This document shows positions 1-64,000 of a stretch of DNA of 64,000 nt, in pieces. The notes under the pieces were generated by a model that had not been told where the DNA came from, did no database searches, and was given only the letters and a program-made list of their open reading frames with translations. The stretch comes from Thermostichus lividus PCC 6715. Its GTDB lineage: Bacteria > Cyanobacteriota > Cyanobacteriia > Thermosynechococcales > Thermosynechococcaceae. The stretch is from the NCBI RefSeq assembly GCF_002754935.1, contig NZ_CP018092.1:1984001-2048000 (forward strand), given 5' to 3'. Numbering within the stretch: position 1 is the first letter of the stretch; every line of letters begins with the position of its first letter. The position numbers were made by a program, and so were the translations under genes.

Positions 1-540
1 TTTGGTGCCCTCGATGCCAAGGTTCGCAAAGAACTACGGGCATGGTTGCGCCACCTCCACGATGATGTCCATGTCACCACGGTATTTGTCACCCACGACC
101 AAGAAGAGGCGATGGAGGTTGCCGATCAGATTGTGGTGATGAACAAAGGCCAAGTGGAGCAGGTAGGCACGCCGGCTGAGATTTATGATCACCCTGCGAG
201 TCCCTTTGTCATGAGCTTTATTGGGCCGGTGAATGTTCTGCGCAGCACCTCCCGCATCTTTGAGCAAAGTAATCATAGTGCGCCGCACTGCGATATTTTT
301 CTGCGCCCCCGCGACATTCTCATTGAAACTCGCCCCAATGGCAACACCGTGCCTGCGCGCATTAGTCGCATTATTCATCTGGGCTGGGAAATTCAAGTGG
401 AATTACGCCTAGACGATGGGCAGGAGTTAATGGCGCACTTATCGCGAGAGCGATTTGATGATCTCACCCTAGAGCCACAGCAGCAGGTGTTTATTAAACT
501 GAAGGAAGCAAAGTCGTTTCCGCTCTACTACAGTATTTAG
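1..540 (+). CDS. cysA: Sulfate/thiosulfate ABC transporter ATP-binding protein, C-terminal part
   Basis: The reading frame is open from base 1, so the start and Walker A lie outside the window. The visible part begins at the D-loop ([11 protein letters not shown]) and contains the H-switch ([14 protein letters not shown]), which are hallmarks of the CysA/PotA/MalK class of ABC ATPases. The tail after about residue 80 is the C-terminal regulatory region with TOBE-like sequence. The protein would energise sulfate import at the inner membrane. The wording of the D-loop and H-switch is closest to CysA; a molybdate or other anion importer is less likely. The TAG stop lies 73 bp before a tRNA gene. 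Confidence 0.85.
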
Positions 541-613
541 GGCGGCCTGAGAAAAGTGGAGCGATCGCTTGAACAAATTGCGCCAAACTTGCTATGCTAA
601 CAAAGCGATGCAA

Positions 614-685
614 TGGGGTGTCGCCAAGCGGTAAGGCAGCGGGTTTTGGTCCCGCCATTCGGGGGTTCGAATCCTCCCGCCCCAG
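614..685 (+). tRNA. tRNA-Gln (anticodon UUG)
   Basis: A 72-nt cloverleaf. The acceptor arm TGGGGTG pairs with CGCCCCA (one G-T pair) and the discriminator base is G. The anticodon loop holds TTG between a five-base stem, and the T-arm contains the canonical GGTTCGAATCC. No CCA is encoded, as is common in cyanobacteria. Confidence 0.95.
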
Positions 686-705
686 TTCCTTTTTGATCCG
701 AAGGT

Positions 706-1470
706 ATGGATGTCTTGCCGAGTCTGCTGGCTCTAGACTTTGACGGAGTCCTCTGTAATGGCCTGCGGGAGTATTTTCAAACCAGTTGGCGGGTGTATCA
801 ACAGGTATGGCAGACCTCTGATGTTGCCCTTGCTGACCTAGAGCAGCAATTTTACCAACTGCGGCCTGTGATTACGGTGGGCTGGGAAATGCCAGTTCTG
901 TTGCGAGCCATCCTTGAGGAAATCCCCACTGCGGAGATCAGCACCCATTGGCCCCAGGTGCGCGATCGCCTTCTTCACACCTATCACCTTAGTGCAGCGG
1001 ATCTGGGGCAGCGGGTCGATGGGCTGCGGGATGAGTGGATCCGCAACGACTGGCAACACTGGTTGATGCTCCATGACTTTTATGATGGAGTGGTGGCCGC
1101 TGTGCAGCGCTGGCAAGCCCAAGGCCATGCGATGGCCATTGTGACCACCAAAGAACAGCGCTTTGTGACCTATTTGCTAGAGCAGGCGGGGATCATTGTT
1201 CCGGCTACGGCTATCTACGGCAAGGAGCAACAGCAGCCCAAGCCGATGATTCTTTTGCAACTGCAAGCAGCCTACGGTACACCACTGTGGTTTGTGGAGG
1301 ATCGTTTGGGGGCGCTCCTAGAGGTCGCTGCTACCCCAGAGTTGGTATCCACTCGCCTTTTTTTGGCCACGTGGGGCTACACAACCGCAGACGATTGCCA
1401 ACAGGCGCAGGCGCACCCCCGCATTCAGCCGTTAACCTTGGGCGAATTTTGTGCCCTCTTAACGCCGTAG
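706..1470 (+). CDS. HAD-superfamily hydrolase (phosphatase-like)
   Basis: 254 aa. HAD motif I is DFDGVLCNG near residues 11-19, with the two aspartates of the nucleophile motif. A Thr in IVTTKEQ (about residue 147) fits motif II, the Lys in YGKEQQ fits motif III, and VEDRLG near 205 fits motif IV. The substrate cannot be read from sequence. The helical cap between motifs I and II is typical of C1-cap HAD enzymes such as phosphoglycolate phosphatase relatives. The gene starts 20 bp after tRNA-Gln and its 3' end overlaps the convergent YtxH-like gene by 12 bp. Confidence 0.85.
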   Translation: MDVLPSLLALDFDGVLCNGLREYFQTSWRVYQQVWQTSDVALADLEQQFYQLRPVITVGWEMPVLLRAILEEIPTAEISTHWPQVRDRLLHTYHLSAADLGQRVDGLRDEWIRNDWQHWLMLHDFYDGVVAAVQRWQAQGHAMAIVTTKEQRFVTYLLEQAGIIVPATAIYGKEQQQPKPMILLQLQAAYGTPLWFVEDRLGALLEVAATPELVSTRLFLATWGYTTADDCQQAQAHPRIQPLTLGEFCALLTP

Positions 1471-1823
1471 ATCCCCAGAATTTTCCTCATCGAGATCGCT
1501 CAGTGCCATGCCATTGGCTTCGCGGCTAAAGGCTTGGCGCTGCTGCTGAGTGACTTCAATGCCGACGGCGATCGCTTCTTTGAGGCGATCGAGGGTGGCC
1601 TGCCAACGCTCTTGGGTGGTTTCCGAGAGGCGATCGCGGTGCTGTTCAAAACTGCTGCTAATGTCCTCCAATAGCTCCGGCAGAGCATCGGCAGATTTTT
1701 TCAACAGTTGTCGCGTTTCCTTGCCAGAGCGCGGGGCAACCAGCAGACCAACCACTGTGCCAATTGCCCCCCCCAGAAGCAGCCCCCCAAAAAGGCACCG
1801 CCACTTCCTTGCTGATTTGCCAT
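1459..1823 (-). CDS. YtxH-domain protein, interrupted by a homopolymer frameshift
   Basis: The start ATG at 1823-1821 opens a glycine-rich N-terminus (MANQQGSGGAFLG). The frame then fails at the C-run 1783-1788 (six C on the + strand). Seven would restore a continuous product of about 121 aa with a membrane-type segment (LLLGGAIGTVVGLLVAPRSG) and a charged amphipathic tail. The APRSGKETR signature is typical of the YtxH family of small stress-associated membrane proteins of unknown function. A GTG at 1755 could start a shorter form, but it would cut the membrane segment. The ATG lies 2 bp after the stop of the upstream small membrane protein gene, so the two probably form an operon. Confidence 0.75.
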
Positions 1824-1825
1824 GG

Positions 1826-2164
1826 TTATCTCCTTCGTTGCCGTAGCCACGGGGTACTATACCGACTTATCCAGCTTATCAAGGTTAAAAACAGGCGGAC
1901 ATTACGCTGCTGCCGTCCCCAGCGGGGCAGTTGCGATCGCAACCCCGCGACCCCACGCTGACCAATCATAATGACCTGTGGCGCTCCCCCCAATACGCCA
2001 TGGGTACTGCGCTCGGCATCCAACAGCGCCCGGGCAACCCCCCGCAACGTCTGCCGCAGTTTCACCAATTGCCAAGCCACCCAAAGGGCAATGATCGCAA
2101 TCAGGCAATTACAACCAACAACAATCCAGACCATGCCGGTGGAGGGTATCATCATTGCCTTCAA
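1826..2164 (-). CDS. Small single-pass membrane protein, function unknown
   Basis: 112 aa with one strong transmembrane helix near residues 12-35 (VWIVVGCNCLIAIIALWVAWQLV), followed by a basic cytoplasmic tail rich in Arg. Several in-frame Met codons (1, 4, 5, 11) leave the start uncertain; the helix is present with any of them. It is followed at once by the YtxH-like gene on the same strand. I recognise no known domain. Confidence 0.65.
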   Translation of the reverse strand: MKAMMIPSTGMVWIVVGCNCLIAIIALWVAWQLVKLRQTLRGVARALLDAERSTHGVLGGAPQVIMIGQRGVAGLRSQLPRWGRQQRNVRLFLTLISWISRYSTPWLRQRRR

Positions 2165-2221
2165 CTACTGGTTCATCTTTTCATAGATTGCCACAAGTGT
2201 AGGGGCAACTAGCCCGCGAAT

Positions 2222-5185
2222 CTAGAGACCCGCGGCTGCCAAAGCGGCTAACACCTCTGCGGCGCTCTGGTAGCGATCGCGGAAATTGTACCGAACCATG
2301 CGGTTCAAAATAGCCACAAACGCTGGTGCAAGATGCGTCCCAGGCTCCCACACCACATCCCCTGTGGTCGGATCATTGGGCAGATCCATGGGTGCTAACC
2401 CCGTTAAGCCTTCAATAATCACCATTCCCAAGGAGTAGAGGTCACTGGCAATGACTGGCCGACCCGCCATCTGTTCGCTGGGGGCGTACCCACGGGTGCC
2501 AATCGAGATTGTATATTTGCCGTGCTTTTGTAGATCCTCCGGTTGAACGTGGCGCACCGCACCAAAATCAATGAGAAATAGTTGTTGATCACTGCGGCGG
2601 CGCATGATGTTGGCGGGTTTAATATCGCGGTGAATTACCCCTAACTGATGCACGTACTCGAGTAGCTCAAGAATACTTCTGAGGATGGCGATCGCCTCTG
2701 CTTGGGACAGAGTTAATTTTTTTTCAAACTCTTCCTTGAGCGATTCCCCCTCCACGTACTCTTGAGTGAGGTAAAACACCCCCTCCTCCTCAAAGTAAGC
2801 CAACAGCCGAGGAATGCGCGGGTGCTGTCCTAGCTGGGCAAGTGCTTTGGCTTCGCGCTGAAACAAGCGGCGGGCAATGGCCAGAAACCGCTCATCCTTG
2901 CGGGAGGGCACTAACTGTTTAATCACACAGATCGGATGATCGGGCAAATGCTGGTCTGCGGCTAAGAATGTCCGTCCAAATCCGCCTTCCCCCAACTGGC
3001 TGAGCACTTGGTAGCGCCCCCCCAAAATGTGGGGCAGGGACTCGGTTGCCGCCGCTTCAATATCCGTAACCACCGTGGTTTTGGGGACTGGAGACGGGCA
3101 AGTGCTAGGGGGTGCAAGGGTGTCGGTGGTATCCGGTGCGGCAACCGGCTCTAGGGTGGCTGGCGTGGCTACAACTCCCAACTGAGTGTCCACCGCATCT
3201 GGATCAAGGTTGACCGCTACCTCGCTGACTAGGGTTGGCGACAGGAAATCACTGGAACTGCTGTCAACGGCAACATCAGTGCTGACGGCAGATCCCTCCT
3301 CGGGGACAACGACTTGGGTGTCCGGTACCTCAGTAAACCACCGAGTCGTGGTTGGGGCAGAAGTTGGAGGCAGCGGCTCTGGCAGTGATACTTGGGTTTC
3401 TGGTAACTCTGCTGCTGAGGGGGCTGACACGGGATGCTCGGGTAGCTCTAGCTGGGTTTCTAAGGGAGTTGTTGAGGTTGCGGCAGTGAGCTTGCTTGCA
3501 GCGGTCAACGCTGTGTCTGAAGGGTCTAGGGTGAGTTGGGTCTCTGGGATGACATCTTGGATGGCAGTGGGCACACTTTCTGGGTCTGTAGGCTCTACAA
3601 CGAGAAAGGTTTCCATGTCCGTAGGGTTAGTGGCCATGCTGGCGGCACTGGGAATCTCGGTAATGGGTACCTCATCCACAACAGGGGTCAAGAGTGTTTC
3701 GCGACTCGCTGGCTCAGCAGCGGTCAAATCTGGGTTGACGGTGGTTTCAGCGGCTTGGGGAACAGGGGTAAAGGGAATGCAGGTGTCCGGTTGCACAACG
3801 GTCGCATTGGCATCGGGAGCAACATCTGTGTTGTTATCCGCCATCAGGAGGGAATCAGCTGCCGCTTCAGACAAGGCTTGGGGAGCGGTGGAGGGGCGGT
3901 CATTAACCAATGCGAAGGGGGGAACAGACATTGGTTCATCCGTCGAGGGCGATCGCGAGCGTTGAGAAGGGGAAACGGCCAAGGCGCGGTACGCCAGCAT
4001 CAAAACCCCAGCACTGACAAACCCCAGTTCTGGTGCGACCAGAGGAATCCAGCCGGATTGTAAAAATAGCAAAAAGGTGAGACCCCCTAGGCCAACCCCA
4101 GCAGTCACAAAGAGGGGCAGAACCAGCCAGCGCTGACCTTTGAGGACAATCAGCGCCCCCACGAGTGACCAGCCAAAAATCCACAGGGCGATCGCCCCTT
4201 GCGGCCATGTCCAGAGGGGAGGGCGATTGTCAAGGGCAGCAGCTAAAAGGTCGTCTAAAATAGCGGCTTGCACCACCACCCCAGCCGTGAAGCGATTTCC
4301 CTGCTCAGGTTGGCTAAGGGGCGTTAGGAGCTTATCGTTGCTGCTACTGCCGGTCACCCCAATCAGTACGGCGCGATCGCGCACTTGGGAGGGCAACACC
4401 CGCTCGCTCAAGACATCTGTGAGACTCACGGTTTTGTAGGTGCGTGGGCTAGTTCCATAGTTAATGAGGATCTGAAAACCCGCTGCATCTAGGTTGCTGT
4501 AGCCTCCCCAGTTAGGGGTCAGTGCCTGAAAGCGAGCCGTCCCCAACGCCAAGCCATCCTTACCGCGACGTTGGGGGGCTGTCCCCAGAAAAATGCTGGC
4601 GAGGGCAAGGGCAAAGGACTGCGGTGTATGACAGCGAGCCTTGGCCTCTGGAGTGGTGGCCAGAATGGCACGGCGCACGACACCATCACTATCCACCGGA
4701 ATATCCGCAAAGCCAATTTGGTTTGGCAAGAGTCCAGCGGGGGGAGCAATATCCGGCTCAGCCCCTTGACCCACTTTACAGACAATGACGGTGTTGGGTT
4801 GGGTCATCATTGCTCGCCCTAGGGATGGCAAGGTCTGGGTGGAGGGGCGAAAGCGATCCGGCACGGGGAAGTCCCGAAAAATGTCAATCCCAATGACCTT
4901 GGGGCGGTGCTTCTGTAACTCTGCCACGGCTTGGATCAGTACCTCGTCAGGGACAGGATATTGCTTCAGGGCTTGAATATCCTCTTCGCCAATAGCCACA
5001 ATCAACATTCGATCAGCAGAGGCTGTGGCGGGTCGCCAGCGCAGCCATTGATCATACACCCTGAGTTCCAGCGGCTCTAGTAGGGTCAGTGCCTGTAACC
5101 CCACCACTCCCACCGTGGCGATCGCCGCCGCGATACCAGCTGCAAAATACGGCATCAACCTCTGTTGCTGTGGCGAAGGCACCAT
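2222..5185 (-). CDS. CHASE2-domain Ser/Thr protein kinase
   Basis: 987 aa from the ATG at 5185; a TTG at 5290 in the same frame would add 35 residues. Order: N-terminal membrane helix, extracytoplasmic CHASE2 sensor (about 35-320), three more membrane helices (about 325-410), a long acidic Ser/Thr/Pro linker, then a kinase domain from about residue 720. The kinase has a glycine loop (GEGGFG), a catalytic Lys (VIKQL), HRDIKPAN and DFG, and GTRGYAPSEQ in the activation segment, so it should be active. The linker repeats a [DE]TQ[LV] motif five times, which would suit phospho-Thr/FHA binding. It probably senses an extracytoplasmic signal; the ligand is unknown. Confidence 0.9.
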   Translation of the reverse strand: MVPSPQQQRLMPYFAAGIAAAIATVGVVGLQALTLLEPLELRVYDQWLRWRPATASADRMLIVAIGEEDIQALKQYPVPDEVLIQAVAELQKHRPKVIGIDIFRDFPVPDRFRPSTQTLPSLGRAMMTQPNTVIVCKVGQGAEPDIAPPAGLLPNQIGFADIPVDSDGVVRRAILATTPEAKARCHTPQSFALALASIFLGTAPQRRGKDGLALGTARFQALTPNWGGYSNLDAAGFQILINYGTSPRTYKTVSLTDVLSERVLPSQVRDRAVLIGVTGSSSNDKLLTPLSQPEQGNRFTAGVVVQAAILDDLLAAALDNRPPLWTWPQGAIALWIFGWSLVGALIVLKGQRWLVLPLFVTAGVGLGGLTFLLFLQSGWIPLVAPELGFVSAGVLMLAYRALAVSPSQRSRSPSTDEPMSVPPFALVNDRPSTAPQALSEAAADSLLMADNNTDVAPDANATVVQPDTCIPFTPVPQAAETTVNPDLTAAEPASRETLLTPVVDEVPITEIPSAASMATNPTDMETFLVVEPTDPESVPTAIQDVIPETQLTLDPSDTALTAASKLTAATSTTPLETQLELPEHPVSAPSAAELPETQVSLPEPLPPTSAPTTTRWFTEVPDTQVVVPEEGSAVSTDVAVDSSSSDFLSPTLVSEVAVNLDPDAVDTQLGVVATPATLEPVAAPDTTDTLAPPSTCPSPVPKTTVVTDIEAAATESLPHILGGRYQVLSQLGEGGFGRTFLAADQHLPDHPICVIKQLVPSRKDERFLAIARRLFQREAKALAQLGQHPRIPRLLAYFEEEGVFYLTQEYVEGESLKEEFEKKLTLSQAEAIAILRSILELLEYVHQLGVIHRDIKPANIMRRRSDQQLFLIDFGAVRHVQPEDLQKHGKYTISIGTRGYAPSEQMAGRPVIASDLYSLGMVIIEGLTGLAPMDLPNDPTTGDVVWEPGTHLAPAFVAILNRMVRYNFRDRYQSAAEVLAALAAAGL

Positions 5186-5457
5186 ACTCAACACCAAACT
5201 CGATCGCTGCTGCCCAAGCCGTGGCCGGGCACTAACGTTGCTTCCTATAGTGAACCACACCTCTAGCTTTGGCAAATTCACAAACAGCAAGCTCTTGTCA
5301 AGGGATGTAATAAGTTTTAATACCTAGGCAGTAAAACTTTGCAATTTGTTACTGAAGCAGCGCAAAGTCTCTCTACAGCTTGATTTTCTGCTACAACCAC
5401 AAGAGGTACATCCCGCTTCTTGGGTTTGTTATCGGTTGTTACAAGGAGTCCGAACGC

Positions 5458-8400
5458 ATGTTCACCCACGTCAAGTCCACGATTCGGCATATCGCACCAG
5501 CGGCGCTAAAGGGGCGATCGCTCTTGCGAGTGGTGTATGTGGTACTTGAAGCGCAGTATCAAAGTGCCCTTTCGGCAGCCGTGCGCAGCATTAACGACAA
5601 TCATCCCCACGTTGCCATTGAAATTAGTGGTTATCTCCTCGAAGAACTGCGGAATTCCGAGAACTACGCGGCTTTTTGTGAAGATGTGGCGCGGGCGAAT
5701 GTATTTATTGCGTCATTGATTTTTATTGAGGATCTAGCTGACAAGGTGGTGGCAGCGGTTCAGCCCTACCGCGATCGCCTCGATGTGGCCGTGGTGTTTC
5801 CCTCCCTGCCACAGGTAATGCGCCTCAACAAAATGGGCAGCTTTTCCTTAGCGCAGATCGGCCAATCCAAGAGCGTGATTGCCAACTTCATGAAAAAGCG
5901 CAAAGAGAAGTCCGGAGCAGGCTTCCAAGATGCCATGCTCAAGCTATTGCGCACCCTGCCACAGGTACTAAAGTATTTGCCCATCGACAAAGCCCAAGAT
6001 GCGCGCAACTTCATGCTCAGCTTCCAGTACTGGCTGGGAGGCTCCCCCGAAAACCTACAAAACTTCCTCCTGATGCTGGGCGATCGCTACGTCTTCAAAG
6101 GACAGTTAGACAGCAGTCATACCCTCAACTATCAAGAACCGGTCACCTATCCGGATACAGGCATTTGGCATCCCCTTGCCCCTCAGATGTTTGAAGATCT
6201 GAAGGAATACCTGAACTGGTTCAACAGCCGTGGCGACATTGGCAACGACCTCAAGGATCCCTTGGTGCCCACCATTGGCCTACTGCTGCAGCGCACCCAC
6301 CTTGTCACCGGCGATGATGCCCACTACGTCGCCATTGTCCAAGAATTTGAGTCCCAAGGAGCACGGGTGATCCCCGTCTTCTCCGGTGGACTGGATTTTT
6401 CCACCCCCCTCGAGAAATTCTTCTACGACCCCCTACAGCCAGAGAAGCCCATTGTCGATACGGTGGTCTCCCTGACGGGGTTTGCCCTTGTCGGTGGCCC
6501 TGCCAAGCAGGATCATGGCAAAGCCGTTGCCGCCCTGAAAAAACTCAATCGCCCCTACATGGTAGCGCTGCCCTTGGTCTTTCAAACCACAGAGGAGTGG
6601 GAAGATAGCGATCTGGGGTTGCATCCTATCCAAGTGGCCTTGCAAATTGCCCTACCGGAACTGGATGGTGCCATTGAACCGATTATCCTCTCTGGCCGCG
6701 ATGGCGTGACGGGCAAGGCGATCGCCCTACAGGATCGGGTAGAAATGATTGTCCAGCGTGCCCTGAAGTGGGTTAACCTACGCCGCAAACCCAAAGTCAA
6801 TAAAAAAATAGCGATCACCATTTTTAGCTTCCCACCAGATAAGGGGAATGTTGGTACAGCTGCCTACCTCGATGTCTTTGGCTCCATCTACAAGGTTATG
6901 GAAGCCCTGAAAAATAACGGCTACGACCTACCGGAGCTACCTGAAAATGCCGAAGCCCTCATGCAGGAGGTGCTTCACGATGCCCGCGCCCAAGTGGGCA
7001 GCCCCGAACTCAATATTGCCTACCGCATGAGTGTAGCGGAATACGAGCGGCTCACCCCCTACGCCAAACGCCTAGAAGAGAACTGGGGTAAACCCCCTGG
7101 GCATCTCAACAGCGATGGCCAAAACCTCTTGATCTATGGCAAAGCCTACGGCAACGTTTTCATTGGGGTGCAGCCCACCTTTGGCTACGAAGGGGATCCC
7201 ATGCGGCTACTCTTTTCGCGCTCCGCCAGTCCCCACCATGGCTTTGCAGCCTACTACACATTCTTAAACCACATCTGGAAAGCAGATGCGGTGCTGCACT
7301 TTGGCACCCACGGCTCCCTTGAATTCATGCCCGGCAAACAGATGGGGATGTCGGGCGAGTGCTATCCCGATAACTTAATTGGCAGTATTCCCAACCTCTA
7401 CTACTACGCCGCCAATAACCCATCAGAGGCCACCATTGCCAAGCGACGCAGCTACGCCAACACCATTAGCTATTTAACGCCTCCCGCCGAAAATGCTGGT
7501 TTGTATAAAGGGTTGCGGGAACTCAGCGATCTCATTGGCTCTTACCAAAGCCTCAAAGATAGCGGGCGCGGGGTACAAATCGTGAATACGATCATGGATA
7601 AATGCCGCTTGGTCAATTTAGATCAGGATGTGGCGCTACCGGATCAGGATGCAGCCAACCTCACTGCCGAAGAGCGCGATACCCTCGTTGGCAAGGTCTA
7701 TATCAAGTTAATGGAGATTGAAAGTCGGCTGCTGCCCTGTGGTCTGCACGTCATTGGTCAGCCACCGAGCACCGAAGAGGCCGTGGCTACCTTAGTCAAT
7801 ATTGCCAGCTTGGATCGCCCTGAAGAGGAAATCAAGAGCCTCCCGCGTCTGATTGCCGAAAGCTTGGGGCGCGATATTGATGACATTTATCGCGGGAGCG
7901 ATCGCGGTGTTCTCGCCGATGTGGAACTATTGCAGCAGATTAACCAAGCCACCCGGGCAGCCGTCACCGCACTGGTACAAGCCCAAGCCGATGCCGATGG
8001 CCGCGTGTCGAAAGTCTCGAAGCTGAACTTCTTTAATATGGGGCGCAAAGCGCCGTGGATTGAAAGCCTCCATGGATCGGGCTATCCCCACATCGATGTA
8101 GGCTCCCTTAAACCCCTGATGGAATACCTCGAGTTCTGTTTGCAGCAAATTGTTGCGGACAATGAACTGGGGGCACTCCTACAAGCCCTCGAAGGGGAAT
8201 ACATTCTCCCCGGGCCTGGCGGCGATCCCATTCGCAATCCCGATGTGTTGCCCACCGGCAAAAATATCCATGCCCTTGACCCTCAAGCCATTCCCACCGC
8301 TGCCGCCATTCAATCTGCCAAAGTGGTGGTGGATCGCCTCTTGGCACGGCAAAAAGCCGAGAACAACGGCCAATGGCCCGAAAGCATTGCCATGGTGCTG

Positions 8401-9444
8401 TGGGGAACGGACAACATTAAAACCTACGGTGAATCCCTCGCGCAGGTGCTGTGGTTAGTGGGGGCACGGCCTTTGCCAGATTCCTTGGGCCGCGTCAATA
8501 AAGTGGAGCTAATTCCCCTAGAGGAGCTGGGTCGTCCCCGGATTGATGTTGTCGTGAACTGCTCTGGGGTATTTCGGGATCTGTTCATTAACCAGATGGC
8601 GCTCATTGACCGTGCCGTGAAGATGGCAGCAGAAGCCGATGAGCCAACGGAACTGAATTTTATCCGCAAACATGCCCTGCAACAGGCTGCAGAATTGGGG
8701 CTTGACCTGCGCCAAGCTGCCACCCGGGTGTTCACCAATGCCTCTGGTTCCTATGCTGCTAACGTGAATCTTGCGGTTGAAAATAGTTCTTGGGAGCAAG
8801 AATCGGAGCTACAGGAGATGTATCTGTCGCGCAAGTCCTTTGCGTTTTCTGCAGATTCACCGGGAGCGATGGTTCAGGCGCGAGACCTGTTTGAGACTGC
8901 CCTCAAAACCGTTGATGTCACCTTCCAGAACTTGGACTCTGCCGAAATTAGCCTGACGGATGTGAGCCACTATTTTGACTCAGACCCCACCAAACTGGTC
9001 GGCTCACTGCGAGGGGACGGCAAGCAGCCTAAGTCCTACATTGCCGATACAACAACAGCTAATGCCCAAGTGCGTACCCTTTCGGAAACTGTGCGTTTAG
9101 ACAGCCGCACTAAACTCTTGAACCCGAAATGGTACGAGGGAATGCTCTCCCATGGTTACGAGGGGGTACGAGAAATCTCGAAGCGGCTGGTCAATACGAT
9201 GGGCTGGTCGGCCACGGCGGGGGCGGTGGATAACTGGGTTTACGAAGAGGCCAATGCCACCTTTATCCTTGATGCTGAGATGCGGCAGCGGTTGTTGAAT
9301 ACGAACCCCCACTCTTTCCGCAAGATGGTGAGTACGTTCCTTGAACTGAATGGTCGTGGCTACTGGGATACCAGTGAAGCGAATCTGGAGTTACTGCGCC
9401 AGCTTTACCAAGAGGTAGAGGACAAGATCGAAGGGGTGGAGTAG
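5458..9444 (+). CDS. chlH: Magnesium chelatase subunit H
   Basis: 1328 aa, the usual length for ChlH, the large porphyrin-binding subunit of Mg-protoporphyrin IX chelatase. It commits protoporphyrin to chlorophyll synthesis together with ChlI and ChlD. The cobaltochelatase/CobN-type signature is clear ([14 protein letters not shown], and [20 protein letters not shown]), and so is the conserved C-terminus. The frame is open further upstream, but the ATG at 5458 is preceded by AAGGAGT at 5442-5448 and gives the standard N-terminus. Single gene, followed by a strong terminator. Confidence 0.97.
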
Positions 9445-9451
9445 CAGGGAT

Positions 9452-9473
9452 GGGGGGGTATTCCCCCTTTTTT
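9452..9473 (+). terminator. Rho-independent terminator of chlH
   Basis: A G5-C5 stem with a short GGTATT-type loop followed by six T residues, starting 7 bp after the chlH stop codon. Confidence 0.85.
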
Positions 9474-9697
9474 ATGTTGGTGGTGAGTAATATTTACAAA
9501 AGTTTATTCACCCTTAAGTCTTGTTGAAAAAGTTGCAGTCTATTATTGATCTTCTCTACTGTGGGAATAGAATATCCAACGCTAATTACTAGGCGCATCT
9601 TGACAGCCAACGGATAGAGTAATTCTCTCGTGCATCGTCTGGTTGGGGTAACGGCTAACTCAAGTGGTTTGCTTGAGGGAAATGCGAGGTTGGGTTG

Positions 9698-10093
9698 ATG
9701 ACTGTTGCACTCCACAGCAAGAGGACGTGTCCCGTGGATTTACTACATAAGCAGATATTGGTGCTCAGCAACAAAATCGATGCCTTATACCAGATTGTTG
9801 AACAACTGAACCAAAAAGTTTCCCAAGCGCTAGCTGAGGGGCGAATCAAAGCTGCTGCCGGTGCTGCCAATGAGCAGGTGGTGAGGGGAACTGTGCCGGC
9901 TCGTGCCCCTGGGGTTATGCCCGAACATAAGGATATTTTAGTGGATGATGACTATAGCCACAGCCGCTATCTGAGTGGCGATCGCCCCTTGAGTGCCGAG
10001 GTACAAATCCAGCGGTTAACGGCACAACTCACAGCGGCGTACAATCAAATTGCTGCCTTAGAAGAGCAATTATTATCGCGTCATACCCATTAG
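9698..10093 (+). CDS. Conserved-type hypothetical protein with coiled-coil ends
   Basis: About 131 aa. Residues 18-50 and 105-128 look like short coiled coils (KIDALYQIVEQLNQKV and RLTAQLTAAYNQIAALEEQL), joined by an Ala/Pro-rich flexible linker. No membrane segment or catalytic motif is visible. Two ATG codons stand next to each other at 9695 and 9698. I do not recognise a named family. It stands alone between chlH and the convergent HdrB-like gene, whose stop is only 7 bp away. Confidence 0.65.
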   Translation: MTVALHSKRTCPVDLLHKQILVLSNKIDALYQIVEQLNQKVSQALAEGRIKAAAGAANEQVVRGTVPARAPGVMPEHKDILVDDDYSHSRYLSGDRPLSAEVQIQRLTAQLTAAYNQIAALEEQLLSRHTH

Positions 10094-10099
10094 CTGAAT

Positions 10100-11005
10100 C
10101 TACGCCAGCTTTGCTAGGACTGGTTCTACCGAAACGACGTGTTTTGATAAACCTAAGAGGTGAGGAGCCAACCCCAAGGCTAAGCCAATTAATTGGGGTA
10201 GATGTAAAATTGGCAAGTTTAGTTTTTCGCCAATGAGGTGTTCAATTTCTGGCTGCCGGGAATCTAAGTTCAGGTGGCATAGGGGGCAGGGGGTAACAAT
10301 GCAATCTGCCCCAGCGGCGATCGCCCCTTGGAGGCGTTGTGCTGCCATCCGAAAGGCGGCGGGAGTTGCATAGCTAGAGATTGGCCAGCCACAACATTGG
10401 GTACGCCCTGAATACTCAACGGCAGTTGCCCCAAGGGCATCAAAGACATTCTCTAGGGAACTGGGGTGAGTCGGATGATCGAAGGGAAGGGTGCGCTGGG
10501 CGCGAAGCAAATAGCAGCCATAAAAAGCAGCACAGCGTAGGTTGGTTAGGGGACGAGTGACCCGTAAGCGCAATTGCTCTAACCCCACATCACCAATGAT
10601 TGCCCACAGCAAATGTTTGACTTCAGTGGTGCCACGGTAGGGATGGCAACCTTCTGCCTCTAACAGTTGGTTGATGCTATTTACATAGTCGGGGCGATCG
10701 CGCTGGAACTCTTTTAGGCGTTCATCCACATGCCCAATGACTCCTTGGCAGGTACTGCAATGGGTTAATAATGGCAATTCCAACGCTTCAGCAAGGGCAA
10801 TATTGCGGGCATTCACCGTGTCTTCTAACAACCATGAATTTTCCTTAAAGGTGCCTGAGCCACAACACGCTGCCTGTTTCAGTTCAATGAGTTCTATATC
10901 TAAGCGGGGGGCGATCGCCCGGGTGGCAAGATCTAACTCGCGGCAAGCCCCTTGAGCCACACAGCCCGGATAATAGGCATAGCGAAGAGTGGTCATCGAC
11001 AGCAT
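10100..11005 (-). CDS. HdrB-like CCG-domain iron-sulfur protein
   Basis: 301 aa with two cysteine-rich CCG domains. The first has PGC, ACCGSG and CSTCQG (about residues 15-85); the second has YGCYLL, CCGWP and CPLCH (about 165-250). This is the arrangement of heterodisulfide reductase subunit B and the C-subunit of type-E succinate dehydrogenase, which bind non-cubane 4Fe-4S clusters. Cyanobacteria lack coenzyme M, so a role in electron transfer linked to succinate or another dehydrogenase is more likely than true HdrB activity; that is inference. An ATG at 10996 is an equally plausible start. Confidence 0.8.
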   Translation of the reverse strand: MLSMTTLRYAYYPGCVAQGACRELDLATRAIAPRLDIELIELKQAACCGSGTFKENSWLLEDTVNARNIALAEALELPLLTHCSTCQGVIGHVDERLKEFQRDRPDYVNSINQLLEAEGCHPYRGTTEVKHLLWAIIGDVGLEQLRLRVTRPLTNLRCAAFYGCYLLRAQRTLPFDHPTHPSSLENVFDALGATAVEYSGRTQCCGWPISSYATPAAFRMAAQRLQGAIAAGADCIVTPCPLCHLNLDSRQPEIEHLIGEKLNLPILHLPQLIGLALGLAPHLLGLSKHVVSVEPVLAKLA

Positions 11006-11046
11006 CCCTAGCAGGTACTCTTAGTTTATCGAATGTGAGCGGAAAA

Positions 11047-11076
11047 CCCCGTCCGCTTGCGGCGGGGAGGATGTCA
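11047..11076 (+). mobile_element. Relic of an IS200/IS605-type right end
   Basis: A strong hairpin (CCCCGTCCGC, TT, GCGGCGGGG) is followed by AGGATGTCAAG. The same hairpin-plus-GTCAA layout ends the elements near 21,043 and, on the other strand, 54,750. No transposase remains here. Identity as an IS605-type end is inferred from this recurrence. Confidence 0.5.
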
Positions 11077-11120
11077 AGCGCAATGAGGCCAATATCGAGC
11101 AGAAGATCATCCTGCCTCTG

Positions 11121-11423
11121 CTACAGAAGAAAATCGTCAAGGGGAGCGTGGGGAGAGCGAATGGGCAGCACTTGCTCTAGGTTGGATTGGGGCTGCGCAA
11201 TAATTTGGTGAGACAGAATCGGTGGCTGCGAGTGCGATCGCACCGCCTGAACTGCTGCATTGACCTCCGCAACTGCGCCACGAATCACCAGCGTCCAGTA
11301 GCCACTTCCAATCCCTTCACAACTCACCAGTTGTACATTAGCTGCTTTCACCAAGGTGTCAGCAACCGCAAGTGCTGCTGGGTATCCCATGACCTGAATC
11401 ATTCCTACGGCTTGTTGGCTCAT
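11121..11423 (-). CDS. Carboxysome shell protein, CcmK family (BMC-H)
   Basis: 100 aa single BMC domain. The N-terminus QAVGMIQVMGYPAALAVADT and the segment WTLVIRGAVAEVNAAVQAV are diagnostic of hexamer-forming BMC-H shell proteins. The pore region reads EGIGSGYW rather than the KIGSGR of the major CcmK1/2 proteins, and the C-terminal tail is short. It is therefore a minor paralogue, not the main facet protein. It is away from any ccm operon in this window, as satellite ccmK genes often are. Confidence 0.85.
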   Translation of the reverse strand: MSQQAVGMIQVMGYPAALAVADTLVKAANVQLVSCEGIGSGYWTLVIRGAVAEVNAAVQAVRSHSQPPILSHQIIAQPQSNLEQVLPIRSPHAPLDDFLL

Positions 11424-11587
11424 GACACCCTATCCCTAAGAGCTAGCACCTTCGGCTGCGATTCTAATCTGTTCCAAGGCAATGCTAACGAGGAGGCGAC
11501 AGAAATCTACCCCCTGCTCGAAGTTGCACAGCCGTCTTATGAGGAAGGTTGTTTATGGCAAAAGATAATCATTAAGGTGCCAGCAGG

Positions 11588-11728
11588 TCAAGACTTAGGC
11601 TGAAAGGCAGCAAACCAGTAGAGCGTGAGAACACCCAAGGTGCCAAGGTTCCGAAGCCAACTGCCGCCCCAAGCATAGAGGGCGACTAAGGATACCACGA
11701 CAGCTACAGTCAGAACCGTAAAGCGCAT
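11588..11728 (-). CDS. 46-aa small membrane protein, function unknown
   Basis: ATG at 11728-11726, TGA at 11590-11588. A hydrophobic stretch from residue 4 to about 19 (TVLTVAVVVSLVALYAW) is followed by a Gly-Ser-Trp turn and a second weakly hydrophobic stretch (TLGVLTLYWFAAF). GGGAG precedes the start at good spacing (AGGGAGCTAGT). Size and layout resemble the small accessory subunits of photosynthetic or NDH-1 complexes, but I cannot assign it to a known one. Confidence 0.55.
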   Translation of the reverse strand: MRFTVLTVAVVVSLVALYAWGGSWLRNLGTLGVLTLYWFAAFQPKS

Positions 11729-11768
11729 ACTAGCTCCCTGCAAGTATCTTTATTCCCTTATTAATTAA

Positions 11769-11952
11769 GTTTCCATTCGATCGCCTTCCCCATGAAGAGG
11801 AAGGTGTATTGGTGTACTAATACAGGGAGGGGCTATGCACCAGTTTCCATTCGATCGCCTTCCCCATGAAGAGGAAGGGGGTACCACACCGTGTACAAAA
11901 GTGAGGACGAGTTCATGTTTCCATTCGATCGCCTTCCCCATGAAGAGGAAGG
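11769..11952 (-). CRISPR. Minimal CRISPR array: three 36-nt repeats, two 38-nt spacers
   Basis: Three identical repeats at 11769-11804, 11843-11878 and 11917-11952 begin GTTTCCATTCGATCGCC on the + strand and contain an inverted pair CCTTCC/GGAAGG. Spacers are 11805-11842 and 11879-11916. On the minus strand the repeat ends in ATGGAAAC, the usual 8-nt crRNA tag ending, so transcription from the right is likely and the leader would lie beyond 11,952. No cas gene occurs anywhere in the window. With only two spacers, a degenerate tandem repeat is not fully excluded. Confidence 0.8.
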
Positions 11953-12274
11953 AGTACCCCTATACTAGCCGCTCCCTGAGCGAACTGCAACCCCCTATTC
12001 CGAGGGATCCCCGTTGCAAGCAAGCAATGTTTTTTATACGACATAGTATAAAATCTTCAAAGCCGCTTCCTGAGGGACTCCGAGGGATCCAACGCATCAA
12101 TGGGGTATCCAAGCCATTCGGCAGATCCCTCGGAGCTTGCGGCATACTCTAAACAAGGGTGGAGTCGCGAATCTAATCTGCTGTTTCGCTACCGAAAAGC
12201 TAATGGAAGGAGTACTCAGAGCTAGGCAGAGCAGCCTATGGCAACTTCTTGCCAAAGTGTCACAGCAGGCAAAA
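11953..12274. repeat. Intergenic stretch with inverted repeats, possible CRISPR leader side
   Basis: No gene is visible. A perfect 12-bp inverted pair, CTCCGAGGGATC at 12078-12089 and its complement at 12124-12135, could form a hairpin. A further CCGAGGGATCC copy lies at 12000-12010. An 8-bp stem TTTTATAC/GTATAAAA sits at 12032-12053. AGCCGCTCCCTGAG near 11968 recurs as AGCCGCTTCCTGAG near 12061, so the segment contains a small degenerate direct repeat. Confidence 0.5.
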
Positions 12275-12472
12275 CTAGCTGTGGCTAGCCTCCATCCACT
12301 CGAAAATGCGATCCAACTGCTCAAGGCTGACTAGGCCATACTGCCACAGTACCACTGGCAACAGGTTGACTTTCTCATCGCACTGCTTGAGGCCAAAGTT
12401 AATGGCAGAGGTGGGCAGTGCCATCTCCCGCTGCAGAAAATCAATAAGCTGTGTCCAACGTGGCTTTTTCAT
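12275..12472 (-). CDS. DUF2949 family protein
   Basis: 65 aa from the ATG at 12472 (MKKPRWTQLIDFLQREMALP); an upstream in-frame Met would add seven residues. The pattern FLQREMALPTSAI...LPVVLWQYGLVSLEQLDRIFEW is the cyanobacterial DUF2949 signature. It is small, soluble and of unknown function. No partner gene is close enough to suggest an operon. Confidence 0.8.
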   Translation of the reverse strand: MKKPRWTQLIDFLQREMALPTSAINFGLKQCDEKVNLLPVVLWQYGLVSLEQLDRIFEWMEASHS

Positions 12473-12660
12473 AATGTCTATTAAGTACCACATTCCTCTC
12501 TATGCTAAGGAGGAATCTGAGAAAATGCAACATTTCGTTACAAATGCATTGTAGAATGTTACACGTTGCTGAGTACTGTCGCCAGCCCCAAGGCCGTCTT
12601 GGCTCTTGGATGCTAGTGTGATGGAACCATCAAGGAAGCGCATCCCCCAACAGGAGGATT

Positions 12661-13683
12661 TTAAGGGGCGATCGCGCGGCCTTCAGCATCTTCTAGGACA
12701 AAGCCAGCATCGGCAATCATCTGCCAGTCTTGATGGGGTGCCTGCCCCGCCGTTGTTAAATAGTCCCCCACAAAGATGGAGTTAGCGGCATACAGGCCAA
12801 GGGGCTGTAGGGAGCGTAGGTGCACCTCGCGACCCCCGGCAATGCGAATCTCTTGGTGAGGCAACAAAAAGCGAAAAAGTGTAAGAATTCGTAAACATTG
12901 ACGCGGCGTGAGATGATCGTGTGCCGCAAAGGGGGTACCGGCAATGGGGATTAAGAAATTCACCGGCACACTGGTAACCTCCATCTGCCGCAGAGCAAGG
13001 GCTAAATCTATCACATCCTCATCGGATTCCCCCATACCGAGGATGCCGCCGGAGCAGGTGGTAATCCCCGCTGCCTTAATATGGTTGAGGGTCTGGGCGC
13101 GATCGCCAAAGGTATGGGTGGTACAAATCTCGCTGTGGTAGTTCGGTGAGGTGTTCAGGTTATGGTTCACCCGGTCCACCCCCGCTGCGGCTAACTGCTG
13201 GGTTTGGGTTGCCGAGAGTAAGCCTAAACAGGCGCAAATTTTGAGATCGTAGCGTTCCTTTACCGCTTTTACTGCCGCAAGTACCTGCTCAAAGACTTTT
13301 TCGCTGGGCGATCGCCCCGAAATGACCATGCAAAAGGTGCCCGCCTTCAGTGCCGCCGCCCGCTCAGCCGCCGCCAAAATCTTTTCTTGGGAGAGCAGAG
13401 GATACTTTTCAATCTCAGCGGTGGAGATTTTAGATTGGGAGCAGTAGTGGCAATCTTCGGGACACAGGCCACTCTGGGCATTCAGCAGGTAGTGAAGCCG
13501 CACCCGGTTGCCCCAATAGTAATGCCGCACCCGATAGGCCGCTGCCAATTGCGCCAGTAGCTCCGTATCAGGGGCACGCAGAACGGCGCGGGCTTGATCA
13601 CGGCTGAGAAGGTCACCCGCAAGGGCAAGATCTGCCATGGCTTGCCAACGATCGGTGAGGGGTACGGCTGCAGTCATCGTCAT
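12661..13683 (-). CDS. bioB: Biotin synthase
   Basis: 340 aa radical-SAM enzyme that inserts sulfur into dethiobiotin in the last step of biotin synthesis. The 4Fe-4S motif CPEDCHYC holds C74, C78 and C81. [18 protein letters not shown] and the AGGREVH region give the rest of the family fingerprint, including the Arg that ligates the 2Fe-2S cluster. The ATG lies 3 bp after the pheT stop, so the two are co-oriented and probably co-transcribed. Confidence 0.95.
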
Positions 13684-13686
13684 CCT

Positions 13687-16145
13687 CTAGCTACGTAAGG
13701 TTACGGCGTATTTCTCAACTAGGCTGTCGCGGAGTTTTTGGTGGAGTTCATTCACTTCGGCCTCGGTGAGGGTGCGATCCGGGGCACGGTAGGTCAGCCG
13801 AAACGCTAGGCTGCGCTGTCCTGGCGGAACCCCAACCCCAGCATATTCATCAAACAGTTCCACCGACTCTAGGAGCGAGGAGCGTCCACCTGCGGCTTTC
13901 CACAGGGTACGGCGGAGTTCGCCAACGGTGAGATCCGCAGGGGCAAAAAAGGCTAGATCGCGATCGCTGGCGGGATAGGTAGAAAACGGTTGGAAGGTTT
14001 CATGGCCGAAGCGATCGACCAGCGGTGCGAGCAGTACCTCTAGTTCCAGTTCAAATACATAGACCGCATGGGGTAGCTCTAACGTTGCGGCAAACTGGGG
14101 ATGCAATTGACCAAAAAAGCCCAAGTGCTCACCATTTAGGGATAGAGACGCTGTGCGTCCGGGGTGTAGCCGCTCATCGCGGCGATCGCTCTGGTACTCA
14201 ACCACCAAGCCAAACCGCTGAAATACACTTTCGAGAATACCCTTGGCTTCAAACCACGACAGAGGTTGGGGCTGTTGGGAGCGCCGCACCCACTTGCCCT
14301 GCCACGGATCGCCACCAATGATTCCCCCTAGGCGATCGCTCTCCCAGAGACCCTCTTCCCCTTGGCCAAAGACGCGACCCACCTCAAACCCGTTCAGGGG
14401 GGGATTGCCTTGCTCATGGTTATAGCGAAAGGCCTGTACCAATCCGGTTATTAAATCGCTACGCAGGCAGGAAAACTCAGCCACCAATGGATTTACAACG
14501 GTCACCTGATGGGGGTGAGTGCCCTTAACCCACGAGTAGTGCATCAGTTCCGTTAAGCCAGCGCCGCGAAAGGCGGCTCGTAGATCCCGCAGCAGCAGCA
14601 GATCCAGCGGTAGTGCGCCCAACTGTGATTGCGGCGGCAAGGTTTCCTCAAAACGATCGTAGCCGTACAGCCGCGCAACTTCTTCGATGAGATCCACCTC
14701 CCGCTCAATATCCCGAAACCGGTAGGGGGCACGGTCACTGACCACACCACAGATTCGTCCTCTGGCGAGGGCTGCCGCCTCAGCGTAAAGCCCAAGGCGC
14801 TGAGCAGGGCTTCCACGGTTTCGGCGCTCAAGTCGTCGATCTCCGAGTTATCGGCGGTCAGCACCCCTCCCAAAAGGCGATGGACTTGCTCAAGGCGCAG
14901 GGTGAGGGTGCGATCAAGGGGCGGTCGCTGATCCAGCAGGGTGGTGAAGGTAACACGACCGTGGGCAAGCTCCTCTAACAGGGCGATCGCCTCGTTGCTG
15001 GCGGCCTCTAGCTCTGCTGGGTTGACACCGCGCTCGTACCGGGCAGAGGCTTCAGTGCGTAACCCTTGGGCACGGGCAGACCTGCGCACAACCGCACTGC
15101 TAAAGAGCGCCGCTTCCAGCAAAATCTGTTGCGTTCCCGCATGAACCTCTGTCTGTTGCCCCCCCATCACGCCTGCGAGGGCGATCGGCACGTCCCCAGC
15201 AGTAATCACGAGGTTCTCCACCGTGAGGCGGCGGGATTGACCATCAAGGGTTTGCAGGGTTTCCTCGGGGTGGGCTAAGCGCACGCCAACCGTGAGGGGG
15301 CTGTTGTGATCAATGGTTCGGAGGCGATCCCAATCAAAGGCATGGAGCGGCTGCCCCCACTTTAGAAGAATGTAGTTAGTAATATCCACCACATTGTTAA
15401 TGGGGCGCAGACCAGCCGCTTCCAGCCGCTGCTGCAACCATGGGGGTGAGGGGGCGACCTGCACACCGCTCATCAGCACACCGCGATAGGCGGGGCACGC
15501 TAGCGGATCCGCAACACTGACGGTGAAGGGCGGTTTACTACGGGATTTTTTGGCCGGAGGTGCCGCAGGAATGGCCACCTTCAAGGGGGCACCCGTAAGG
15601 GCAGCCACTTCACGGGCAATCCCCACCATACTCAGGGCATCGGCACGGTTCGCTGTTGAGGTCAAATGCAAAATCACATCGTCAAGCCCTAACAGAGGGC
15701 GCACATCTGCCCCTACGGTCACTGGCTCGCTAAAGGTATGGATTCCTGCAGATTCCTTGGCTAACCCCAATTCGGCTAAGGAGCAGATCATGCCTTGAGA
15801 CAACACCCCGCGCAGTTTGGCCGGACGAATCTTGAGGTCGATTTTGGCAAGGTAAGCGCCCGGTACCGCCACCGGCACGTACAGCCCTGCTGCCGCATTA
15901 GGAGCACCACAGACGATGGTACTGGGTTCCCCCTGCCCCACATCCACTTGGCACACTCGCAGCTTTTGGGCATTGGGGTGAGGGTCGCACTGCAAAATAT
16001 GACCGACCACAACTCCCTCAGCCCACGTGCGGCGATCTTCAATCTCTTCAACTTCAAACCCCGCCATCGTCAGGCGATCGCCAAGGGTTGTGGCCTCCAG
16101 ATCCGTTGAGACTAGTTCCCGTAACCAGCGAAGGGAAACGCGCAT
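13687..16145 (-). CDS. pheT: Phenylalanyl-tRNA synthetase beta subunit, one homopolymer frameshift
   Basis: The ATG at 16145 ([12 protein letters not shown]) starts an 819-aa product if one base is restored. The N-terminal part holds the tRNA-binding OB fold ([19 protein letters not shown]), the B3/B4 editing domain and B5. The frame then breaks at the G-run 14725-14729 (five G; six would read [17 protein letters not shown] without interruption). The downstream part holds the rest of B5-B7 and the C-terminal ferredoxin-fold anticodon-binding domain ([12 protein letters not shown]). The gene is essential, so the break is almost certainly a sequence error. Confidence 0.93.
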
Positions 16146-16242
16146 GGAATCCTCAAAAAACTCATACGATGCCATAGTCCAGCCTAGCGTCAGGGGCAAC
16201 CTCGCACAAGCCGTTGGCTCACAAAGCCGCCAGAGGCTACCC

Positions 16243-18294
16243 CTACCTCGTCAACTGTGCCCACACCTGTAGCACGGCCTCTGGACTCACGGAAATGCTA
16301 TCTAGCCCTAGCTCTACTAGCCATGGTAACCAGTCTCTATGGTGGATGAGGGCTTCACCGCACAAACTGCACCGCAACTTCAGTGCTTTTGCCTGCTGGA
16401 TCAGTTGGGCGATCGCCCCTTTGACGGCAGGGTGGTCTTCACTGAACTCGTGGAGGACTCGCTCGCGATCAACCCCCAGCAGCAGTTGGGTTAGGTCATT
16501 GGTGCCAATGGTAATACCGCTAATCCCCAAAGCCGCAAGGTCGCTCATTAAAAATAAAATGGCGGGCACCTCTGCCATCACCCACAATTCAATTCCCTGC
16601 GCTTGGGTGAGGTGGTGACGAGCCAAGGCAGCCTGACAGTAGGCCACTTCGCTAACACTGCGAACAAAGGGTAAGATCACCCGTAGGGGCGTGTCCTCAA
16701 GGCGGTGGGCAATGGCGAGCACCTCCAGTTCCAGATCGAATAACTCGGCAAAGTGGGGGTAGCGACTCACCCCCCGTAAGCCAAAGGCAGGATGGCTTTC
16801 TGACTCAAAGCTGGCTCCCCCCAACAGGTGCCGATAGTCTTCCGCACGCAGGTCTAAGGTGCGGTAAAACACTGGGCGCGGGGCGATCGCCCGCATTAAC
16901 TGGGTTAGGTGATGCACCCAGCGATCGCGTAATTCGTCTGCGTCCCCCTGTTGCAACCAGTGACACGGATGACGACCATCCAGAAAACTCAACAGCATTA
17001 ACTCTGAGCGCACTAGGCCAATGCCATCGCAGGGCAGACTCCGCAGTCCCCGCAGCGCACTCACTTGGCTCACATTCACCAAAATCTGTAGGGGAAGGCG
17101 ATCGCCTCGGGCGGGGGGCTGCTGGGGCTGGGTTGTAGCGGTCACCTCTGCCCGCAGGGGTTGCGGCGGAAGCTGATAGACGGCTCCACTATTCCCATCA
17201 AGGAACAGCAGTGTTCCCGATGCAATCGTTTGCGTGGCATTAGGGACACCCACCACTGCCGGGCGGCTCAACTCCCGCGCTAAGATGGCTCCATGACTGG
17301 TTAGCCCTCCCTGTTCGCAAATAATACCCGCCGCCGCACTCACCAATGGCAGCCAATGGGGAGGAATAGTTTTGGTCACCAAAATGCGCCCGACAACCGC
17401 ACTGGGGGCACAGGGGTCGGTGATCACCAAAGCAGGGGCAATGGCTTGGCCGGGGGCAGCGGGAATACCTTCCCCCACAATGCTTCGCTGAAGGGGGGCT
17501 GGCGGTTGCTCAGGGGAATAGGGTTCTGCCAAACATTGACCAACCCAAACACGGTTGTAGGCCTGATGCCAGAGCCACAGATAGGGTTGCACGGTAATGG
17601 GGCACTGCGCTACCAAGGTCTGCCAGTCTGTGGGCAATACACCAGCATTGCCCGGTAGATGCCCGTGGTGCGGTAAGTGCACCCCCTCATAGGCAACCCC
17701 TGTCCCGCCAGTTGCGCTGCACCACCATCCCGACGCCATCACCGTCGCTAGGGGATAGATTAATACGGCCACCCGTAAATTGCTAACGTTCCACCCTTGC
17801 TGCCAGTAGGTATAGAGGTTTCTGGCCTGCACCACTTGGCGATAGGCCACTTCGATGGTATGGTGAGCCACGGGCATACTGGGGTTTGTCAGCACGCTGG
17901 CACTGCCTATCCCCCACGGTAAGTCGTGGTGGTCTAGCCACAGATAGCTAGTTATTACAAGATGGCGATCGCCCCCCTGCTGCTGCCAATAGTGGTGGCA
18001 CGCCTCAAACACTACGGGTAACTCACCCACATCGAGGGGCGGGATGCGCTGGCTCATCTCTGTGGCTAGGGCTTTCAGCGTGGTATGGTTCGGCGCTGTC
18101 GCCTGCCACTGCTCACTCGCTTGCTCCCATAGGGGCACCAGTGCGGGGTGTACCTCGTGCCATAGGGTTGCGGGAACCACCCACACCGGATGCGGCGGCG
18201 GCCACGACTGCTGTACCCGCTGCAAGCACGCTAGCGCAGGAGCAAGCAGTTCGGCTGGACACCGTTGGAGCGTTTCCAGTGTCAGAAGGGGCAC
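16243..18294 (-). CDS. PEP-synthase/PPDK-like phosphotransferase with a divergent N-terminus
   Basis: 683 aa from a GTG. The phosphohistidine domain is clear ([13 protein letters not shown], His near 332), and so is the PEP-binding barrel ([23 protein letters not shown], and the catalytic Cys in LCGEAL near 644). The first 260 residues should be the ATP-grasp domain but carry no convincing nucleotide-binding signature and are Trp/His-rich. The protein could therefore be an atypical PEP synthase or a PEP-dependent enzyme that lacks the normal ATP half-reaction. Its start lies 12 bp after the rel stop, so the two are probably co-transcribed. Confidence 0.8.
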
Positions 18295-18306
18295 AAGCGC
18301 AACGGG

Positions 18307-20538
18307 CTAAGGGGACGTAATGTCTGTCTGCTGACGGCGACGTATATTTAGCACATCCGTAATTTTTTTAATTTGAGCCAGTATATTATCCAGTTGTTTC
18401 GCATTCACAATATCAATACACAGATCAATGATGGCCGTTCGCCCCGGATCGGTGCGGACATTGGCCTTCCGGACATTGATGTGATTATCGGTTAAACGGG
18501 TCAAAATATCTTTGAGAATACCCACACGGTCAATGACTTCAATTTGAACATCAACCGGATAGGTTTGCGGTCGGTGCTGCGCCGTTTTGGTATTCCAACT
18601 CACAGGAATGAGGCGATCGCCCGCGATCGCCTCAAGGTTACTACAGCCCTGCCGATGAATAGAAATCCCGCGACTGCCAAGGGTCACGACACCAATAATC
18701 GGTTCATCGGGCACTGGGGCACAACAGCCTGCAATGTGATACACTAGCCCCTCAACTCCTAAAATCGGCGAGTCACTGGGTTTTGTAGAGGCAGGTACCC
18801 GATTAATTGGTGCAGTCTCTGGCGGTAATTCGGGCGGAGCCACATCGGGACGCGCCAACGTGGCCGCACGGAGACGATTTACCACTAAATTGAGGGTAAT
18901 TTCACCATAGCCCAAGGCCGCCACGAGATCATCAACAGTTTGATAGTTACTGCGCTCAGCCACCTGCTGCATTTGCGGTGACTTCAGCAGACTATCTAGA
19001 CCTGATTTACCCAATTCCTTTTCAAGGAGTTCCCGCCCGCGTTGCAGATTTTCATCCCGCCGCGATCGCTTATACCACTGGCGAATACGGTTTCGCGCTG
19101 CGGTGGTACAGACAAAATTCAGCCAATCCAAACTAGGGTGGGCATTTTTCTGGGTAATAATTTCCACAATGTCGCCATTACGCAGAGGGGTATCGAGGGT
19201 AACCATACGGCCATTGACCCGAGCACCCGCACAATGATTCCCCACATCGGTGTGAATGTGGTAAGCAAAATCAAGGGGAGTTGCTCCTTGCTGCAAGGCT
19301 AAGACGTCCCCTTGGGGCGTAAATACATAAACTTCGCGATCAAATAGATCATCACGGATGCTATCAAGGTACTCTTGGGCATCTTTGAGGTCATTTTGCC
19401 AGTCAAGGAGTTGACGTAACCACGTGAATTTTTGATCTCGGCCACTCCACTGTTGCGGCAGCGAGTTACCCGCTTCTTTGTACTTCCAATGGGCAGCAAT
19501 CCCATACTCCGAGACATGGTGCATTTCTAGCGTGCGAATTTGCACCTCCAGAGGGCGGCCTCCCAGACCTATCACCACCGTATGCAGCGACTGGTACTGG
19601 TTGGGCTTGGGTAAGCTGATATAGTCTTTGAAGCGACCAGGTACCGATAAGAAGCAGTCGTGAACCACTGCTAGGGCACGATAGCACTCGTCCTTCGTGG
19701 CCACTAGGATGCGAATTCCTGCCACGTCGTAGATTTCGTGGAATTCTTTTTGCTGGCGCTTCATCTTTTGATAGATGCTGTAAAGATGCTTGGGACGACC
19801 ACTAATCTCGAGATAGCCAAACCCCATGTCATTGAGACGGTCTTGAAGCTGGCTAATGGCCGCCTGTAACTGCGCCTCGCGATCGGCGCGTTTTTCAGCT
19901 ACTAACTCCTGTATCTGACGGTAGGCCTCTGGTTCAAGATACTTAAAGGCCAGATCTTCAAGCTCCCATTTAATGCGCCAAATCCCTAAACGGTTGGCAA
20001 GGGGGGCAAACACATCGCGGGTTTCTTGGGCAATGGGGCGACGACGCTGCTCTGGTAAATACTCCAGTGTCCGCATATTGTGCAGCCGATCCGCCAATTT
20101 GACCACAATGACACGGATATCTTGAGCCATCGCCAAGAACATCCGCCGGAAACTTTCCGCTTGACGCTCAGTTTTGCTGGAAAAGTTAAATTTCGAGAGT
20201 TTCGTTACCCCTTCTACTAACCGCCGGACTTCGGTGCCAAATTCTGCTTCTAGCTCTTCGGCAGTAATGGCAGTATCTTCAATCACATCGTGTAAGAAGC
20301 CTGCGGCAATCAGCGCTGAGCCACCCCCCAAGTCCCGCAGAATACTAGCCACTGCAACGGGATGGGCAATGTAGGGTTCCCCTGAGGCACGTTGCTGTCC
20401 TTGATGGAGATCGTAAGCAAACTGAAAGGCGCGGCATACCAAGTCCTCATCATTTTCGCTACTGGGCTGCCGCAGGCATGTTACTAACCACTCGGGAAGG
20501 TCAATATCAGTCGGGATGCTAGGAGCAAAGGCGTTCAT
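18307..20538 (-). CDS. Bifunctional (p)ppGpp synthetase/hydrolase, RelA/SpoT family
   Basis: 743 aa from the ATG at 20538. It has an HD hydrolase domain (GFLHDVIEDT), a RelA synthetase domain (YDVAGIRILV...YQSLHTVVIG), a TGS domain (VYVFTPQGDVLALQQGATPLDFAYHIH) and a C-terminal ACT domain (VEIQ...DRVGILKDILTRLTDNHINV). The intact HD motif and synthetase motifs suggest both activities. It controls the stringent response. The downstream PEP-synthase-like gene follows within 12 bp. Confidence 0.95.
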   Translation of the reverse strand: MNAFAPSIPTDIDLPEWLVTCLRQPSSENDEDLVCRAFQFAYDLHQGQQRASGEPYIAHPVAVASILRDLGGGSALIAAGFLHDVIEDTAITAEELEAEFGTEVRRLVEGVTKLSKFNFSSKTERQAESFRRMFLAMAQDIRVIVVKLADRLHNMRTLEYLPEQRRRPIAQETRDVFAPLANRLGIWRIKWELEDLAFKYLEPEAYRQIQELVAEKRADREAQLQAAISQLQDRLNDMGFGYLEISGRPKHLYSIYQKMKRQQKEFHEIYDVAGIRILVATKDECYRALAVVHDCFLSVPGRFKDYISLPKPNQYQSLHTVVIGLGGRPLEVQIRTLEMHHVSEYGIAAHWKYKEAGNSLPQQWSGRDQKFTWLRQLLDWQNDLKDAQEYLDSIRDDLFDREVYVFTPQGDVLALQQGATPLDFAYHIHTDVGNHCAGARVNGRMVTLDTPLRNGDIVEIITQKNAHPSLDWLNFVCTTAARNRIRQWYKRSRRDENLQRGRELLEKELGKSGLDSLLKSPQMQQVAERSNYQTVDDLVAALGYGEITLNLVVNRLRAATLARPDVAPPELPPETAPINRVPASTKPSDSPILGVEGLVYHIAGCCAPVPDEPIIGVVTLGSRGISIHRQGCSNLEAIAGDRLIPVSWNTKTAQHRPQTYPVDVQIEVIDRVGILKDILTRLTDNHINVRKANVRTDPGRTAIIDLCIDIVNAKQLDNILAQIKKITDVLNIRRRQQTDITSP

Positions 20539-20639
20539 GGCAGCAGGCAGCGGGCGCAAGAAATTTATTTTTATTCTAACTGTTCTCGTGGAATTCCCTC
20601 ACCTCTACCCTCCTTGATAACGTAGCAAAATGCTGGTAG

Positions 20640-21072
20640 GACGGTTGATAGCCATGTATGGCTGCTGCACGCTTTCGAGACGCACTGAATGGTGCGAGGG
20701 GAAACTCTGGGATAGACTTTTACCGAAAACGCCGTAAAGCCCCTGCCTTCAGGCATGGGGATATAAGGCGCATGTTGTGTTATCGAAAATTTTAGGCCTA
20801 AAAACTCGTCTTTTAGAGTGATTTTAGTTTAAACTAAAACCAGAGGTAAGGGTAATCAACCTCTCTAAAAACCCAATAGCCTAACGGCTAGAAAACAACC
20901 TAAGTTTTTTTGGTTGGTTTAACAGTACCTTTGGGCAAAAGGGAACTGCCCCGCAAGGGGGAACGCTTGGGGAGATAAGCACCGCTGTCGTAGCAGGACA
21001 ACCTGATGCGATAGGTGCTGTCGCAGAACCAAGAACAAGAATCCCCTGCCTTTAGGCATGGGGAGTATGTCA
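20640..21072 (+). mobile_element. Gene-less IS200/IS605-type remnant or MITE with two terminal hairpins
   Basis: This fills most of the 0.7-kb gap between rel and psbU. Near-identical hairpins CCCCTGCCT..AGGCATGGGG lie at 20740-20760 and 21043-21063, the second followed by AGTATGTCAAG. Between them are two perfect palindromes, TTTTAGGCCTAAAA (20790-20803) and an 18-bp one at 20822-20839 centred on TTTAAA. There is also a structured stretch at about 20,930-21,040 of the kind found at the 3' end of tnpB genes, where the omega RNA is encoded. No transposase or TnpB protein can be read. The omega-RNA idea is inference. Confidence 0.55.
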
Positions 21073-21265
21073 AGGGACTCTGATATTATTGAATCATTTG
21101 TAAGGGTCGTGAACTACAGTTGGCCATCGGTCTTAGTGGCCATTGTGCGTCAGCCTTTACCCAGCTTAGGTGATGGCGATCGCCCCTGCGATGCGCTCAT
21201 TACGTCTTCTGATCCTAATCAACCGCTGTTTTTAATGACCTGAGAGATTTGGGAGGTAAAGCAAT

Positions 21266-21670
21266 ATGCAACGTTTTGGCTGCTGGCTAGCACTGGTGTA
21301 TCTACTGGGGGTTAGCCTTCTCGGCTGGATGCACTGGAGCGCACCTACATTGGCTGCCACCGCACCCGCCGCAGAGGAACTGGTGAATGTGGTGGACGAA
21401 AAACTAGGCAGTTCCTATGGGGAAAAGATTGACCTCAACAACACTAATATTGCCGCATTTATCCAATATCGTGGTCTTTATCCTACGCTAGCAAAGCTCA
21501 TTGTTAAAAATGCTCCCTACCAGTCGGTGGAGGATGTCCTTAATATCCCCGGTCTGACAGAGCGGCAAAAAGAAACGTTACGGGCAAATTTAGATAAATT
21601 TACGGTTACTGAGGTGGAAACTGCCCTTGTTGAAGGGGGCGATCGCTATAATAATGGGCTATACAAGTAA
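21266..21670 (+). CDS. psbU: Photosystem II 12-kDa extrinsic protein PsbU
   Basis: 134 aa preprotein. An N-terminal signal peptide (about residues 1-31, hydrophobic core [13 protein letters not shown], cleavage near TLAAT) sends it to the thylakoid lumen, where it stabilises the oxygen-evolving complex with PsbO and PsbV. The mature part carries the helix-hairpin-helix-like segment ([20 protein letters not shown] and [11 protein letters not shown]) and ends NNGLYK, as in thermophilic cyanobacterial PsbU. GGGAGGT precedes the ATG at 21266. It is a good lineage marker for this window. Confidence 0.97.
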
Positions 21671-21726
21671 GCTCTTGTGCATTTCCATCCTCATAAAACA
21701 ACTCTAAAGGATGCGTTGGGTTAACG

Positions 21727-23397
21727 TTGACTGCCGCGACGTCTGGGTTTGATGTTCTAATCATTGGCAGTGGAGCCGCGGGGTTAAGTGCAGCGTTAGC
21801 CCTTCCTACCTCCTATCGCATTGGGCTGATTACCAAGAATGACCTGCAGCAGTCTGCCAGTGGCTGGGCGCAGGGGGGGATGGCGGCGGCGATCGACCCC
21901 AGTGATTCCCCGTTATTACATGCACAGGATACCCTCTTGGCTGGAGCGGGGCTGTGTGATCCCGAGAGTGTTCGTTTTTTGGTTCAGCAGGCACCAGCGC
22001 AAGTGGAGCGCCTGCTGGCGATGGGGGTCGCCTTCGATCGCCAAGGCGATCGCCCAGCATTAACACTTGAAGCGGCTCATTCGCGACCGCGAGTCCTCCA
22101 TGCTGCCGACACCACGGGGCAGGCATTAGTGACCACCCTATTGCAACAGGTGGCTGCCACAGCGAATATTACCCTGCTGCCCAACAGCTTTGTCTTAGAC
22201 CTTTGGATGGAGTCTGGGGTGTGCCGCGGGGTATGTCTGTTGCGCGATCGCCAGATTCAATGGCTCAGTGCTGGGGCTGTCATTCTGGCAACAGGCGGCG
22301 GCGGCCAGGTCTTTTCCCAAACGACAAACCCACCCTTAAGCACCGGCGATGGGGTTGCCATGGCATGGCGAGCCGGGGCACAGATCCGCGATGTCGAATT
22401 TTTTCAGTTTCATCCAACCGCCTTGAACGTTCCCAATGCCCCCCGCTTTTTAATCAGCGAAGCGGTGCGAGGAGAAGGTGCTCATCTCGTTGATAACCGT
22501 GGGTATCGCTTTGTTGCCGACTATCACCCCGCCGCAGAATTAGCCCCTCGGGATGTGGTCAGCCGTGCCATCTACCGCCACTTACAACAGTCTCGCGCCG
22601 CCCATGTCTGGTTAGATTTACGGCCAATTCCCCGCGATCGCCTGCACTACCGTTTTCCCAAAATTATTGCCGTGTGTCGGCAGTGGGGCATTGACGTGGA
22701 GCAGCAGCCCATCCCGGTGGCCCCCGCTGCCCACTACTGGATGGGTGGCGTCCTCACCAATTTACAAGCCCAGACCACGATTCCCGGATTGTATGCCGTT
22801 GGCGAAGTCGCCAGTACAGGCGTGCATGGTGCCAATCGCTTGGCCAGTAACTCCCTGCTGGAGTGCTTTGTTTTTTCTGCCCAGCTAGCTCATCTTCAGC
22901 TTACCCCAAGGCCAGTGCTTATCCCCCAGAGCACCACCTCCATCGACATTGACAGAATTGATATTTCCTTAGCCCACCTTGTTGCTTGGCGTACGCAATT
23001 GCGCGAGCTGATCTGGCAGAGTGCTGGCATTTGCCGCGATGCCCCGACCCTCATGGCAGCCCTGACCCAAGTCAAAACGTGGCGAGACCAAATGCCCACC
23101 CCCCTCCAACACCGTCTCCCGCAACACAGCGTTGAACTGGGGAGTGCTGCCATACAAACCTACCTATGGCAGTGGGGAGAACTGCGTAATCTTCTAGATA
23201 TCGCCTACCTGATTCTCAAAAGTGCTCTCTTTCGGGAGGAAAGCCGTGGTGGACATTATCGCCAAGACTACCCCCAACCCGACCCAGCATGGCAAATGCA
23301 TACCCTTATCTGTGGCGATCGCTGGCAAAAAGCTCCGATTCAAAGCGGGGATTGGCAGCCCCAAGCGCATCAGCATCTAGACCTGCATCAATTCTAA
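21727..23397 (+). CDS. nadB: L-aspartate oxidase
   Basis: 556 aa FAD enzyme that makes iminoaspartate, the first step of de novo NAD synthesis. The Rossmann motif [18 protein letters not shown] is at residues 9-26. [14 protein letters not shown], the FAD-binding [14 protein letters not shown] and [12 protein letters not shown] are family hallmarks. The start is a TTG at 21727; no ATG or GTG is available nearby in frame. Its end overlaps the convergent deoC by 21 bp. Confidence 0.95.
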
Positions 23398-24030
23398 ACT
23401 TCGGGACGTGCCAAGTCGTGTTGCCCCTGCGGCAAGAAGGTCTAGAGCTTGCTCACGGCTGCGAATGCCGCCTGAAGCCTTAATGCCGACGCGATCGCGA
23501 CTTAAGCGTTTCAGGAGTTTAACATCAGCTACTGTTGCACCCCCCCGCCAGCCCGTACTCGTTTTCAAAAACGCCACCCCCGCATCCAGACAAATCTCCA
23601 CCGCTACGGCTATCTCATCCTCCGTGAGCACCGCTGTTTCTAAAATCGCCTTGACAGTCACCCCCGTCTCCGAACAGATTTGGGCAATGTCACGATACAC
23701 AGCTTCCGTATGGCCGTCCTTCAACCAGCCTAAATTTAAGACCACATCCAGTTCTGTTGCCCCCGCCTCCACCGCCTGCTGCGCCTCATAGAGCTTGGTC
23801 TCACTGGTATGGGCACCACTGGGAAAACCAACCACCGTGCAAACCTTGACAGAGGTGCGATGGAGGTAGTCCACGGCTCTTTTCACCCATACCGGCATTA
23901 CGCAAACCGTGGCAAACTTAAACTGTTCCGCCTCGGCACAACACTGGTCAATGGCAGCTATGGTGGCCAGCGGGTCAAGCTGTGTATGATCAATATAGGG
24001 CGCTAGGTCAAAAAGAGTATTTTCAGTCAT
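23377..24030 (-). CDS. deoC: Deoxyribose-phosphate aldolase
   Basis: 217 aa class I aldolase that splits 2-deoxyribose-5-phosphate into acetaldehyde and glyceraldehyde-3-phosphate. YIDHTQLDP at the N-terminus, [27 protein letters not shown] (Schiff-base Lys) and [10 protein letters not shown] are all present. Normal length for cyanobacterial DeoC. The 3' end overlaps nadB on the opposite strand. Confidence 0.95.
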
Positions 24031-24284
24031 AGGCGCTCTCTATTCCTGAAAGCCAGACACATATTCAAAACCATTATCCTATTATTAAAATTAAAAATAT
24101 TAACTTTAGGGTCGCGCAATTCCCCATCTGCCTATGGGGTGGGGTAGTTCATCAGGCGGAAACTCGTATCTTTGCAGATCGGTTCTCCCCCCTTACCCTG
24201 ACCAAAAGAGTTGCTACATTAAAGCTAAGTAAACACAGTAACATTGGCTGTGTGGCCTAAAGCACCTGTTGGAGAGGACGCACT

Positions 24285-24602
24285 ATGGAGCCAACCATTA
24301 ACCCACGCACAGTTCAGGAAAATGCTGAATCCCTTTGGAACTATCTGCAGAATATGGACGCAGAAGTGGTGGCTCGCCTGTCACGTCCTTCATCGCCAGC
24401 AATGGCAGTGGTGATGGAGCGCCATATTGGCAATTTATTAGGGTATTTGCCGGCAGAGGGATTTGAAGTATCCATTACCACTAACCGTGAACACCTCGGT
24501 CGCTTGCTAGCCTCTGCGATGATGAGTGGCTACTTCCTGCGGGGTGCGGAGCAGCGACTAGAGTTCGAGCAATCGCTCCAAGGGACAATTCAAGGGGAAT
24601 AG
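24285..24602 (+). CDS. DUF760 family protein
   Basis: 105 aa, soluble and helical. The C-terminal block TNREHLGRLLASAMMSGYFLRGAEQRLEFE is the DUF760 hallmark found across cyanobacteria and plastids; function unknown. GGAGAGG precedes the ATG. The gene ends 6 bp before the mutY start, so the two are probably one transcript. The 254 bp upstream contain a small CCCCAT/ATGGGG hairpin but no other gene. Confidence 0.85.
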   Translation: MEPTINPRTVQENAESLWNYLQNMDAEVVARLSRPSSPAMAVVMERHIGNLLGYLPAEGFEVSITTNREHLGRLLASAMMSGYFLRGAEQRLEFEQSLQGTIQGE

Positions 24603-24608
24603 GCAGGC

Positions 24609-25718
24609 GTGCCGCATCTAAAAGACGCTGAGGGTGGGTATGCCCTAGGGGTACCCTCCCTTCGCAGTGCATTGCTGGACTGGTATCAACACCACAGCCG
24701 AGATTTACCATGGCGACACACTCGCGACCCCTACGCCATTTGGGTGTCGGAAATCATGCTCCAGCAAACCCAAGTAGCCACGGTTCTCCCCTACTATCAC
24801 CGCTGGCTGGATCATCTACCAACCATTCAGGCCTTGGCAGGGGCAGAGTTAGACACGGTTCTCAAACTTTGGCAAGGGTTGGGGTACTATGCCCGTGCCC
24901 GTTATCTTCACTGCGCCGCTCAGCAGATTATGAGTGAGCATCAGGGGCAATTTCCCCAGAACTATGCCGCTGTTGCTGCCCTGCCCGGAATTGGCCGCAG
25001 TACGGCGGGGGCCATTCTCAGTGCTGCCTTTGACCAAGCCCACCCTATTCTGGATGGCAATGTTAAGCGAGTCCTTTCCCGTCTCTTTGCCCTTTCTATA
25101 CCCCCCAAGCAGGCAGAGACGCAATTGTGGGTATGGTCAGCACAACTCCTGTGCCCGCAGCAGCCCCGTAATTTTAATCAAGCCATCATGGATTTGGGGG
25201 CGACCATCTGTACACCACGTCAACCCCTATGTCATGCTTGTCCATGGCAAAATCATTGCCGCGCCCATCGGTATGGATTAACTCAGGACATTCCCCGCAA
25301 AATGACCAGTGCGCCATTACCTCACAAGCAGATTGGTGTTGCCGTCATTTGGAACAATGCTGGCCAAATTCTCATTGATCGACGGCCACCGACCGGATTA
25401 TTGGGGGGGCTGTGGGAGTTTCCGGGGGGCAAAATTGAACCTAGAGAAACGGTACAGGAGTGCATTCGCCGCGAAATCCGTGAAGAACTTGGTATTGAGG
25501 TTAGGGTTGGTGAGCACCTAATCGACATTGACCATGCCTACAGCCACTTTAAGGTCACACTACAGGTCTATTACTGTCATTATGAGTCGGGAACACCACA
25601 ACCCCTTGGCTGCGATGCTATCCGTTGGGTGGCACCAGCGGATCTTGATCAATTTCCTTTCCCTAAAGCAAACACCCTGATTATTGCGGCCATCCGTGAA
25701 CGTGGTGCACCAAATTAA
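24609..25718 (+). CDS. mutY: A/G-specific adenine glycosylase
   Basis: 369 aa from a GTG. It removes adenine mispaired with 8-oxoguanine. It has the helix-hairpin-helix LPGIGRSTAGAIL with the catalytic Asp in HPILDGNVKRVL, and a 4Fe-4S cluster motif (CTPRQPLCHACPWQNHC). A C-terminal NUDIX-fold 8-oxoG recognition domain carries GGKIEPRETVQECIRREIREELG. The nearly complete NUDIX box is typical of MutY/MutT-like fusions. Confidence 0.93.
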   Translation: MPHLKDAEGGYALGVPSLRSALLDWYQHHSRDLPWRHTRDPYAIWVSEIMLQQTQVATVLPYYHRWLDHLPTIQALAGAELDTVLKLWQGLGYYARARYLHCAAQQIMSEHQGQFPQNYAAVAALPGIGRSTAGAILSAAFDQAHPILDGNVKRVLSRLFALSIPPKQAETQLWVWSAQLLCPQQPRNFNQAIMDLGATICTPRQPLCHACPWQNHCRAHRYGLTQDIPRKMTSAPLPHKQIGVAVIWNNAGQILIDRRPPTGLLGGLWEFPGGKIEPRETVQECIRREIREELGIEVRVGEHLIDIDHAYSHFKVTLQVYYCHYESGTPQPLGCDAIRWVAPADLDQFPFPKANTLIIAAIRERGAPN

Positions 25719-25806
25719 CTAGGTGATCATTCGACTATCCATAGCACTGTTACAAGGGTGTTGAGTTTTTTGCTGTTTGCGCTAGAATTAAGATTGTGCA
25801 ATTTTT

Positions 25807-25879
25807 GGCTCAGTAGCTCAGTGGTTAGAGCAGGGGACTCATAAGCCCAAGGTCGCAGGTTCAAATCCCGCCTGAGCCA
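25807..25879 (+). tRNA. tRNA with CAU anticodon, tRNA-Met type
   Basis: A 73-nt cloverleaf. The acceptor GGCTCAG pairs perfectly with CTGAGCC, discriminator A. The D-arm is GCTCAGTGGTTAGAGC, the anticodon loop CTCATAA and the T-arm GGTTCAAATCC. It lacks initiator features (GGG stem triplet with unpaired position 1), so elongator Met is likely. A tRNA-Ile2 with lysidine cannot be excluded from sequence. The accessory island starts right after it. Confidence 0.93.
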
Positions 25880-25886
25880 TCCACCC

Positions 25887-25904
25887 ACTGTCTGAGACAG
25901 TTTT
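25887..25904 (+). terminator. Probable terminator after tRNA-Met
   Basis: Perfect 6-bp stem ACTGTC/GACAGT with a 3-nt loop, followed by a short T-rich run, 8 bp after the tRNA. Confidence 0.6.
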
Positions 25905-25966
25905 ACTTGAATGCGAGTTTTAAAATGAGGAGCTAGTCAAGCACGAACAGCACTCGAACAACGCTA

Positions 25967-28900
25967 ATGACAACGGATCTGACGTTTTTTACCAATGAAC
26001 CGGGAGCAACGCTGCTTGATCGCTTCAAGCGGACGCTGTCGGATGTGCAGTATTTTGATGTTTTGGTGGGTTATTTCCGAACAAGTGGGTTCCATCAACT
26101 GTATGACGCATTGGAAACCGTTGATCACATTCGGATTCTAGTTGGTCTCACAGTGGATCAAAAGGCGTTTGAGTCAATTGAAGTTGCTCAGGCTCAAATG
26201 AATCTGGATTTTGAGTCTCATAAACGAACGAAAGAGCAAATTAAGGATCAAGTTGCAAAGGAGATCGCGCAAGCTCAAGACTCCTATGATACGGAATTGG
26301 GCGTACAAAAATTCATTGAGTTTATTCAATCTGGGAAGTTAGAAATTAAGGCATATCCCAGCGCAAATCTCCATGCCAAGGTTTATATCAGTCGGTTTGG
26401 TGAGGGCGATCGCGACTTCGGGCGAGTGATTACGGGATCAAGCAATTTTTCCTGGTCAGGGTTAGTTGCCAACCGAGAATTTAATGTAGAGCTAAAGGAT
26501 CGGGCAGATGTGGAGTTTGCCCTAGCGCAGTTTGAAGCGTTATGGGCGGATGCGGTTGATATTTCTGCTGAGTATGTTGACACCGTTCAACAACGAACCT
26601 GGCTTAACGATACAATCACCCCCTATGAGCTTTACCTCAAGTTTCTCTATGAATACTTTAAGGAAGATATCAATCTAGATGAAGACGATCTGGATGTGTA
26701 TTTGCCGGACAGCTTCATGGAATTGGCGTATCAAAAACAGGCAGTCACATCAGCTCGTAAAATTTTGGATGCCTATGGGGGCGTATTTTTAGCCGATGTG
26801 GTGGGGTTGGGCAAAACCTATATCTCGGCATTATTGGCGCAACAGTTGCAGGGAGGGATTTTAGTCATTTGTCCTCCAGTGTTGCGTGACTATTGGCGAG
26901 ATACTTTTTTTGAATTTGGGATTCGCGGCTATGAAGTCGAGTCACTGGGAAAGTTGGATGCCCTCTTGCAACGCGATTTAAAGAAATTTCGTTATGTGTT
27001 GATTGATGAGGCTCATCGGTTTCGGAATGAAGGAACCCAAGCGTATGACAATCTCTTCCGAATTTGTGCCGGGAAGAAGGTGATTTTGGTATCTGCAACG
27101 CCCTTGAATAACCGCATTAGCGATATCTTCAACCAGCTTAAGTTATTTCAACCTGCTCGAAAAAGTACCATTCCGGGGATTCCTAATCTTGAGCAATTCT
27201 TTAAAGCGTTACAAAAGCGATTAGATCAGTATTCCAAAGACGATCCTGATTATTGGATCACGTTGAAGGACGTATCGCAAGAGATCCGGACTAAGGTATT
27301 GCGATATGTGATGGTGCGTCGCACTCGAACTGAGATTCTCAATTACTATGCCGATGATTTGAAACAACAAGGATTGATGTTTCCTAGGGTGGCGGAACCG
27401 CAGAAGATCATTTATCAGTTTGACGATAAGACGGAATGGGTGTTTAACCAAACGATGCAGCGATTGCGGCGGTTTTCCTATGCCCGTTATACCCCACTGT
27501 TGTATTTGAGGCAGCAAGTATCTAGCTTCACACGCCAGAGCCAACGCAACATTGGCGGATTTATGCGTGCGGTTTTAGTGAAACGCTTGGAGAGTAGTTT
27601 TTATGCGTTTAAGCGAACCTTAGGGCGATTTATTGTGTCCTATGAAAAATTTATTGCCATGTTCGAGCAAGGCACCGTTTTGATCAGTAAAGAGCTAGAT
27701 GTCTATGATTTACTGGAGCGAGACGACCCAGAGGAACTTTTAGCCTTGATTGAGCAAGATGCTGTACAGCAATATGATGCTACAGATTTCAACGATGATT
27801 TTATTCGCGATTTACGGTCAGATTTAGTTCTTTTACAGGATATTCAAGCCTTTTGGCATCAGCTTGAGGATGATCCAAAACTGAATCAGTTTGTGGCGGA
27901 TCTGCAAAATCATCCTCACCTGAAAGATCAAAAAGTCATTATCTTCACAGAATCGAAGGAAACGGGCGATTATCTTTACACAAATCTAGATCGGGTTTTC
28001 CCAGGGCAGGTGATGTTCTATGCCAGTGGAGGGGGCGTTTATAACCAGACGGGCAAACCTGTGAGTCATAATCCAGCTATTGCCAAAGCCCTGATTCAGC
28101 AAAACTTTGATCCACAACATTCAGAGCCAACCGATACCATTCGGATTCTGATTACTACCGATGTTCTGGCAGAGGGGATTAACTTACACCGCGCCAATGT
28201 GGTCGTTAACTACGACCTGCCTTGGAACCCGACACGGGTGTTGCAGCGGGTGGGACGGGTGAATCGAGTGGGTACGGTGCATGAACAGGTCTATATTTTT
28301 AACTGCTTCCCCACGGCGCAGTCGGAAGCGCAACTGGGGTTAGAAGAGAATATTATTGCTAAGATTCAAGCGTTTCACGACACCTTGGGAGAAGATGCCA
28401 AGTATCTGAGTGATGAGGAAGAGGTGACGACCCATGAGTTATTTGGCGATCGCCTCTATCGCACCTTGAATCAGCGAGAGAGCTACGATCGCGAGGAAGG
28501 CGACGAACGATCCGAACTAGAGTATTTGCAACTGTTACGCCAAATCCGCGATCGCCAACCGGATCTGTTTGACAAAATCAAAAATCTACCCCGCAAAGCT
28601 CGTACTGCCCAACGTGTAACCCTCACCCCCAACCCCTCTCCCCAGGGAGAAGGGGGTCGGGGGGATGAGGGTCAACTTCTCACCTTCTTTCGACAAGGAG
28701 CTTTGAAGAAATTTTTCCTGTCGGATGGAACAGCCGCTCAAGAGTTAGACTTCTTTCAAGCCGTTGATTGGTTGAAGTGCGAACCCGACACGCCGAAGCA
28801 CCCTATTCCCAAGAGCTACTACGATCTGCTGCAACAGAATAAAGATGCCTTTGCGTCTCTGGATGACACCGCAGACATTGCACCTGCAAGCAGTCGGGGT

Positions 28901-29326
28901 GGCAGTAGCGCTGACAAATTTGTGATTCAGTGTTTGAAAGCCAAAGAAATTCGCACTTTTAAGGGATTTACCGACGCAGATGAGGAGTTTCTAAAAGCGG
29001 TGCGTCTTGCCTTTGAGGAAGGTAGAATTCCGAAGCAAACGGCTAAAAAAGTGCAAGAGGCTCTAAAACCGATCGCAGGAAATCCTCTAAAGCTCCTAAG
29101 TGCGCTGAAGAAGACGGTGCCGATGAATTTATTGGTAGAACCAGAACCGCAAATGGTGCATCAGTGGGGCAGCAGTCGAGAGGTAGTGCTGTCGGGATAT
29201 TTTTATTGCCCACCCTGCGGGAAGAGCATCGCTCTACATCCCCCAGCCCCTTCTCCCCAGGGAGAAGGGGAGCTTGAAAAACCTTTTCCCCAGGGAGAAG
29301 GGGAGCTTGAAAAGCCCTCTCCCTAG
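25967..29326 (+). CDS. PLD-nuclease/Snf2-type helicase fusion, defence-module protein
   Basis: 1119 aa. Residues 1-190 are a phospholipase-D-like domain with one HKD-type half-site (LHAKVYIS, His near 135, and TGSSNFSWSGL). An SF2/Snf2 helicase follows: Walker A DVVGLGKTY near 275-285, LIDEAHRF near 345, VSATPLNNR near 375, and motif VI QRVGRVNRVG near 759. An in-frame palindromic repeat forms residues about 884-903 (TPNPSPQGEGG). A second repeat cluster supplies the last about 27 residues, so the native C-terminus has been replaced. The methylase gene starts 47 bp downstream. The pair looks like a restriction-modification or related phage-defence module; the exact named type is unassigned. 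Confidence 0.85.
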   Translation: MTTDLTFFTNEPGATLLDRFKRTLSDVQYFDVLVGYFRTSGFHQLYDALETVDHIRILVGLTVDQKAFESIEVAQAQMNLDFESHKRTKEQIKDQVAKEIAQAQDSYDTELGVQKFIEFIQSGKLEIKAYPSANLHAKVYISRFGEGDRDFGRVITGSSNFSWSGLVANREFNVELKDRADVEFALAQFEALWADAVDISAEYVDTVQQRTWLNDTITPYELYLKFLYEYFKEDINLDEDDLDVYLPDSFMELAYQKQAVTSARKILDAYGGVFLADVVGLGKTYISALLAQQLQGGILVICPPVLRDYWRDTFFEFGIRGYEVESLGKLDALLQRDLKKFRYVLIDEAHRFRNEGTQAYDNLFRICAGKKVILVSATPLNNRISDIFNQLKLFQPARKSTIPGIPNLEQFFKALQKRLDQYSKDDPDYWITLKDVSQEIRTKVLRYVMVRRTRTEILNYYADDLKQQGLMFPRVAEPQKIIYQFDDKTEWVFNQTMQRLRRFSYARYTPLLYLRQQVSSFTRQSQRNIGGFMRAVLVKRLESSFYAFKRTLGRFIVSYEKFIAMFEQGTVLISKELDVYDLLERDDPEELLALIEQDAVQQYDATDFNDDFIRDLRSDLVLLQDIQAFWHQLEDDPKLNQFVADLQNHPHLKDQKVIIFTESKETGDYLYTNLDRVFPGQVMFYASGGGVYNQTGKPVSHNPAIAKALIQQNFDPQHSEPTDTIRILITTDVLAEGINLHRANVVVNYDLPWNPTRVLQRVGRVNRVGTVHEQVYIFNCFPTAQSEAQLGLEENIIAKIQAFHDTLGEDAKYLSDEEEVTTHELFGDRLYRTLNQRESYDREEGDERSELEYLQLLRQIRDRQPDLFDKIKNLPRKARTAQRVTLTPNPSPQGEGGRGDEGQLLTFFRQGALKKFFLSDGTAAQELDFFQAVDWLKCEPDTPKHPIPKSYYDLLQQNKDAFASLDDTADIAPASSRGGSSADKFVIQCLKAKEIRTFKGFTDADEEFLKAVRLAFEEGRIPKQTAKKVQEALKPIAGNPLKLLSALKKTVPMNLLVEPEPQMVHQWGSSREVVLSGYFYCPPCGKSIALHPPAPSPQGEGELEKPFPQGEGELEKPSP
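28621..28672 (+). repeat. In-frame SPQGEG palindromic repeat inside the helicase gene
   Basis: CCTCACCCCCAACCCC at the left and GGGGGGATGAGGG at the right flank a CTCTCCCC/GGGAGAAGG hairpin. The frame reads through it. Confidence 0.85.
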
Positions 29327-29345
29327 GGAGAGGGTTGGGTGAGGG
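29237..29345 (+). repeat. SPQGEG repeat cluster at the 3' end of the helicase gene
   Basis: Three hairpin units CCCCAGGGAGAAGGGG or variants in a row (29,237-29,345). They supply the last codons and the stop of the helicase gene and most of the intergenic DNA before the methylase. Confidence 0.85.
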
Positions 29346-29373
29346 CAGCCATAGGTTTAGGAGGGATTCAACA

Positions 29374-32300
29374 ATGGAAAAGTCAAGCGCCATTCGATTA
29401 CTAACCGACACGCTACAGCGTCCCTTTGACGAGGCACAGTTTCGGCAATTTGCCCGCAACTTGGTCAAAGACCTGGATGAATCCAAGGCATTCCAAGCTC
29501 AGGGCAACTATATTAAGGATGCCTACAAGCGCCAGGTACGGCAGTATAAGCGCATTGGGCAGTACGTCGATCCTGATGGCAATACGATCGATGTGTTGGT
29601 GGTGCGGTTGCAGCAGCCGACATCTCTGGATCGGGCACGCACCATGCAGCGCAACTTTGTTGCTCAATACCTGCAAGATCGCAATCAAAAAGAAGCGGCG
29701 TTGGTAGCGTACACCGCTGATGGCTCGCTGGATTGGCGCTTTTCCCTGGTTCGTTTGGATTATCGGCTAGAACAGCAGGCAGACGGCAGCTATAAACCCA
29801 AGAAGGAGGTCACAGCGGCAAGGCGATCGTCCTTTCTGGTGGGGCAAACAGAGCCGAATCACACAGCGCAGCAGCAGTTATTGCCGCTGTTATTGAACGA
29901 TCGCCAGAATCCGACTCTGGATGAATTAGAAGCGGCGTTCAATATTGAATCAGTTACGCAGGAATTTTTTGAGCAATACAAAAACCTGTTTCTCCAGGTG
30001 CGGGATGAGGTCGAAACCCTACTTCAGACCGATCCGGTCATCGCTACTGAATTTACTCAGAAACAGATTGACCCCGCCAATTTTGCCAAAAAGCTCTTGG
30101 GGCAAATTGTCTTTCTGTATTTTCTGCAAAAGAAAGGCTGGTTGGGAGTGGAGCCGGGGCAGCCCTGGGGCAGTGGCGCGAAGGATTTTCTGCGGCGCTT
30201 GTTTCGGCGGGAGAATGTGCAATATGACAATTTCTTTAACGATGTATTGGAGCCGTTGTTTTACCAAGCTTTAGCGATCAATCGCGGTCGTGAAGCGCTG
30301 TATGAACTGCCCGGATGTCGTCAGCCCTGCAAGATCCCATTTTTGAATGGGGGCTTGTTTGAACCGATCGCTGGCTATGACTGGCAAACCACGAATATTT
30401 TAATCGCCAACGCCACGATTCAAAACATTCTGGATACCTTTGACCTGTATAACTTCACGGTGCGGGAAGATGAGCCACTGGATAAGGAAGTGGCGGTTGA
30501 TCCGGAGATGTTGGGGAAAGTGTTTGAGAATTTGCTGGAGGTGAAAGACCGCAAGTCTAGGGGTGCCTTCTACACGCCCCGTGAGATTGTGCATTATATG
30601 TGTCAGGAGAGTTTGATTAACTATCTGGACACGACGATTCATCAGGTGCCCCGTGGCGATCTGGAGCGGTTGATTCGGCAAGGGGAACGGGCGATCGAGA
30701 ATGATGCTGTGGTGGTGCAAAAGGGCAGCGAAACCGCAACCTATCAGTTTCAGGTGCCGGAGTTGGTGCGAACCCATGCGGCAGAAATTGACCAAGCGTT
30801 GGCAAATATCAAAATCTGCGACCCGGCGATCGGCTCTGGGGCATTTCCGGTGGGGATGATGCAGGAGATTGTGAAGGTGCGGAGCGTGTTGACGACCTAT
30901 TTACCCCTCACCCCCAACCCCTCTCTCTCCCTCACCCCCAACCCCTCTCTCTCCCTCACCCCCAGCCCCTCTCCCCAGGGAGAGGGGAGTTTGCCCTCAC
31001 CCCCAGCCCCTCTCCCTAGGGAGAGGGGAGCCGGATCTCCCCCTTCTTCTTGGGGAGAAGGGGGTCGGGGGGATGAGGGCGATACTGTTGCAGGTAAGTT
31101 ACGGCAAATTCCGCGTGCCCTGTTGGAGCGTGCTCGTGAACTACGGTTGGAGCAAACCCCTGCTGAACAACTTCTATGGGAATGCTTGCGCGATCGCAAA
31201 CTCAACAATTTCAAGTTCAGACGGCAGCACAATATTGGTCGGTATATTGCGGACTTTTATTGCCACGAAGCCAAACTAGTGATTGAACTGGATGGTGGCA
31301 TTCATCAAGCCCAAATTGAACGAGATCGCGATCGGGATGCCTGGATGCAGTCTCAAAATCTCAGAGTTCTGCGACTGACTAACGAGCAAGTTTTAGAGAA
31401 TTTAGAAACGGTTCTGCAAGCAATCCTAAATGCCCTCACCCCCAACCTCTCTCCTTGGGGAGAGGGGAGTTTGCCCTCACCCCCAGCCCCTCTCCCTAGG
31501 GAGAGGGGAGCCGGATCTCCCCCTTCTTCTTGGGGAGAAGGGGGTCGGGGGGATGAGGGTCGCTCTGCCTACGCCTTCAAGCGCCATGCCATCCAGTCCT
31601 CAATCTACGGTGTGGATATTGACCCCGGTGCGGTGGATATTGCTAAGTTGCGGCTGTGGCTGTCGTTAGTAGTGGATGAAGAAGACTATGAAAGCATTAA
31701 GCCATTGCCCAACCTGGACTACAAAATTGTCTGCGGTAACTCGTTACTGAGTGTGGAGAAAAACCTGCTGAATTATCAGGTGTTTGCCGAGTTAGAGCAG
31801 CGGAAACAGGAATACTTTGAAGAAACCAACCCAGACCGTAAGGCGGCATTACGCACCACCATTCAAGGGCTACTTCAAACCATCACTAACCAAGCTGAAA
31901 TCTTTGATTTTGAGGTGTATTTCAGCGAGGTGTTTCAAAAACAGGGTGGTTTTGATGTGGTGATTGGCAATCCGCCCTATGTGCGCCAAGAACAAATTAA
32001 ACACCTTAAAGATTTACTAAAACCACACTACGAATCCTTCACTGGTACTGCCGATCTCTATGTATTTTTCTATGAAAAAGGCTTAAATTTGTTGCGGGAA
32101 AATGGCGTTTTAACCTACATTTCTTCTAACAAATGGTTCCGAGCCGCCTATGGCAAAAAGCTGCGCCAACTGATCACCCGTGAAACCCAACTTCAGCAAA
32201 TTATTGACTTTGGCGATGCGCCTGTGTTTGCGGCCATTGCTTATCCCACGATCGTGATCACCCAGAAAGGCAAGCCCTCATCCCCCAACCCCTTCTCCCA

Positions 32301-33372
32301 GCCCTCATCCCCCAACCCATTCTCCCTAGGGGAGAAGGGGAGTAAGACAGATCCGGTTCCCCTCTCCCTGGGGAGAGGGGCTAGGGGTGAGGGACACTTC
32401 CGCGCCTTGAACTGGCAACCTGGACAACCCATCAGCCAGTTTGAAACCGTGGTACAATCCCAATCCTTTACCATGCCCCAACAGGCACTCACCGCTGATG
32501 GCTGGCAGTTTGCCGATGCCACTGCCCTAAACCTGTTAGAAAAACTGCGCAAAGCTGGAACCCCGTTAGGCGAATATGTCAACAATCGGTTTTACTACGG
32601 GATTAAAACAGGTTGCAATGAAGCGTTTGTGGTGGATCGCGCCACCCGTGACAGACTCATTGCCGAACACCCCTCCTCTGCTGAAGTCCTCAAACCTTTT
32701 TTGCGGGGACGCGATGTTAAACGCTGGACAGTGGATTATCAAGATTTATGGTTACTGTTTATTCCTTGGCATTTTCCATTACATCTTGATCCCACCATTG
32801 AAGGAGCATCTAAAAAAGCAGAACAAGCATTCAAAGAACAATATCCAGCGATCTATAAGCATTTGCTGGGTTTCAAAACAGAACTTTCTAATCGAAATAA
32901 AGCTGAAACAGGTATTCGATACGAATGGTATGCACTGCAACGATGTGCTGCTACCTACTGGCAGGAGTTTGAGCGATCGAAGATTTTTATCCCAGCAATT
33001 GCTCAATCCGTTGAGTATGCGGCAGACTCTTCAGGGTATTACGGCAATGATAAAACCAATATTTGTGTTACTGATGAAGTTGAGTTTTTACTAGGAATCC
33101 TAAATTCCAAGCTAATGTGGTGGTTTATTCAACAAATTGCAGCATCTAAGCAAGGTGGCTTTTATGAATTCAAGCCGATGTATGTCACCCAAATCCCCAT
33201 TCCGCCCGCTTCACCCGCCGACAAAACCCGCATCGAAGCCCTCGTCCAGCAGTGCATTGATGCTCAGGGAAAAAATGTCACCGCCTACGAAGCTGAAATT
33301 GACGACATTGTTGCCCGTCTTTATGGTTTGACCGAGGCAGAACGCGCCATCATCGCAGGGAGAGAAGGATGA
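29374..33372 (+). CDS. Eco57I-type N6-adenine DNA methylase with an embedded DUF559 endonuclease domain
   Basis: 1332 aa from the ATG at 29374 (AGGAGG at 29359-29364). Motif I DPAIGSGAF is near residue 482 and the catalytic NPPY near 864, so methylation of adenine is expected. A TaqI/Eco57I-like specificity domain follows (FLRGRDVKRW; IPIPPASPADK). Between motif I and NPPY sits an insertion of about 220 residues made of SPQGEG repeats around a DUF559 PD-(D/E)XK-like domain (about 574-684: FKFRRQHNIGRYIADFYC, KLVIELDGGIH). A further repeat interrupts residues about 968-1007. The stop overlaps the next start (ATGA), so translation is coupled to a small gene pair. Whether the enzyme works with these inserts is unknown. 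Confidence 0.85.
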   Translation: MEKSSAIRLLTDTLQRPFDEAQFRQFARNLVKDLDESKAFQAQGNYIKDAYKRQVRQYKRIGQYVDPDGNTIDVLVVRLQQPTSLDRARTMQRNFVAQYLQDRNQKEAALVAYTADGSLDWRFSLVRLDYRLEQQADGSYKPKKEVTAARRSSFLVGQTEPNHTAQQQLLPLLLNDRQNPTLDELEAAFNIESVTQEFFEQYKNLFLQVRDEVETLLQTDPVIATEFTQKQIDPANFAKKLLGQIVFLYFLQKKGWLGVEPGQPWGSGAKDFLRRLFRRENVQYDNFFNDVLEPLFYQALAINRGREALYELPGCRQPCKIPFLNGGLFEPIAGYDWQTTNILIANATIQNILDTFDLYNFTVREDEPLDKEVAVDPEMLGKVFENLLEVKDRKSRGAFYTPREIVHYMCQESLINYLDTTIHQVPRGDLERLIRQGERAIENDAVVVQKGSETATYQFQVPELVRTHAAEIDQALANIKICDPAIGSGAFPVGMMQEIVKVRSVLTTYLPLTPNPSLSLTPNPSLSLTPSPSPQGEGSLPSPPAPLPRERGAGSPPSSWGEGGRGDEGDTVAGKLRQIPRALLERARELRLEQTPAEQLLWECLRDRKLNNFKFRRQHNIGRYIADFYCHEAKLVIELDGGIHQAQIERDRDRDAWMQSQNLRVLRLTNEQVLENLETVLQAILNALTPNLSPWGEGSLPSPPAPLPRERGAGSPPSSWGEGGRGDEGRSAYAFKRHAIQSSIYGVDIDPGAVDIAKLRLWLSLVVDEEDYESIKPLPNLDYKIVCGNSLLSVEKNLLNYQVFAELEQRKQEYFEETNPDRKAALRTTIQGLLQTITNQAEIFDFEVYFSEVFQKQGGFDVVIGNPPYVRQEQIKHLKDLLKPHYESFTGTADLYVFFYEKGLNLLRENGVLTYISSNKWFRAAYGKKLRQLITRETQLQQIIDFGDAPVFAAIAYPTIVITQKGKPSSPNPFSQPSSPNPFSLGEKGSKTDPVPLSLGRGARGEGHFRALNWQPGQPISQFETVVQSQSFTMPQQALTADGWQFADATALNLLEKLRKAGTPLGEYVNNRFYYGIKTGCNEAFVVDRATRDRLIAEHPSSAEVLKPFLRGRDVKRWTVDYQDLWLLFIPWHFPLHLDPTIEGASKKAEQAFKEQYPAIYKHLLGFKTELSNRNKAETGIRYEWYALQRCAATYWQEFERSKIFIPAIAQSVEYAADSSGYYGNDKTNICVTDEVEFLLGILNSKLMWWFIQQIAASKQGGFYEFKPMYVTQIPIPPASPADKTRIEALVQQCIDAQGKNVTAYEAEIDDIVARLYGLTEAERAIIAGREG
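30904..31079 (+). repeat. SPQGEG repeat block left of the DUF559 insert
   Basis: Starts with three tandem CTCACCCCCAACCCCTCTC-like units, then two hairpin units, ending GGGGGATGAGGG. Its last 102 bp recur exactly 480 bp downstream. Confidence 0.9.
30978..31559 (+). mobile_element. Putative mobile cassette: DUF559 domain between 102-bp perfect direct repeats
   Basis: The 102-bp blocks 30978-31079 and 31458-31559 are identical base for base, at an offset of exactly 480 bp (160 codons). The unique part between them encodes a DUF559 endonuclease domain of about 110 aa with the acidic-Asp and FRRQH elements of that family. Because the offset is a multiple of three, recombination between the repeats would remove the domain and leave the methylase frame intact. 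DUF559 proteins are related to Vsr-type nucleases; mobility of this unit is inference. Confidence 0.7.
31433..31559 (+). repeat. SPQGEG repeat block right of the DUF559 insert
   Basis: CCCTCACCCCCAACC at the left, two hairpin units, GGGGGATGAGGG at the right. The final 102 bp match the left-hand block exactly. Confidence 0.9.
32275..32393 (+). repeat. SPQGEG repeat block in the methylase specificity region
   Basis: Two CCCTCATCCCCCAACCC starts, a CTCCCTAGGGGAGAAGGGG hairpin, then a second hairpin in the opposite reading (CTCCCTGGGGAGAGG...GGTGAGGG). It is read in frame as NPFSQPSSPNPFSLGEKG. Confidence 0.85.
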
Positions 33373-33674
33373 GTAAATTTGAAATCCTCACCCCGTTAGG
33401 CTTTCGTGTTCGCACCTCAGAAGAGTACTGGCAAAAATTGATCATCAAACATCCAGACATCGCCGATTTGGAGATGGAAGTCATCCAAACCCTGGCTCAT
33501 CCAGACGAAATCCGTCGGAGCAGCCGCGATCCCAACATCATTTTGTTTTATCTCACCCTCAAAGCAAAACGTTGGGTTGTTGCGGTGGTGAGGCGGCTCA
33601 ACGGAGACGGATTTCTGATCACAGCCTACCAAACAGACGCAATTAAAGAAGGAGATTTAATATGGCACAAATAA
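33369..33674 (+). CDS. Small toxin-like protein coupled to the methylase
   Basis: 101 aa. Start overlaps the methylase stop (ATGA) and the end overlaps the next gene by 13 bp. The pattern (SEEYWQKLIIKHPDI, AHPDEIRRSSRDPNIILFY, RWVVAVVRR, GFLITAYQTD) resembles phage-type BECR-fold nuclease relatives (RelE/EndoU-like) that pair with DUF2283 proteins in cyanobacteria. I infer a toxin-antitoxin-like role from this pairing and the overlap. An immunity or specificity accessory of the methylase is an alternative. Confidence 0.65.
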   Translation: MSKFEILTPLGFRVRTSEEYWQKLIIKHPDIADLEMEVIQTLAHPDEIRRSSRDPNIILFYLTLKAKRWVVAVVRRLNGDGFLITAYQTDAIKEGDLIWHK

Positions 33675-33889
33675 AAATCTACTACGAGCCAGAAATGGAA
33701 TTACTCACCATATTTTGGCAGCCACCCCGCAAAAATCAAATTGTGACCGAACTGGGTGATGGGGTAATTTTAATTAAAGACGAAACCACAGGCGAACCCA
33801 TTGGCATGGAAATTCTCGCCTATCATCCTAATGACAATCGGTTTGACACCGTGAGCGTAGAAATGGGACGACTCGCTGAAATTACTTAG
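33662..33889 (+). CDS. DUF2283 family protein, antitoxin-like
   Basis: 75 aa. IKIYYEPEMELLTIFW at the start and GDGVILIKDETTGEPIGMEIL in the middle match the DUF2283 pattern. Such proteins usually sit next to DUF4258 or similar small proteins. Overlaps the preceding gene by 13 bp and so is translated with it. Confidence 0.75.
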   Translation: MAQIKIYYEPEMELLTIFWQPPRKNQIVTELGDGVILIKDETTGEPIGMEILAYHPNDNRFDTVSVEMGRLAEIT

Positions 33890-33904
33890 CCACGGAGCAG
33901 ATCA

Positions 33905-34132
33905 ATGGCAAAACCTATGAGGTGCCCAGGTGATCCGCAAATCCCCACTTCCCCCGCCTCACCCGCCGACAGAGCCAGCATCGCAACCCTCGTCCAGCAG
34001 TGCCTCACCGCCCAGGGGCAAGCCGTCGCCCCCTACGAAGCTGAAATTGACGACATTGTTGCCCGTCTTTATGGTTTGACCGAGGCAGAACGCGCCATCA
34101 TCGCAGGGAGGGACAATGATCGACGGGTTTGA
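33905..34132 (+). pseudogene. Relic of a second methylase C-terminus
   Basis: Reads SPASPADRASIATLVQQC and then EAEIDDIVARLYGLTEAER, the same as the last residues of the intact methylase. The last 79 bp (34032-34110) are identical to 33284-33362, while the part before it has diverged like a paralogue. No upstream methylase remains; the ATG at 33905 is probably fortuitous. It is followed by its own toxin/antitoxin-like pair, mirroring the arrangement after the intact gene. Confidence 0.8.
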
Positions 34133-34364
34133 ACTCTCTGACCATGCCCGCTTCCAGATGCAAGAACGAAACATTCAGCCATCCTGGCTCACGGAAACCC
34201 TTTCTGCGCCCGATCGGCTTTTGCCCCTTGCCGATTCTCATGGCAACACCCATTATCTAAAACAGATTTCAGATTTTGGAGGTAGATGGCTGCGAGTGAT
34301 TGTCAACCCAACGGTTAATCCCCAACGAGTTGTTACGGTCTTTTTTGATAGGAGAGTTAAATGA
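34116..34364 (+). CDS. DUF4258 family protein, toxin-like
   Basis: 82 aa. FELSDHARFQMQERNI at the N-terminus and RVIVNPTVNPQRVVTVFFDRR at the C-terminus are the DUF4258 signature, a family related to RelE-like small toxins. Its end overlaps the next start by 4 bp (ATGA). It follows the methylase relic, which suggests it was once coupled to that methylase. Confidence 0.8.
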   Translation: MIDGFELSDHARFQMQERNIQPSWLTETLSAPDRLLPLADSHGNTHYLKQISDFGGRWLRVIVNPTVNPQRVVTVFFDRRVK

Positions 34365-34561
34365 AAGTAACCGTGCATAAAGATGATGATGCCCTTTATT
34401 TACGGCTCGACGATACCCCCATCATTGAGTCCGAAGAAGTGAGCGACGGCATTATCCTGGATTACAACGCTGAGGGTAAAGTGATTGGCATTGAAGTCCT
34501 TTATATTAGCCAGCGCAGTCCCAACTCCTGGCAACAGATTCTTTTGGAAACAACAGCTTAG
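34361..34561 (+). CDS. DUF2283 family protein, antitoxin-like
   Basis: 66 aa. VTVHKDDDALYLRLDDTPI and SDGIILDYNAEGKVIGIEVL are typical DUF2283. It forms a translationally coupled pair with the DUF4258 gene. It is a diverged paralogue of the protein at 33662-33889. Confidence 0.8.
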   Translation: MKVTVHKDDDALYLRLDDTPIIESEEVSDGIILDYNAEGKVIGIEVLYISQRSPNSWQQILLETTA

Positions 34562-34720
34562 TGATAAAGAGAGAATATGTTGATTTCCATTGCCTCCACC
34601 TCACCCTAGCCAATTGTAAACAACAACTCCAGCAACACGCCAGAGTTTTGAGAGCTATCAGCTTAACTCGGCTTGACAGGACGTTGTAGCGATCGTGGTT
34701 CTAGGTTGTTCGGGAGAACT

Positions 34721-34805
34721 GTCTAACAACCGCATGCACCGGAACGGCAAGGCGATCGGTAAGGTAGCAAAGGTTATCTGCGTCCGGTGATGCTAGCCGT
34801 TATGT
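34721..34805 (+). repeat. attC-1
   Basis: R'' GTCTAAC, L'' CATGCACCGGA pairs with L' TCCGGTGATG leaving the extra-helical G, R' GTTATGT at 34799. The 160 bp between the last DUF2283 gene and this site hold no gene. Whether the preceding toxin-antitoxin pair was itself a cassette is unclear. Confidence 0.85.
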
Positions 34806-34978
34806 CGCCAGTGCCAGAGCTGTGCCTAGTCAAGATTGTTGGTGGAGGGGCGCTGGGGGTTGTGGGTAGCAGAGGCGATCGGTGCAAAAATTTACACAAC
34901 ATAACAAATCACTGCACCCGACTTGGAGCTATACTTTCAGCATTACCCAAAACTACTGGTGGCGGGTGAGTTCAGCCG
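34800..34978 (+). other. Cassette without convincing gene (C2)
   Basis: About 180 bp. A 55-codon frame starting MSPVPELCLV runs through the attC, and a same-length frame exists in cassette C5. Nearly every difference between the two changes the amino acid, so coding is doubtful. The unit starts TTATGTCGCCAG and ends with TTTACACAACATAAC, like C5. Confidence 0.6.
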
Positions 34979-34984
34979 TTAGCC
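34899..34984 (+). repeat. attC-2
   Basis: R'' ACATAAC, L'' ACTGCACCCG against L' CGGGTGAGT with the bulged G, R' GTTAGCC at 34978-34984. Confidence 0.9.
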
Positions 34985-35052
34985 TGTAAATTTGGGAACC
35001 CTTTGGGTGCAAGAGTGTTGCTTTTGACTCATTACTGAAGGAAATAAAGAGT

Positions 35053-35397
35053 ATGGATCAACTCGTGAATATAATTGCTGCACTTGGTGTACCTGGTTTA
35101 GTGCTCGTAGTTGCTATGGCGGTTACAGGTTGGGCGGGTGCTGCTGCATTAACTGCGGCTTTAGCCGTTCTTGGAGGTCCATTTGGGATGCTTGGAGGAA
35201 TTGCAGTTCTTGGAATTCTTGGACTAATCTCAAAAGGTTTGTCAGACTATGGGTTTGAAGCTATTTTCAAAGCAACTGTAGACGAGTTAAGGAGAAAAGG
35301 TAAGTCCAAAGTCGATATAGAGCAGGAGGTTGAATCATATCCAATTTCACGAGATTTGAAGCTGAAGATCAAGGATTACCTCCGGACAATGGCATAG
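35053..35397 (+). CDS. Glycine-rich membrane protein of an integron cassette
   Basis: 114 aa. Residues 5-75 form two or three Gly/Ala-rich hydrophobic helices (VPGLVLVVAMAVTGWAGAAALTAALAVLGG; GIAVLGILGLIS) with glycine-zipper spacing. A charged helical tail follows (VDELRRKGKSKVDIEQEVESYP). This resembles small pore-forming or bacteriocin-like peptides and also phage-tail-tape-like fragments; function unknown. GAAGGAAAT precedes the ATG. It shares its cassette with the next gene. Confidence 0.7.
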   Translation: MDQLVNIIAALGVPGLVLVVAMAVTGWAGAAALTAALAVLGGPFGMLGGIAVLGILGLISKGLSDYGFEAIFKATVDELRRKGKSKVDIEQEVESYPISRDLKLKIKDYLRTMA

Positions 35398-35482
35398 TTA
35401 TTGATTGTGTCGTATACCGAAAGGGGGGATTCAATACGCCTCATCAGCGCAAGAGAAGTGACACGAACCGAGCGAGAAGCCT

Positions 35483-35740
35483 ATGAAGAGGGATAAGTCA
35501 GAAATGGAAGATGATTTACGGGCAGAGTATGACTTCAAGAGCCTCCGAGTCAGAAAATTAGGTTCTGGAAGAAAAAGCTTTGGTGGAACCACTGTACGGT
35601 TAGAACCTGATGTTGCAGAGATGTTTCCTAGTGCTGATGCGGTTAATGAGGCGCTACGGTTCTTGATTAGAGTGATGCGGGATAATCAGGCGATCGCTCC
35701 AACGGCACAGGCTAACAATTCAAATGCAGCGGACGATTGA
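35483..35740 (+). CDS. Antitoxin-like hypothetical protein, 3' end inside attC-3
   Basis: 85 aa. EMEDDLRAEYDFKSLRVRKLG, then TTVRLEPDVAEMFPSADAVNEALRFLIRV, resembles the small cyanobacterial proteins that serve as CopG/BrnA-type antitoxins. A short acidic N-terminus and a helix-turn-helix-like end support DNA binding, but no toxin is adjacent. The last ten codons form the R'' side of attC-3, as is common for integron cassette genes. Confidence 0.65.
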   Translation: MKRDKSEMEDDLRAEYDFKSLRVRKLGSGRKSFGGTTVRLEPDVAEMFPSADAVNEALRFLIRVMRDNQAIAPTAQANNSNAADD

Positions 35741-35796
35741 TAGTTATTGGTGCTGAGTTCGAGGTTGCTTGTCGCCGCTGATTTGAGCCGTTAGCC
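35710..35796 (+). repeat. attC-3
   Basis: R'' GGCTAAC, L'' AATGCAGCGG against L' CCGCTGATT with the extra G, R' GTTAGCC at 35790. Confidence 0.9.
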
Positions 35797-36059
35797 CTCA
35801 GTGCTCCGGTTCTGTCAGCTTTCGGGTAGGTAGGCGATTCGCCCCCAATTGCAGAGGCTCGGTTCTTCTAGCTTTCGGTCAACCCGAAAACTCCCAGGTG
35901 CTTCTGAGTGAGCCGCAAAGGTTAAGCAGTGCTAGGTTTGGGTCAACCGTTCGAGGTTCCGAGAGGTGTCGGGGGGCGATCGCCGAAAGGTGTCGGTACG
36001 GGGAGATGAGGGTGATGCCGAGAGGTTGCGGCGCTGGGAGATGAGGGGCGATCGCCAAG
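35797..36059 (+). other. Cassette without recognisable gene (C4)
   Basis: No credible reading frame on the + strand. It contains repeated short words (CTTTCGG, GGGGAGATGAGGG, GGCGATCGCC twice), suggesting a structured RNA, promoter cassette or decayed gene. An 80-codon frame on the minus strand has Arg/Ser-rich sequence typical of shadow translation. Confidence 0.5.
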
Positions 36060-36146
36060 AGCTAACACCTCGCTGCAACGGACGGAACAGAGATTCTGGC
36101 TGAAACCGAGAGCGATATCGCCCGCCGTTGAGCTTCACCGTTATGT
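36060..36146 (+). repeat. attC-4
   Basis: R'' AGCTAAC, L'' GCTGCAACGG against L' CCGTTGAGC with the bulged G, R' GTTATGT at 36140. Confidence 0.88.
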
Positions 36147-36316
36147 CGCCAGCGCCAGAGCTGTGCCTAGTCAAGATTGTTGGTGAAGAGGCGCTGGAGT
36201 CTGTGGGTAATGAAGGCGATCAGTTCAAAAATTTACACAACATAACAAATCACTGCACCCGACCTTATGGTAAGCCACTACTATCCAGACTCAATGACGG
36301 CGGGTGAGTTCAGCGG
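36141..36316 (+). other. Cassette without convincing gene (C5), sister of C2
   Basis: About 176 bp. Its first about 105 bp align without gaps to cassette C2, with about 15 substitutions, mostly G-to-A or similar. Its loop differs completely. It shares the start TTATGTCGCCAG with C2 and, apart from one base, with C7. Confidence 0.6.
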
Positions 36317-36322
36317 TTATCT
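36240..36322 (+). repeat. attC-5
   Basis: R'' ACATAAC, L'' ACTGCACCCG against L' CGGGTGAGT with the bulged G, R' GTTATCT at 36316. It lies 61 bp before the Argonaute ATG. Confidence 0.9.
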
Positions 36323-36383
36323 CTACAAGAATGGGCAACAGTCTTCATCAATGCTATAGTTGTTAAAAAATTTGTATCCCCCC

Positions 36384-38597
36384 ATGGCTCCCTTGGAAAA
36401 CCTTCAGCAAACTTCAGTGGTACTTAATCGCTATCTAGTAAGACCTCTAGAGGAAAAAGATTTAACAATTCATGAGTATCAATGTCATTTCGCTCAACTC
36501 CCGCAACAAGGCGATGAACAAAGAGCAGTTTCCAGTATTTGTTACAAGCTAGGAGTCACTGCTGTTAGATTAGGCAGTCGAATCATCACTAGAGAAGAAG
36601 TCAGTCCCGCAAAAATGAGAAGTGATGATTGGGAGTTATTTAAGACAGCTACTAGAAAACTAGATTGTAGTAATACCTGCGAAAGAAAAGCCCTAGAAAC
36701 CTTTGAGCGTAGAGTTTTAGAGCAAGGACTAAAAAAGTACTTTAACAAAACTGAGATTGAAAGAGCCTCGGAAGGTGGACTGATTTGGTGGATAACAGGT
36801 CATGAGGGGGCGGAGAAATGTGGAGATGCTTGGGAAGTACACAGAGGGAGAAGAATAGATGTCGTTATCGATTCAGATGGCAACCTCTACCTAGAAATCG
36901 ATATACATCATCGCTTCTATACCCCTTGGACACTGCATCAATGGCTAGAAGAGTATTCCGATGTACCTATCAGTTATGTTAGGAACACATATAAAGATAA
37001 AAATAATAATTACATTATGTGGGAGTACCAAGGAGTCTCTGATCAATCGCCAAAACAAGTCATGTTAGAAGGATTGGGTATTAGTCTAGCGGATTACCAT
37101 CGTAATAATGGAGCTACTGACGCAGAAATAAATAATTCTCGTGTTGTGTTTGTTAAAAGAGCCAATGATCGGAAAGCAAAGCCTGTAGCACATCTATCTC
37201 AAAGGCTATCGCCAAGCTTAACAATGGAGATGCTGGCAAACATTGCTGATGCTGAAAGCGGAGAAGAAAGTCAACAAATCAAAGAAGTTTTTGAGTTCAT
37301 CAGAAAAAGTTTAGATGTTCGCATAAAGAACTCCACAAAGACAGCACATACAATCCTTGAGAAGATTTATAGAATTTCTGGCGAAGCTGAAGCTATAAGG
37401 GTAGATGGATATATTTTGCCAACAGCTAAATTACTGGCATCTAATGATCAGCAAGTAGATAAGGTTGCTCAAGTCCGATATAAGGGATGTGCCAGAGTAG
37501 GTGAAACAAAGTTTGGCTGTCTTAATCTTTACAATGAAAAGTACCAATATCCTGAAGAAGTGCGTAAATGTTTGTTGGAAATCGCAAACAATAGCAACAC
37601 GACGATAGAAATAGACTCCTATCGTGCACAACAAGATTTTCCTGAGAGTGAACTAGACAAACAAATGTTCTGGCAAAACTGGTCTGATGAAGGCATTAAA
37701 ACAGTTTTAGTGGTAATGCCATGGTCACCCAATGAGCGCAAACAAAAAATTCGGGTGCAAGCACTTCAAGCAGGAATAGCTACTCAGTTTATTGTGCCAA
37801 TGCCAAAGGCAGACTCTTATAAATATAAAGCTCTGAATGTTGTTTTAGGAATTTTGTGTAAAGCTGGTTGGCAACCCATACGCCTAGAGCCTTTGGATCA
37901 TCCTGAATGTGCTGATCTAATTATTGGTTTTGATACAGGAACCAATCGAGAGCTTTACTATGGCACTTCTGCATTTGCGGTTCTTGCGGACGGGCAAAGC
38001 TTAGGATGGGAGTTGCCTGATGTTCAACGAGGAGAAACCTTTTCTGGAAAAGCGATTTGGCAAACGGTATCAAAGTTAGTTCTTAAATTTCATGACAGTT
38101 GCAAGCGTTACCCCAAAAAACTACTTTTGATGAGAGATGGATTAGTTCAGGAAGGAGAATTTCAGCAAACGATAGAAGAGCTTGCAAAGAAAAATATAGC
38201 TGTTGATGTTGTTGGAGTACGCAAAAGCGGTGCTGGAAGAATGGGAAAAGAGGATATTCATGCAAATGGGGAAGTGGTATACCGTGATGCCAAAATTGGT
38301 ACTGTCATTTTTACTCCAAAAGAAAAGTCATTCACTTTAGTAACGAGTCAACCAATCAACCAGAATATTGGCAGTGTAAGACCCCTTCGGGTAGTTCATG
38401 AGTACGGCAATACATCTCTGGAAATGATTGCTTTGCAAACTTATCATCTATCTCAGTTGCACCCTGCTAGCGGGTTTCGCTCTTGTCGATTACCTTGGGT
38501 ATTGCATCTTGCAGACAGAAGTAGTAAAGAGTTTCAACGCATAGGGCAAATTAGTATTTTGCAAAATATCAGTCGTGAAAAATTGATTGCTGTCTGA
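36384..38597 (+). CDS. Prokaryotic Argonaute (long pAgo), integron-borne
   Basis: 737 aa from the ATG at 36384, close to the 738 aa of the Synechococcus elongatus protein; a TTG at 36360 would add eight residues. The PIWI domain has the complete catalytic set: D517 (IIGFDTG), glutamate finger E543 (LGWELP), D585 (LLMRDG) and D711 (HLADRSS). DNA- or RNA-guided cleavage is therefore expected. N-terminal, PAZ-like (about 150-280) and MID regions (about 390-500, with YKALNVVLGILCKAGWQP) can be followed in order. No nearby cas, Schlafen or SIR2 partner is seen. The gene is AT-rich, I saw no HIP1 sites in it, and it is the sole gene of its cassette. Confidence 0.93.
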   Translation: MAPLENLQQTSVVLNRYLVRPLEEKDLTIHEYQCHFAQLPQQGDEQRAVSSICYKLGVTAVRLGSRIITREEVSPAKMRSDDWELFKTATRKLDCSNTCERKALETFERRVLEQGLKKYFNKTEIERASEGGLIWWITGHEGAEKCGDAWEVHRGRRIDVVIDSDGNLYLEIDIHHRFYTPWTLHQWLEEYSDVPISYVRNTYKDKNNNYIMWEYQGVSDQSPKQVMLEGLGISLADYHRNNGATDAEINNSRVVFVKRANDRKAKPVAHLSQRLSPSLTMEMLANIADAESGEESQQIKEVFEFIRKSLDVRIKNSTKTAHTILEKIYRISGEAEAIRVDGYILPTAKLLASNDQQVDKVAQVRYKGCARVGETKFGCLNLYNEKYQYPEEVRKCLLEIANNSNTTIEIDSYRAQQDFPESELDKQMFWQNWSDEGIKTVLVVMPWSPNERKQKIRVQALQAGIATQFIVPMPKADSYKYKALNVVLGILCKAGWQPIRLEPLDHPECADLIIGFDTGTNRELYYGTSAFAVLADGQSLGWELPDVQRGETFSGKAIWQTVSKLVLKFHDSCKRYPKKLLLMRDGLVQEGEFQQTIEELAKKNIAVDVVGVRKSGAGRMGKEDIHANGEVVYRDAKIGTVIFTPKEKSFTLVTSQPINQNIGSVRPLRVVHEYGNTSLEMIALQTYHLSQLHPASGFRSCRLPWVLHLADRSSKEFQRIGQISILQNISREKLIAV

Positions 38598-38613
38598 CAA
38601 TTGCAAGCAGTAG

Positions 38614-38699
38614 AGATAACAAATCACTGCACCCGTCCATATGTTAGACTATTCATATCATCCAAAACCTCTGGTGGCGGGTGAGTTCAGCCGTTATGT
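38614..38699 (+). repeat. attC-6
   Basis: R'' AGATAAC, L'' ACTGCACCCG against L' CGGGTGAGT with the bulged G, R' GTTATGT at 38693. It starts 17 bp after the Argonaute stop. Confidence 0.9.
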
Positions 38700-38906
38700 T
38701 GCCAGCGCAATAGCGAGATGGTCGGCGGGGCGAGCTTCTAGATTTTCGGCTTCGTTGGTAGTTGGTGGGGCGACCCGTGCGCTGGAATCGGTGAAAGTCC
38801 GGGGCGATAGGCGTAGAAGTTACACAACATAACAAGTCGCTGCACCTGACCCAGTGTTATACTCTGAACAGTTCCCAAAGCTGTTAGTAGCAGGTGAGCT
38901 TAGCCG
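38694..38906 (+). other. Cassette without recognisable gene (C7)
   Basis: 213 bp with stops in every frame after a few codons. It starts TTATGTTGCCAGCGC and ends GTTACACAACATAAC, the same edges as C2 and C5, with an unrelated middle. Confidence 0.55.
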
Positions 38907-38912
38907 TTAGAC
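38827..38912 (+). repeat. attC-7
   Basis: R'' ACATAAC, L'' GCTGCACCTG against L' CAGGTGAGC with the bulged G, R' GTTAGAC at 38906. Last attC seen. Confidence 0.9.
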
Positions 38913-38994
38913 AGCAACCAGTTCTGGGTATTTTTCTTCTGTAGCTAAAATTTCTGCTCTTATAAACAGTGAGGGGCAAGTCAAATTAGATAGA

Positions 38995-39762
38995 TTGGCA
39001 GTCTTGATTGACGCTGAAAATGCAAGTGCAAAGCTAGTTGAACCATTACTTAAGGAGATTGCTAGATACGGTAGTGCTCATGTGAAGAGGATTTATGGAG
39101 ATTGGACAAACCAATCGCTTAGTAGTTGGAAGTTAAAATTACATAAATTCGCTATTCAACCTATTCAACAATTTCGATATACGACAGGTAAAAATTCGAC
39201 AGATAGCGCACTTATTATTGATGCAATGGATTTGCTGTATACAAAGAATTTTGATGGTTTCTGTATCGTATCTAGTGATAGTGACTTTACTAGACTAGCG
39301 AGTCGCATTAGAGAATCAGGTTTAGTTGTTTATGGCTTTGGAGAGAGCAAAACACCCGAAGCTTTTGTTAGTGCTTGTGACAAGTTTACATACACTGAAA
39401 TCTTTGAGAACGTGGAAAGCCTTGAACACAGAACTGAGCAAGCCCATGACCTTAAAGTTGAACTTCCCCAGCAGTTAGAGCAAGAAACAATTAATCAGCA
39501 ATCGATCTTTCCTAAAGAAATGCTTAATTTACTGAGAGATGTATATGAAAATATTTCGGGAGACGATGGTTGGGCTTATTTAGGTCCCCTAGGTTCACAG
39601 ATTCAGAAACTCTCTCCATCATTTGATTCAAGAAATTATGGGTATAAAAAGCTTGGAGAATTAGTACATAAGATGATTCAGCATGGACGTGGAGTACGTA
39701 ATCACCTTGACAGCTGTTTTGGGTGCATTGCTTCCCTGGATTTTGCTCAAACTTGGCTTTGA
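38995..39762 (+). CDS. NYN-domain putative RNase with C-terminal LOTUS/OST-HTH domain, 3' end truncated
   Basis: 255 aa from a TTG; no ATG exists upstream in frame, so the start is uncertain. The NYN (PIN-like) domain keeps its acidic residues: VLIDAENAS, DSALIIDAMDLL and VSSDSDFTRLA. A LOTUS/OST-HTH domain follows (about 175-240: LLRDVYENISGDDGWAYLGPLGSQIQKLSPSFDSRNYGYKKLGELV in pieces). The family fits RNA cleavage with RNA-binding by LOTUS. After about residue 230 the sequence leaves the family and runs into the next frame, and no attC follows. The cassette was therefore cut when it joined the MgtC-side DNA. Confidence 0.75.
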   Translation: MAVLIDAENASAKLVEPLLKEIARYGSAHVKRIYGDWTNQSLSSWKLKLHKFAIQPIQQFRYTTGKNSTDSALIIDAMDLLYTKNFDGFCIVSSDSDFTRLASRIRESGLVVYGFGESKTPEAFVSACDKFTYTEIFENVESLEHRTEQAHDLKVELPQQLEQETINQQSIFPKEMLNLLRDVYENISGDDGWAYLGPLGSQIQKLSPSFDSRNYGYKKLGELVHKMIQHGRGVRNHLDSCFGCIASLDFAQTWL

Positions 39763-39865
39763 TCATGGGCATGCTGCCGATCCTTTTATTAGAACCATCA
39801 AGGACTTTACTGGGCTACTACTCTATTTCCACCTGGTCAGTCTCTTTTTGGGGATTTCAATTTGA
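39683..39865 (+). CDS. Small two-helix membrane protein at the island edge
   Basis: 60 aa overlapping the NYN gene end in another frame. Two hydrophobic helices (VITLTAVLGALLPWILLKL; DFTGLLLYFHLVSLFLGISI) end 19 bp before mgtC on the same strand. The N-terminus could be the stump of a longer protein cut at the cassette junction. No ribosome-binding site is obvious. Confidence 0.45.
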   Translation: MDVEYVITLTAVLGALLPWILLKLGFDHGHAADPFIRTIKDFTGLLLYFHLVSLFLGISI

Positions 39866-39884
39866 ATAGTGAGGAGCTGAGGGC

Positions 39885-40586
39885 ATGACAACAATCGAAT
39901 TTGTCCTTCGTCTAGTGGTCGCTTTTCTCTTGGGAGCGGTCCTGGGGTTAGAACGCCAGTGGCGGCAGCGCATGGCGGGGTTGCGAACCAATACCCTGGT
40001 GGCGACGGGGGCAGCTTTATTTGTCATGCTCTCTGTTCTAACTCCAGGGGATTCTAGCCCAAATCGGATTGCTGCACAGGTGGTGTCTGGCATTGGCTTC
40101 TTAGCTGGCGGCGTGATTTTGCGGGAAGGGCTGACAGTGCGCGGGTTAAACACGGCGGCAACCTTGTGGTGTGCCGCTGCAATTGGGTCATTATCTGGCA
40201 TGGGGTTACTGATTCATGCCGGGATTGGTACGGTGGCGGTTCTGGTTGCCAACCTAATCCTGCGTCCCTTGGGATACCGCATCAATCAACAGCCCCTCAA
40301 AGGGACAGAGTTGGAGCTCTGTTATCGCTGTGATGTGGTTTGTCGCACCCAGGATGAAGCCCATGTTCGAGCATTGCTCCTGCAAGCGGTGTCTGGTGGA
40401 AAACTACAGTTGCGATCGCTCTACAGCGAAGATTTGGAAGATAAGCCCGATCAAGTCAGCGTAGAAGCCGAACTCGTGACTCAAGAGCGCAATGACGCTT
40501 TTTTAGAACAAATCGTTAGCCGCCTGAGTTTGGAACCTGGGGTTATCGCTATCCGCTGGCGGGTTATTGAGCAAGAGTTTGGTTGA
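39885..40586 (+). CDS. MgtC/SapB family membrane protein
   Basis: 233 aa. The MgtC N-terminal membrane domain is clear: LLGAVLGLERQWRQRMAGLRTNTLV (first cytoplasmic loop), GIGFLAGGVILREG and TVRGLNTAATLWCAAAIG. The C-terminal domain resembles an ACT-like soluble part. MgtC proteins help cells survive low Mg2+, often by controlling the F-type ATPase or MgtA-type pumps. The nearby mgtA on the same strand supports a Mg2+ role. GAGGAG precedes the ATG. Confidence 0.85.
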   Translation: MTTIEFVLRLVVAFLLGAVLGLERQWRQRMAGLRTNTLVATGAALFVMLSVLTPGDSSPNRIAAQVVSGIGFLAGGVILREGLTVRGLNTAATLWCAAAIGSLSGMGLLIHAGIGTVAVLVANLILRPLGYRINQQPLKGTELELCYRCDVVCRTQDEAHVRALLLQAVSGGKLQLRSLYSEDLEDKPDQVSVEAELVTQERNDAFLEQIVSRLSLEPGVIAIRWRVIEQEFG

Positions 40587-40801
40587 AATTAACTCCGCGA
40601 CCTGCAAGCTGCCCGTCCCACAAACTGCGGATTCGGGGTTTTACAGCAAAATAGGATAAAGGTAAGCGATCAATCTTGTTAGGTTTTGTTAAGCTGTTGA
40701 CAAAAGCCGATGTATCAGGCTATATCTGCAATTATGACAAATTCAATCCACTGGGTTTGTCATGTTCATATTGTACAGATTTCAAGGAGATAAATTCTAC
40801 T

Positions 40802-40939
40802 ATGGATGCTTCTGGCAGTAGTAGATGCAAAGCTACTTCTGAGGAAACAGTCCCCTCTAGTGAGGATCCCTGCCATAAAATCTGCCGTGGTCAGTGGGTG
40901 ATTACACAGATGAATTTGCCTAGTTCGGTTCTATTATAG
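40802..40939 (+). CDS. Possible 45-aa small protein between mgtC and mgtA
   Basis: ATG at 40802, preceded by AAGGAG at about 11-nt spacing; an in-frame upstream extension of 42 codons also exists. MDASGSSRCKATSEETVP then a Cys-His-Cys stretch (DPCHKICRGQW). No domain is recognised. It could be a leader peptide of mgtA; that is speculation from position only. Confidence 0.4.
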   Translation: MDASGSSRCKATSEETVPSSEDPCHKICRGQWVITQMNLPSSVLL

Positions 40940-40947
40940 AGCCTGCT

Positions 40948-41002
40948 GGTTCATCTCTGGTCGCCACTGGGCATGGCGACTGTACTGATAAGGAGATGAA
41001 CC
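40948..41002 (+). promoter_or_regulatory. RBS-sequestering double hairpin upstream of mgtA
   Basis: GGTTCATCTC (40948-40957) pairs perfectly with GAGATGAACC (40993-41002), the latter covering a Shine-Dalgarno (AAGGAGA). Inside, GTCGCCA (40960-40966) pairs with TGGCGAC (40974-40980). The SD is followed by an 8-codon frame (ATG at 41003, TAG at 41027). This could be a translation-controlled leader or a relic of a gene start. It matches no riboswitch class I can name. Confidence 0.6.
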
Positions 41003-41058
41003 ATGAACAAGTTTCAATCAACTTCATAGTTTTCATAATTTTGACGATCTGCTCCTGA

Positions 41059-41590
41059 CTGGCAGCTTATTGCTGGCTTTTGCGAGGCGATCTGTGTTTG
41101 ACTCGTTACTTGCATCCAAAATTGGATCGCTTGTAATTCTGTGGCTATTTTTCTAGAAATTGGCGATCGCCATTTGCGCTTGCTTTCGATCTTAACCATC
41201 CAGTCAATCACATTTAGTTCGGCTCAACTTTGACTGGTAGTTGAAGTGATTGCTGAGCGCGAATAAATGAATCTGTCAGTCAACCAGTTGTTTTGGAATC
41301 TTTGAAAATCTGACTATTTAACAACTGGCAGCTTATTGCTGGCTTTTGCGAGGCGATCTGTGTTTGACTCGTTACTTGCATCCAAAATTGGATCGCTTGT
41401 AATTCTGTGGCTATTTTTCTAGAAATTGGCGATCGCCATTTGCGCTTGCTTTCGATCTTAACCATCCAGTCAATCACATTTAGTTCGGCTCAACTTTGAC
41501 TGGTAGTTGAAGTGATTGCTGAGCGCGAATAAATGAATCTGTCAGTCAACCAGTTGTTTTGGAATCTTTGAAAATCTGACTATTTAACAA
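41059..41590 (+). repeat. Perfect tandem duplication, 2 x 266 bp, in front of mgtA
   Basis: Units 41059-41324 and 41325-41590 read the same, starting CTGGCAGCTTATTG and ending GACTATTTAACAA. Each holds, on the minus strand, a broken gene fragment beginning VIDWMVKIESKRKW, not recognised, with one HIP1 site inside. The second unit ends one base before the GAGGAGG of mgtA, so the duplication forms the mgtA 5' region. It fills most of the gap 40,940-41,603. Confidence 0.9.
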
Positions 41591-41603
41591 GAGGAGGCGA
41601 ATT

Positions 41604-44339
41604 ATGCGGAATACTCCCAGAACGACCCGCGGACGGGGCGATGTCAATACACGTGCCCTAGAAAGCGCTAAGCTGTCACTGCGTGCCCTCGAGGAAGCGG
41701 GGAACGATATCAATCAGGTATTGCGATCGCTGAACAGCCATCGTCAGGGGCTGACTGAAGCCGATGCGGCTGTTCGCCTACGCAAGTATGGCAAAAACGA
41801 AGTTAGCCACGAAAAGCCCCCCGCTTGGTACGTGCAACTGTTCAAGGCGTTCAACAATCCCTTTATTTGGGTATTGGTGGGGCTAGCGGCTGTTTCCTAC
41901 GTTTTGGACTACGCCATTGCTGAGCCAGAAGATAAGGATCTGACAGCAGTGATTATCTTATCCATCATGGTGCTGGTGAGTGGCTTCCTGCGGTTTTTCC
42001 AGGAATACCGCTCTACCCAAGCAGCAGAAAAGCTGAAAGCTATGGTCAGCACTAAGGCTACCGTGATTCGCCGCGATCGCCTCGATGCCCCCGGAACGCG
42101 ACGGGAGGTTCCCCTCAGCGCCTTGGTTCCGGGCGATATTGTGGCATTGTCGGCGGGAGATATGATCCCAGCGGATGTGCGACTGCTGACCTCCAAGGAT
42201 CTATTCGTGAGCCAAGCGGTGCTGACGGGGGAATCCCTGCCCGTAGAAAAGTACGACACCTTGGGCAGTGTGGTGGAAAAGCGCGCTGATGTGCAAGTGG
42301 AATCTGATCAGGTGAGTGCGCTGGATATTCCCACTGTCTGCTTTATGGGTACTAATGTGGTCAGTGGCACAGGGACGGCGGTGGTGGTTTCCACGGGCGA
42401 TCGCACCTACTTCGGCTCTCTGGCCAAAAACATCGTAGGCAAGCGCGTTCTCACCAGCTTTGAAAAAGGCGTCAACCGGGTCAGCTATCTGCTGATCACC
42501 TTCATGGCAGTGATGGTGCCGATCGTCTTCCTCATCCAATGGTTTACCAAAGGCAGTTTTCTGGATGCCCTGCTGTTTTCGTTATCCGTGGCCGTGGGGC
42601 TAACGCCGGAAATGCTACCCATGATCGTGACCGCAAACCTGGCGCGGGGTGCAGTCGTGATGGCGAATCAAAAAGTAGTGGTCAAACGCATCAATGCAAT
42701 TCAGAACTTTGGGGCGATGGACATCCTCTGCACTGATAAAACTGGCACTCTGACGCTGGATAAGATTATCCTAGAACGCCATGTGGACATTCACGGCTAC
42801 GAGGATGACGAACCCCTGGAATATGGCTACCTGAACAGCTACTACCAGACCGGCTTAAAAAACCTGCTGGATGTGGCAGTGCTGGAGCATGTGGAGTTAA
42901 ATACAGAACTCAAACCCGCAGAAAACTACGCCAAGGTGGATGAAATTCCCTTCGACTTTGTGCGTCGCCGCATGTCAGTGGTGGTGGAGCCGCGTGGGGG
43001 GCGCTCAGAAGGCCAGCATGTGCTGATCTGCAAAGGAGCAGTTGAGGAACTGTTCAACGTTTGCTCCCATGCCAAATATCACGGCGAAATCATGCCCATG
43101 AACGAGTCTGTGCGGCTGGAAGGGCTGCGGGTGACCCAAAGCCTGAATGAAGACGGCTTCCGGGTGATTGCCGTCGCCTATAAGGAAATCCCCATTCCGC
43201 TAGACACCGCTCCTACCTACAGCGCCAAGGATGAATGCGACCTGATTTTGGTCGGCTATCTGGCGTTCCTTGATCCGCCTAAAGATAGCGCGATTGAGGC
43301 GATCGCTGCCCTGAATGACAACGGCGTTGCTGTCAAAGTGATCACCGGTGACAACGATATTGTCACCCGCAAAGTCTGTAAGGAGGTGAACCTAGAAGTT
43401 GAAGGAGTGCTGGTGGGTAGCCAGATTGAACGCCTGAGCGACGAGGAACTCACATCCCAACTAGACACCACCACCATCTTCGCCAAGGTCTCCCCCCTGC
43501 AAAAAGCTCGCATTGTTCGCCTGCTGCGTGAGCAAGGGCACACCGTCGGTTACCTAGGCGATGGCATTAACGATGCTGCGGCCCTGCGGGATGCGGATGT
43601 CGGCATCTCGGTCGATACTGCCGTAGATATTGCCAAAGAATCGGCAGACATCATCCTGCTAGAAAAGAACCTCATGGTACTGGAGCGGGGTGTGATTGAG
43701 GGACGGCGCACCTTTGCCAACATTCTTAAATACCTGAACATGACCGCCAGTTCCAACTATGGCAACGTGTTCAGTGTCATGGGGTCGAGTGCTGTGCTGC
43801 CCTTCCTGCCGATGCAGCCCATCCAACTGCTGACCCAAAATCTGATCTACGACCTGTCCCAAACCACCATCCCCTTCGACAACGTGGATAAGGAGTTTCT
43901 CCGCAAACCCCAGAAGTGGAATGTGCCCAACATCGGGCGGTTCATGCTGTTCATTGGTCCGATTAGCTCCATCTTTGACTATGCCACCTACATCGTCATG
44001 TGGTTCGTGTTTGCAGCCAATACACCAGAGGACGTGAAGCTGTTTAATTCGGGCTGGTTTGTGGAAGGGCTACTCTCCCAAACCTTGGTGGTTCATATGT
44101 TGCGGACGGCGCGGGTGCCCTTCTTCCAAAGCTGGCCCTCCCTGCCCGTGTTGCTCTCCACTGGCACTGCCATTATCGCTGGGATGATCATTCCCTTCAC
44201 ACCGCTAGGAGCAGGGTTGGGGATGGTTCCCCTGCCTGCTAATTACTTCATCTGGCTGTGGTTGATTCTCGGCTCCTACTGCCTGCTGACCCAATACCTC
44301 AAGGGCTTCTACATCCGCACCTTTGGCAAGTGGCTGTAA
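41604..44339 (+). CDS. mgtA: Magnesium-translocating P-type ATPase
   Basis: 911 aa P3B-type ATPase for Mg2+ uptake across the plasma membrane. It has the phosphorylation motif CTDKTGTLT, TGES in the actuator domain, KGA in the nucleotide domain, TGDN, and GDGINDAAAL with ten predicted helices. The length and the motif order match MgtA/MgtB. GAGGAGG stands 7 nt before the ATG. Context with an MgtC protein upstream fits a Mg2+ starvation locus. Confidence 0.95.
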   Translation: MRNTPRTTRGRGDVNTRALESAKLSLRALEEAGNDINQVLRSLNSHRQGLTEADAAVRLRKYGKNEVSHEKPPAWYVQLFKAFNNPFIWVLVGLAAVSYVLDYAIAEPEDKDLTAVIILSIMVLVSGFLRFFQEYRSTQAAEKLKAMVSTKATVIRRDRLDAPGTRREVPLSALVPGDIVALSAGDMIPADVRLLTSKDLFVSQAVLTGESLPVEKYDTLGSVVEKRADVQVESDQVSALDIPTVCFMGTNVVSGTGTAVVVSTGDRTYFGSLAKNIVGKRVLTSFEKGVNRVSYLLITFMAVMVPIVFLIQWFTKGSFLDALLFSLSVAVGLTPEMLPMIVTANLARGAVVMANQKVVVKRINAIQNFGAMDILCTDKTGTLTLDKIILERHVDIHGYEDDEPLEYGYLNSYYQTGLKNLLDVAVLEHVELNTELKPAENYAKVDEIPFDFVRRRMSVVVEPRGGRSEGQHVLICKGAVEELFNVCSHAKYHGEIMPMNESVRLEGLRVTQSLNEDGFRVIAVAYKEIPIPLDTAPTYSAKDECDLILVGYLAFLDPPKDSAIEAIAALNDNGVAVKVITGDNDIVTRKVCKEVNLEVEGVLVGSQIERLSDEELTSQLDTTTIFAKVSPLQKARIVRLLREQGHTVGYLGDGINDAAALRDADVGISVDTAVDIAKESADIILLEKNLMVLERGVIEGRRTFANILKYLNMTASSNYGNVFSVMGSSAVLPFLPMQPIQLLTQNLIYDLSQTTIPFDNVDKEFLRKPQKWNVPNIGRFMLFIGPISSIFDYATYIVMWFVFAANTPEDVKLFNSGWFVEGLLSQTLVVHMLRTARVPFFQSWPSLPVLLSTGTAIIAGMIIPFTPLGAGLGMVPLPANYFIWLWLILGSYCLLTQYLKGFYIRTFGKWL

Positions 44340-44492
44340 AGGGTAACACCCATTCTCTGAAAGTCAGCTACACAGTTCGTAGTGCAGACTTCAGTCCGTA
44401 CTACAAGCCACACAGGTCGTTGGCACCCTTTCCATAGTCGCTCTCGACTCCTCGTCCAAATCCACTTCTATTCATCATTGGAGGTTTGTTCC

Positions 44493-44630
44493 ATGCTGGT
44501 TTTAGAAAATGTCTGGGCAGCGCTCTTTGCCGTTGCTGCCATCTTTATCGGCTACTACGCTCTGATCTATTTCATTGTTGTTGTTGTGATGCAGCAAGGG
44601 GTGCCCCAACAGCGCCGCCCCCGCTATTGA
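44493..44630 (+). CDS. 45-aa single-pass membrane protein downstream of mgtA
   Basis: ATG at 44493 preceded by TTGGAGG. One strong helix (ALFAVAAIFIGYYALIYFIVVVVMQ, residues 10-34) and a basic tail (QQRRPRY). A longer frame starting at 44382 is unlikely because it lacks an RBS and family character. Small membrane peptides next to P-type pumps often modulate them (for example KdpF or MgtS/MgtR types), but no homology is claimed. Confidence 0.6.
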   Translation: MLVLENVWAALFAVAAIFIGYYALIYFIVVVVMQQGVPQQRRPRY

Positions 44631-44666
44631 TCCTGTTCGGTAGCGAATCACTCATCTTTAGCTTGA

Positions 44667-44721
44667 ACCACAAAGACACAAAGCGCACGAAGGAACGTTG
44701 TGTCCTCTGTGCCTTTGTGGT
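44667..44721. repeat. Interspersed palindromic element, ACCACAAAG type
   Basis: ACCACAAAGACACAAAG at the left and CTCTGTGCCTTTGTGGT at the right are near-perfect inverted arms around a 20-bp centre. Palindromes of this wording are scattered in many bacterial genomes, including cyanobacteria. No gene is inside. Confidence 0.7.
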
Positions 44722-44770
44722 GAAAAGTGTCTAGCAAACCCAGCTACGCATCCGTGCGAAGGAGGCAATC

Positions 44771-45086
44771 ATGAAAAAAAACGCAATTCCAAACATTTGC
44801 CTGCCCGATCGCCCGCTACCGGGGTGTCAATCACCCAGGCAGTCAGGAATTCAACGCGCATCTCCAGTCTTTTGCCCATCGAGTGTCGCTTCTTGCCGCG
44901 TTACACACGGGCGGCAATCTGCCAACTTATGAGACCTATCAGCAATTGCTGACTCTTTGGGAAGCATTGCAGCCCTATTGTTCGTTAATTGCCGATGGCG
45001 ATCGCCCGGCTTACCCGCTGGCTTGCAATGCCCCTTTGGATGACTCGCCCAACGGCACATTCCCCTATACTCTGGATGCTGACTGA
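44771..45086 (+). CDS. DUF7219-like small protein, broken by one extra A
   Basis: The ATG at 44771 follows GAAGGAGG. Eight A at 44774-44781 shift the frame; seven would give a 104-aa protein. After the shift it reads YRGVNHPGSQEFNAHLQSFAHRVSLLAALHTGGNLPTYETYQQLLTLWEAL in pieces. This is close to the small cyanobacterial family with F-N-A-x-L-Q-x-F-A-x-R-V (DUF7219, to my recollection). Function unknown. Confidence 0.6.
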
Positions 45087-45141
45087 TTAGGCGAGATGAC
45101 GACCGCTAACAGCTGGGTAAGGTGTTGTCTCAACACGAAAC

Positions 45142-46104
45142 CTATCCAACCACGCCAGCCATGACCTGCTCAGCAAGGCGTGTGTCGCTGAGGCGATCAA
45201 TTTCACGAATACCGGTGGGACTGGTCACATTCACCTCCGTTAGGTAACCGCCAATAATGTCAATGCCGACAAAATAAAGGCCATCTTGGCGGAGGCTTGG
45301 TGCCAAAATCTGACAAATGTGGCGATCGCGCTCAGTTATATCAATCGCTGCAACTCGTCCACCAGTGGCCATATTGCCCCGAAATTCATCCCCGGTGGGA
45401 ATCCGGTTCACTGCCCCAATCGGCTCGCCATTCAGCAGAATGATGCGCTTATCCCCCTCTTTGGCTGCAGGTAGGTATTCCTGCACCATCACTGGCAGTT
45501 GTCCTTGCTGGGTACTGATTTCAATCATGGAGTTGAGGTTGCGATCGCCCGCCTGCAAGAATAAAATGCCTTCTCCGGCTTTACCGCCTAAGGGTTTCAG
45601 GACAGCAGTCCCTTGGCGTTGGACAAACTCACGAATCACTTGTTTATCGCTACTCACCAAGGTGTGGGGCATCACACTGCTAAAGCGCAACCCATACATT
45701 TTTTCATTGGCATGGCGCAGTGCCGCTGGACTATTTAGCACCCGCGTTTTCTGTGGATTCACTAAGTCCAAGCAGTAGGTTGCATAGAGGTAAGCACTAT
45801 TGACGGGTGGGTCTTTGCGCATCCAAACGGCGGTAAAGTCCTCTAGCGATCGCCACTCCGGTGTGCCTAACTGAAACCACGGCCGTGAGACTTGCCACTG
45901 ACCCGCAACAAGTTGGGCGGGCACCAACTGCACCGGCGTGAGGCGTGCCCACGCTTGGCCGTCGCGGATCACAAGCTGCGAAATCTCTGTAATCCAAACC
46001 TCCAACCCCATCTGTTGCGCTGCTTCCATGAGGGCAACACTGGTGTCATGGCCAGGATCCAAACTGGCGATAGGGTCAATAATAAAGGCAACCAACACAG
46101 TCAC
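45142..46104 (-). CDS. gshB: Glutathione synthetase
   Basis: 320 aa ATP-grasp ligase joining gamma-glutamylcysteine and glycine. VWMRKDPPVNSAYLYATYCL, TAVLKPLGGKAGEGILFL, GDKRIILLNGEPIGAVNR and EVNVTSPTGIREIDRL are classical GshB signatures. The start codon overlaps the stop of grxC by one base, so the pair forms a thiol-redox operon. Confidence 0.95.
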   Translation of the reverse strand: MTVLVAFIIDPIASLDPGHDTSVALMEAAQQMGLEVWITEISQLVIRDGQAWARLTPVQLVPAQLVAGQWQVSRPWFQLGTPEWRSLEDFTAVWMRKDPPVNSAYLYATYCLDLVNPQKTRVLNSPAALRHANEKMYGLRFSSVMPHTLVSSDKQVIREFVQRQGTAVLKPLGGKAGEGILFLQAGDRNLNSMIEISTQQGQLPVMVQEYLPAAKEGDKRIILLNGEPIGAVNRIPTGDEFRGNMATGGRVAAIDITERDRHICQILAPSLRQDGLYFVGIDIIGGYLTEVNVTSPTGIREIDRLSDTRLAEQVMAGVVG

Positions 46105-46367
46105 TAGGCCGCAGACTGCAAGAGGGAGTCTAACTTCCCTTGCGCCTCAAGGGCATAGAGATCATCACAGCCGCCAATATGTTGGTTATTAATGAAAATC
46201 TGTGGCAGCGATCGCCGCCCATTGGCCCGCTGCGCCATCGCTTGCCGTGCGGCTTCATCGCCATCAATCACATACTCTGTAAAGGATACCCCCTTGCGGT
46301 TCAGCAGTTGCTTAGCCCGAAGACAGAAGGGACAGGCAGACCAAGTATAGATTTCCACAGTGGCCAC
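46104..46367 (-). CDS. grxC: Glutaredoxin 3
   Basis: 87 aa. CPFC active site (SACPFCLRAKQLL), cis-Pro LPQIFIN and GGCDDLY glutathione-binding loop. Dithiol glutaredoxin that uses the glutathione made by the next gene, with which it overlaps by one base. Confidence 0.95.
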   Translation of the reverse strand: MATVEIYTWSACPFCLRAKQLLNRKGVSFTEYVIDGDEAARQAMAQRANGRRSLPQIFINNQHIGGCDDLYALEAQGKLDSLLQSAA

Positions 46368-46464
46368 AGCGGTTGCACCTCGTTACAAAAGTTCACTCTT
46401 GCTTCCAGCCTAGCAAAAAGTGAGGGGGCGATCGCCATCGAGCAGCACGATTACCCCAGCAGTG

Positions 46465-47777
46465 CTAACGGTAATTGGGGTCTTGGACATTGCGGATTTT
46501 GCAGGCATCGACAATACCGTACTGCGGACGGATAAAGCGATCCATCTGGGCAATAAAAAAGCGACGGTTTGCCATTAAGTGCTCCGGATTCGGATCATCT
46601 AGGGGATAGTAAAATGCTGCCCGGGTCGCCTGTAGTACCGCCGACGTGACGGTGTACATCGAGCGTTGGAAGGCGATCCCCAACTGCACCAGAATATCAT
46701 CTTCACCGCGACAGTGCTGATGGAAATGATCCCTTAGGTACTGCGGCAAAAAGTGGTACATATCCTGATGGAGCAATGTCGGCGGAATGCCAGCGGTACC
46801 CACCGGGAACTTATCCGCAAATAGAATGCCATAGTGGAAATCCACCTGCTCACTGGGCACCTGATTCGCTTGGGCATTGTAGGACTTAGTGCCCCGGAAG
46901 GGAGCCGTCCGATAAAATACGGCCTCAACGTAGGGAAAGGCAGCCTCGTACAGCCACATAAAGCCTTTCTCTTTAGGAACTAGCACATGCACCTCGTCAT
47001 CAATATAGACGTGGTGGTAAATGGGCCGACCCGCAATCGCAAAAATGCCATTGACCAAGAAATTCATGGCATCCTTAACGCTGCGAATACTGCCCTCGTC
47101 GTAGCGATCGCTAATTTCAAAGAAGACGGGTGCCATTACCTCCCAGAATAGCCCCAGCACATTCATGTAGGTGGCTTGGCGTGCCTGCTCCAAAAAGAGA
47201 TCCGGAAACACCTTGTGCAACGCCAACATCAGGGGGTTGCGCTTGAAATAGGCACGAATGGCCTTGTGGGCTGCGGCCTTATACTCGTCCGAGTCGAGGT
47301 AAACATCCAGTTGCCCCCCCATGCCGTGCCACATCATCGCACGTGCTAAATCTTCGGAAAACTCCATGTTGATGCGGTCGTGCCAGAGGTGGTGCAGCAA
47401 TCGCGGTAGTTTGCCAGTTTCCCTTTTTCAATAAACTCCATTAACTCGGGATGGGCATGGGCTGGCCCGCGCCAAATCCGCAGATCCGCTGTATCCCCCG
47501 CATAGTGATTCAGCAGATCAAAGTAGTCCTTGGTGGGGAAATACTTGAAAAACGGGAACGGATCAATAAAAACGCGCTCACCCAAGTAGAGTAGATCCCG
47601 CCAGTAAAAGTCCATCGGGATGGAATAGGCCTTGTACATGCCGATGATCTTCATGAGGTTTTCCGGCGTATCGGGGATCATTGCCCCTCCCGCTTCGAGG
47701 CGGTGAATAATGTCGGCCAAGGGGTGGTCAACGGGGGGGAGCTTGGCACTGCTAGGACGCTCAAGAGCTTGAACCAT
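46465..47777 (-). CDS. cupA: CO2 hydration protein CupA (ChpY), one frameshift
   Basis: 437 aa if a single T (A on the + strand, two A at 47399-47400) is restored, so that NYRD continues as LLHHLWHDRINMEF. The N-terminal part (DHPLADIIHRLEAGGAMIPDTPENL) and the C-terminal half (YHHVYIDDEVHVLVPKEKGFMWLYE) are typical of the ChpX/ChpY family. With NdhF3 and NdhD3 it forms the CO2-converting head of the inducible NDH-1MS complex on the thylakoid. The usual small partner cupS does not follow; grxC does. Confidence 0.9.
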
Positions 47778-47793
47778 AGGGCTTCTCCGTTAG

Positions 47794-49293
47794 TTAATTG
47801 TGGGTAGAGGACAAGGATGGCGCTATGCTGGCAACTATTTCCGTTGTGGTGGGGATCGCTGCCACTAGCTTCTGACTGATGGTTTCACTCCAGCGCACTA
47901 GCCACGTGGGTTGAACCCCTAACACCAGAATTAATAGGGTCAAGACCAGCGCTGGCAGTTTTTCAGGCCACAACACCCGCGGATAGTAGGCCGTGGCGTT
48001 ATCTAGGCGGCCAAAGCAGGTACGGTTTAGTAAGATGACAAAGTAAACCGCCGTCAAGCCAGTTCCCACAACCGCAACGAGGGTAGGGATCGGAAAGATG
48101 GCATAACTGCCTTGAAAGACTAAAAACTCGGCAACAAAGCCCACCAAGCCGGGAATACCGGCACTGGCCATCCCCCCTAATATCAGCAAGGCACTGGTGG
48201 TAGGTAACCCCCGCAGAGGATTGAGCAAGCCGTTAAGCACATCGAGTTCGCGGGTGCCGACTTTGGTTTCAATAATTCCCACTAAATAAAACAGCAGCGC
48301 CAAGATCAGACCATGACTAATCATTTGGGCGATCGCCCCCACCATACTCAGGTGGGTATGTGCCGCCAGCGCCAGTAAGACGTAACCCATGTGACCAATA
48401 GAGCTGTAGGCCACCATCCGTTTGATGTCCTTTTGAGCAATGGCCGCCAACGCACCGTAGAGAATGCTGGCTGCCGCCACGATCGCCAGCACACTGGCAA
48501 ACGATCCCCATGTTTCGGGAAACAGCCCGACAGCAAAACGTACTAAACCGTAGGTGCCCAACTTTGCCAGAATCCCCCCTAAGAGAATTGCTGTGGGGGT
48601 TGAGGCTTCGACGTAGGCATCCGGTAGCCAGCTATGGAGCGGCACAAGGGGAATTTTAATGCCAAAGCCAATCACCAGTAGAGCCAAAAGAATGGCTTGC
48701 GTGGTAGGTGCAAGTGCCGCCAGTTGCAGATCCCCATAGTCAAAGCTGGGGGCGTGGGTCAGCCAACCCATGGCCAAGAAGGCGGCTAGGATGAGAATAC
48801 CGGAGATGGCTGTATAAATGAGAAATTTCACCGCCGCTCGCTCCCGGCGCTGCCCCCCCCACATTAAAATCAGCAGATAAAAGGGAACCAGTTCAACTTC
48901 GTAAAACAGAACAAAGAGCAGAAGATTTTGAGCCGCTAGGGCACCAATAATCCCGGCATTGGCGACCAACACAAGGCCATAAAACAACCGTGGCGAACTT
49001 TTCTCACCGTTAAAGATGACGAGTAGCGTTAAGAATGTACCCAGGACAATCAGCGGCAGAGAGAGACCATCCACCCCTAGGGAATAGTTCAGCCCAAGGG
49101 GCGGCAACCACGGGGTAAATTCTGGAAACTGTAAGCCTGCTTGCTGTAGATCCAATTGACTCAGAAGCCAAGCAGATAGGCCAAAGGTAACCGCTGCCCC
49201 AGCCAGTGCCACAGGCCGCAGTAGGCGTTCCGGCAAGACCGACATCAGCAGCGCTGCCAGTGCGGGAATCAGGATCAGCAGTGTTAAGAGCAT
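47794..49293 (-). CDS. ndhD3: NAD(P)H-quinone oxidoreductase subunit D3 (NDH-1MS)
   Basis: 499 aa, about 14 membrane helices, proton-pumping NuoM/MrpD-like subunit. FYEVELVPFYLLILMWGG and KIPLVPLHSWLPDAYVEASTPTAILLGG are the antiporter-like signature with key Lys and Glu residues. Assignment to D3 rests on its position between ndhF3 and cupA. Confidence 0.9.
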   Translation of the reverse strand: MLLTLLILIPALAALLMSVLPERLLRPVALAGAAVTFGLSAWLLSQLDLQQAGLQFPEFTPWLPPLGLNYSLGVDGLSLPLIVLGTFLTLLVIFNGEKSSPRLFYGLVLVANAGIIGALAAQNLLLFVLFYEVELVPFYLLILMWGGQRRERAAVKFLIYTAISGILILAAFLAMGWLTHAPSFDYGDLQLAALAPTTQAILLALLVIGFGIKIPLVPLHSWLPDAYVEASTPTAILLGGILAKLGTYGLVRFAVGLFPETWGSFASVLAIVAAASILYGALAAIAQKDIKRMVAYSSIGHMGYVLLALAAHTHLSMVGAIAQMISHGLILALLFYLVGIIETKVGTRELDVLNGLLNPLRGLPTTSALLILGGMASAGIPGLVGFVAEFLVFQGSYAIFPIPTLVAVVGTGLTAVYFVILLNRTCFGRLDNATAYYPRVLWPEKLPALVLTLLILVLGVQPTWLVRWSETISQKLVAAIPTTTEIVASIAPSLSSTHN

Positions 49294-49323
49294 AGCAAGA
49301 ACCTCGCTGGATGTTGATTTGAG

Positions 49324-51158
49324 CTAGCGCAGCAGTGGCCAGCAAATGGCAATACCAAGAATGGCAATGCCCACAATAATGGTGAGAATATAGGCCTGGG
49401 ATTGACCGGTGGTGCTGTACTTGAGGCGATCGCCCCCCAACAGCGTCACCAAACCAAAGGCATTGCCCGTCCCATCCACCAAGGTGCGGTCAAACCAATC
49501 AGTGAGGCGCGAGATGACATCCACTGCCCCAACAACCGTTGCCTTATAAAGTTTGGGGGTGTAAAAGTCATAGGCAAGCAGGTCTTGTAGCGACGGTAAC
49601 GGCAACTGCACCGGCTTGGAATGGTTCGCCCCAAGTAGATCCATGCCGCTAAGCCCCAACCCGCAACGGCAGTCAGGGTTAAGGCGGCAGCGGTTTGCAC
49701 CGAAGGCTGTGTCCAGATCACCCAATCAAAGACCCGCATCATAATCGGCAAGTGCAGAACCACCCCCACATTCACTGTCATGGGCAGGATCATGGGCCAA
49801 AACACCTCCGGCGATCGCGCCGTCATGGGTTTGACCTCCCCTCCCCAAATGAGACAGAACGTGCGTCCCAAACTAAAGGCGGCAAAGGTATTCACCAGTA
49901 GCAAGACAACCCCCACCCACGGCAACTGGGCAAAGGCGGTATCCAATAGCTCTGCTTGGGGCAAAAAACTCCCAAGGGGCGGCACTGCCAATAAACCTGC
50001 CGATCCCACCAAAAATGAAATCCCGGAAATGGGTCGCCGTGACCACAGCCCCCCCAGCAACCGCAGATCTTGGGTAATGCTGTTCCAGATAATGCTGCCA
50101 ATACTCATCATCAGCAGCGACATCGCCACCGCATAGGTGAGCACAAACACAAAGGCCAATCCAGGCTCTTTCAGACCCACCGCAATAAATACCCAGCCCA
50201 TGTAAGCACTGGCTAAATAGGACAGCGCCCGCTTAATATCCACCTGAGCTGTGGCAATCAAGGTGCCGCCTAAGGCCGTGACACTACCAATCACCAGTAA
50301 TGCGGTCAGGGCTACAGGAGAGAGTGCCAACACTGGGGTCAGCTTGACCAGCACCCATGCCCCCGTTGCCACCACAATGGCATTCCGCAACACCGAGGCG
50401 GGCACCGGCCCTTCCATGGCTTCATCAAGCCACAGGTGCAGGGGAAACTGGGCACATTTCCCCATCGGACCAGCAATCAGGGCTAAGCAGATCAGAGTAA
50501 TCAATGTCGGATTGGCTGTAGCAGTAGCCGCCCAAGCCGCCAGATCATCGTAATTCCAAGACCCTGCAAGGGGATAGATGGCCAGAACTCCCATTAAGAG
50601 AATCAAGTCCCCCACTCGTTTCGTCAGGAAGGCATCGCGGGCACCCGTCACCACCAGCGGTTGGTTAAACCACAGCCCAATGAGCAGGTAGGTGGCAAGG
50701 GTGAGAATTTCCAACACCACGTAATTGAAAAAGAGGGAGTCAAGCAGCACAAGGGCAGCCATCCCCCCTTCAAAGAGCGCCAGCAGGGCAAAGAACCGCG
50801 CCCAACCCCAGTCCATTTCCATATACCCAACGGCAAAGACTTGGGCCATCAAATTCAGCCCCGTAATGAGCATGAGAGCAGTGGTCGTCAGGACTGAAAT
50901 TTCCACCGGCACATCAAAATGAAGCCCCGCCACCTCTAACCAAGTCCAGTGAAGGTACTGCGGCGGTTTGTCGGCGATCGCCAACGTGGCCAGCAGCGCA
51001 TGGCAAAAGGAGAAGAATGTGAGCACGATATTGATATACCCCGCTGGACGCGGGCCGGTCTTGCGGGTGATCCCCGGCGACCAAATCAGCGACAGCCCCA
51101 TCCCCAGTAGCGAGTAAAAAGGAATGAGCCAAACTGTGTCCGCAAATGATTGCAACAT
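49324..51158 (-). CDS. ndhF3: NAD(P)H-quinone oxidoreductase subunit F3 (NDH-1MS), one frameshift
   Basis: 611 aa when one G is restored at the C-run 49629-49632 (four; five give WIYLGANHSKPVQLPLP). The N-terminal 500 residues carry the NuoL-type core (GLWFNQPLVVTGARDAFLTKRVGDL; FPLHLWLDEAMEGPVPASVL). The C-terminal amphipathic helix and tail lie after the break (DFYTPKLYKATVVGAVDVISRLTDWFDR in pieces). First gene of ndhF3-ndhD3-cupA, normally induced by low CO2 through CcmR/NdhR. The regulator is not in the window. Confidence 0.92.
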
Positions 51159-51453
51159 AAATCCCGCTTACGCCTATGGACAAGACTAATTAGATTTAAT
51201 CTTATCTATGAAAAGGACACTCTTAGCAGGGATAACGATAAACTTCTATCAATATCTTTTATTGCGCTGATAACAGAGGCAAGGGGTAGCTCACTTTAAG
51301 AATATGCAAGCCACCCAGAAGATATTTGCTCAACTAATTCGCCTCTGTGAGCCAAACAAGCTGCCCATAGCCCTCACGCAGGAGGCGGTTGTATTTCTGC
51401 TGCCCAAGTTGCTAAGCTGAAGTCAGAAGGGTTCGGTTATCCGGCAATGATGT
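51159..51453. other. Intergenic region upstream of ndhF3
   Basis: AT-rich segment next to the ndhF3 start (about 51,180-51,270) likely holds its CO2-responsive promoter on the minus strand. A 38-codon frame on the + strand (51,304-51,420, MQATQKIFAQLIRLCEP) has no ribosome-binding site and is not called. Confidence 0.4.
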
Positions 51454-51501
51454 TTGCTGCGGGCACCCGCACCCCCGCTGTGCACTCTTGATTCTTGGGT
51501 G

Positions 51502-51930
51502 ATGCCGTCTATGACGCTAACGTACGTTGCACCCCAATGGCAAACCCTGACCTTTTCTTCAACATTATTTTTGCAACCTATCCTTGAAGTATTACTCGCC
51601 AATGTTCCTCACCCTTTGCGTGATGAGTTGCGCCTTGGGCTGCAGGAGGCATTGGTCAATGCGGCTCGCCATGGCAACGCCCTTAACCCTGAAAAAGTTG
51701 TTTTCGTGCGCTACACCTATTCCCCCGAACAATGCTGGTGGGTCATTACCGATCAAGGCGACGGGTTTTTGCCACCTCGCTGCGTTTTCTCCCCTGAAGA
51801 TGAACTGCTGCCCCCTGACGACTGTGAGTGTGGTCGGGGGTTATTTTTGATCTATGCCATTTTTGACGAAGTGTATTGGAATGCCAAAGGCACAGAACTG
51901 AGCTTGTGTAAATATCTGACCGGCTATTAG
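51502..51930 (+). CDS. Anti-sigma regulatory factor, GHKL ATPase/kinase type
   Basis: 142 aa from the ATG at 51502 (an ATG at 51454 would add 16). It has an RsbW/SpoIIAB-like HATPase fold: ELRLGLQEALVNAARHGN (N-box), WVITDQGDGFLPP (G1-box) and CGRGLFLIYAIFDEV (G2-box). Such proteins phosphorylate anti-sigma antagonists in partner-switching pathways. It is monocistronic; the convergent ilvE ends 7 bp away. Confidence 0.88.
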   Translation: MPSMTLTYVAPQWQTLTFSSTLFLQPILEVLLANVPHPLRDELRLGLQEALVNAARHGNALNPEKVVFVRYTYSPEQCWWVITDQGDGFLPPRCVFSPEDELLPPDDCECGRGLFLIYAIFDEVYWNAKGTELSLCKYLTGY

Positions 51931-51937
51931 AGCTGCC

Positions 51938-52851
51938 CTAAGCGATCGGCACTATATCTAGCCAGTGGCGATAGTTGGGATCGCGGCCTGTGACAATGGT
52001 TTGTAACTGCTGCTGCAGTTGCCGTGTGAGGGGGCGCTGCGCTGGGAGGGTGTAGGTTTCGATGCGGCGGACAGGCACAATCCTTGCTGCCGTACCCGTT
52101 AAAAAGACTTCATCGGCAATTAATAATTCCGTGCGATCCACTGCCCGCTCAAGGACGGTCACCCCTGCTGCTTGAGCGAGTTCAATCACGCTGCGGCGGG
52201 TAATGCCCTCTAAAATATCTTGATCCACGCTTGGGTAATGAGTTGGCCATCCCGTACTAGGAACAGATTCATTCCCGAGGCTTCGCACACTTTGCCTTGA
52301 GTGTTGAGGAGAATGGCTTCGTCAAACCCTGAGGCCACAGCTTCGGTTTTTGCGAGCGCTGAAACAATGTAGGAGGTGGTAAGCTTACCGCGCAACGGAA
52401 AGGAGCGATCGCACTGCCGCTGCCAAGAACTAATCCGACAGGTCACGCCTTCAGCGGAGAGGTAATCTCCTAGGGGCATCCCATAGATGAGAAAGTCTTT
52501 TTCAACATCGTGCAGGCGGGGCGCAATCCCCAGCCCGGAGGTATAAACTAAGGGGCGGATATAGAACGGCACCGTGGGGCGGTTTTTTTGTACCCACTCA
52601 ATAATGGTGGTTTTGATCTGTGCCATCGGCAGCTCATAGCCTAGGTAGTGGGCACTGCGACTCAAGCGCTGACAGTGATCTTCAAGACGGAACAGCAGAA
52701 TTTCGTTAGCATTTGCAGGATTGGGTAACCCGCGCAGACCACCGAGAGCGGCGGTGCCGTAGTGTAGGGCATGGGTGGCAACGGAAATTTTGGCTTCGCT
52801 AAAGGGGACAAACTGACCGTTAAGGTACGCGTAGGGTAAAAAGTCGCTCAT
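51938..52851 (-). CDS. ilvE: Branched-chain amino acid aminotransferase, one frameshift
   Basis: 304 aa PLP fold-type IV enzyme when one C is restored at the G-run 52233-52235 (three G; four read LITPSVDQDILEGITR). GTAALGGLRG, YIRPLVYTSGLGI, KLTTSYIVSALAKTEAVASGFDEAILLN (catalytic Lys in the first part) and GITRRSVIELA are family marks. Essential for Ile, Leu and Val synthesis, so the break is most likely a sequence error. Confidence 0.93.
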
Positions 52852-52894
52852 GCAGGCAAGGCGTGAAAAATAGTGGGCTCAAAGGCGTGTAAGC

Positions 52895-54100
52895 TCATCT
52901 TACCTGATGGTGGCGTTTGCAAAAAACGCAGCACCGTGACCCTAGGTAACCAATGCTTGGGAGTTCACGGCTGCTGTTGCTGAGCAATGTGCGCCAAAAG
53001 CCGCTGGGGTCCAAAACGTCCCATTGATAGCCCTGTTGCAGGTAGGATTCCAGTTTGCGGCGCAGTTGCTGATACCCCCAAAGAATCACCCCTGCTTGGA
53101 GCACCACAGTGGTATTCAGGCTCCAGAGTTCACTGCTGATACTGCCCCCCAGCCACGGGGTAACATAGATGGCGGCACACCACAGCAGCAGGAACTGACT
53201 GATTTCACTAAAGGCCGGCAGCGGAAACGGTAAGGCATAGGCTTGACACCAGTGGCGCACATACCCAAGGCAGGCCACCATCGCTAAAACGGCATCCCCA
53301 CCCCCGCCGGGCAGCAGGGCGCTACCGAGCAGTTGGCCGCCCAGCCATGGCCAAGGTACGTTCCCTTGCTGTGCTTGACGGTAGCTACTGAGGGCATTGC
53401 CAACGGCACGTTCAATCGTACTGGCTTGATGCAAAAGGTGAGTCGATCGCTCAAGCAGGGCGTTGTGGCTGAGCCATTGCTGCACGTGGGCACGGAGTTC
53501 ACTAATGCCTTGGCCGGTCGTGCTACTGACAACAATGGCGTCGGTGAGGTTTTCCGGAACGGCGGCATACAGATCCGCTTTGGTGATCACCCACTGATAG
53601 GGCACTCTGCGTGCCTCAAGCTGCTGGCGAGCTTGCACTTCAATAGGGGTCAGAGTGTCATGGCTAACCAATAGGACTAAATCGGCGGTGGCGATCGCCC
53701 CCCACGTCATTGCTTCTCGCTGCGAGCCAGCCACTTCATCTAACCCCGGAGTATCGGTTAAATCCACCGCATGGTCACCAAATTGCCAACGAACTGTGCG
53801 TGGCCATTGGGTTGTGCCATGAACTGCTCCCACGGGAAAAATGGTCTCGCCATAGAGCGCATTGAGGAGAGCAGATTTACCCCGGCTGACTTGCCCTAAA
53901 ACCACAATGTGCCATGCCGGTTGATTGAGGCGATCGCGCAGATCGTAGAGTGGTAACCAGTGCTCACTGACGTGGGAATGATGGCTCTGATGCCATGCCA
54001 GCAATTCATTCAGGCAGTTAAGGGTAAGCTGCCCCAGACTGAGTTGACCCTGCACACTGGCATGATGAACCTTGGGGGAGATGTTGCTAGCGCTAGGCAT
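52895..54100 (-). CDS. Membrane-associated Era/dynamin-like GTPase
   Basis: About 401 aa from the ATG at 54100; a TTG at 54109 gives three more. It has P-loop VLGQVSRGKSALLNAL, a switch Thr in GTTQWPRTV, DTPGLDE, and TKAD. The C-terminal third has hydrophobic helices (LLGSALLPGGGGDAVLAMVACLGYV; FLLLWCAAIYV; AGVILWGY), as in the DUF697/YcjX-type GTPases. Its start overlaps the end of a 50-aa membrane protein gene, so the two are co-translated. Confidence 0.8.
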   Translation of the reverse strand: MPSASNISPKVHHASVQGQLSLGQLTLNCLNELLAWHQSHHSHVSEHWLPLYDLRDRLNQPAWHIVVLGQVSRGKSALLNALYGETIFPVGAVHGTTQWPRTVRWQFGDHAVDLTDTPGLDEVAGSQREAMTWGAIATADLVLLVSHDTLTPIEVQARQQLEARRVPYQWVITKADLYAAVPENLTDAIVVSSTTGQGISELRAHVQQWLSHNALLERSTHLLHQASTIERAVGNALSSYRQAQQGNVPWPWLGGQLLGSALLPGGGGDAVLAMVACLGYVRHWCQAYALPFPLPAFSEISQFLLLWCAAIYVTPWLGGSISSELWSLNTTVVLQAGVILWGYQQLRRKLESYLQQGYQWDVLDPSGFWRTLLSNSSRELPSIGYLGSRCCVFCKRHHQVR

Positions 54101-54105
54101 GTTGC

Positions 54106-54258
54106 TCAATCACGCCGGAACAACGACCAGTTAGAGGCAACCGCTAATGCCGCTGCCGCCACCAATAGGACAGGGAGCGGCAATACCCACTGCCGTGCCA
54201 TCAGAATCGCTTCTGTCAGCAGCAATAAAATAACAAAACTCGTAACGGCAATACCCAT
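54106..54258 (-). CDS. 50-aa two-helix membrane protein in front of the GTPase gene
   Basis: ATG at 54258-54256, TGA at 54108-54106. It carries two hydrophobic helices (VTSFVILLLLTEAILMA; LPLPVLLVAAAALAVASN) and a basic end FRRD. The stop TGA overlaps the TTG alternative start of the GTPase gene and lies just before its ATG (TGAGCAACATG), an arrangement typical of coupled genes. Confidence 0.6.
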   Translation of the reverse strand: MGIAVTSFVILLLLTEAILMARQWVLPLPVLLVAAAALAVASNWSLFRRD

Positions 54259-54267
54259 ACCCTAAAA

Positions 54268-54729
54268 CTAACGACGGCGGGGAACATCAAGGGGGAAAAA
54301 TGCTTTTTCGCCGTTGGGGAGGGTGGCATCGCGGAAGGTGCGCACCCGCGCGAGGCGATCGCGCCCTCCCAAGGCGGCATTCACCATTTGGGCACCTGTC
54401 AGTACAGCACGGTTAAGGCGAGTCATCAGGAGGTTGGCCTCAGAGAGGTTTACATTTGTCAAGTTCGCCCCCGTTAAATCTGCATTATTCAGGGTTGCCC
54501 CTGTTAAGTTGGCACGGCTGAGGTTGGCTCCCCGTAAGTTAGCCGCACTGAGGTTAGCTCCCCGTAAATCTGCCCCTTGGAGGTTACGCCCCCGTAGCTG
54601 GGCATAGCTGAGATCGCAGTTGGGGCAATGCCCCGTACGGCGCAGTTGCTCTAAATCAGCGGGATTAGCGGCCAAGGCAGGCACCCCCATCGAAAGCAGT
54701 AAAAGCGTGGCGGCAACGTTTACAATCAT
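54268..54729 (-). CDS. Exported pentapeptide-repeat protein
   Basis: 153 aa from the ATG at 54729. Signal peptide with hydrophobic core VAATLLLLSMGVPALAA, cleavage after ALA-A. The mature part starts with a Cys-x-x-Cys pair (GHCPNCDLSYAQL) and then about 12 pentapeptide repeats A(D/N)LxxA, forming a right-handed beta helix. Likely located in the periplasm or thylakoid lumen. Function unknown. An upstream in-frame extension overlaps the mobile-element end and is not used. Confidence 0.85.
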   Translation of the reverse strand: MIVNVAATLLLLSMGVPALAANPADLEQLRRTGHCPNCDLSYAQLRGRNLQGADLRGANLSAANLRGANLSRANLTGATLNNADLTGANLTNVNLSEANLLMTRLNRAVLTGAQMVNAALGGRDRLARVRTFRDATLPNGEKAFFPLDVPRRR

Positions 54730-54740
54730 GGTACTGAGGA

Positions 54741-55160
54741 TTGACTTCTCCCCTCCTTGAAAGAGAGGGGATTCCCAAAGGATGCTACGCAACGGGCTGA
54801 AGCCGCGTTGCTTCGCTTTTCCCTTGAGCTGTCACCCACAATTTAATGCGGGTGGGAGCAGTCAAAGACCCCCTACTCACCTCAAGCATCTCTGCTATTG
54901 GGACTACGTTTATGTTTCGGTTCGTGGTTTCGCGCTTTTCAACACTAGCCAGTTCGATACGCTCAACATCCTGCCATTGCTTGCAGTGGTTTAGGCTTGC
55001 CGCCAAAGCGGTAGTGACTTACGTGCCGGGATTTCTCCGTACTAGGATGTTTCTTCGCGTAGTTGATACGCCTACTTTCCACGTCTCTAGTTTAACACAT
55101 AGAGAGGGCTAAAGCCCCCTAGTTGGCTGTATCTCCTCGCTAAAGCGGAGGGGTTTTAGC
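54741..55160 (-). mobile_element. Decayed IS200/IS605-type element with terminal hairpins
   Basis: Read on the minus strand, it starts near a hairpin (CCTCCGC..GCGAGGAG near 55,131-55,150). It has several broken frames in the middle and ends with the hairpin CCCCTCTCTTTCAAGGAGGGG split around a loop (54750-54770), then GAAGTCAA. The end mimics the 3' ends of tnpB genes, where the omega RNA lies. A 73-codon frame in it resembles no protein I can name. It accounts for most of the 0.66-kb gap up to accC. Confidence 0.55.
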
Positions 55161-55388
55161 CCGCCCACATCACTCCTATAACAGTTCTTGCCTGATCATA
55201 GGCATACTGCGCCAACATTGACACTCTGCTATGCCAAATCTCAGGCGCTGGGCACAGGCTCGTCGTTGCTGGAGTTTTCGCGTTAGGGAGCGGTATCCTA
55301 GCGATCTGAGCAGTGCCGAGGATGAAGGGGCGTGGGTTCACGCTCCATGGTAGCATTAAGGATCGCTTCCCCCCTATCGTTCTCGGTC

Positions 55389-56749
55389 ATGGCATTTACA
55401 AAAATTCTCATCGCGAATCGCGGCGAAATTGCCCTACGCATCCTGCGTACTTGTGAGGAGATGGGGATTGCCACGGTGGCGGTGTACTCGACGGTGGATC
55501 GCCATGCCCTACATGTGCAACTGGCGGATGAAGCCGTTTGTATTGGTGAAGCTCCCAGTGGTCGCAGTTACCTTAATATCCCCAACATTATTGCGGCGGC
55601 GCTGACCCGTCATGTGTCGGCCATTCATCCGGGCTACGGATTTTTAGCGGAAAACGCCCGCTTTGCTGAAATTTGTACTGACCACAAAATTGCGTTTATT
55701 GGACCCAGTCCAGCGGCAATACTGGCAATGGGAGATAAATCCACCGCTAAAGCCACGATGCAACAAGTCGGGGTTCCTACGATTCCGGGGAGTGAGGGGT
55801 TGGTTCACGATGAAGAGACGGCTCGGGCGATCGCCAATAAAATTGGCTATCCCCTCATGATTAAAGCCACCGCAGGGGGGGTGGGCGCGGCATGCGCTTG
55901 GTGCGATCGCCCGAAGAATTGGGTCGCTCCCTCAGTGCTGCCCAAGGCGAAGCGGAAGCAGCGTTTGGCAATGCGGGGGTGTATCTAGAGCGCTTTATTG
56001 AGAATCCTCGCCACATTGAAGTGCAGATTCTCGCCGATAGTTATGGCAACGTCATTCATTTGGGAGAGCGGGATTGCTCGGTGCAGCGGCGCCACCAAAA
56101 ACTCCTTGAAGAGGCACCCAGTCCAGCCCTAACACCAGAGCTACGCGCCAAGATGGGTGCTGCTGCGGTGGCGGCTGCCAAGGCCATTGACTATGTAGGA
56201 GCCGGAACCATTGAGTTTTTGCTAGACAGCCACAACAATTTTTACTTTATGGAGATGAATACCCGCATTCAGGTAGAGCATACCGTTACTGAAATGATTA
56301 CGGGGCTGGATCTCATTGCCGAGCAAATTCGCATTGCCCAAGGGGAAGCCTTACGGCTCACACAAGCCGAGGTCAAGTTACAAGGGCACGCCATTGAATG
56401 CCGGATTAATGCTGAAGATCCCGAGCGCAACTTTCGCCCTCACCCCGGTCGCATTAGTGGCTATCTGCCACCGGGTGGGCCTGGGGTGCGCATGGACTCC
56501 CATGTTTACACCGACTACGAAATTCCACCCTACTATGACTCCCTCATTGGTAAGTTAGTGGTGTGGGCCAGCGATCGCCCCGCTGCCATTGCCCGCATGA
56601 AACGCGCCCTGCGCGAATGTGCCATCACCGGCGTTCCCACAACGATTCCCTTCCACCAACAGGTGATGGAAACGCCAGAATTTCGCAGTGGCGTGGTTTA
56701 CACAAATTTTGTGGATAAGCTCATGACCACCTTAGGCTGGAACACCTAA
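55389..56749 (+). CDS. accC: Acetyl-CoA carboxylase biotin carboxylase, one frameshift
   Basis: 453 aa when one G is restored at the G-run 55875-55881 (seven; eight give [13 protein letters not shown]). [26 protein letters not shown] and the ATP-grasp [18 protein letters not shown], with [18 protein letters not shown], are diagnostic. It carboxylates biotin on AccB, the first step of fatty acid synthesis. Its TAA overlaps the ATG of murG by one base. Confidence 0.95.
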
Positions 56750-57825
56750 TGGCGACGCCGCCGAAGCTGCTGATTGCCGCCAGCGGTACCGGGGGACATC
56801 TCTTTCCTGCCCTCGCTGTGGCCGCCACTCTCACGGACTATGAGATCCATTGGCTGGGGGTGAGCCACCGCCTAGAAGCAGACCTTGTGCCCCAGCAGTA
56901 TCCCCTGCACACGATTAACTTTAGTGGCATGCAGGGGAAAACACCCTGGGCAAAACTACGACCCCTGTGGCAGTTCCTTGGAGCATTTTGGCAAACCCGG
57001 CAGTTGCTCAAACGCGGCCAGTTTCAGGGGGTCTTTACGACGGGTGGCTATATTGCTGCCCCAGCGATTCTTGCGGCGCGGAGCTTAGGGTTGGTGGCTA
57101 TTCTCCACGAGTCTAATGCTCTACCTGGCAAAGTGACCCGCGCTTTAGCGCCGTGGTGTACCGTGGTGGCCTTAGGAACCCCTGCCAGCCTGCCCTACCT
57201 TGCAAAACGCAAGGCTAACCTGCGGGTCACGGGTACGCCAGTCCGACCCAATATTCTTCATCCTGGACCATTGGATCTGCCGATTCCACCAACGGTTCCC
57301 CTCATTCTGGTGATGGGGGGCAGCCAAGGTGCCGTGGCTATCAACCGTCTGGTTCGGGAGGCCGTGTCTCAGTGGCTAGCGGCAGGAGCATGGGTGGTAC
57401 ACTTGACGGGCCAAAACGACCCGGAGGCAACAGCCGTGCAGCATCCCCACTATGTGGTGTTGCCTTTTTTTGAGCCTATGGGGCCGCTGTTACACCGCGC
57501 TGATCTTGCCATTAGCCGTGCTGGTGCGAGTGCCCTCACAGAACTGACCCTCACGGGCACCCCCGCCCTATTGATTCCCTATCCCTACGCCGCAGAGGAT
57601 CATCAAACCGTCAATGCTCAGGTGTTGGTGAGCGCAGGTGCTGCGGAAATGATTCCCCAAGCTCAACTTACGGGCGATCGCCTCGGACAAATCATTTTAG
57701 AATGGCTACGGCAGCCGCAAAAACTGCAACGGATGGCGGCCAATGCCCGGCGCTTGGCCGTGCCCGATAGCACCCAGCAGGTCGCTGGGCTGATCCGCTC
57801 CCTGATTCCACCTGTTGAACCCTAA
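56749..57825 (+). CDS. murG: UDP-GlcNAc:undecaprenyl-PP-MurNAc-pentapeptide GlcNAc transferase
   Basis: 358 aa GT28 enzyme that makes lipid II at the inner face of the membrane. [15 protein letters not shown] (G-loop 1), [41 protein letters not shown] and [24 protein letters not shown] are all present. It overlaps accC by one base. Confidence 0.95.
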
Positions 57826-57839
57826 AACCAGCCAAATTT

Positions 57840-58334
57840 ATGCCAATTCGACTGTTGTTTGTTTGCCTTGGGAATATCTGCCGCTCTCCTGCTGCTGAAG
57901 GCATTATGCAAGATCTCGTGGCCAAAGCAGGGCTTGCGGATAAGATCCAGTGTGATTCTGCGGGTACCAGTAACTTCCACATTGGCGATCCTCCCGATGC
58001 CCGAATGGTGATGACCGCCCGGCAGCGCGGCTTACACCTGAACAGTCGAGCACGCCAGTTTCACCACGGCGATTTTGAAGAATTTGACCTCATCTTAGCC
58101 ATGGATCGGGACAACTATCAGGATATTCTCCGCCTTGATCCGGAGGGAAAATACCGCGATAAAGTGCGTTTGATCTGTGACTTTTGTCAGCAGCACACCA
58201 CCAAAGATGTCCCCGACCCTTACTACGGGGGTCGCCAAGGCTTCGAGAAGGTCTTAGATTTGCTAAACGATGCCTGTGCCGGACTGTTAACCTACCTTCA
58301 GCAGACCTATCCCCAACTACAGGAGCAGCCTTGA
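57840..58334 (+). CDS. Low-molecular-weight protein-tyrosine phosphatase
   Basis: 164 aa. The P-loop CLGNICRS (C9, R15 by count of the CX5R motif) and the general-acid DPYYGG motif near residue 125 are intact. It may act on tyrosine kinases of exopolysaccharide export. Its TGA overlaps the purM ATG by one base. Confidence 0.93.
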
Positions 58335-59353
58335 TGGACTATCGCACCGCAGGAGTTGATGTGGCAGCAGGGCGGGCATTTGTGGAGCAGATTCGCCCCC
58401 TTGTGCAACGTACTCAGCGACCAGAGGTGGTGGGTCGCTTAGGGGGGTTTGCCGGACTGTGTCGTCTGCCGAGTAACTATCGCCAACCGCTACTGGTCTC
58501 AGGCACCGATGGGGTAGGCACCAAGCTGAAGCTAGCACAAACGCTGGGTCGTCACGATACCGTGGGGATAGACTTAGTGGCGATGTGTGTGAACGATGTC
58601 CTCACCTGTGGAGCAGAACCCCTCTTTTTCTTGGACTACATTGCCTGTGGTCACCTCAGTGCCAACATCCTGACAGCGGTGGTAGTCGGGATTGCGAGCG
58701 CCTGCGAAGCAGCAGGCTGTGCCCTCCTGGGGGGGGAAACCGCAGAGATGCCCGGCTTCTATGGTGAAGGGGTCTATGATCTCGCTGGTTTTTGTGTTGG
58801 GGTGGTCGAAGCAGATCAGGTACTGGATGGCTCGCAAGTACAACTGGGGGATGTGGTGCTGGGGCTAGCGAGTTCAGGGCTTCACAGCAATGGCTTTAGT
58901 TTAGTGCGTAAAATCGTGGCAGATCGCCAGTTGAGTTGGCAGGAGACCCCCGTGGGCGATCGCCCCCTTGGAGAACTGTGCCTAGAACCAACACGGCTGT
59001 ACGTACAGCCCATTCGCGCTGCTTTGAAGGAACAAATTCCCCTGCACGGTATGGCTCATATTACCGGCGGTGGCCTGCCCGAAAATTTGCCCCGCTGTTT
59101 GGGGCACGGCCAGTCTGTGGTGGTGAACCTAAACTCATGGCCAATTCCACCGCTGTTTCAGTGGCTTGGCAAGGTGGGGGAGGTCAGCCAGCAGGAACTG
59201 TTGAATACCTTTAATATGGGCATTGGCTACACCGTCATTATCCCCCCCGCCGCAGTAAAAGACGCACAGAACTGTTTTGAGCGCTTTGGCATTGCCAGCT
59301 ACGAAATTGGAACCGTGATCAATGGTGATGGCACCTTGACGTTCTGCCCCTAA
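58334..59353 (+). CDS. purM: Phosphoribosylformylglycinamidine cyclo-ligase (AIR synthase)
   Basis: 339 aa from the ATG at 58334; an upstream open frame overlaps the phosphatase and is ignored. [47 protein letters not shown] and [13 protein letters not shown] are the PurM motifs. Fifth step of purine synthesis. Confidence 0.95.
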
Positions 59354-59470
59354 CAGGTTTAACGCCAGTCTTACGCCCACTGCCCAGTGAACTCATGCTA
59401 CTCTGAACAAAGGTTGCAGAGCCGCAGCCAACCTCATCATGCTCTTAATAATCTTGATAATGAACTAAAA

Positions 59471-60427
59471 ATGCGTATTCTTGTAACCGGCGGCGCGGGT
59501 TTTATTGGTTCCCATCTTGTGGATCGGCTGATGGAGGCTGGCCACGAGGTGATTTGCTTAGATAATTATTTTACCGGCACTAAGCGCAATATCCTACGGT
59601 GGCTGGGTCACCCCAACTTTGAGCTGATTCGCCATGATGTCACCGACCCTATCCGTCTTGAGGTCGATCAGATTTACCACCTCGCCTGCCCCGCCTCGCC
59701 GGTGCATTACCAGTACAATCCGGTCAAAACCATTAAAACCAACGTCATGGGCACCCTCCACATGCTAGGGCTAGCCAAGCGAGTCAAGGCACGGTTCCTG
59801 TTGGCCTCCACGTCAGAAGTCTATGGCGATCCGCTGGTGCATCCTCAATCAGAGTCCTACTGGGGGCATGTGAACCCCATTGGTATTCGCTCGTGCTATG
59901 ACGAGGGCAAGCGGGTTGCTGAAACCCTCGCCTTTGACTACCACCGTCAAAACAATGTAGCGGTACGAGTAGCACGGATTTTTAACACCTATGGCCCGAA
60001 AATGCAGGTTAATGATGGCCGCGTTGTCAGTAATTTTATTGTGCAAGCGTTGCAGGGAATTCCCCTCACGGTCTATGGTGATGGCTCTCAGACCCGTAGC
60101 TTTTGTTACGTCAGCGATTTAGTCGAAGGACTCATTCGGTTGATGAACAGCGAGCATACCGGCCCCGTGAACTTGGGGAACCCTGACGAATATACGGTTC
60201 TGGAGCTCGCCCAAAAAATTCAAGCCCTGATTAACCCCAGTGCTGAGATTCAGTTTAAGCCCCTCCCCAGTGATGACCCGCAACGCCGCCGCCCCGATAT
60301 TACGGTGGCGCGAACCCTGTTGGACTGGCAGCCGAGTGTGCCGCTATCGGAGGGTCTGCGCCGCACGATTCCAGACTTTGCCGAGCGGTTAGGGGTGCCC
60401 TATACGCCTATGATGGTCGAAGTTTAG
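59471..60427 (+). CDS. UDP-glucuronate decarboxylase (UDP-xylose synthase)
   Basis: 318 aa short-chain dehydrogenase from the ATG at 59471. It has the NAD motif [21 protein letters not shown], catalytic STSEVYGDP and the YDEGKR Tyr/Lys pair, then FNTYGPKM. These match UXS, which converts UDP-glucuronate to UDP-xylose. The next gene makes UDP-glucuronate, so the two form a sugar-nucleotide pathway. Confidence 0.9.
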
Positions 60428-60440
60428 GGAGGCAGAGACA

Positions 60441-61826
60441 ATGCGGGTTTGTGTCATTGGCACGGGCTATGTGGGCTTGGTCACTGGGGTGTGCTTGGCC
60501 CATATCGGCCATGATGTGATGTGTATTGATAACAACATCGATAAGGTCAAGCTGCTGCAGCAGGGGGAGTCGCCCATTTATGAGCCAGGGTTGACGGAGC
60601 TGTTACGGGGGTGTATTGCCAGCAACTGCATTCACTTCAGTAGTGATCTGGGGGCAGGGGTGGAATTTGGCGAGGTGCTGTTTATTGCGGTGGGGACACC
60701 CTCCCTCCCCAATGGCGAAACGGATACCCGCTATGTCGAGGCGGTGGCGCGGGGGATTGGTGCCCACCTGCATCTGGGCTACAAAGTCATTGTCAATAAG
60801 TCCACGGTGCCCATTGGTTCTGGCGACTGGGTGCGGATGATTATTCTCGATGGGGTGGTGGAGCGAGAACCGGAGCTAGCGGATGCCATTAAAGCGGGTG
60901 CCACCCACCCTCCGTTAGATTTTGATGTGGTGAGTAACCCAGAATTTTTGCGGGAAGGCTCGGCGGTTTACGATACCTTTAACCCCGATCGCATTGTCTT
61001 AGGGGGCAGTAGCCGCAAGGCCATTGCTCTGATGCAGGAGCTTTACGCACCGATTATTGAGCGCAAGTATGCTGCAGATCCCAATCCCAATGCGCCCCCT
61101 GTGCCTGTCCTAGTGACGGATCTCAGTTCGGCGGAAATGATTAAGTACGCGGCTAATGCCTTTTTGGCCACCAAAATTAGCTTTATTAACGAAGTTGCCA
61201 ATATTTGCGATCGCGTCGGCGCGGATGTGGTGCAAGTGGCCAAGGGAATTGGCCTAGATTCGCGCATTGGTGAGAAGTTTTTGCAGGCGGGGCTAGGCTG
61301 GGGCGGCTCCTGTTTTCCGAAGGATGTTTCTGCCTTAATCCATACTGCTGATGACTATGGCTATGAAGCGCAATTACTGAAAGCAGTGGTACAGGTGAAC
61401 CAACGCCAGCGCTTTTTGGTGATCGAAAAGTTACAACAAGTTCTAAAAATTCTGAAGGGCAAAACCATTGGCTTGCTCGGGCTTACGTTTAAGCCCAATA
61501 CTGACGATCTGCGGGATGCCCCTGCTCTTCACTTAATTGAGGAACTGCATCGCCTTGGTGCCAAGGTGAAGGCGTACGATCCTCTAGTGTCCCAGACGGG
61601 GCTGCGCTCGGGTCTGTCTAACGTGATTGTGGAAACGGATCTGCACCACTTGGCAGATGGCTGTGATGCCTTGGTTCTGGTGACGGACTGGCCGCAGTTT
61701 CGTGAGGTGGATTATGGCGCTGTTGCCAAGGTGATGCACCAACCCGTGATTGTGGATGGCCGCAACTTTCTAGACCGCAAAGCCCTAGAGGGATTGGGCT
61801 TCCGTTATCTGGGGATCGGGCATTAA
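60441..61826 (+). CDS. ugd: UDP-glucose 6-dehydrogenase
   Basis: 461 aa. VIGTGYVGLVTGVCLAH N-terminal Rossmann motif, NPEFLREGSAVYDTFNPDRIV, the catalytic Cys in GWGGSCFPKDV and GLTFKPNTDDLRDAPAL. It oxidises UDP-glucose to UDP-glucuronate for polysaccharides and the upstream UDP-xylose synthase. GGGAGG precedes the ATG. Confidence 0.95.
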   Translation: MRVCVIGTGYVGLVTGVCLAHIGHDVMCIDNNIDKVKLLQQGESPIYEPGLTELLRGCIASNCIHFSSDLGAGVEFGEVLFIAVGTPSLPNGETDTRYVEAVARGIGAHLHLGYKVIVNKSTVPIGSGDWVRMIILDGVVEREPELADAIKAGATHPPLDFDVVSNPEFLREGSAVYDTFNPDRIVLGGSSRKAIALMQELYAPIIERKYAADPNPNAPPVPVLVTDLSSAEMIKYAANAFLATKISFINEVANICDRVGADVVQVAKGIGLDSRIGEKFLQAGLGWGGSCFPKDVSALIHTADDYGYEAQLLKAVVQVNQRQRFLVIEKLQQVLKILKGKTIGLLGLTFKPNTDDLRDAPALHLIEELHRLGAKVKAYDPLVSQTGLRSGLSNVIVETDLHHLADGCDALVLVTDWPQFREVDYGAVAKVMHQPVIVDGRNFLDRKALEGLGFRYLGIGH

Positions 61827-61833
61827 GGCAGCC

Positions 61834-62466
61834 ATGCCAACGGTAGTCTATGAACAGCAGTACTGGCAGCAGGGCTATTCCCGTGTTGCTGGTGTAGATG
61901 AAGTGGGGCGGGGGTGCTTGGCAGGGCCGGTGGTGGCAGCAGCAGTGATTCTGCCGCCGAACTGTGCCACCATTGCTGGGGTACGCGATTCTAAGCGGTT
62001 AAGCCCAAAGCAGCGCGATCGCCTCTTTACCCTCATTCAACAGCAGGCGATCGCCATTGGGGTCGGCATGGCCAGTGTTGCGGAAATTGATGAGGTGAAT
62101 ATTTTGCAGGCTACGTACCGGGCAATGGTGCGCGCCCTTGAGCGGGTTGCCCCGTGGGATTACGGGTTGATTGATGGCAAACTTAGCAAAACTGCGCCTT
62201 TTGAGCGGGCGATCGGGATTGTGGGGGGCGATCGCTACTGTTATAGTATTGCCTGCGCCTCTATCATTGCCAAAGTCCGGCGCGATCGCTTCATGGCGCG
62301 GCTGAGCCACCGCTATCCTCTCTACGGTTGGGAGCGGAATGTAGGCTATAGTACCCCCCAGCATCGCCGCGCCCTCCTGCAGCAGGGTGTAACGCCATGG
62401 CATCGGCGCTCCTTTCTCAAGCAGTACGGGGAGCACGCATCTCCCCTACCGTTATCTTTGGAGTAG
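61834..62466 (+). CDS. rnhB: Ribonuclease HII
   Basis: 210 aa. GVDEVGRGCLAGPVVAAAV with the catalytic Asp-Glu pair, DSKRLSPKQRD, IDGKLSK and ASIIAKVRRDR. Removes RNA from RNA-DNA hybrids. It sits 7 bp after ugd and 3 bp before menD. Confidence 0.95.
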   Translation: MPTVVYEQQYWQQGYSRVAGVDEVGRGCLAGPVVAAAVILPPNCATIAGVRDSKRLSPKQRDRLFTLIQQQAIAIGVGMASVAEIDEVNILQATYRAMVRALERVAPWDYGLIDGKLSKTAPFERAIGIVGGDRYCYSIACASIIAKVRRDRFMARLSHRYPLYGWERNVGYSTPQHRRALLQQGVTPWHRRSFLKQYGEHASPLPLSLE

Positions 62467-62469
62467 CCC

Positions 62470-64000
62470 ATGCTCCTGACGCAAAATCTGAATGTTTTTT
62501 GGGCCAGTGTTCTTTTTGAAACCCTCTATCGACTGGGATTGGGTACTGTTGTGGTCTGCCCAGGATCGCGATCGGGGCCGTTGGCCGTTGCAGCGGCGGC
62601 TCATGCCCAGTTAGAGGCCATTCCCATTTTGGATGAGCGCTCTGCTGCCTTTTTTGCCCTAGGGCTGGCTCAGCAGCAAGGAACCCCTGTGGCCTTAGTG
62701 TGTACCTCGGGCACAGCAGCGGCGAACGTTTACCCAGCCATCATTGAAGCTAGCCTGAGTCATCTGCCCCTTGTTGTTCTGAGCGCCGATCGCCCACCGG
62801 AGTTGCGAGGCTGCCAAGCCGGACAAACCATCGATCAAGTGCGTCTGTACGGCTGCTATGTGCGCGAGTTTCGGGAACTGAGTCTGCCAGACTTAACTCT
62901 TATGCCTTACCTGCGCCAAACCCTCAGCCACTGTTGGCAGCGCTGCCTGTGGCCAGATCCGGGGCCTGTGCACCTGAATATTCCCTTCACTGACCCCCTA
63001 GCGCCAGTAGTGGATGCCAGCTTTATCGCTCCAACCCTAGAAGAAATGGGGTTTTTTCGCGCCCTCAAACCACCTTGCCCACTTGTGCCTATTCCGACTG
63101 CCTTACCGTGGTCAGACTGGCAACGTCATCCCAAGGGACTCATTATTGCCGGGCCTAGTCATACGCCGCAGCCCCACACTTATGCCACCGCTGTTGCACG
63201 CCTGAGTGATTACTTACAGTGGCCGATTCTCGCCGATGCCCTCTCCCCCTTACGGCACTACGGCTGCCCAAATGTGATTGCCCACTACGATCTATTGTTG
63301 CGATCGCCCCACGTGCAAGACGCACTATGCCCAACCGCTGTTCTGCAATTGGGGCCTCTTCCCACCAGTAAGCCCCTACGGGCGTGGCTCAAGCAAGCAG
63401 ATCCGTTGATTTGGTGTTTGGATGCAGTTGCCGATAACAATAATCCCCTCCACGGTCGCAGTGTTACCCTAGCGGTGGATCCAGTGCACTTATCGCCAGT
63501 GGTGTCGCCTGAGCGCCGCTCACCCACCCCTTCCTCCGCTTACCTAGATCAGTGGCTCTATCTTGACAAGAGCATCGCCAACGCATTGGCGGCAACCCTA
63601 GATGCCATTGACTGGCACTGCGATGTCAAACTAATTCACCGCCTCAGCCAGATTCTTCCCAGCAATACAGCAGTGTTTGTGGCCAGTAGTATGCCGGTTC
63701 GGGATGTTGAAAGTGTTTGGGTCGCTAGCGATCGCCACTATCGCTTTTACTTTAATCGCGGTGCCAATGGCATTGATGGCACCCTTTCTAGTGCCTTAGG
63801 AGCCGCCCACCGCGGCCAGCCCACGGTTCTGATTACCGGCGATCTGGCCTGTCTTCACGATACCAATGGCTGGCTCATTACACCACAGTTCCACGGCTCC
63901 CTCACAGTTGTCGTCATCAACAATCAGGGGGGCGGCATTTTTGAGCACCTACCTATCCATGCGTTTGAGCCACCCTTTGAAACCTTCTTTGCCACTCCCC
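62470..64000 (+). CDS. menD: SEPHCHC synthase MenD, 3' end beyond the window
   Basis: 510 codons from the ATG at 62470 are open to the end of the window. Thiamine-PP enzyme of the phylloquinone (vitamin K1) pathway for photosystem I. VVCPGSRSGPLAVAAAAH, the TPP Glu in PILDERSAAFFALGLAQQ, CTSGTAAANVYPA and the TPP motif TGDLACLHDTNGW are present. MenD usually has about 570-580 aa, so roughly 60-70 residues are missing. Confidence 0.95.
   Translation, partial: MLLTQNLNVFWASVLFETLYRLGLGTVVVCPGSRSGPLAVAAAAHAQLEAIPILDERSAAFFALGLAQQQGTPVALVCTSGTAAANVYPAIIEASLSHLPLVVLSADRPPELRGCQAGQTIDQVRLYGCYVREFRELSLPDLTLMPYLRQTLSHCWQRCLWPDPGPVHLNIPFTDPLAPVVDASFIAPTLEEMGFFRALKPPCPLVPIPTALPWSDWQRHPKGLIIAGPSHTPQPHTYATAVARLSDYLQWPILADALSPLRHYGCPNVIAHYDLLLRSPHVQDALCPTAVLQLGPLPTSKPLRAWLKQADPLIWCLDAVADNNNPLHGRSVTLAVDPVHLSPVVSPERRSPTPSSAYLDQWLYLDKSIANALAATLDAIDWHCDVKLIHRLSQILPSNTAVFVASSMPVRDVESVWVASDRHYRFYFNRGANGIDGTLSSALGAAHRGQPTVLITGDLACLHDTNGWLITPQFHGSLTVVVINNQGGGIFEHLPIHAFEPPFETFFATP

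What the first reader, a model, noticed from the sequence alone, without database searches (positions are those of the whole stretch)
36384..38597. Full-length, catalytically complete Argonaute carried as a single integron cassette
The gene is bounded by attC-5 (61 bp upstream) and attC-6 (17 bp downstream) and is the only gene in its cassette. The D517-E543-D585-D711 set is intact. An integron-borne pAgo would be a direct route for spreading this defence protein between cells, and a thermophilic enzyme of the SeAgo type.
Basis: partly seen in the sequence, partly recalled or inferred. Interest (0 to 1): 0.93.

Follow-up and report, generated by a model that had tools for sequence, protein, structure and literature searches.

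The report
Argonaute gene moving as integron cassette
A complete DNA-guided defence nuclease (Argonaute) sits in this cyanobacterial genome as a single mobile integron gene cassette, and the same cassette, cut at the same two points, is found at different sites in distantly related cyanobacteria, so integron recombination has almost certainly been moving it between lineages.

Summary
The gene at 36384-38597 encodes a 737-aa long-A Argonaute related to Thermus TtAgo over its whole length (E = 3e-75). It is the only gene in a 2,377-bp cassette (36317-38693), within a tandem array of seven attC sites at 34.7-38.9 kb. The sites are genuine attC: they covary as hairpins, and the model built only from them finds an attC array beside a full-length IntI in another cyanobacterium. 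The host genome has no intI, so this array is a CALIN. The same cassette occurs in five other cyanobacterial genomes. Homology begins exactly at G|TTATCTC and ends at the downstream GTTA. Its left neighbour differs: different attC sites and, in UBA999, an attI-like site with a Pc-like promoter. The closest intact copy, in another family, is 97% identical in protein, while a core NDH-1 subunit is 62%. All homologues at or below 68%, including the same-genus ones, lack adjoining attC. I found no published report of a pAgo cassette in the library searched. Catalysis, expression and excision are inferred.

The parts
36317..38693 (+). Argonaute integron cassette, from G36316|T36317 (cut in R' of attC-E) to G38693|T38694 (cut in R' of attC-F); 2,377 bp
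   Evidence: Homology to G044 and UBA999 copies starts at G36316 / T36317 and falls away just after GTTA at 38693-38697
36384..38597 (+). Long-A prokaryotic Argonaute, 737 aa, N-PAZ-MID-PIWI, tetrad D517-E551-D585-D711 (alternative TTG start at 36360)
   Evidence: PAZ_3 E=3.6e-30; PADLOC pAgo 1039 bits; TtAgo E=3e-75; tetrad alignment; AF2 pLDDT 84.7, best fold match TtAgo E=1e-59
36332..36360 (+). Promoter-like sequence inside the cassette leader: TGGGCA-17-TATAGT with extended -10 TG
   Evidence: 9/12 match; the scan is not significant against shuffles; TGCTATA(G/A)T is kept in other cassette copies; inference only
34720..34806 (+). attC-A, cut after G34799
   Evidence: model R1 67.9 bits; hairpin
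34898..34985 (+). attC-B, cut after G34978
   Evidence: 90.1 bits; hairpin
35709..35797 (+). attC-C, cut after G35790
   Evidence: 74.8 bits; hairpin
36059..36147 (+). attC-D, cut after G36140
   Evidence: 68.2 bits; hairpin
36239..36323 (+). attC-E, immediately upstream of the Ago cassette, cut after G36316
   Evidence: 76.9 bits; hairpin; junction
38613..38700 (+). attC-F, the Ago cassette's own attC, cut after G38693
   Evidence: 88.6 bits; identical through R' in G044
38826..38913 (+). attC-G, last attC of the array, cut after G38906
   Evidence: 89.4 bits; hairpin
34800..34978 (+). Gene-less cassette between attC-A and attC-B cuts
   Evidence: 85% identical to the gene-less cassette upstream of Ago over 148 bp
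34979..35790 (+). Cassette with two small ORFs (35053-35397, 35483-35740), no family match
35791..36140 (+). Cassette without a convincing gene
36141..36316 (+). Gene-less cassette directly upstream of the Ago cassette; related sequence also precedes Ago in G044 and VI4D9
38694..38906 (+). Gene-less cassette downstream of Ago; 92% identical copy in the VI4D9 array (L002:2622-2841)
38907..39762 (+). Terminal array segment with a NYN + OST-HTH/LOTUS domain protein (ORF 38995-39762 from TTG); no attC follows
   Evidence: Pfam NYN 9.6e-39, OST-HTH 9.5e-13; no further attC

Best explanation
This is a catalytically complete long-A prokaryotic Argonaute packaged as one integron gene cassette. Shown by comparison: the unit from G|TT of the preceding site to G|TT of its own attC is the piece that differs in position between genomes, which is the signature of IntI-type site-specific recombination. 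It has entered attC arrays and, in UBA999, an attI-like site. Inferred: in an IntI-carrying cell the cassette is excised through its folded bottom-strand attC as a circle and inserted at attI or attC. In this genome, which has no intI, it stays put in a CALIN unless an integrase is supplied from outside or homologous recombination moves it. The protein most likely works like TtAgo/SeAgo: it loads short 5'-phosphorylated DNA guides through MID, anchors their 3' end in PAZ, and cuts complementary invading DNA (plasmids, transforming DNA, phage) with the D517-E551-D585-D711 site. It is probably expressed from its own short leader or, when next to attI, from Pc.
For: Argonaute identity: TtAgo E=3e-75 over residues 6-735; PAZ_3; PADLOC pAgo 1039 bits; AF2 model best matched to guide-bound TtAgo; tetrad and MID residues K453/R457/Q468/K493 conserved. 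attC identity: seven tandem sites in 4.2 kb, none elsewhere in the window; hairpins with an extrahelical base; 96% of L-stem cells paired with 6 of 9 pairs changing on both sides, against 24-47% for the whole structure when slid; the window-only model finds six sites downstream of a full-length IntI (473 bits, cut-off 265) in G254. Mobility: identical left boundary G|TTATCTC next to attC-E (window), a different attC (G044), an unrelated attC (G008 copy b) and an attI-like site (UBA999); right boundary at GTTA of its own attC. The UBA999 left flank aligns with the regions upstream of full-length IntI genes in G231 and G254. Ago 97% versus core NdhD-type subunit 62% between this genome and G044. 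The cassette clade is one supported group (100/99) holding three families. dN/dS 0.15-0.46 among intact copies from different genomes. Function precedent: SeAgo lowers natural transformation and plasmid maintenance (PMC10653904).
Against: No integrase in this genome, so movement here is past or needs help. No biochemical or expression evidence. Two other copies are broken (IS insertion in VI4D9; internal deletion in an Oscillatoriaceae MAG), so the gene is not always kept. Homologues at or below 68% identity are not in cassettes, so the cassette form is a minority.
Confidence: 0.88

Rival explanations
1. The palindromic repeats are not attC but another dispersed hairpin element (MITE/REP-like), and the Argonaute merely lies between two copies; the gene was moved by homologous recombination between repeats.
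For: The sites are dispersed as singletons too (two more in this genome), and gene-less intervals lie between them. No intI in the genome. Rfam shows no match at gathering threshold.
Against: The same model finds an array of six sites directly downstream of a full-length IntI and its attI-like region in G254. Breakpoints of homology fall at the R' G|TT in four contexts, not within the repeat at random. In UBA999 the left neighbour is not a repeat copy at all but an attI-like sequence.
Confidence: 0.04
2. Ordinary chromosomal inheritance: a genus-wide Argonaute that happens to have been engulfed by an attC array in this strain.
For: All ten other genomes of the genus searched carry an Argonaute homologue or a fragment of one.
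Against: Six of them form a separate clade at 60-64% identity, and G010 and G009 belong to another at 41-49%; G006 is a fragment. The window gene's nearest intact relatives are in other families (97%, 86%) and in one same-genus genome whose only two detected attC sites both adjoin Ago. This genome has a second, non-cassette Argonaute (51%).
Confidence: 0.03
3. The cassette is real but the Argonaute is a decaying passenger: silent in a CALIN and drifting, with no present function.
For: No intI in this genome; two of the genomes carrying the cassette have broken copies; dN/dS between this copy and G044 is 0.46 with few changes.
Against: The frame and all four catalytic residues are intact in window, G044, UBA999 and both G008 copies; dN/dS 0.15-0.39 over longer distances; a promoter-like extended -10 lies in the leader.
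Confidence: 0.2

Closest known systems
Thermus thermophilus Argonaute (TtAgo), long-A pAgo
   Same: Same domain order, tetrad, MID residues and fold; full-length sequence match E=3e-75
   Different: About 28% identical in the structural alignment; TtAgo is not known to me as an integron cassette (own knowledge)
Synechococcus elongatus SeAgo and the predicted-active cyanobacterial long-A pAgos, including Thermosynechococcus (PMC10653904)
   Same: Same broad group (TtAgo-like, PAZ plus DEDX tetrad); horizontal inheritance already proposed there
   Different: That paper's section on distribution names no integron vehicle; SeAgo itself was not aligned here
Anti-phage gene cassettes of chromosomal and mobile integrons (Darracq, Kieffer and Getz studies as reviewed in PMC12409362)
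   Same: Defence gene carried as attC cassette and moved by integron recombination
   Different: Those are described as streamlined to small size and were studied in Vibrio and mobile integrons; this is a full-size 737-aa Argonaute in cyanobacteria. The primary papers were not held, so their lists could not be checked
DdmE (V. cholerae pAgo-like protein of DdmDE)
   Same: Argonaute-like protein on a mobile element acting against plasmids (PMC12409362)
   Different: Lies on island VPI-2, not in the integron; works with the effector DdmD

Membership tests
Integron gene cassette | Single unit bounded by the recombination points of two attC (or attI and attC) sites | tested here: met
   36317-38693; breakpoints at G|TT in window, G044, UBA999, G008b
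Integron gene cassette | attC folds into an imperfect hairpin with conserved R boxes, extrahelical base and variable loop | tested here: met
Integron gene cassette | attC type occurs beside a genuine IntI | tested here: met
   G254 array next to full-length IntI
Integron gene cassette | Excised and inserted by IntI in living cells | not testable with these tools
   needs a recombination assay
Complete integron | intI gene and attI with Pc in cis | tested here: not met
   no intI in G000; the array is a CALIN
Long-A prokaryotic Argonaute | PAZ, MID and PIWI domains present | tested here: met
Long-A prokaryotic Argonaute | DEDX catalytic tetrad | tested here: met
Long-A prokaryotic Argonaute | MID pocket for 5'-phosphate of the guide | tested here: met
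   K453, R457, Q468, K493 align to TtAgo R418, K422, Q433, K457; TtAgo N436 falls in a gap
Long-A prokaryotic Argonaute | Guide-dependent DNA cleavage | not testable with these tools
   needs purified protein
SeAgo-type thermophilic enzyme | Close to SeAgo and active at high temperature | not tested
   SeAgo sequence not at hand; TtAgo is the nearest solved relative

The most novel reading that the evidence does not exclude
The Argonaute cassette is a positionally regulated, mobile immune gene: held in reserve in attC arrays and switched on when an integrase moves it to attI beside Pc, as its position in UBA999 suggests. A guide-programmed nuclease would then be exchanged among cyanobacteria of different families through a shared attC type.
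Probability: 0.3. Interest if true: 0.85.

Novelty: new variant of a known kind. Interest (0 to 1): 0.74.

Why it matters
Argonautes are known to be patchily distributed in cyanobacteria and horizontal transfer has been proposed, but I found no report of a vehicle. Here the vehicle can be read off the sequence: a cassette with exact recombination boundaries in several lineages. It also shows that integrons can carry a full-size guide-programmed nuclease, although integron-borne defence genes are described as size-limited. It gives a natural system, with intact IntI, attI and attC in related cyanobacteria, in which capture and expression of an Argonaute can be tested directly.

Tried and rejected
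Generic Piwi family PF02171 gives no hit in this genome, so it is not a usable test for this Ago group; TtAgo, PADLOC and the fold match were used instead. Rfam finds only tRNAs, so attC evidence came from purpose-built models. An empty-site search for the UBA999 insertion found no clean empty site; instead the left flank proved to be repeated and attI-like. MgtC was tried as an anchor for an empty site in the genus, but the window copy is a second copy rather than the genus-wide one. Secondary-site (attG) integration in UBA999 was considered and dropped because the flank aligns with IntI-linked attI regions.

Full report
CHECK OF THE OBSERVATION. The open frame at 36384-38597 is real (737 aa; TTG at 36360 would add 8 residues). 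Seven related palindromic sites lie in the same orientation at 34720-34806, 34898-34985, 35709-35797, 36059-36147, 36239-36323, 38613-38700 and 38826-38913, and none elsewhere in the 64 kb. Their bottom strands fold into long hairpins with an unpaired extra base and a variable loop. The Argonaute is the only gene between the fifth and sixth. The recombination points, taken as G|TT in R', are 36316|36317 and 38693|38694, giving a cassette of 2,377 bp.

ARE THEY attC? The model R1 was built only from the window sites, so its scores on them are circular. Independent support came from elsewhere. In genome G254, R1 finds six sites downstream of a full-length IntI (TIGR02249, 473 bits against a cut-off of 265). 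Across 29 sites the L stem is 96% paired with compensatory changes in 6 of 9 pairs, while sliding the whole structure by 1-3 columns drops pairing from 90% to 24-47%. This genome has nine such sites in all and no intI, so the array is a CALIN. A degraded intI remains in one same-genus genome, G010, which also holds an attC array.

THE PROTEIN. It matches TtAgo over residues 6-735 (E = 3e-75), has a PAZ_3 domain, scores 1039 bits to a PADLOC pAgo model, and its AlphaFold2 model (pLDDT 84.7) matches guide- and target-bound TtAgo best (E about 1e-59). In the alignment with 31 homologues and TtAgo, D517, D585 and D711 correspond to TtAgo D478, D546 and D660, but E543 corresponds to T504. The glutamate finger is E551 (TtAgo E512), invariant in all homologues. 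MID residues K453, R457, Q468 and K493 sit at TtAgo R418, K422, Q433 and K457; TtAgo N436 falls in a gap. Relatives vary at the last tetrad position (D or H), within the DEDX rule.

THE SAME CASSETTE ELSEWHERE. G044 (family f17; same genus as Gloeomargaritales VI4D9) has it at 97% protein identity. Its upstream attC is a different one (80% identical over the adjoining 84 bp); identity then becomes 100% exactly at GTTATCTC for at least 70 bp, and it is 100% through the downstream attC to GTTAT, after which it is lost. In UBA999 (G231, family f24; 86%) homology again starts at GTTATCTC, but the left neighbour is not an attC. In G008 (same genus; 80%) copy b has an unrelated attC on the left with the same boundary, and copy a has the downstream attC; these are the only two attC sites found in that genome. 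VI4D9 has the cassette in a large array, broken by an IS with a DDE transposase; an Oscillatoriaceae MAG has a copy with an internal deletion followed by attC.

THE UBA999 SITE IS attI-LIKE. Its left flank recurs in that genome, including upstream of its full-length intI at C5. Aligned with the intI-attI regions of G231 and G254 it shows a conserved stretch ending ATTAATACCTAG|TTA, with a TTGCGT-17-GATAAT promoter-like pair pointing at the cassette (hexamers and spacing read by eye). The Argonaute there is therefore in first-cassette position. A truncated intI N-terminal fragment also lies on that contig. That Pc drives Ago is inference.

TRANSFER. Between this genome and G044 the NdhD-type core subunit is 62% identical, and to UBA999 60%, against 97% and 86% for Ago. 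The cassette copies form one clade (support 100/99) cutting across three families, separate from the same-genus non-cassette Argonautes. Every homologue at or below 68% identity whose flanks were fetched lacks an adjoining attC under both models. Two of eight genomes of G044's family and one of 38 of G231's family carry the cassette form. dN/dS among intact copies from different genomes is 0.15-0.46, consistent with constraint.

HOW IT PROBABLY WORKS. Recombination as a cassette is inferred from boundaries plus known IntI chemistry. The Argonaute should act as a stand-alone DNA-guided DNA nuclease, as TtAgo and SeAgo do; SeAgo lowers natural transformation and RSF1010 plasmid maintenance (PMC10653904). 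The cassette leader holds TGGGCA-17-TATAGT with an extended -10, kept in other copies, but such matches are common by chance.

LITERATURE. Within the open library, no paper holding Argonaute together with integron and attC terms is about a pAgo cassette. Integrons as reservoirs of small defence cassettes are established (reviewed in PMC12409362), and intI and attC in Cyanobacteria are known (PMC2426708, PMC8352920). The primary 2025 paper looked up was not held, so priority is not proven.

Noticed in passing
L101:3956-4266, L102:9965-10273, L103:8280-8569, L104:7888-8192 (all genome G231/UBA999): At least four further ~300-bp attI-like repeats dispersed in UBA999, each with an attC within about 0.1-2 kb, although the only full-length intI found is elsewhere (C5). 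Suggests several attI platforms possibly served by one integrase in trans.
   Followed up: partly
window 29335-33372: Type IIG restriction-methylase gene with an in-frame DUF559 segment (residues 597-701) flanked by iterated 'PSPQGEG / SPPAPLPRERG' repeats, inserted before the Eco57I methylase match; the neighbouring PLD/SNF2 helicase carries similar repeats.
   Followed up: no
window 38995-39762: NYN nuclease plus OST-HTH/LOTUS domain protein in the terminal segment of the attC array, without an attC after it.
   Followed up: no
G000:C1:2303621-2305759 (L048): The same genome has a second long-A Argonaute (51% identical, DEDH type) with no attC nearby.
   Followed up: partly
window 36141-36316, 34800-34978, 38694-38906: Gene-less cassettes; relatives of the first also precede Ago in G044 and VI4D9, and the last has a 92% identical copy in the VI4D9 array, so parts of arrays are shared between the genomes.
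   Followed up: partly
L036:159-7236 and 10225-13276 (G044): In G044 the Ago cassette lies beside a Cas3-like helicase, a WYL-domain protein and a PD-(D/E)XK nuclease fragment, with two large proteins without a Pfam match on the other side.
   Followed up: partly
window 36384-38597 versus L036:7872-10079: By eye, amino-acid differences between this copy and the G044 copy cluster around residues 213-266 (PAZ), as if a short tract had been exchanged.
   Followed up: no
window 41058-41589: Exact tandem duplication of 266 bp upstream of the P-type ATPase gene.
   Followed up: no
G008:C10:18383-20551 and 32147-34315: Two nearly identical Ago copies 13.8 kb apart; a 2.25-kb duplicated piece (99.8%), with the complete attC kept at opposite ends of the two copies.
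   Followed up: partly
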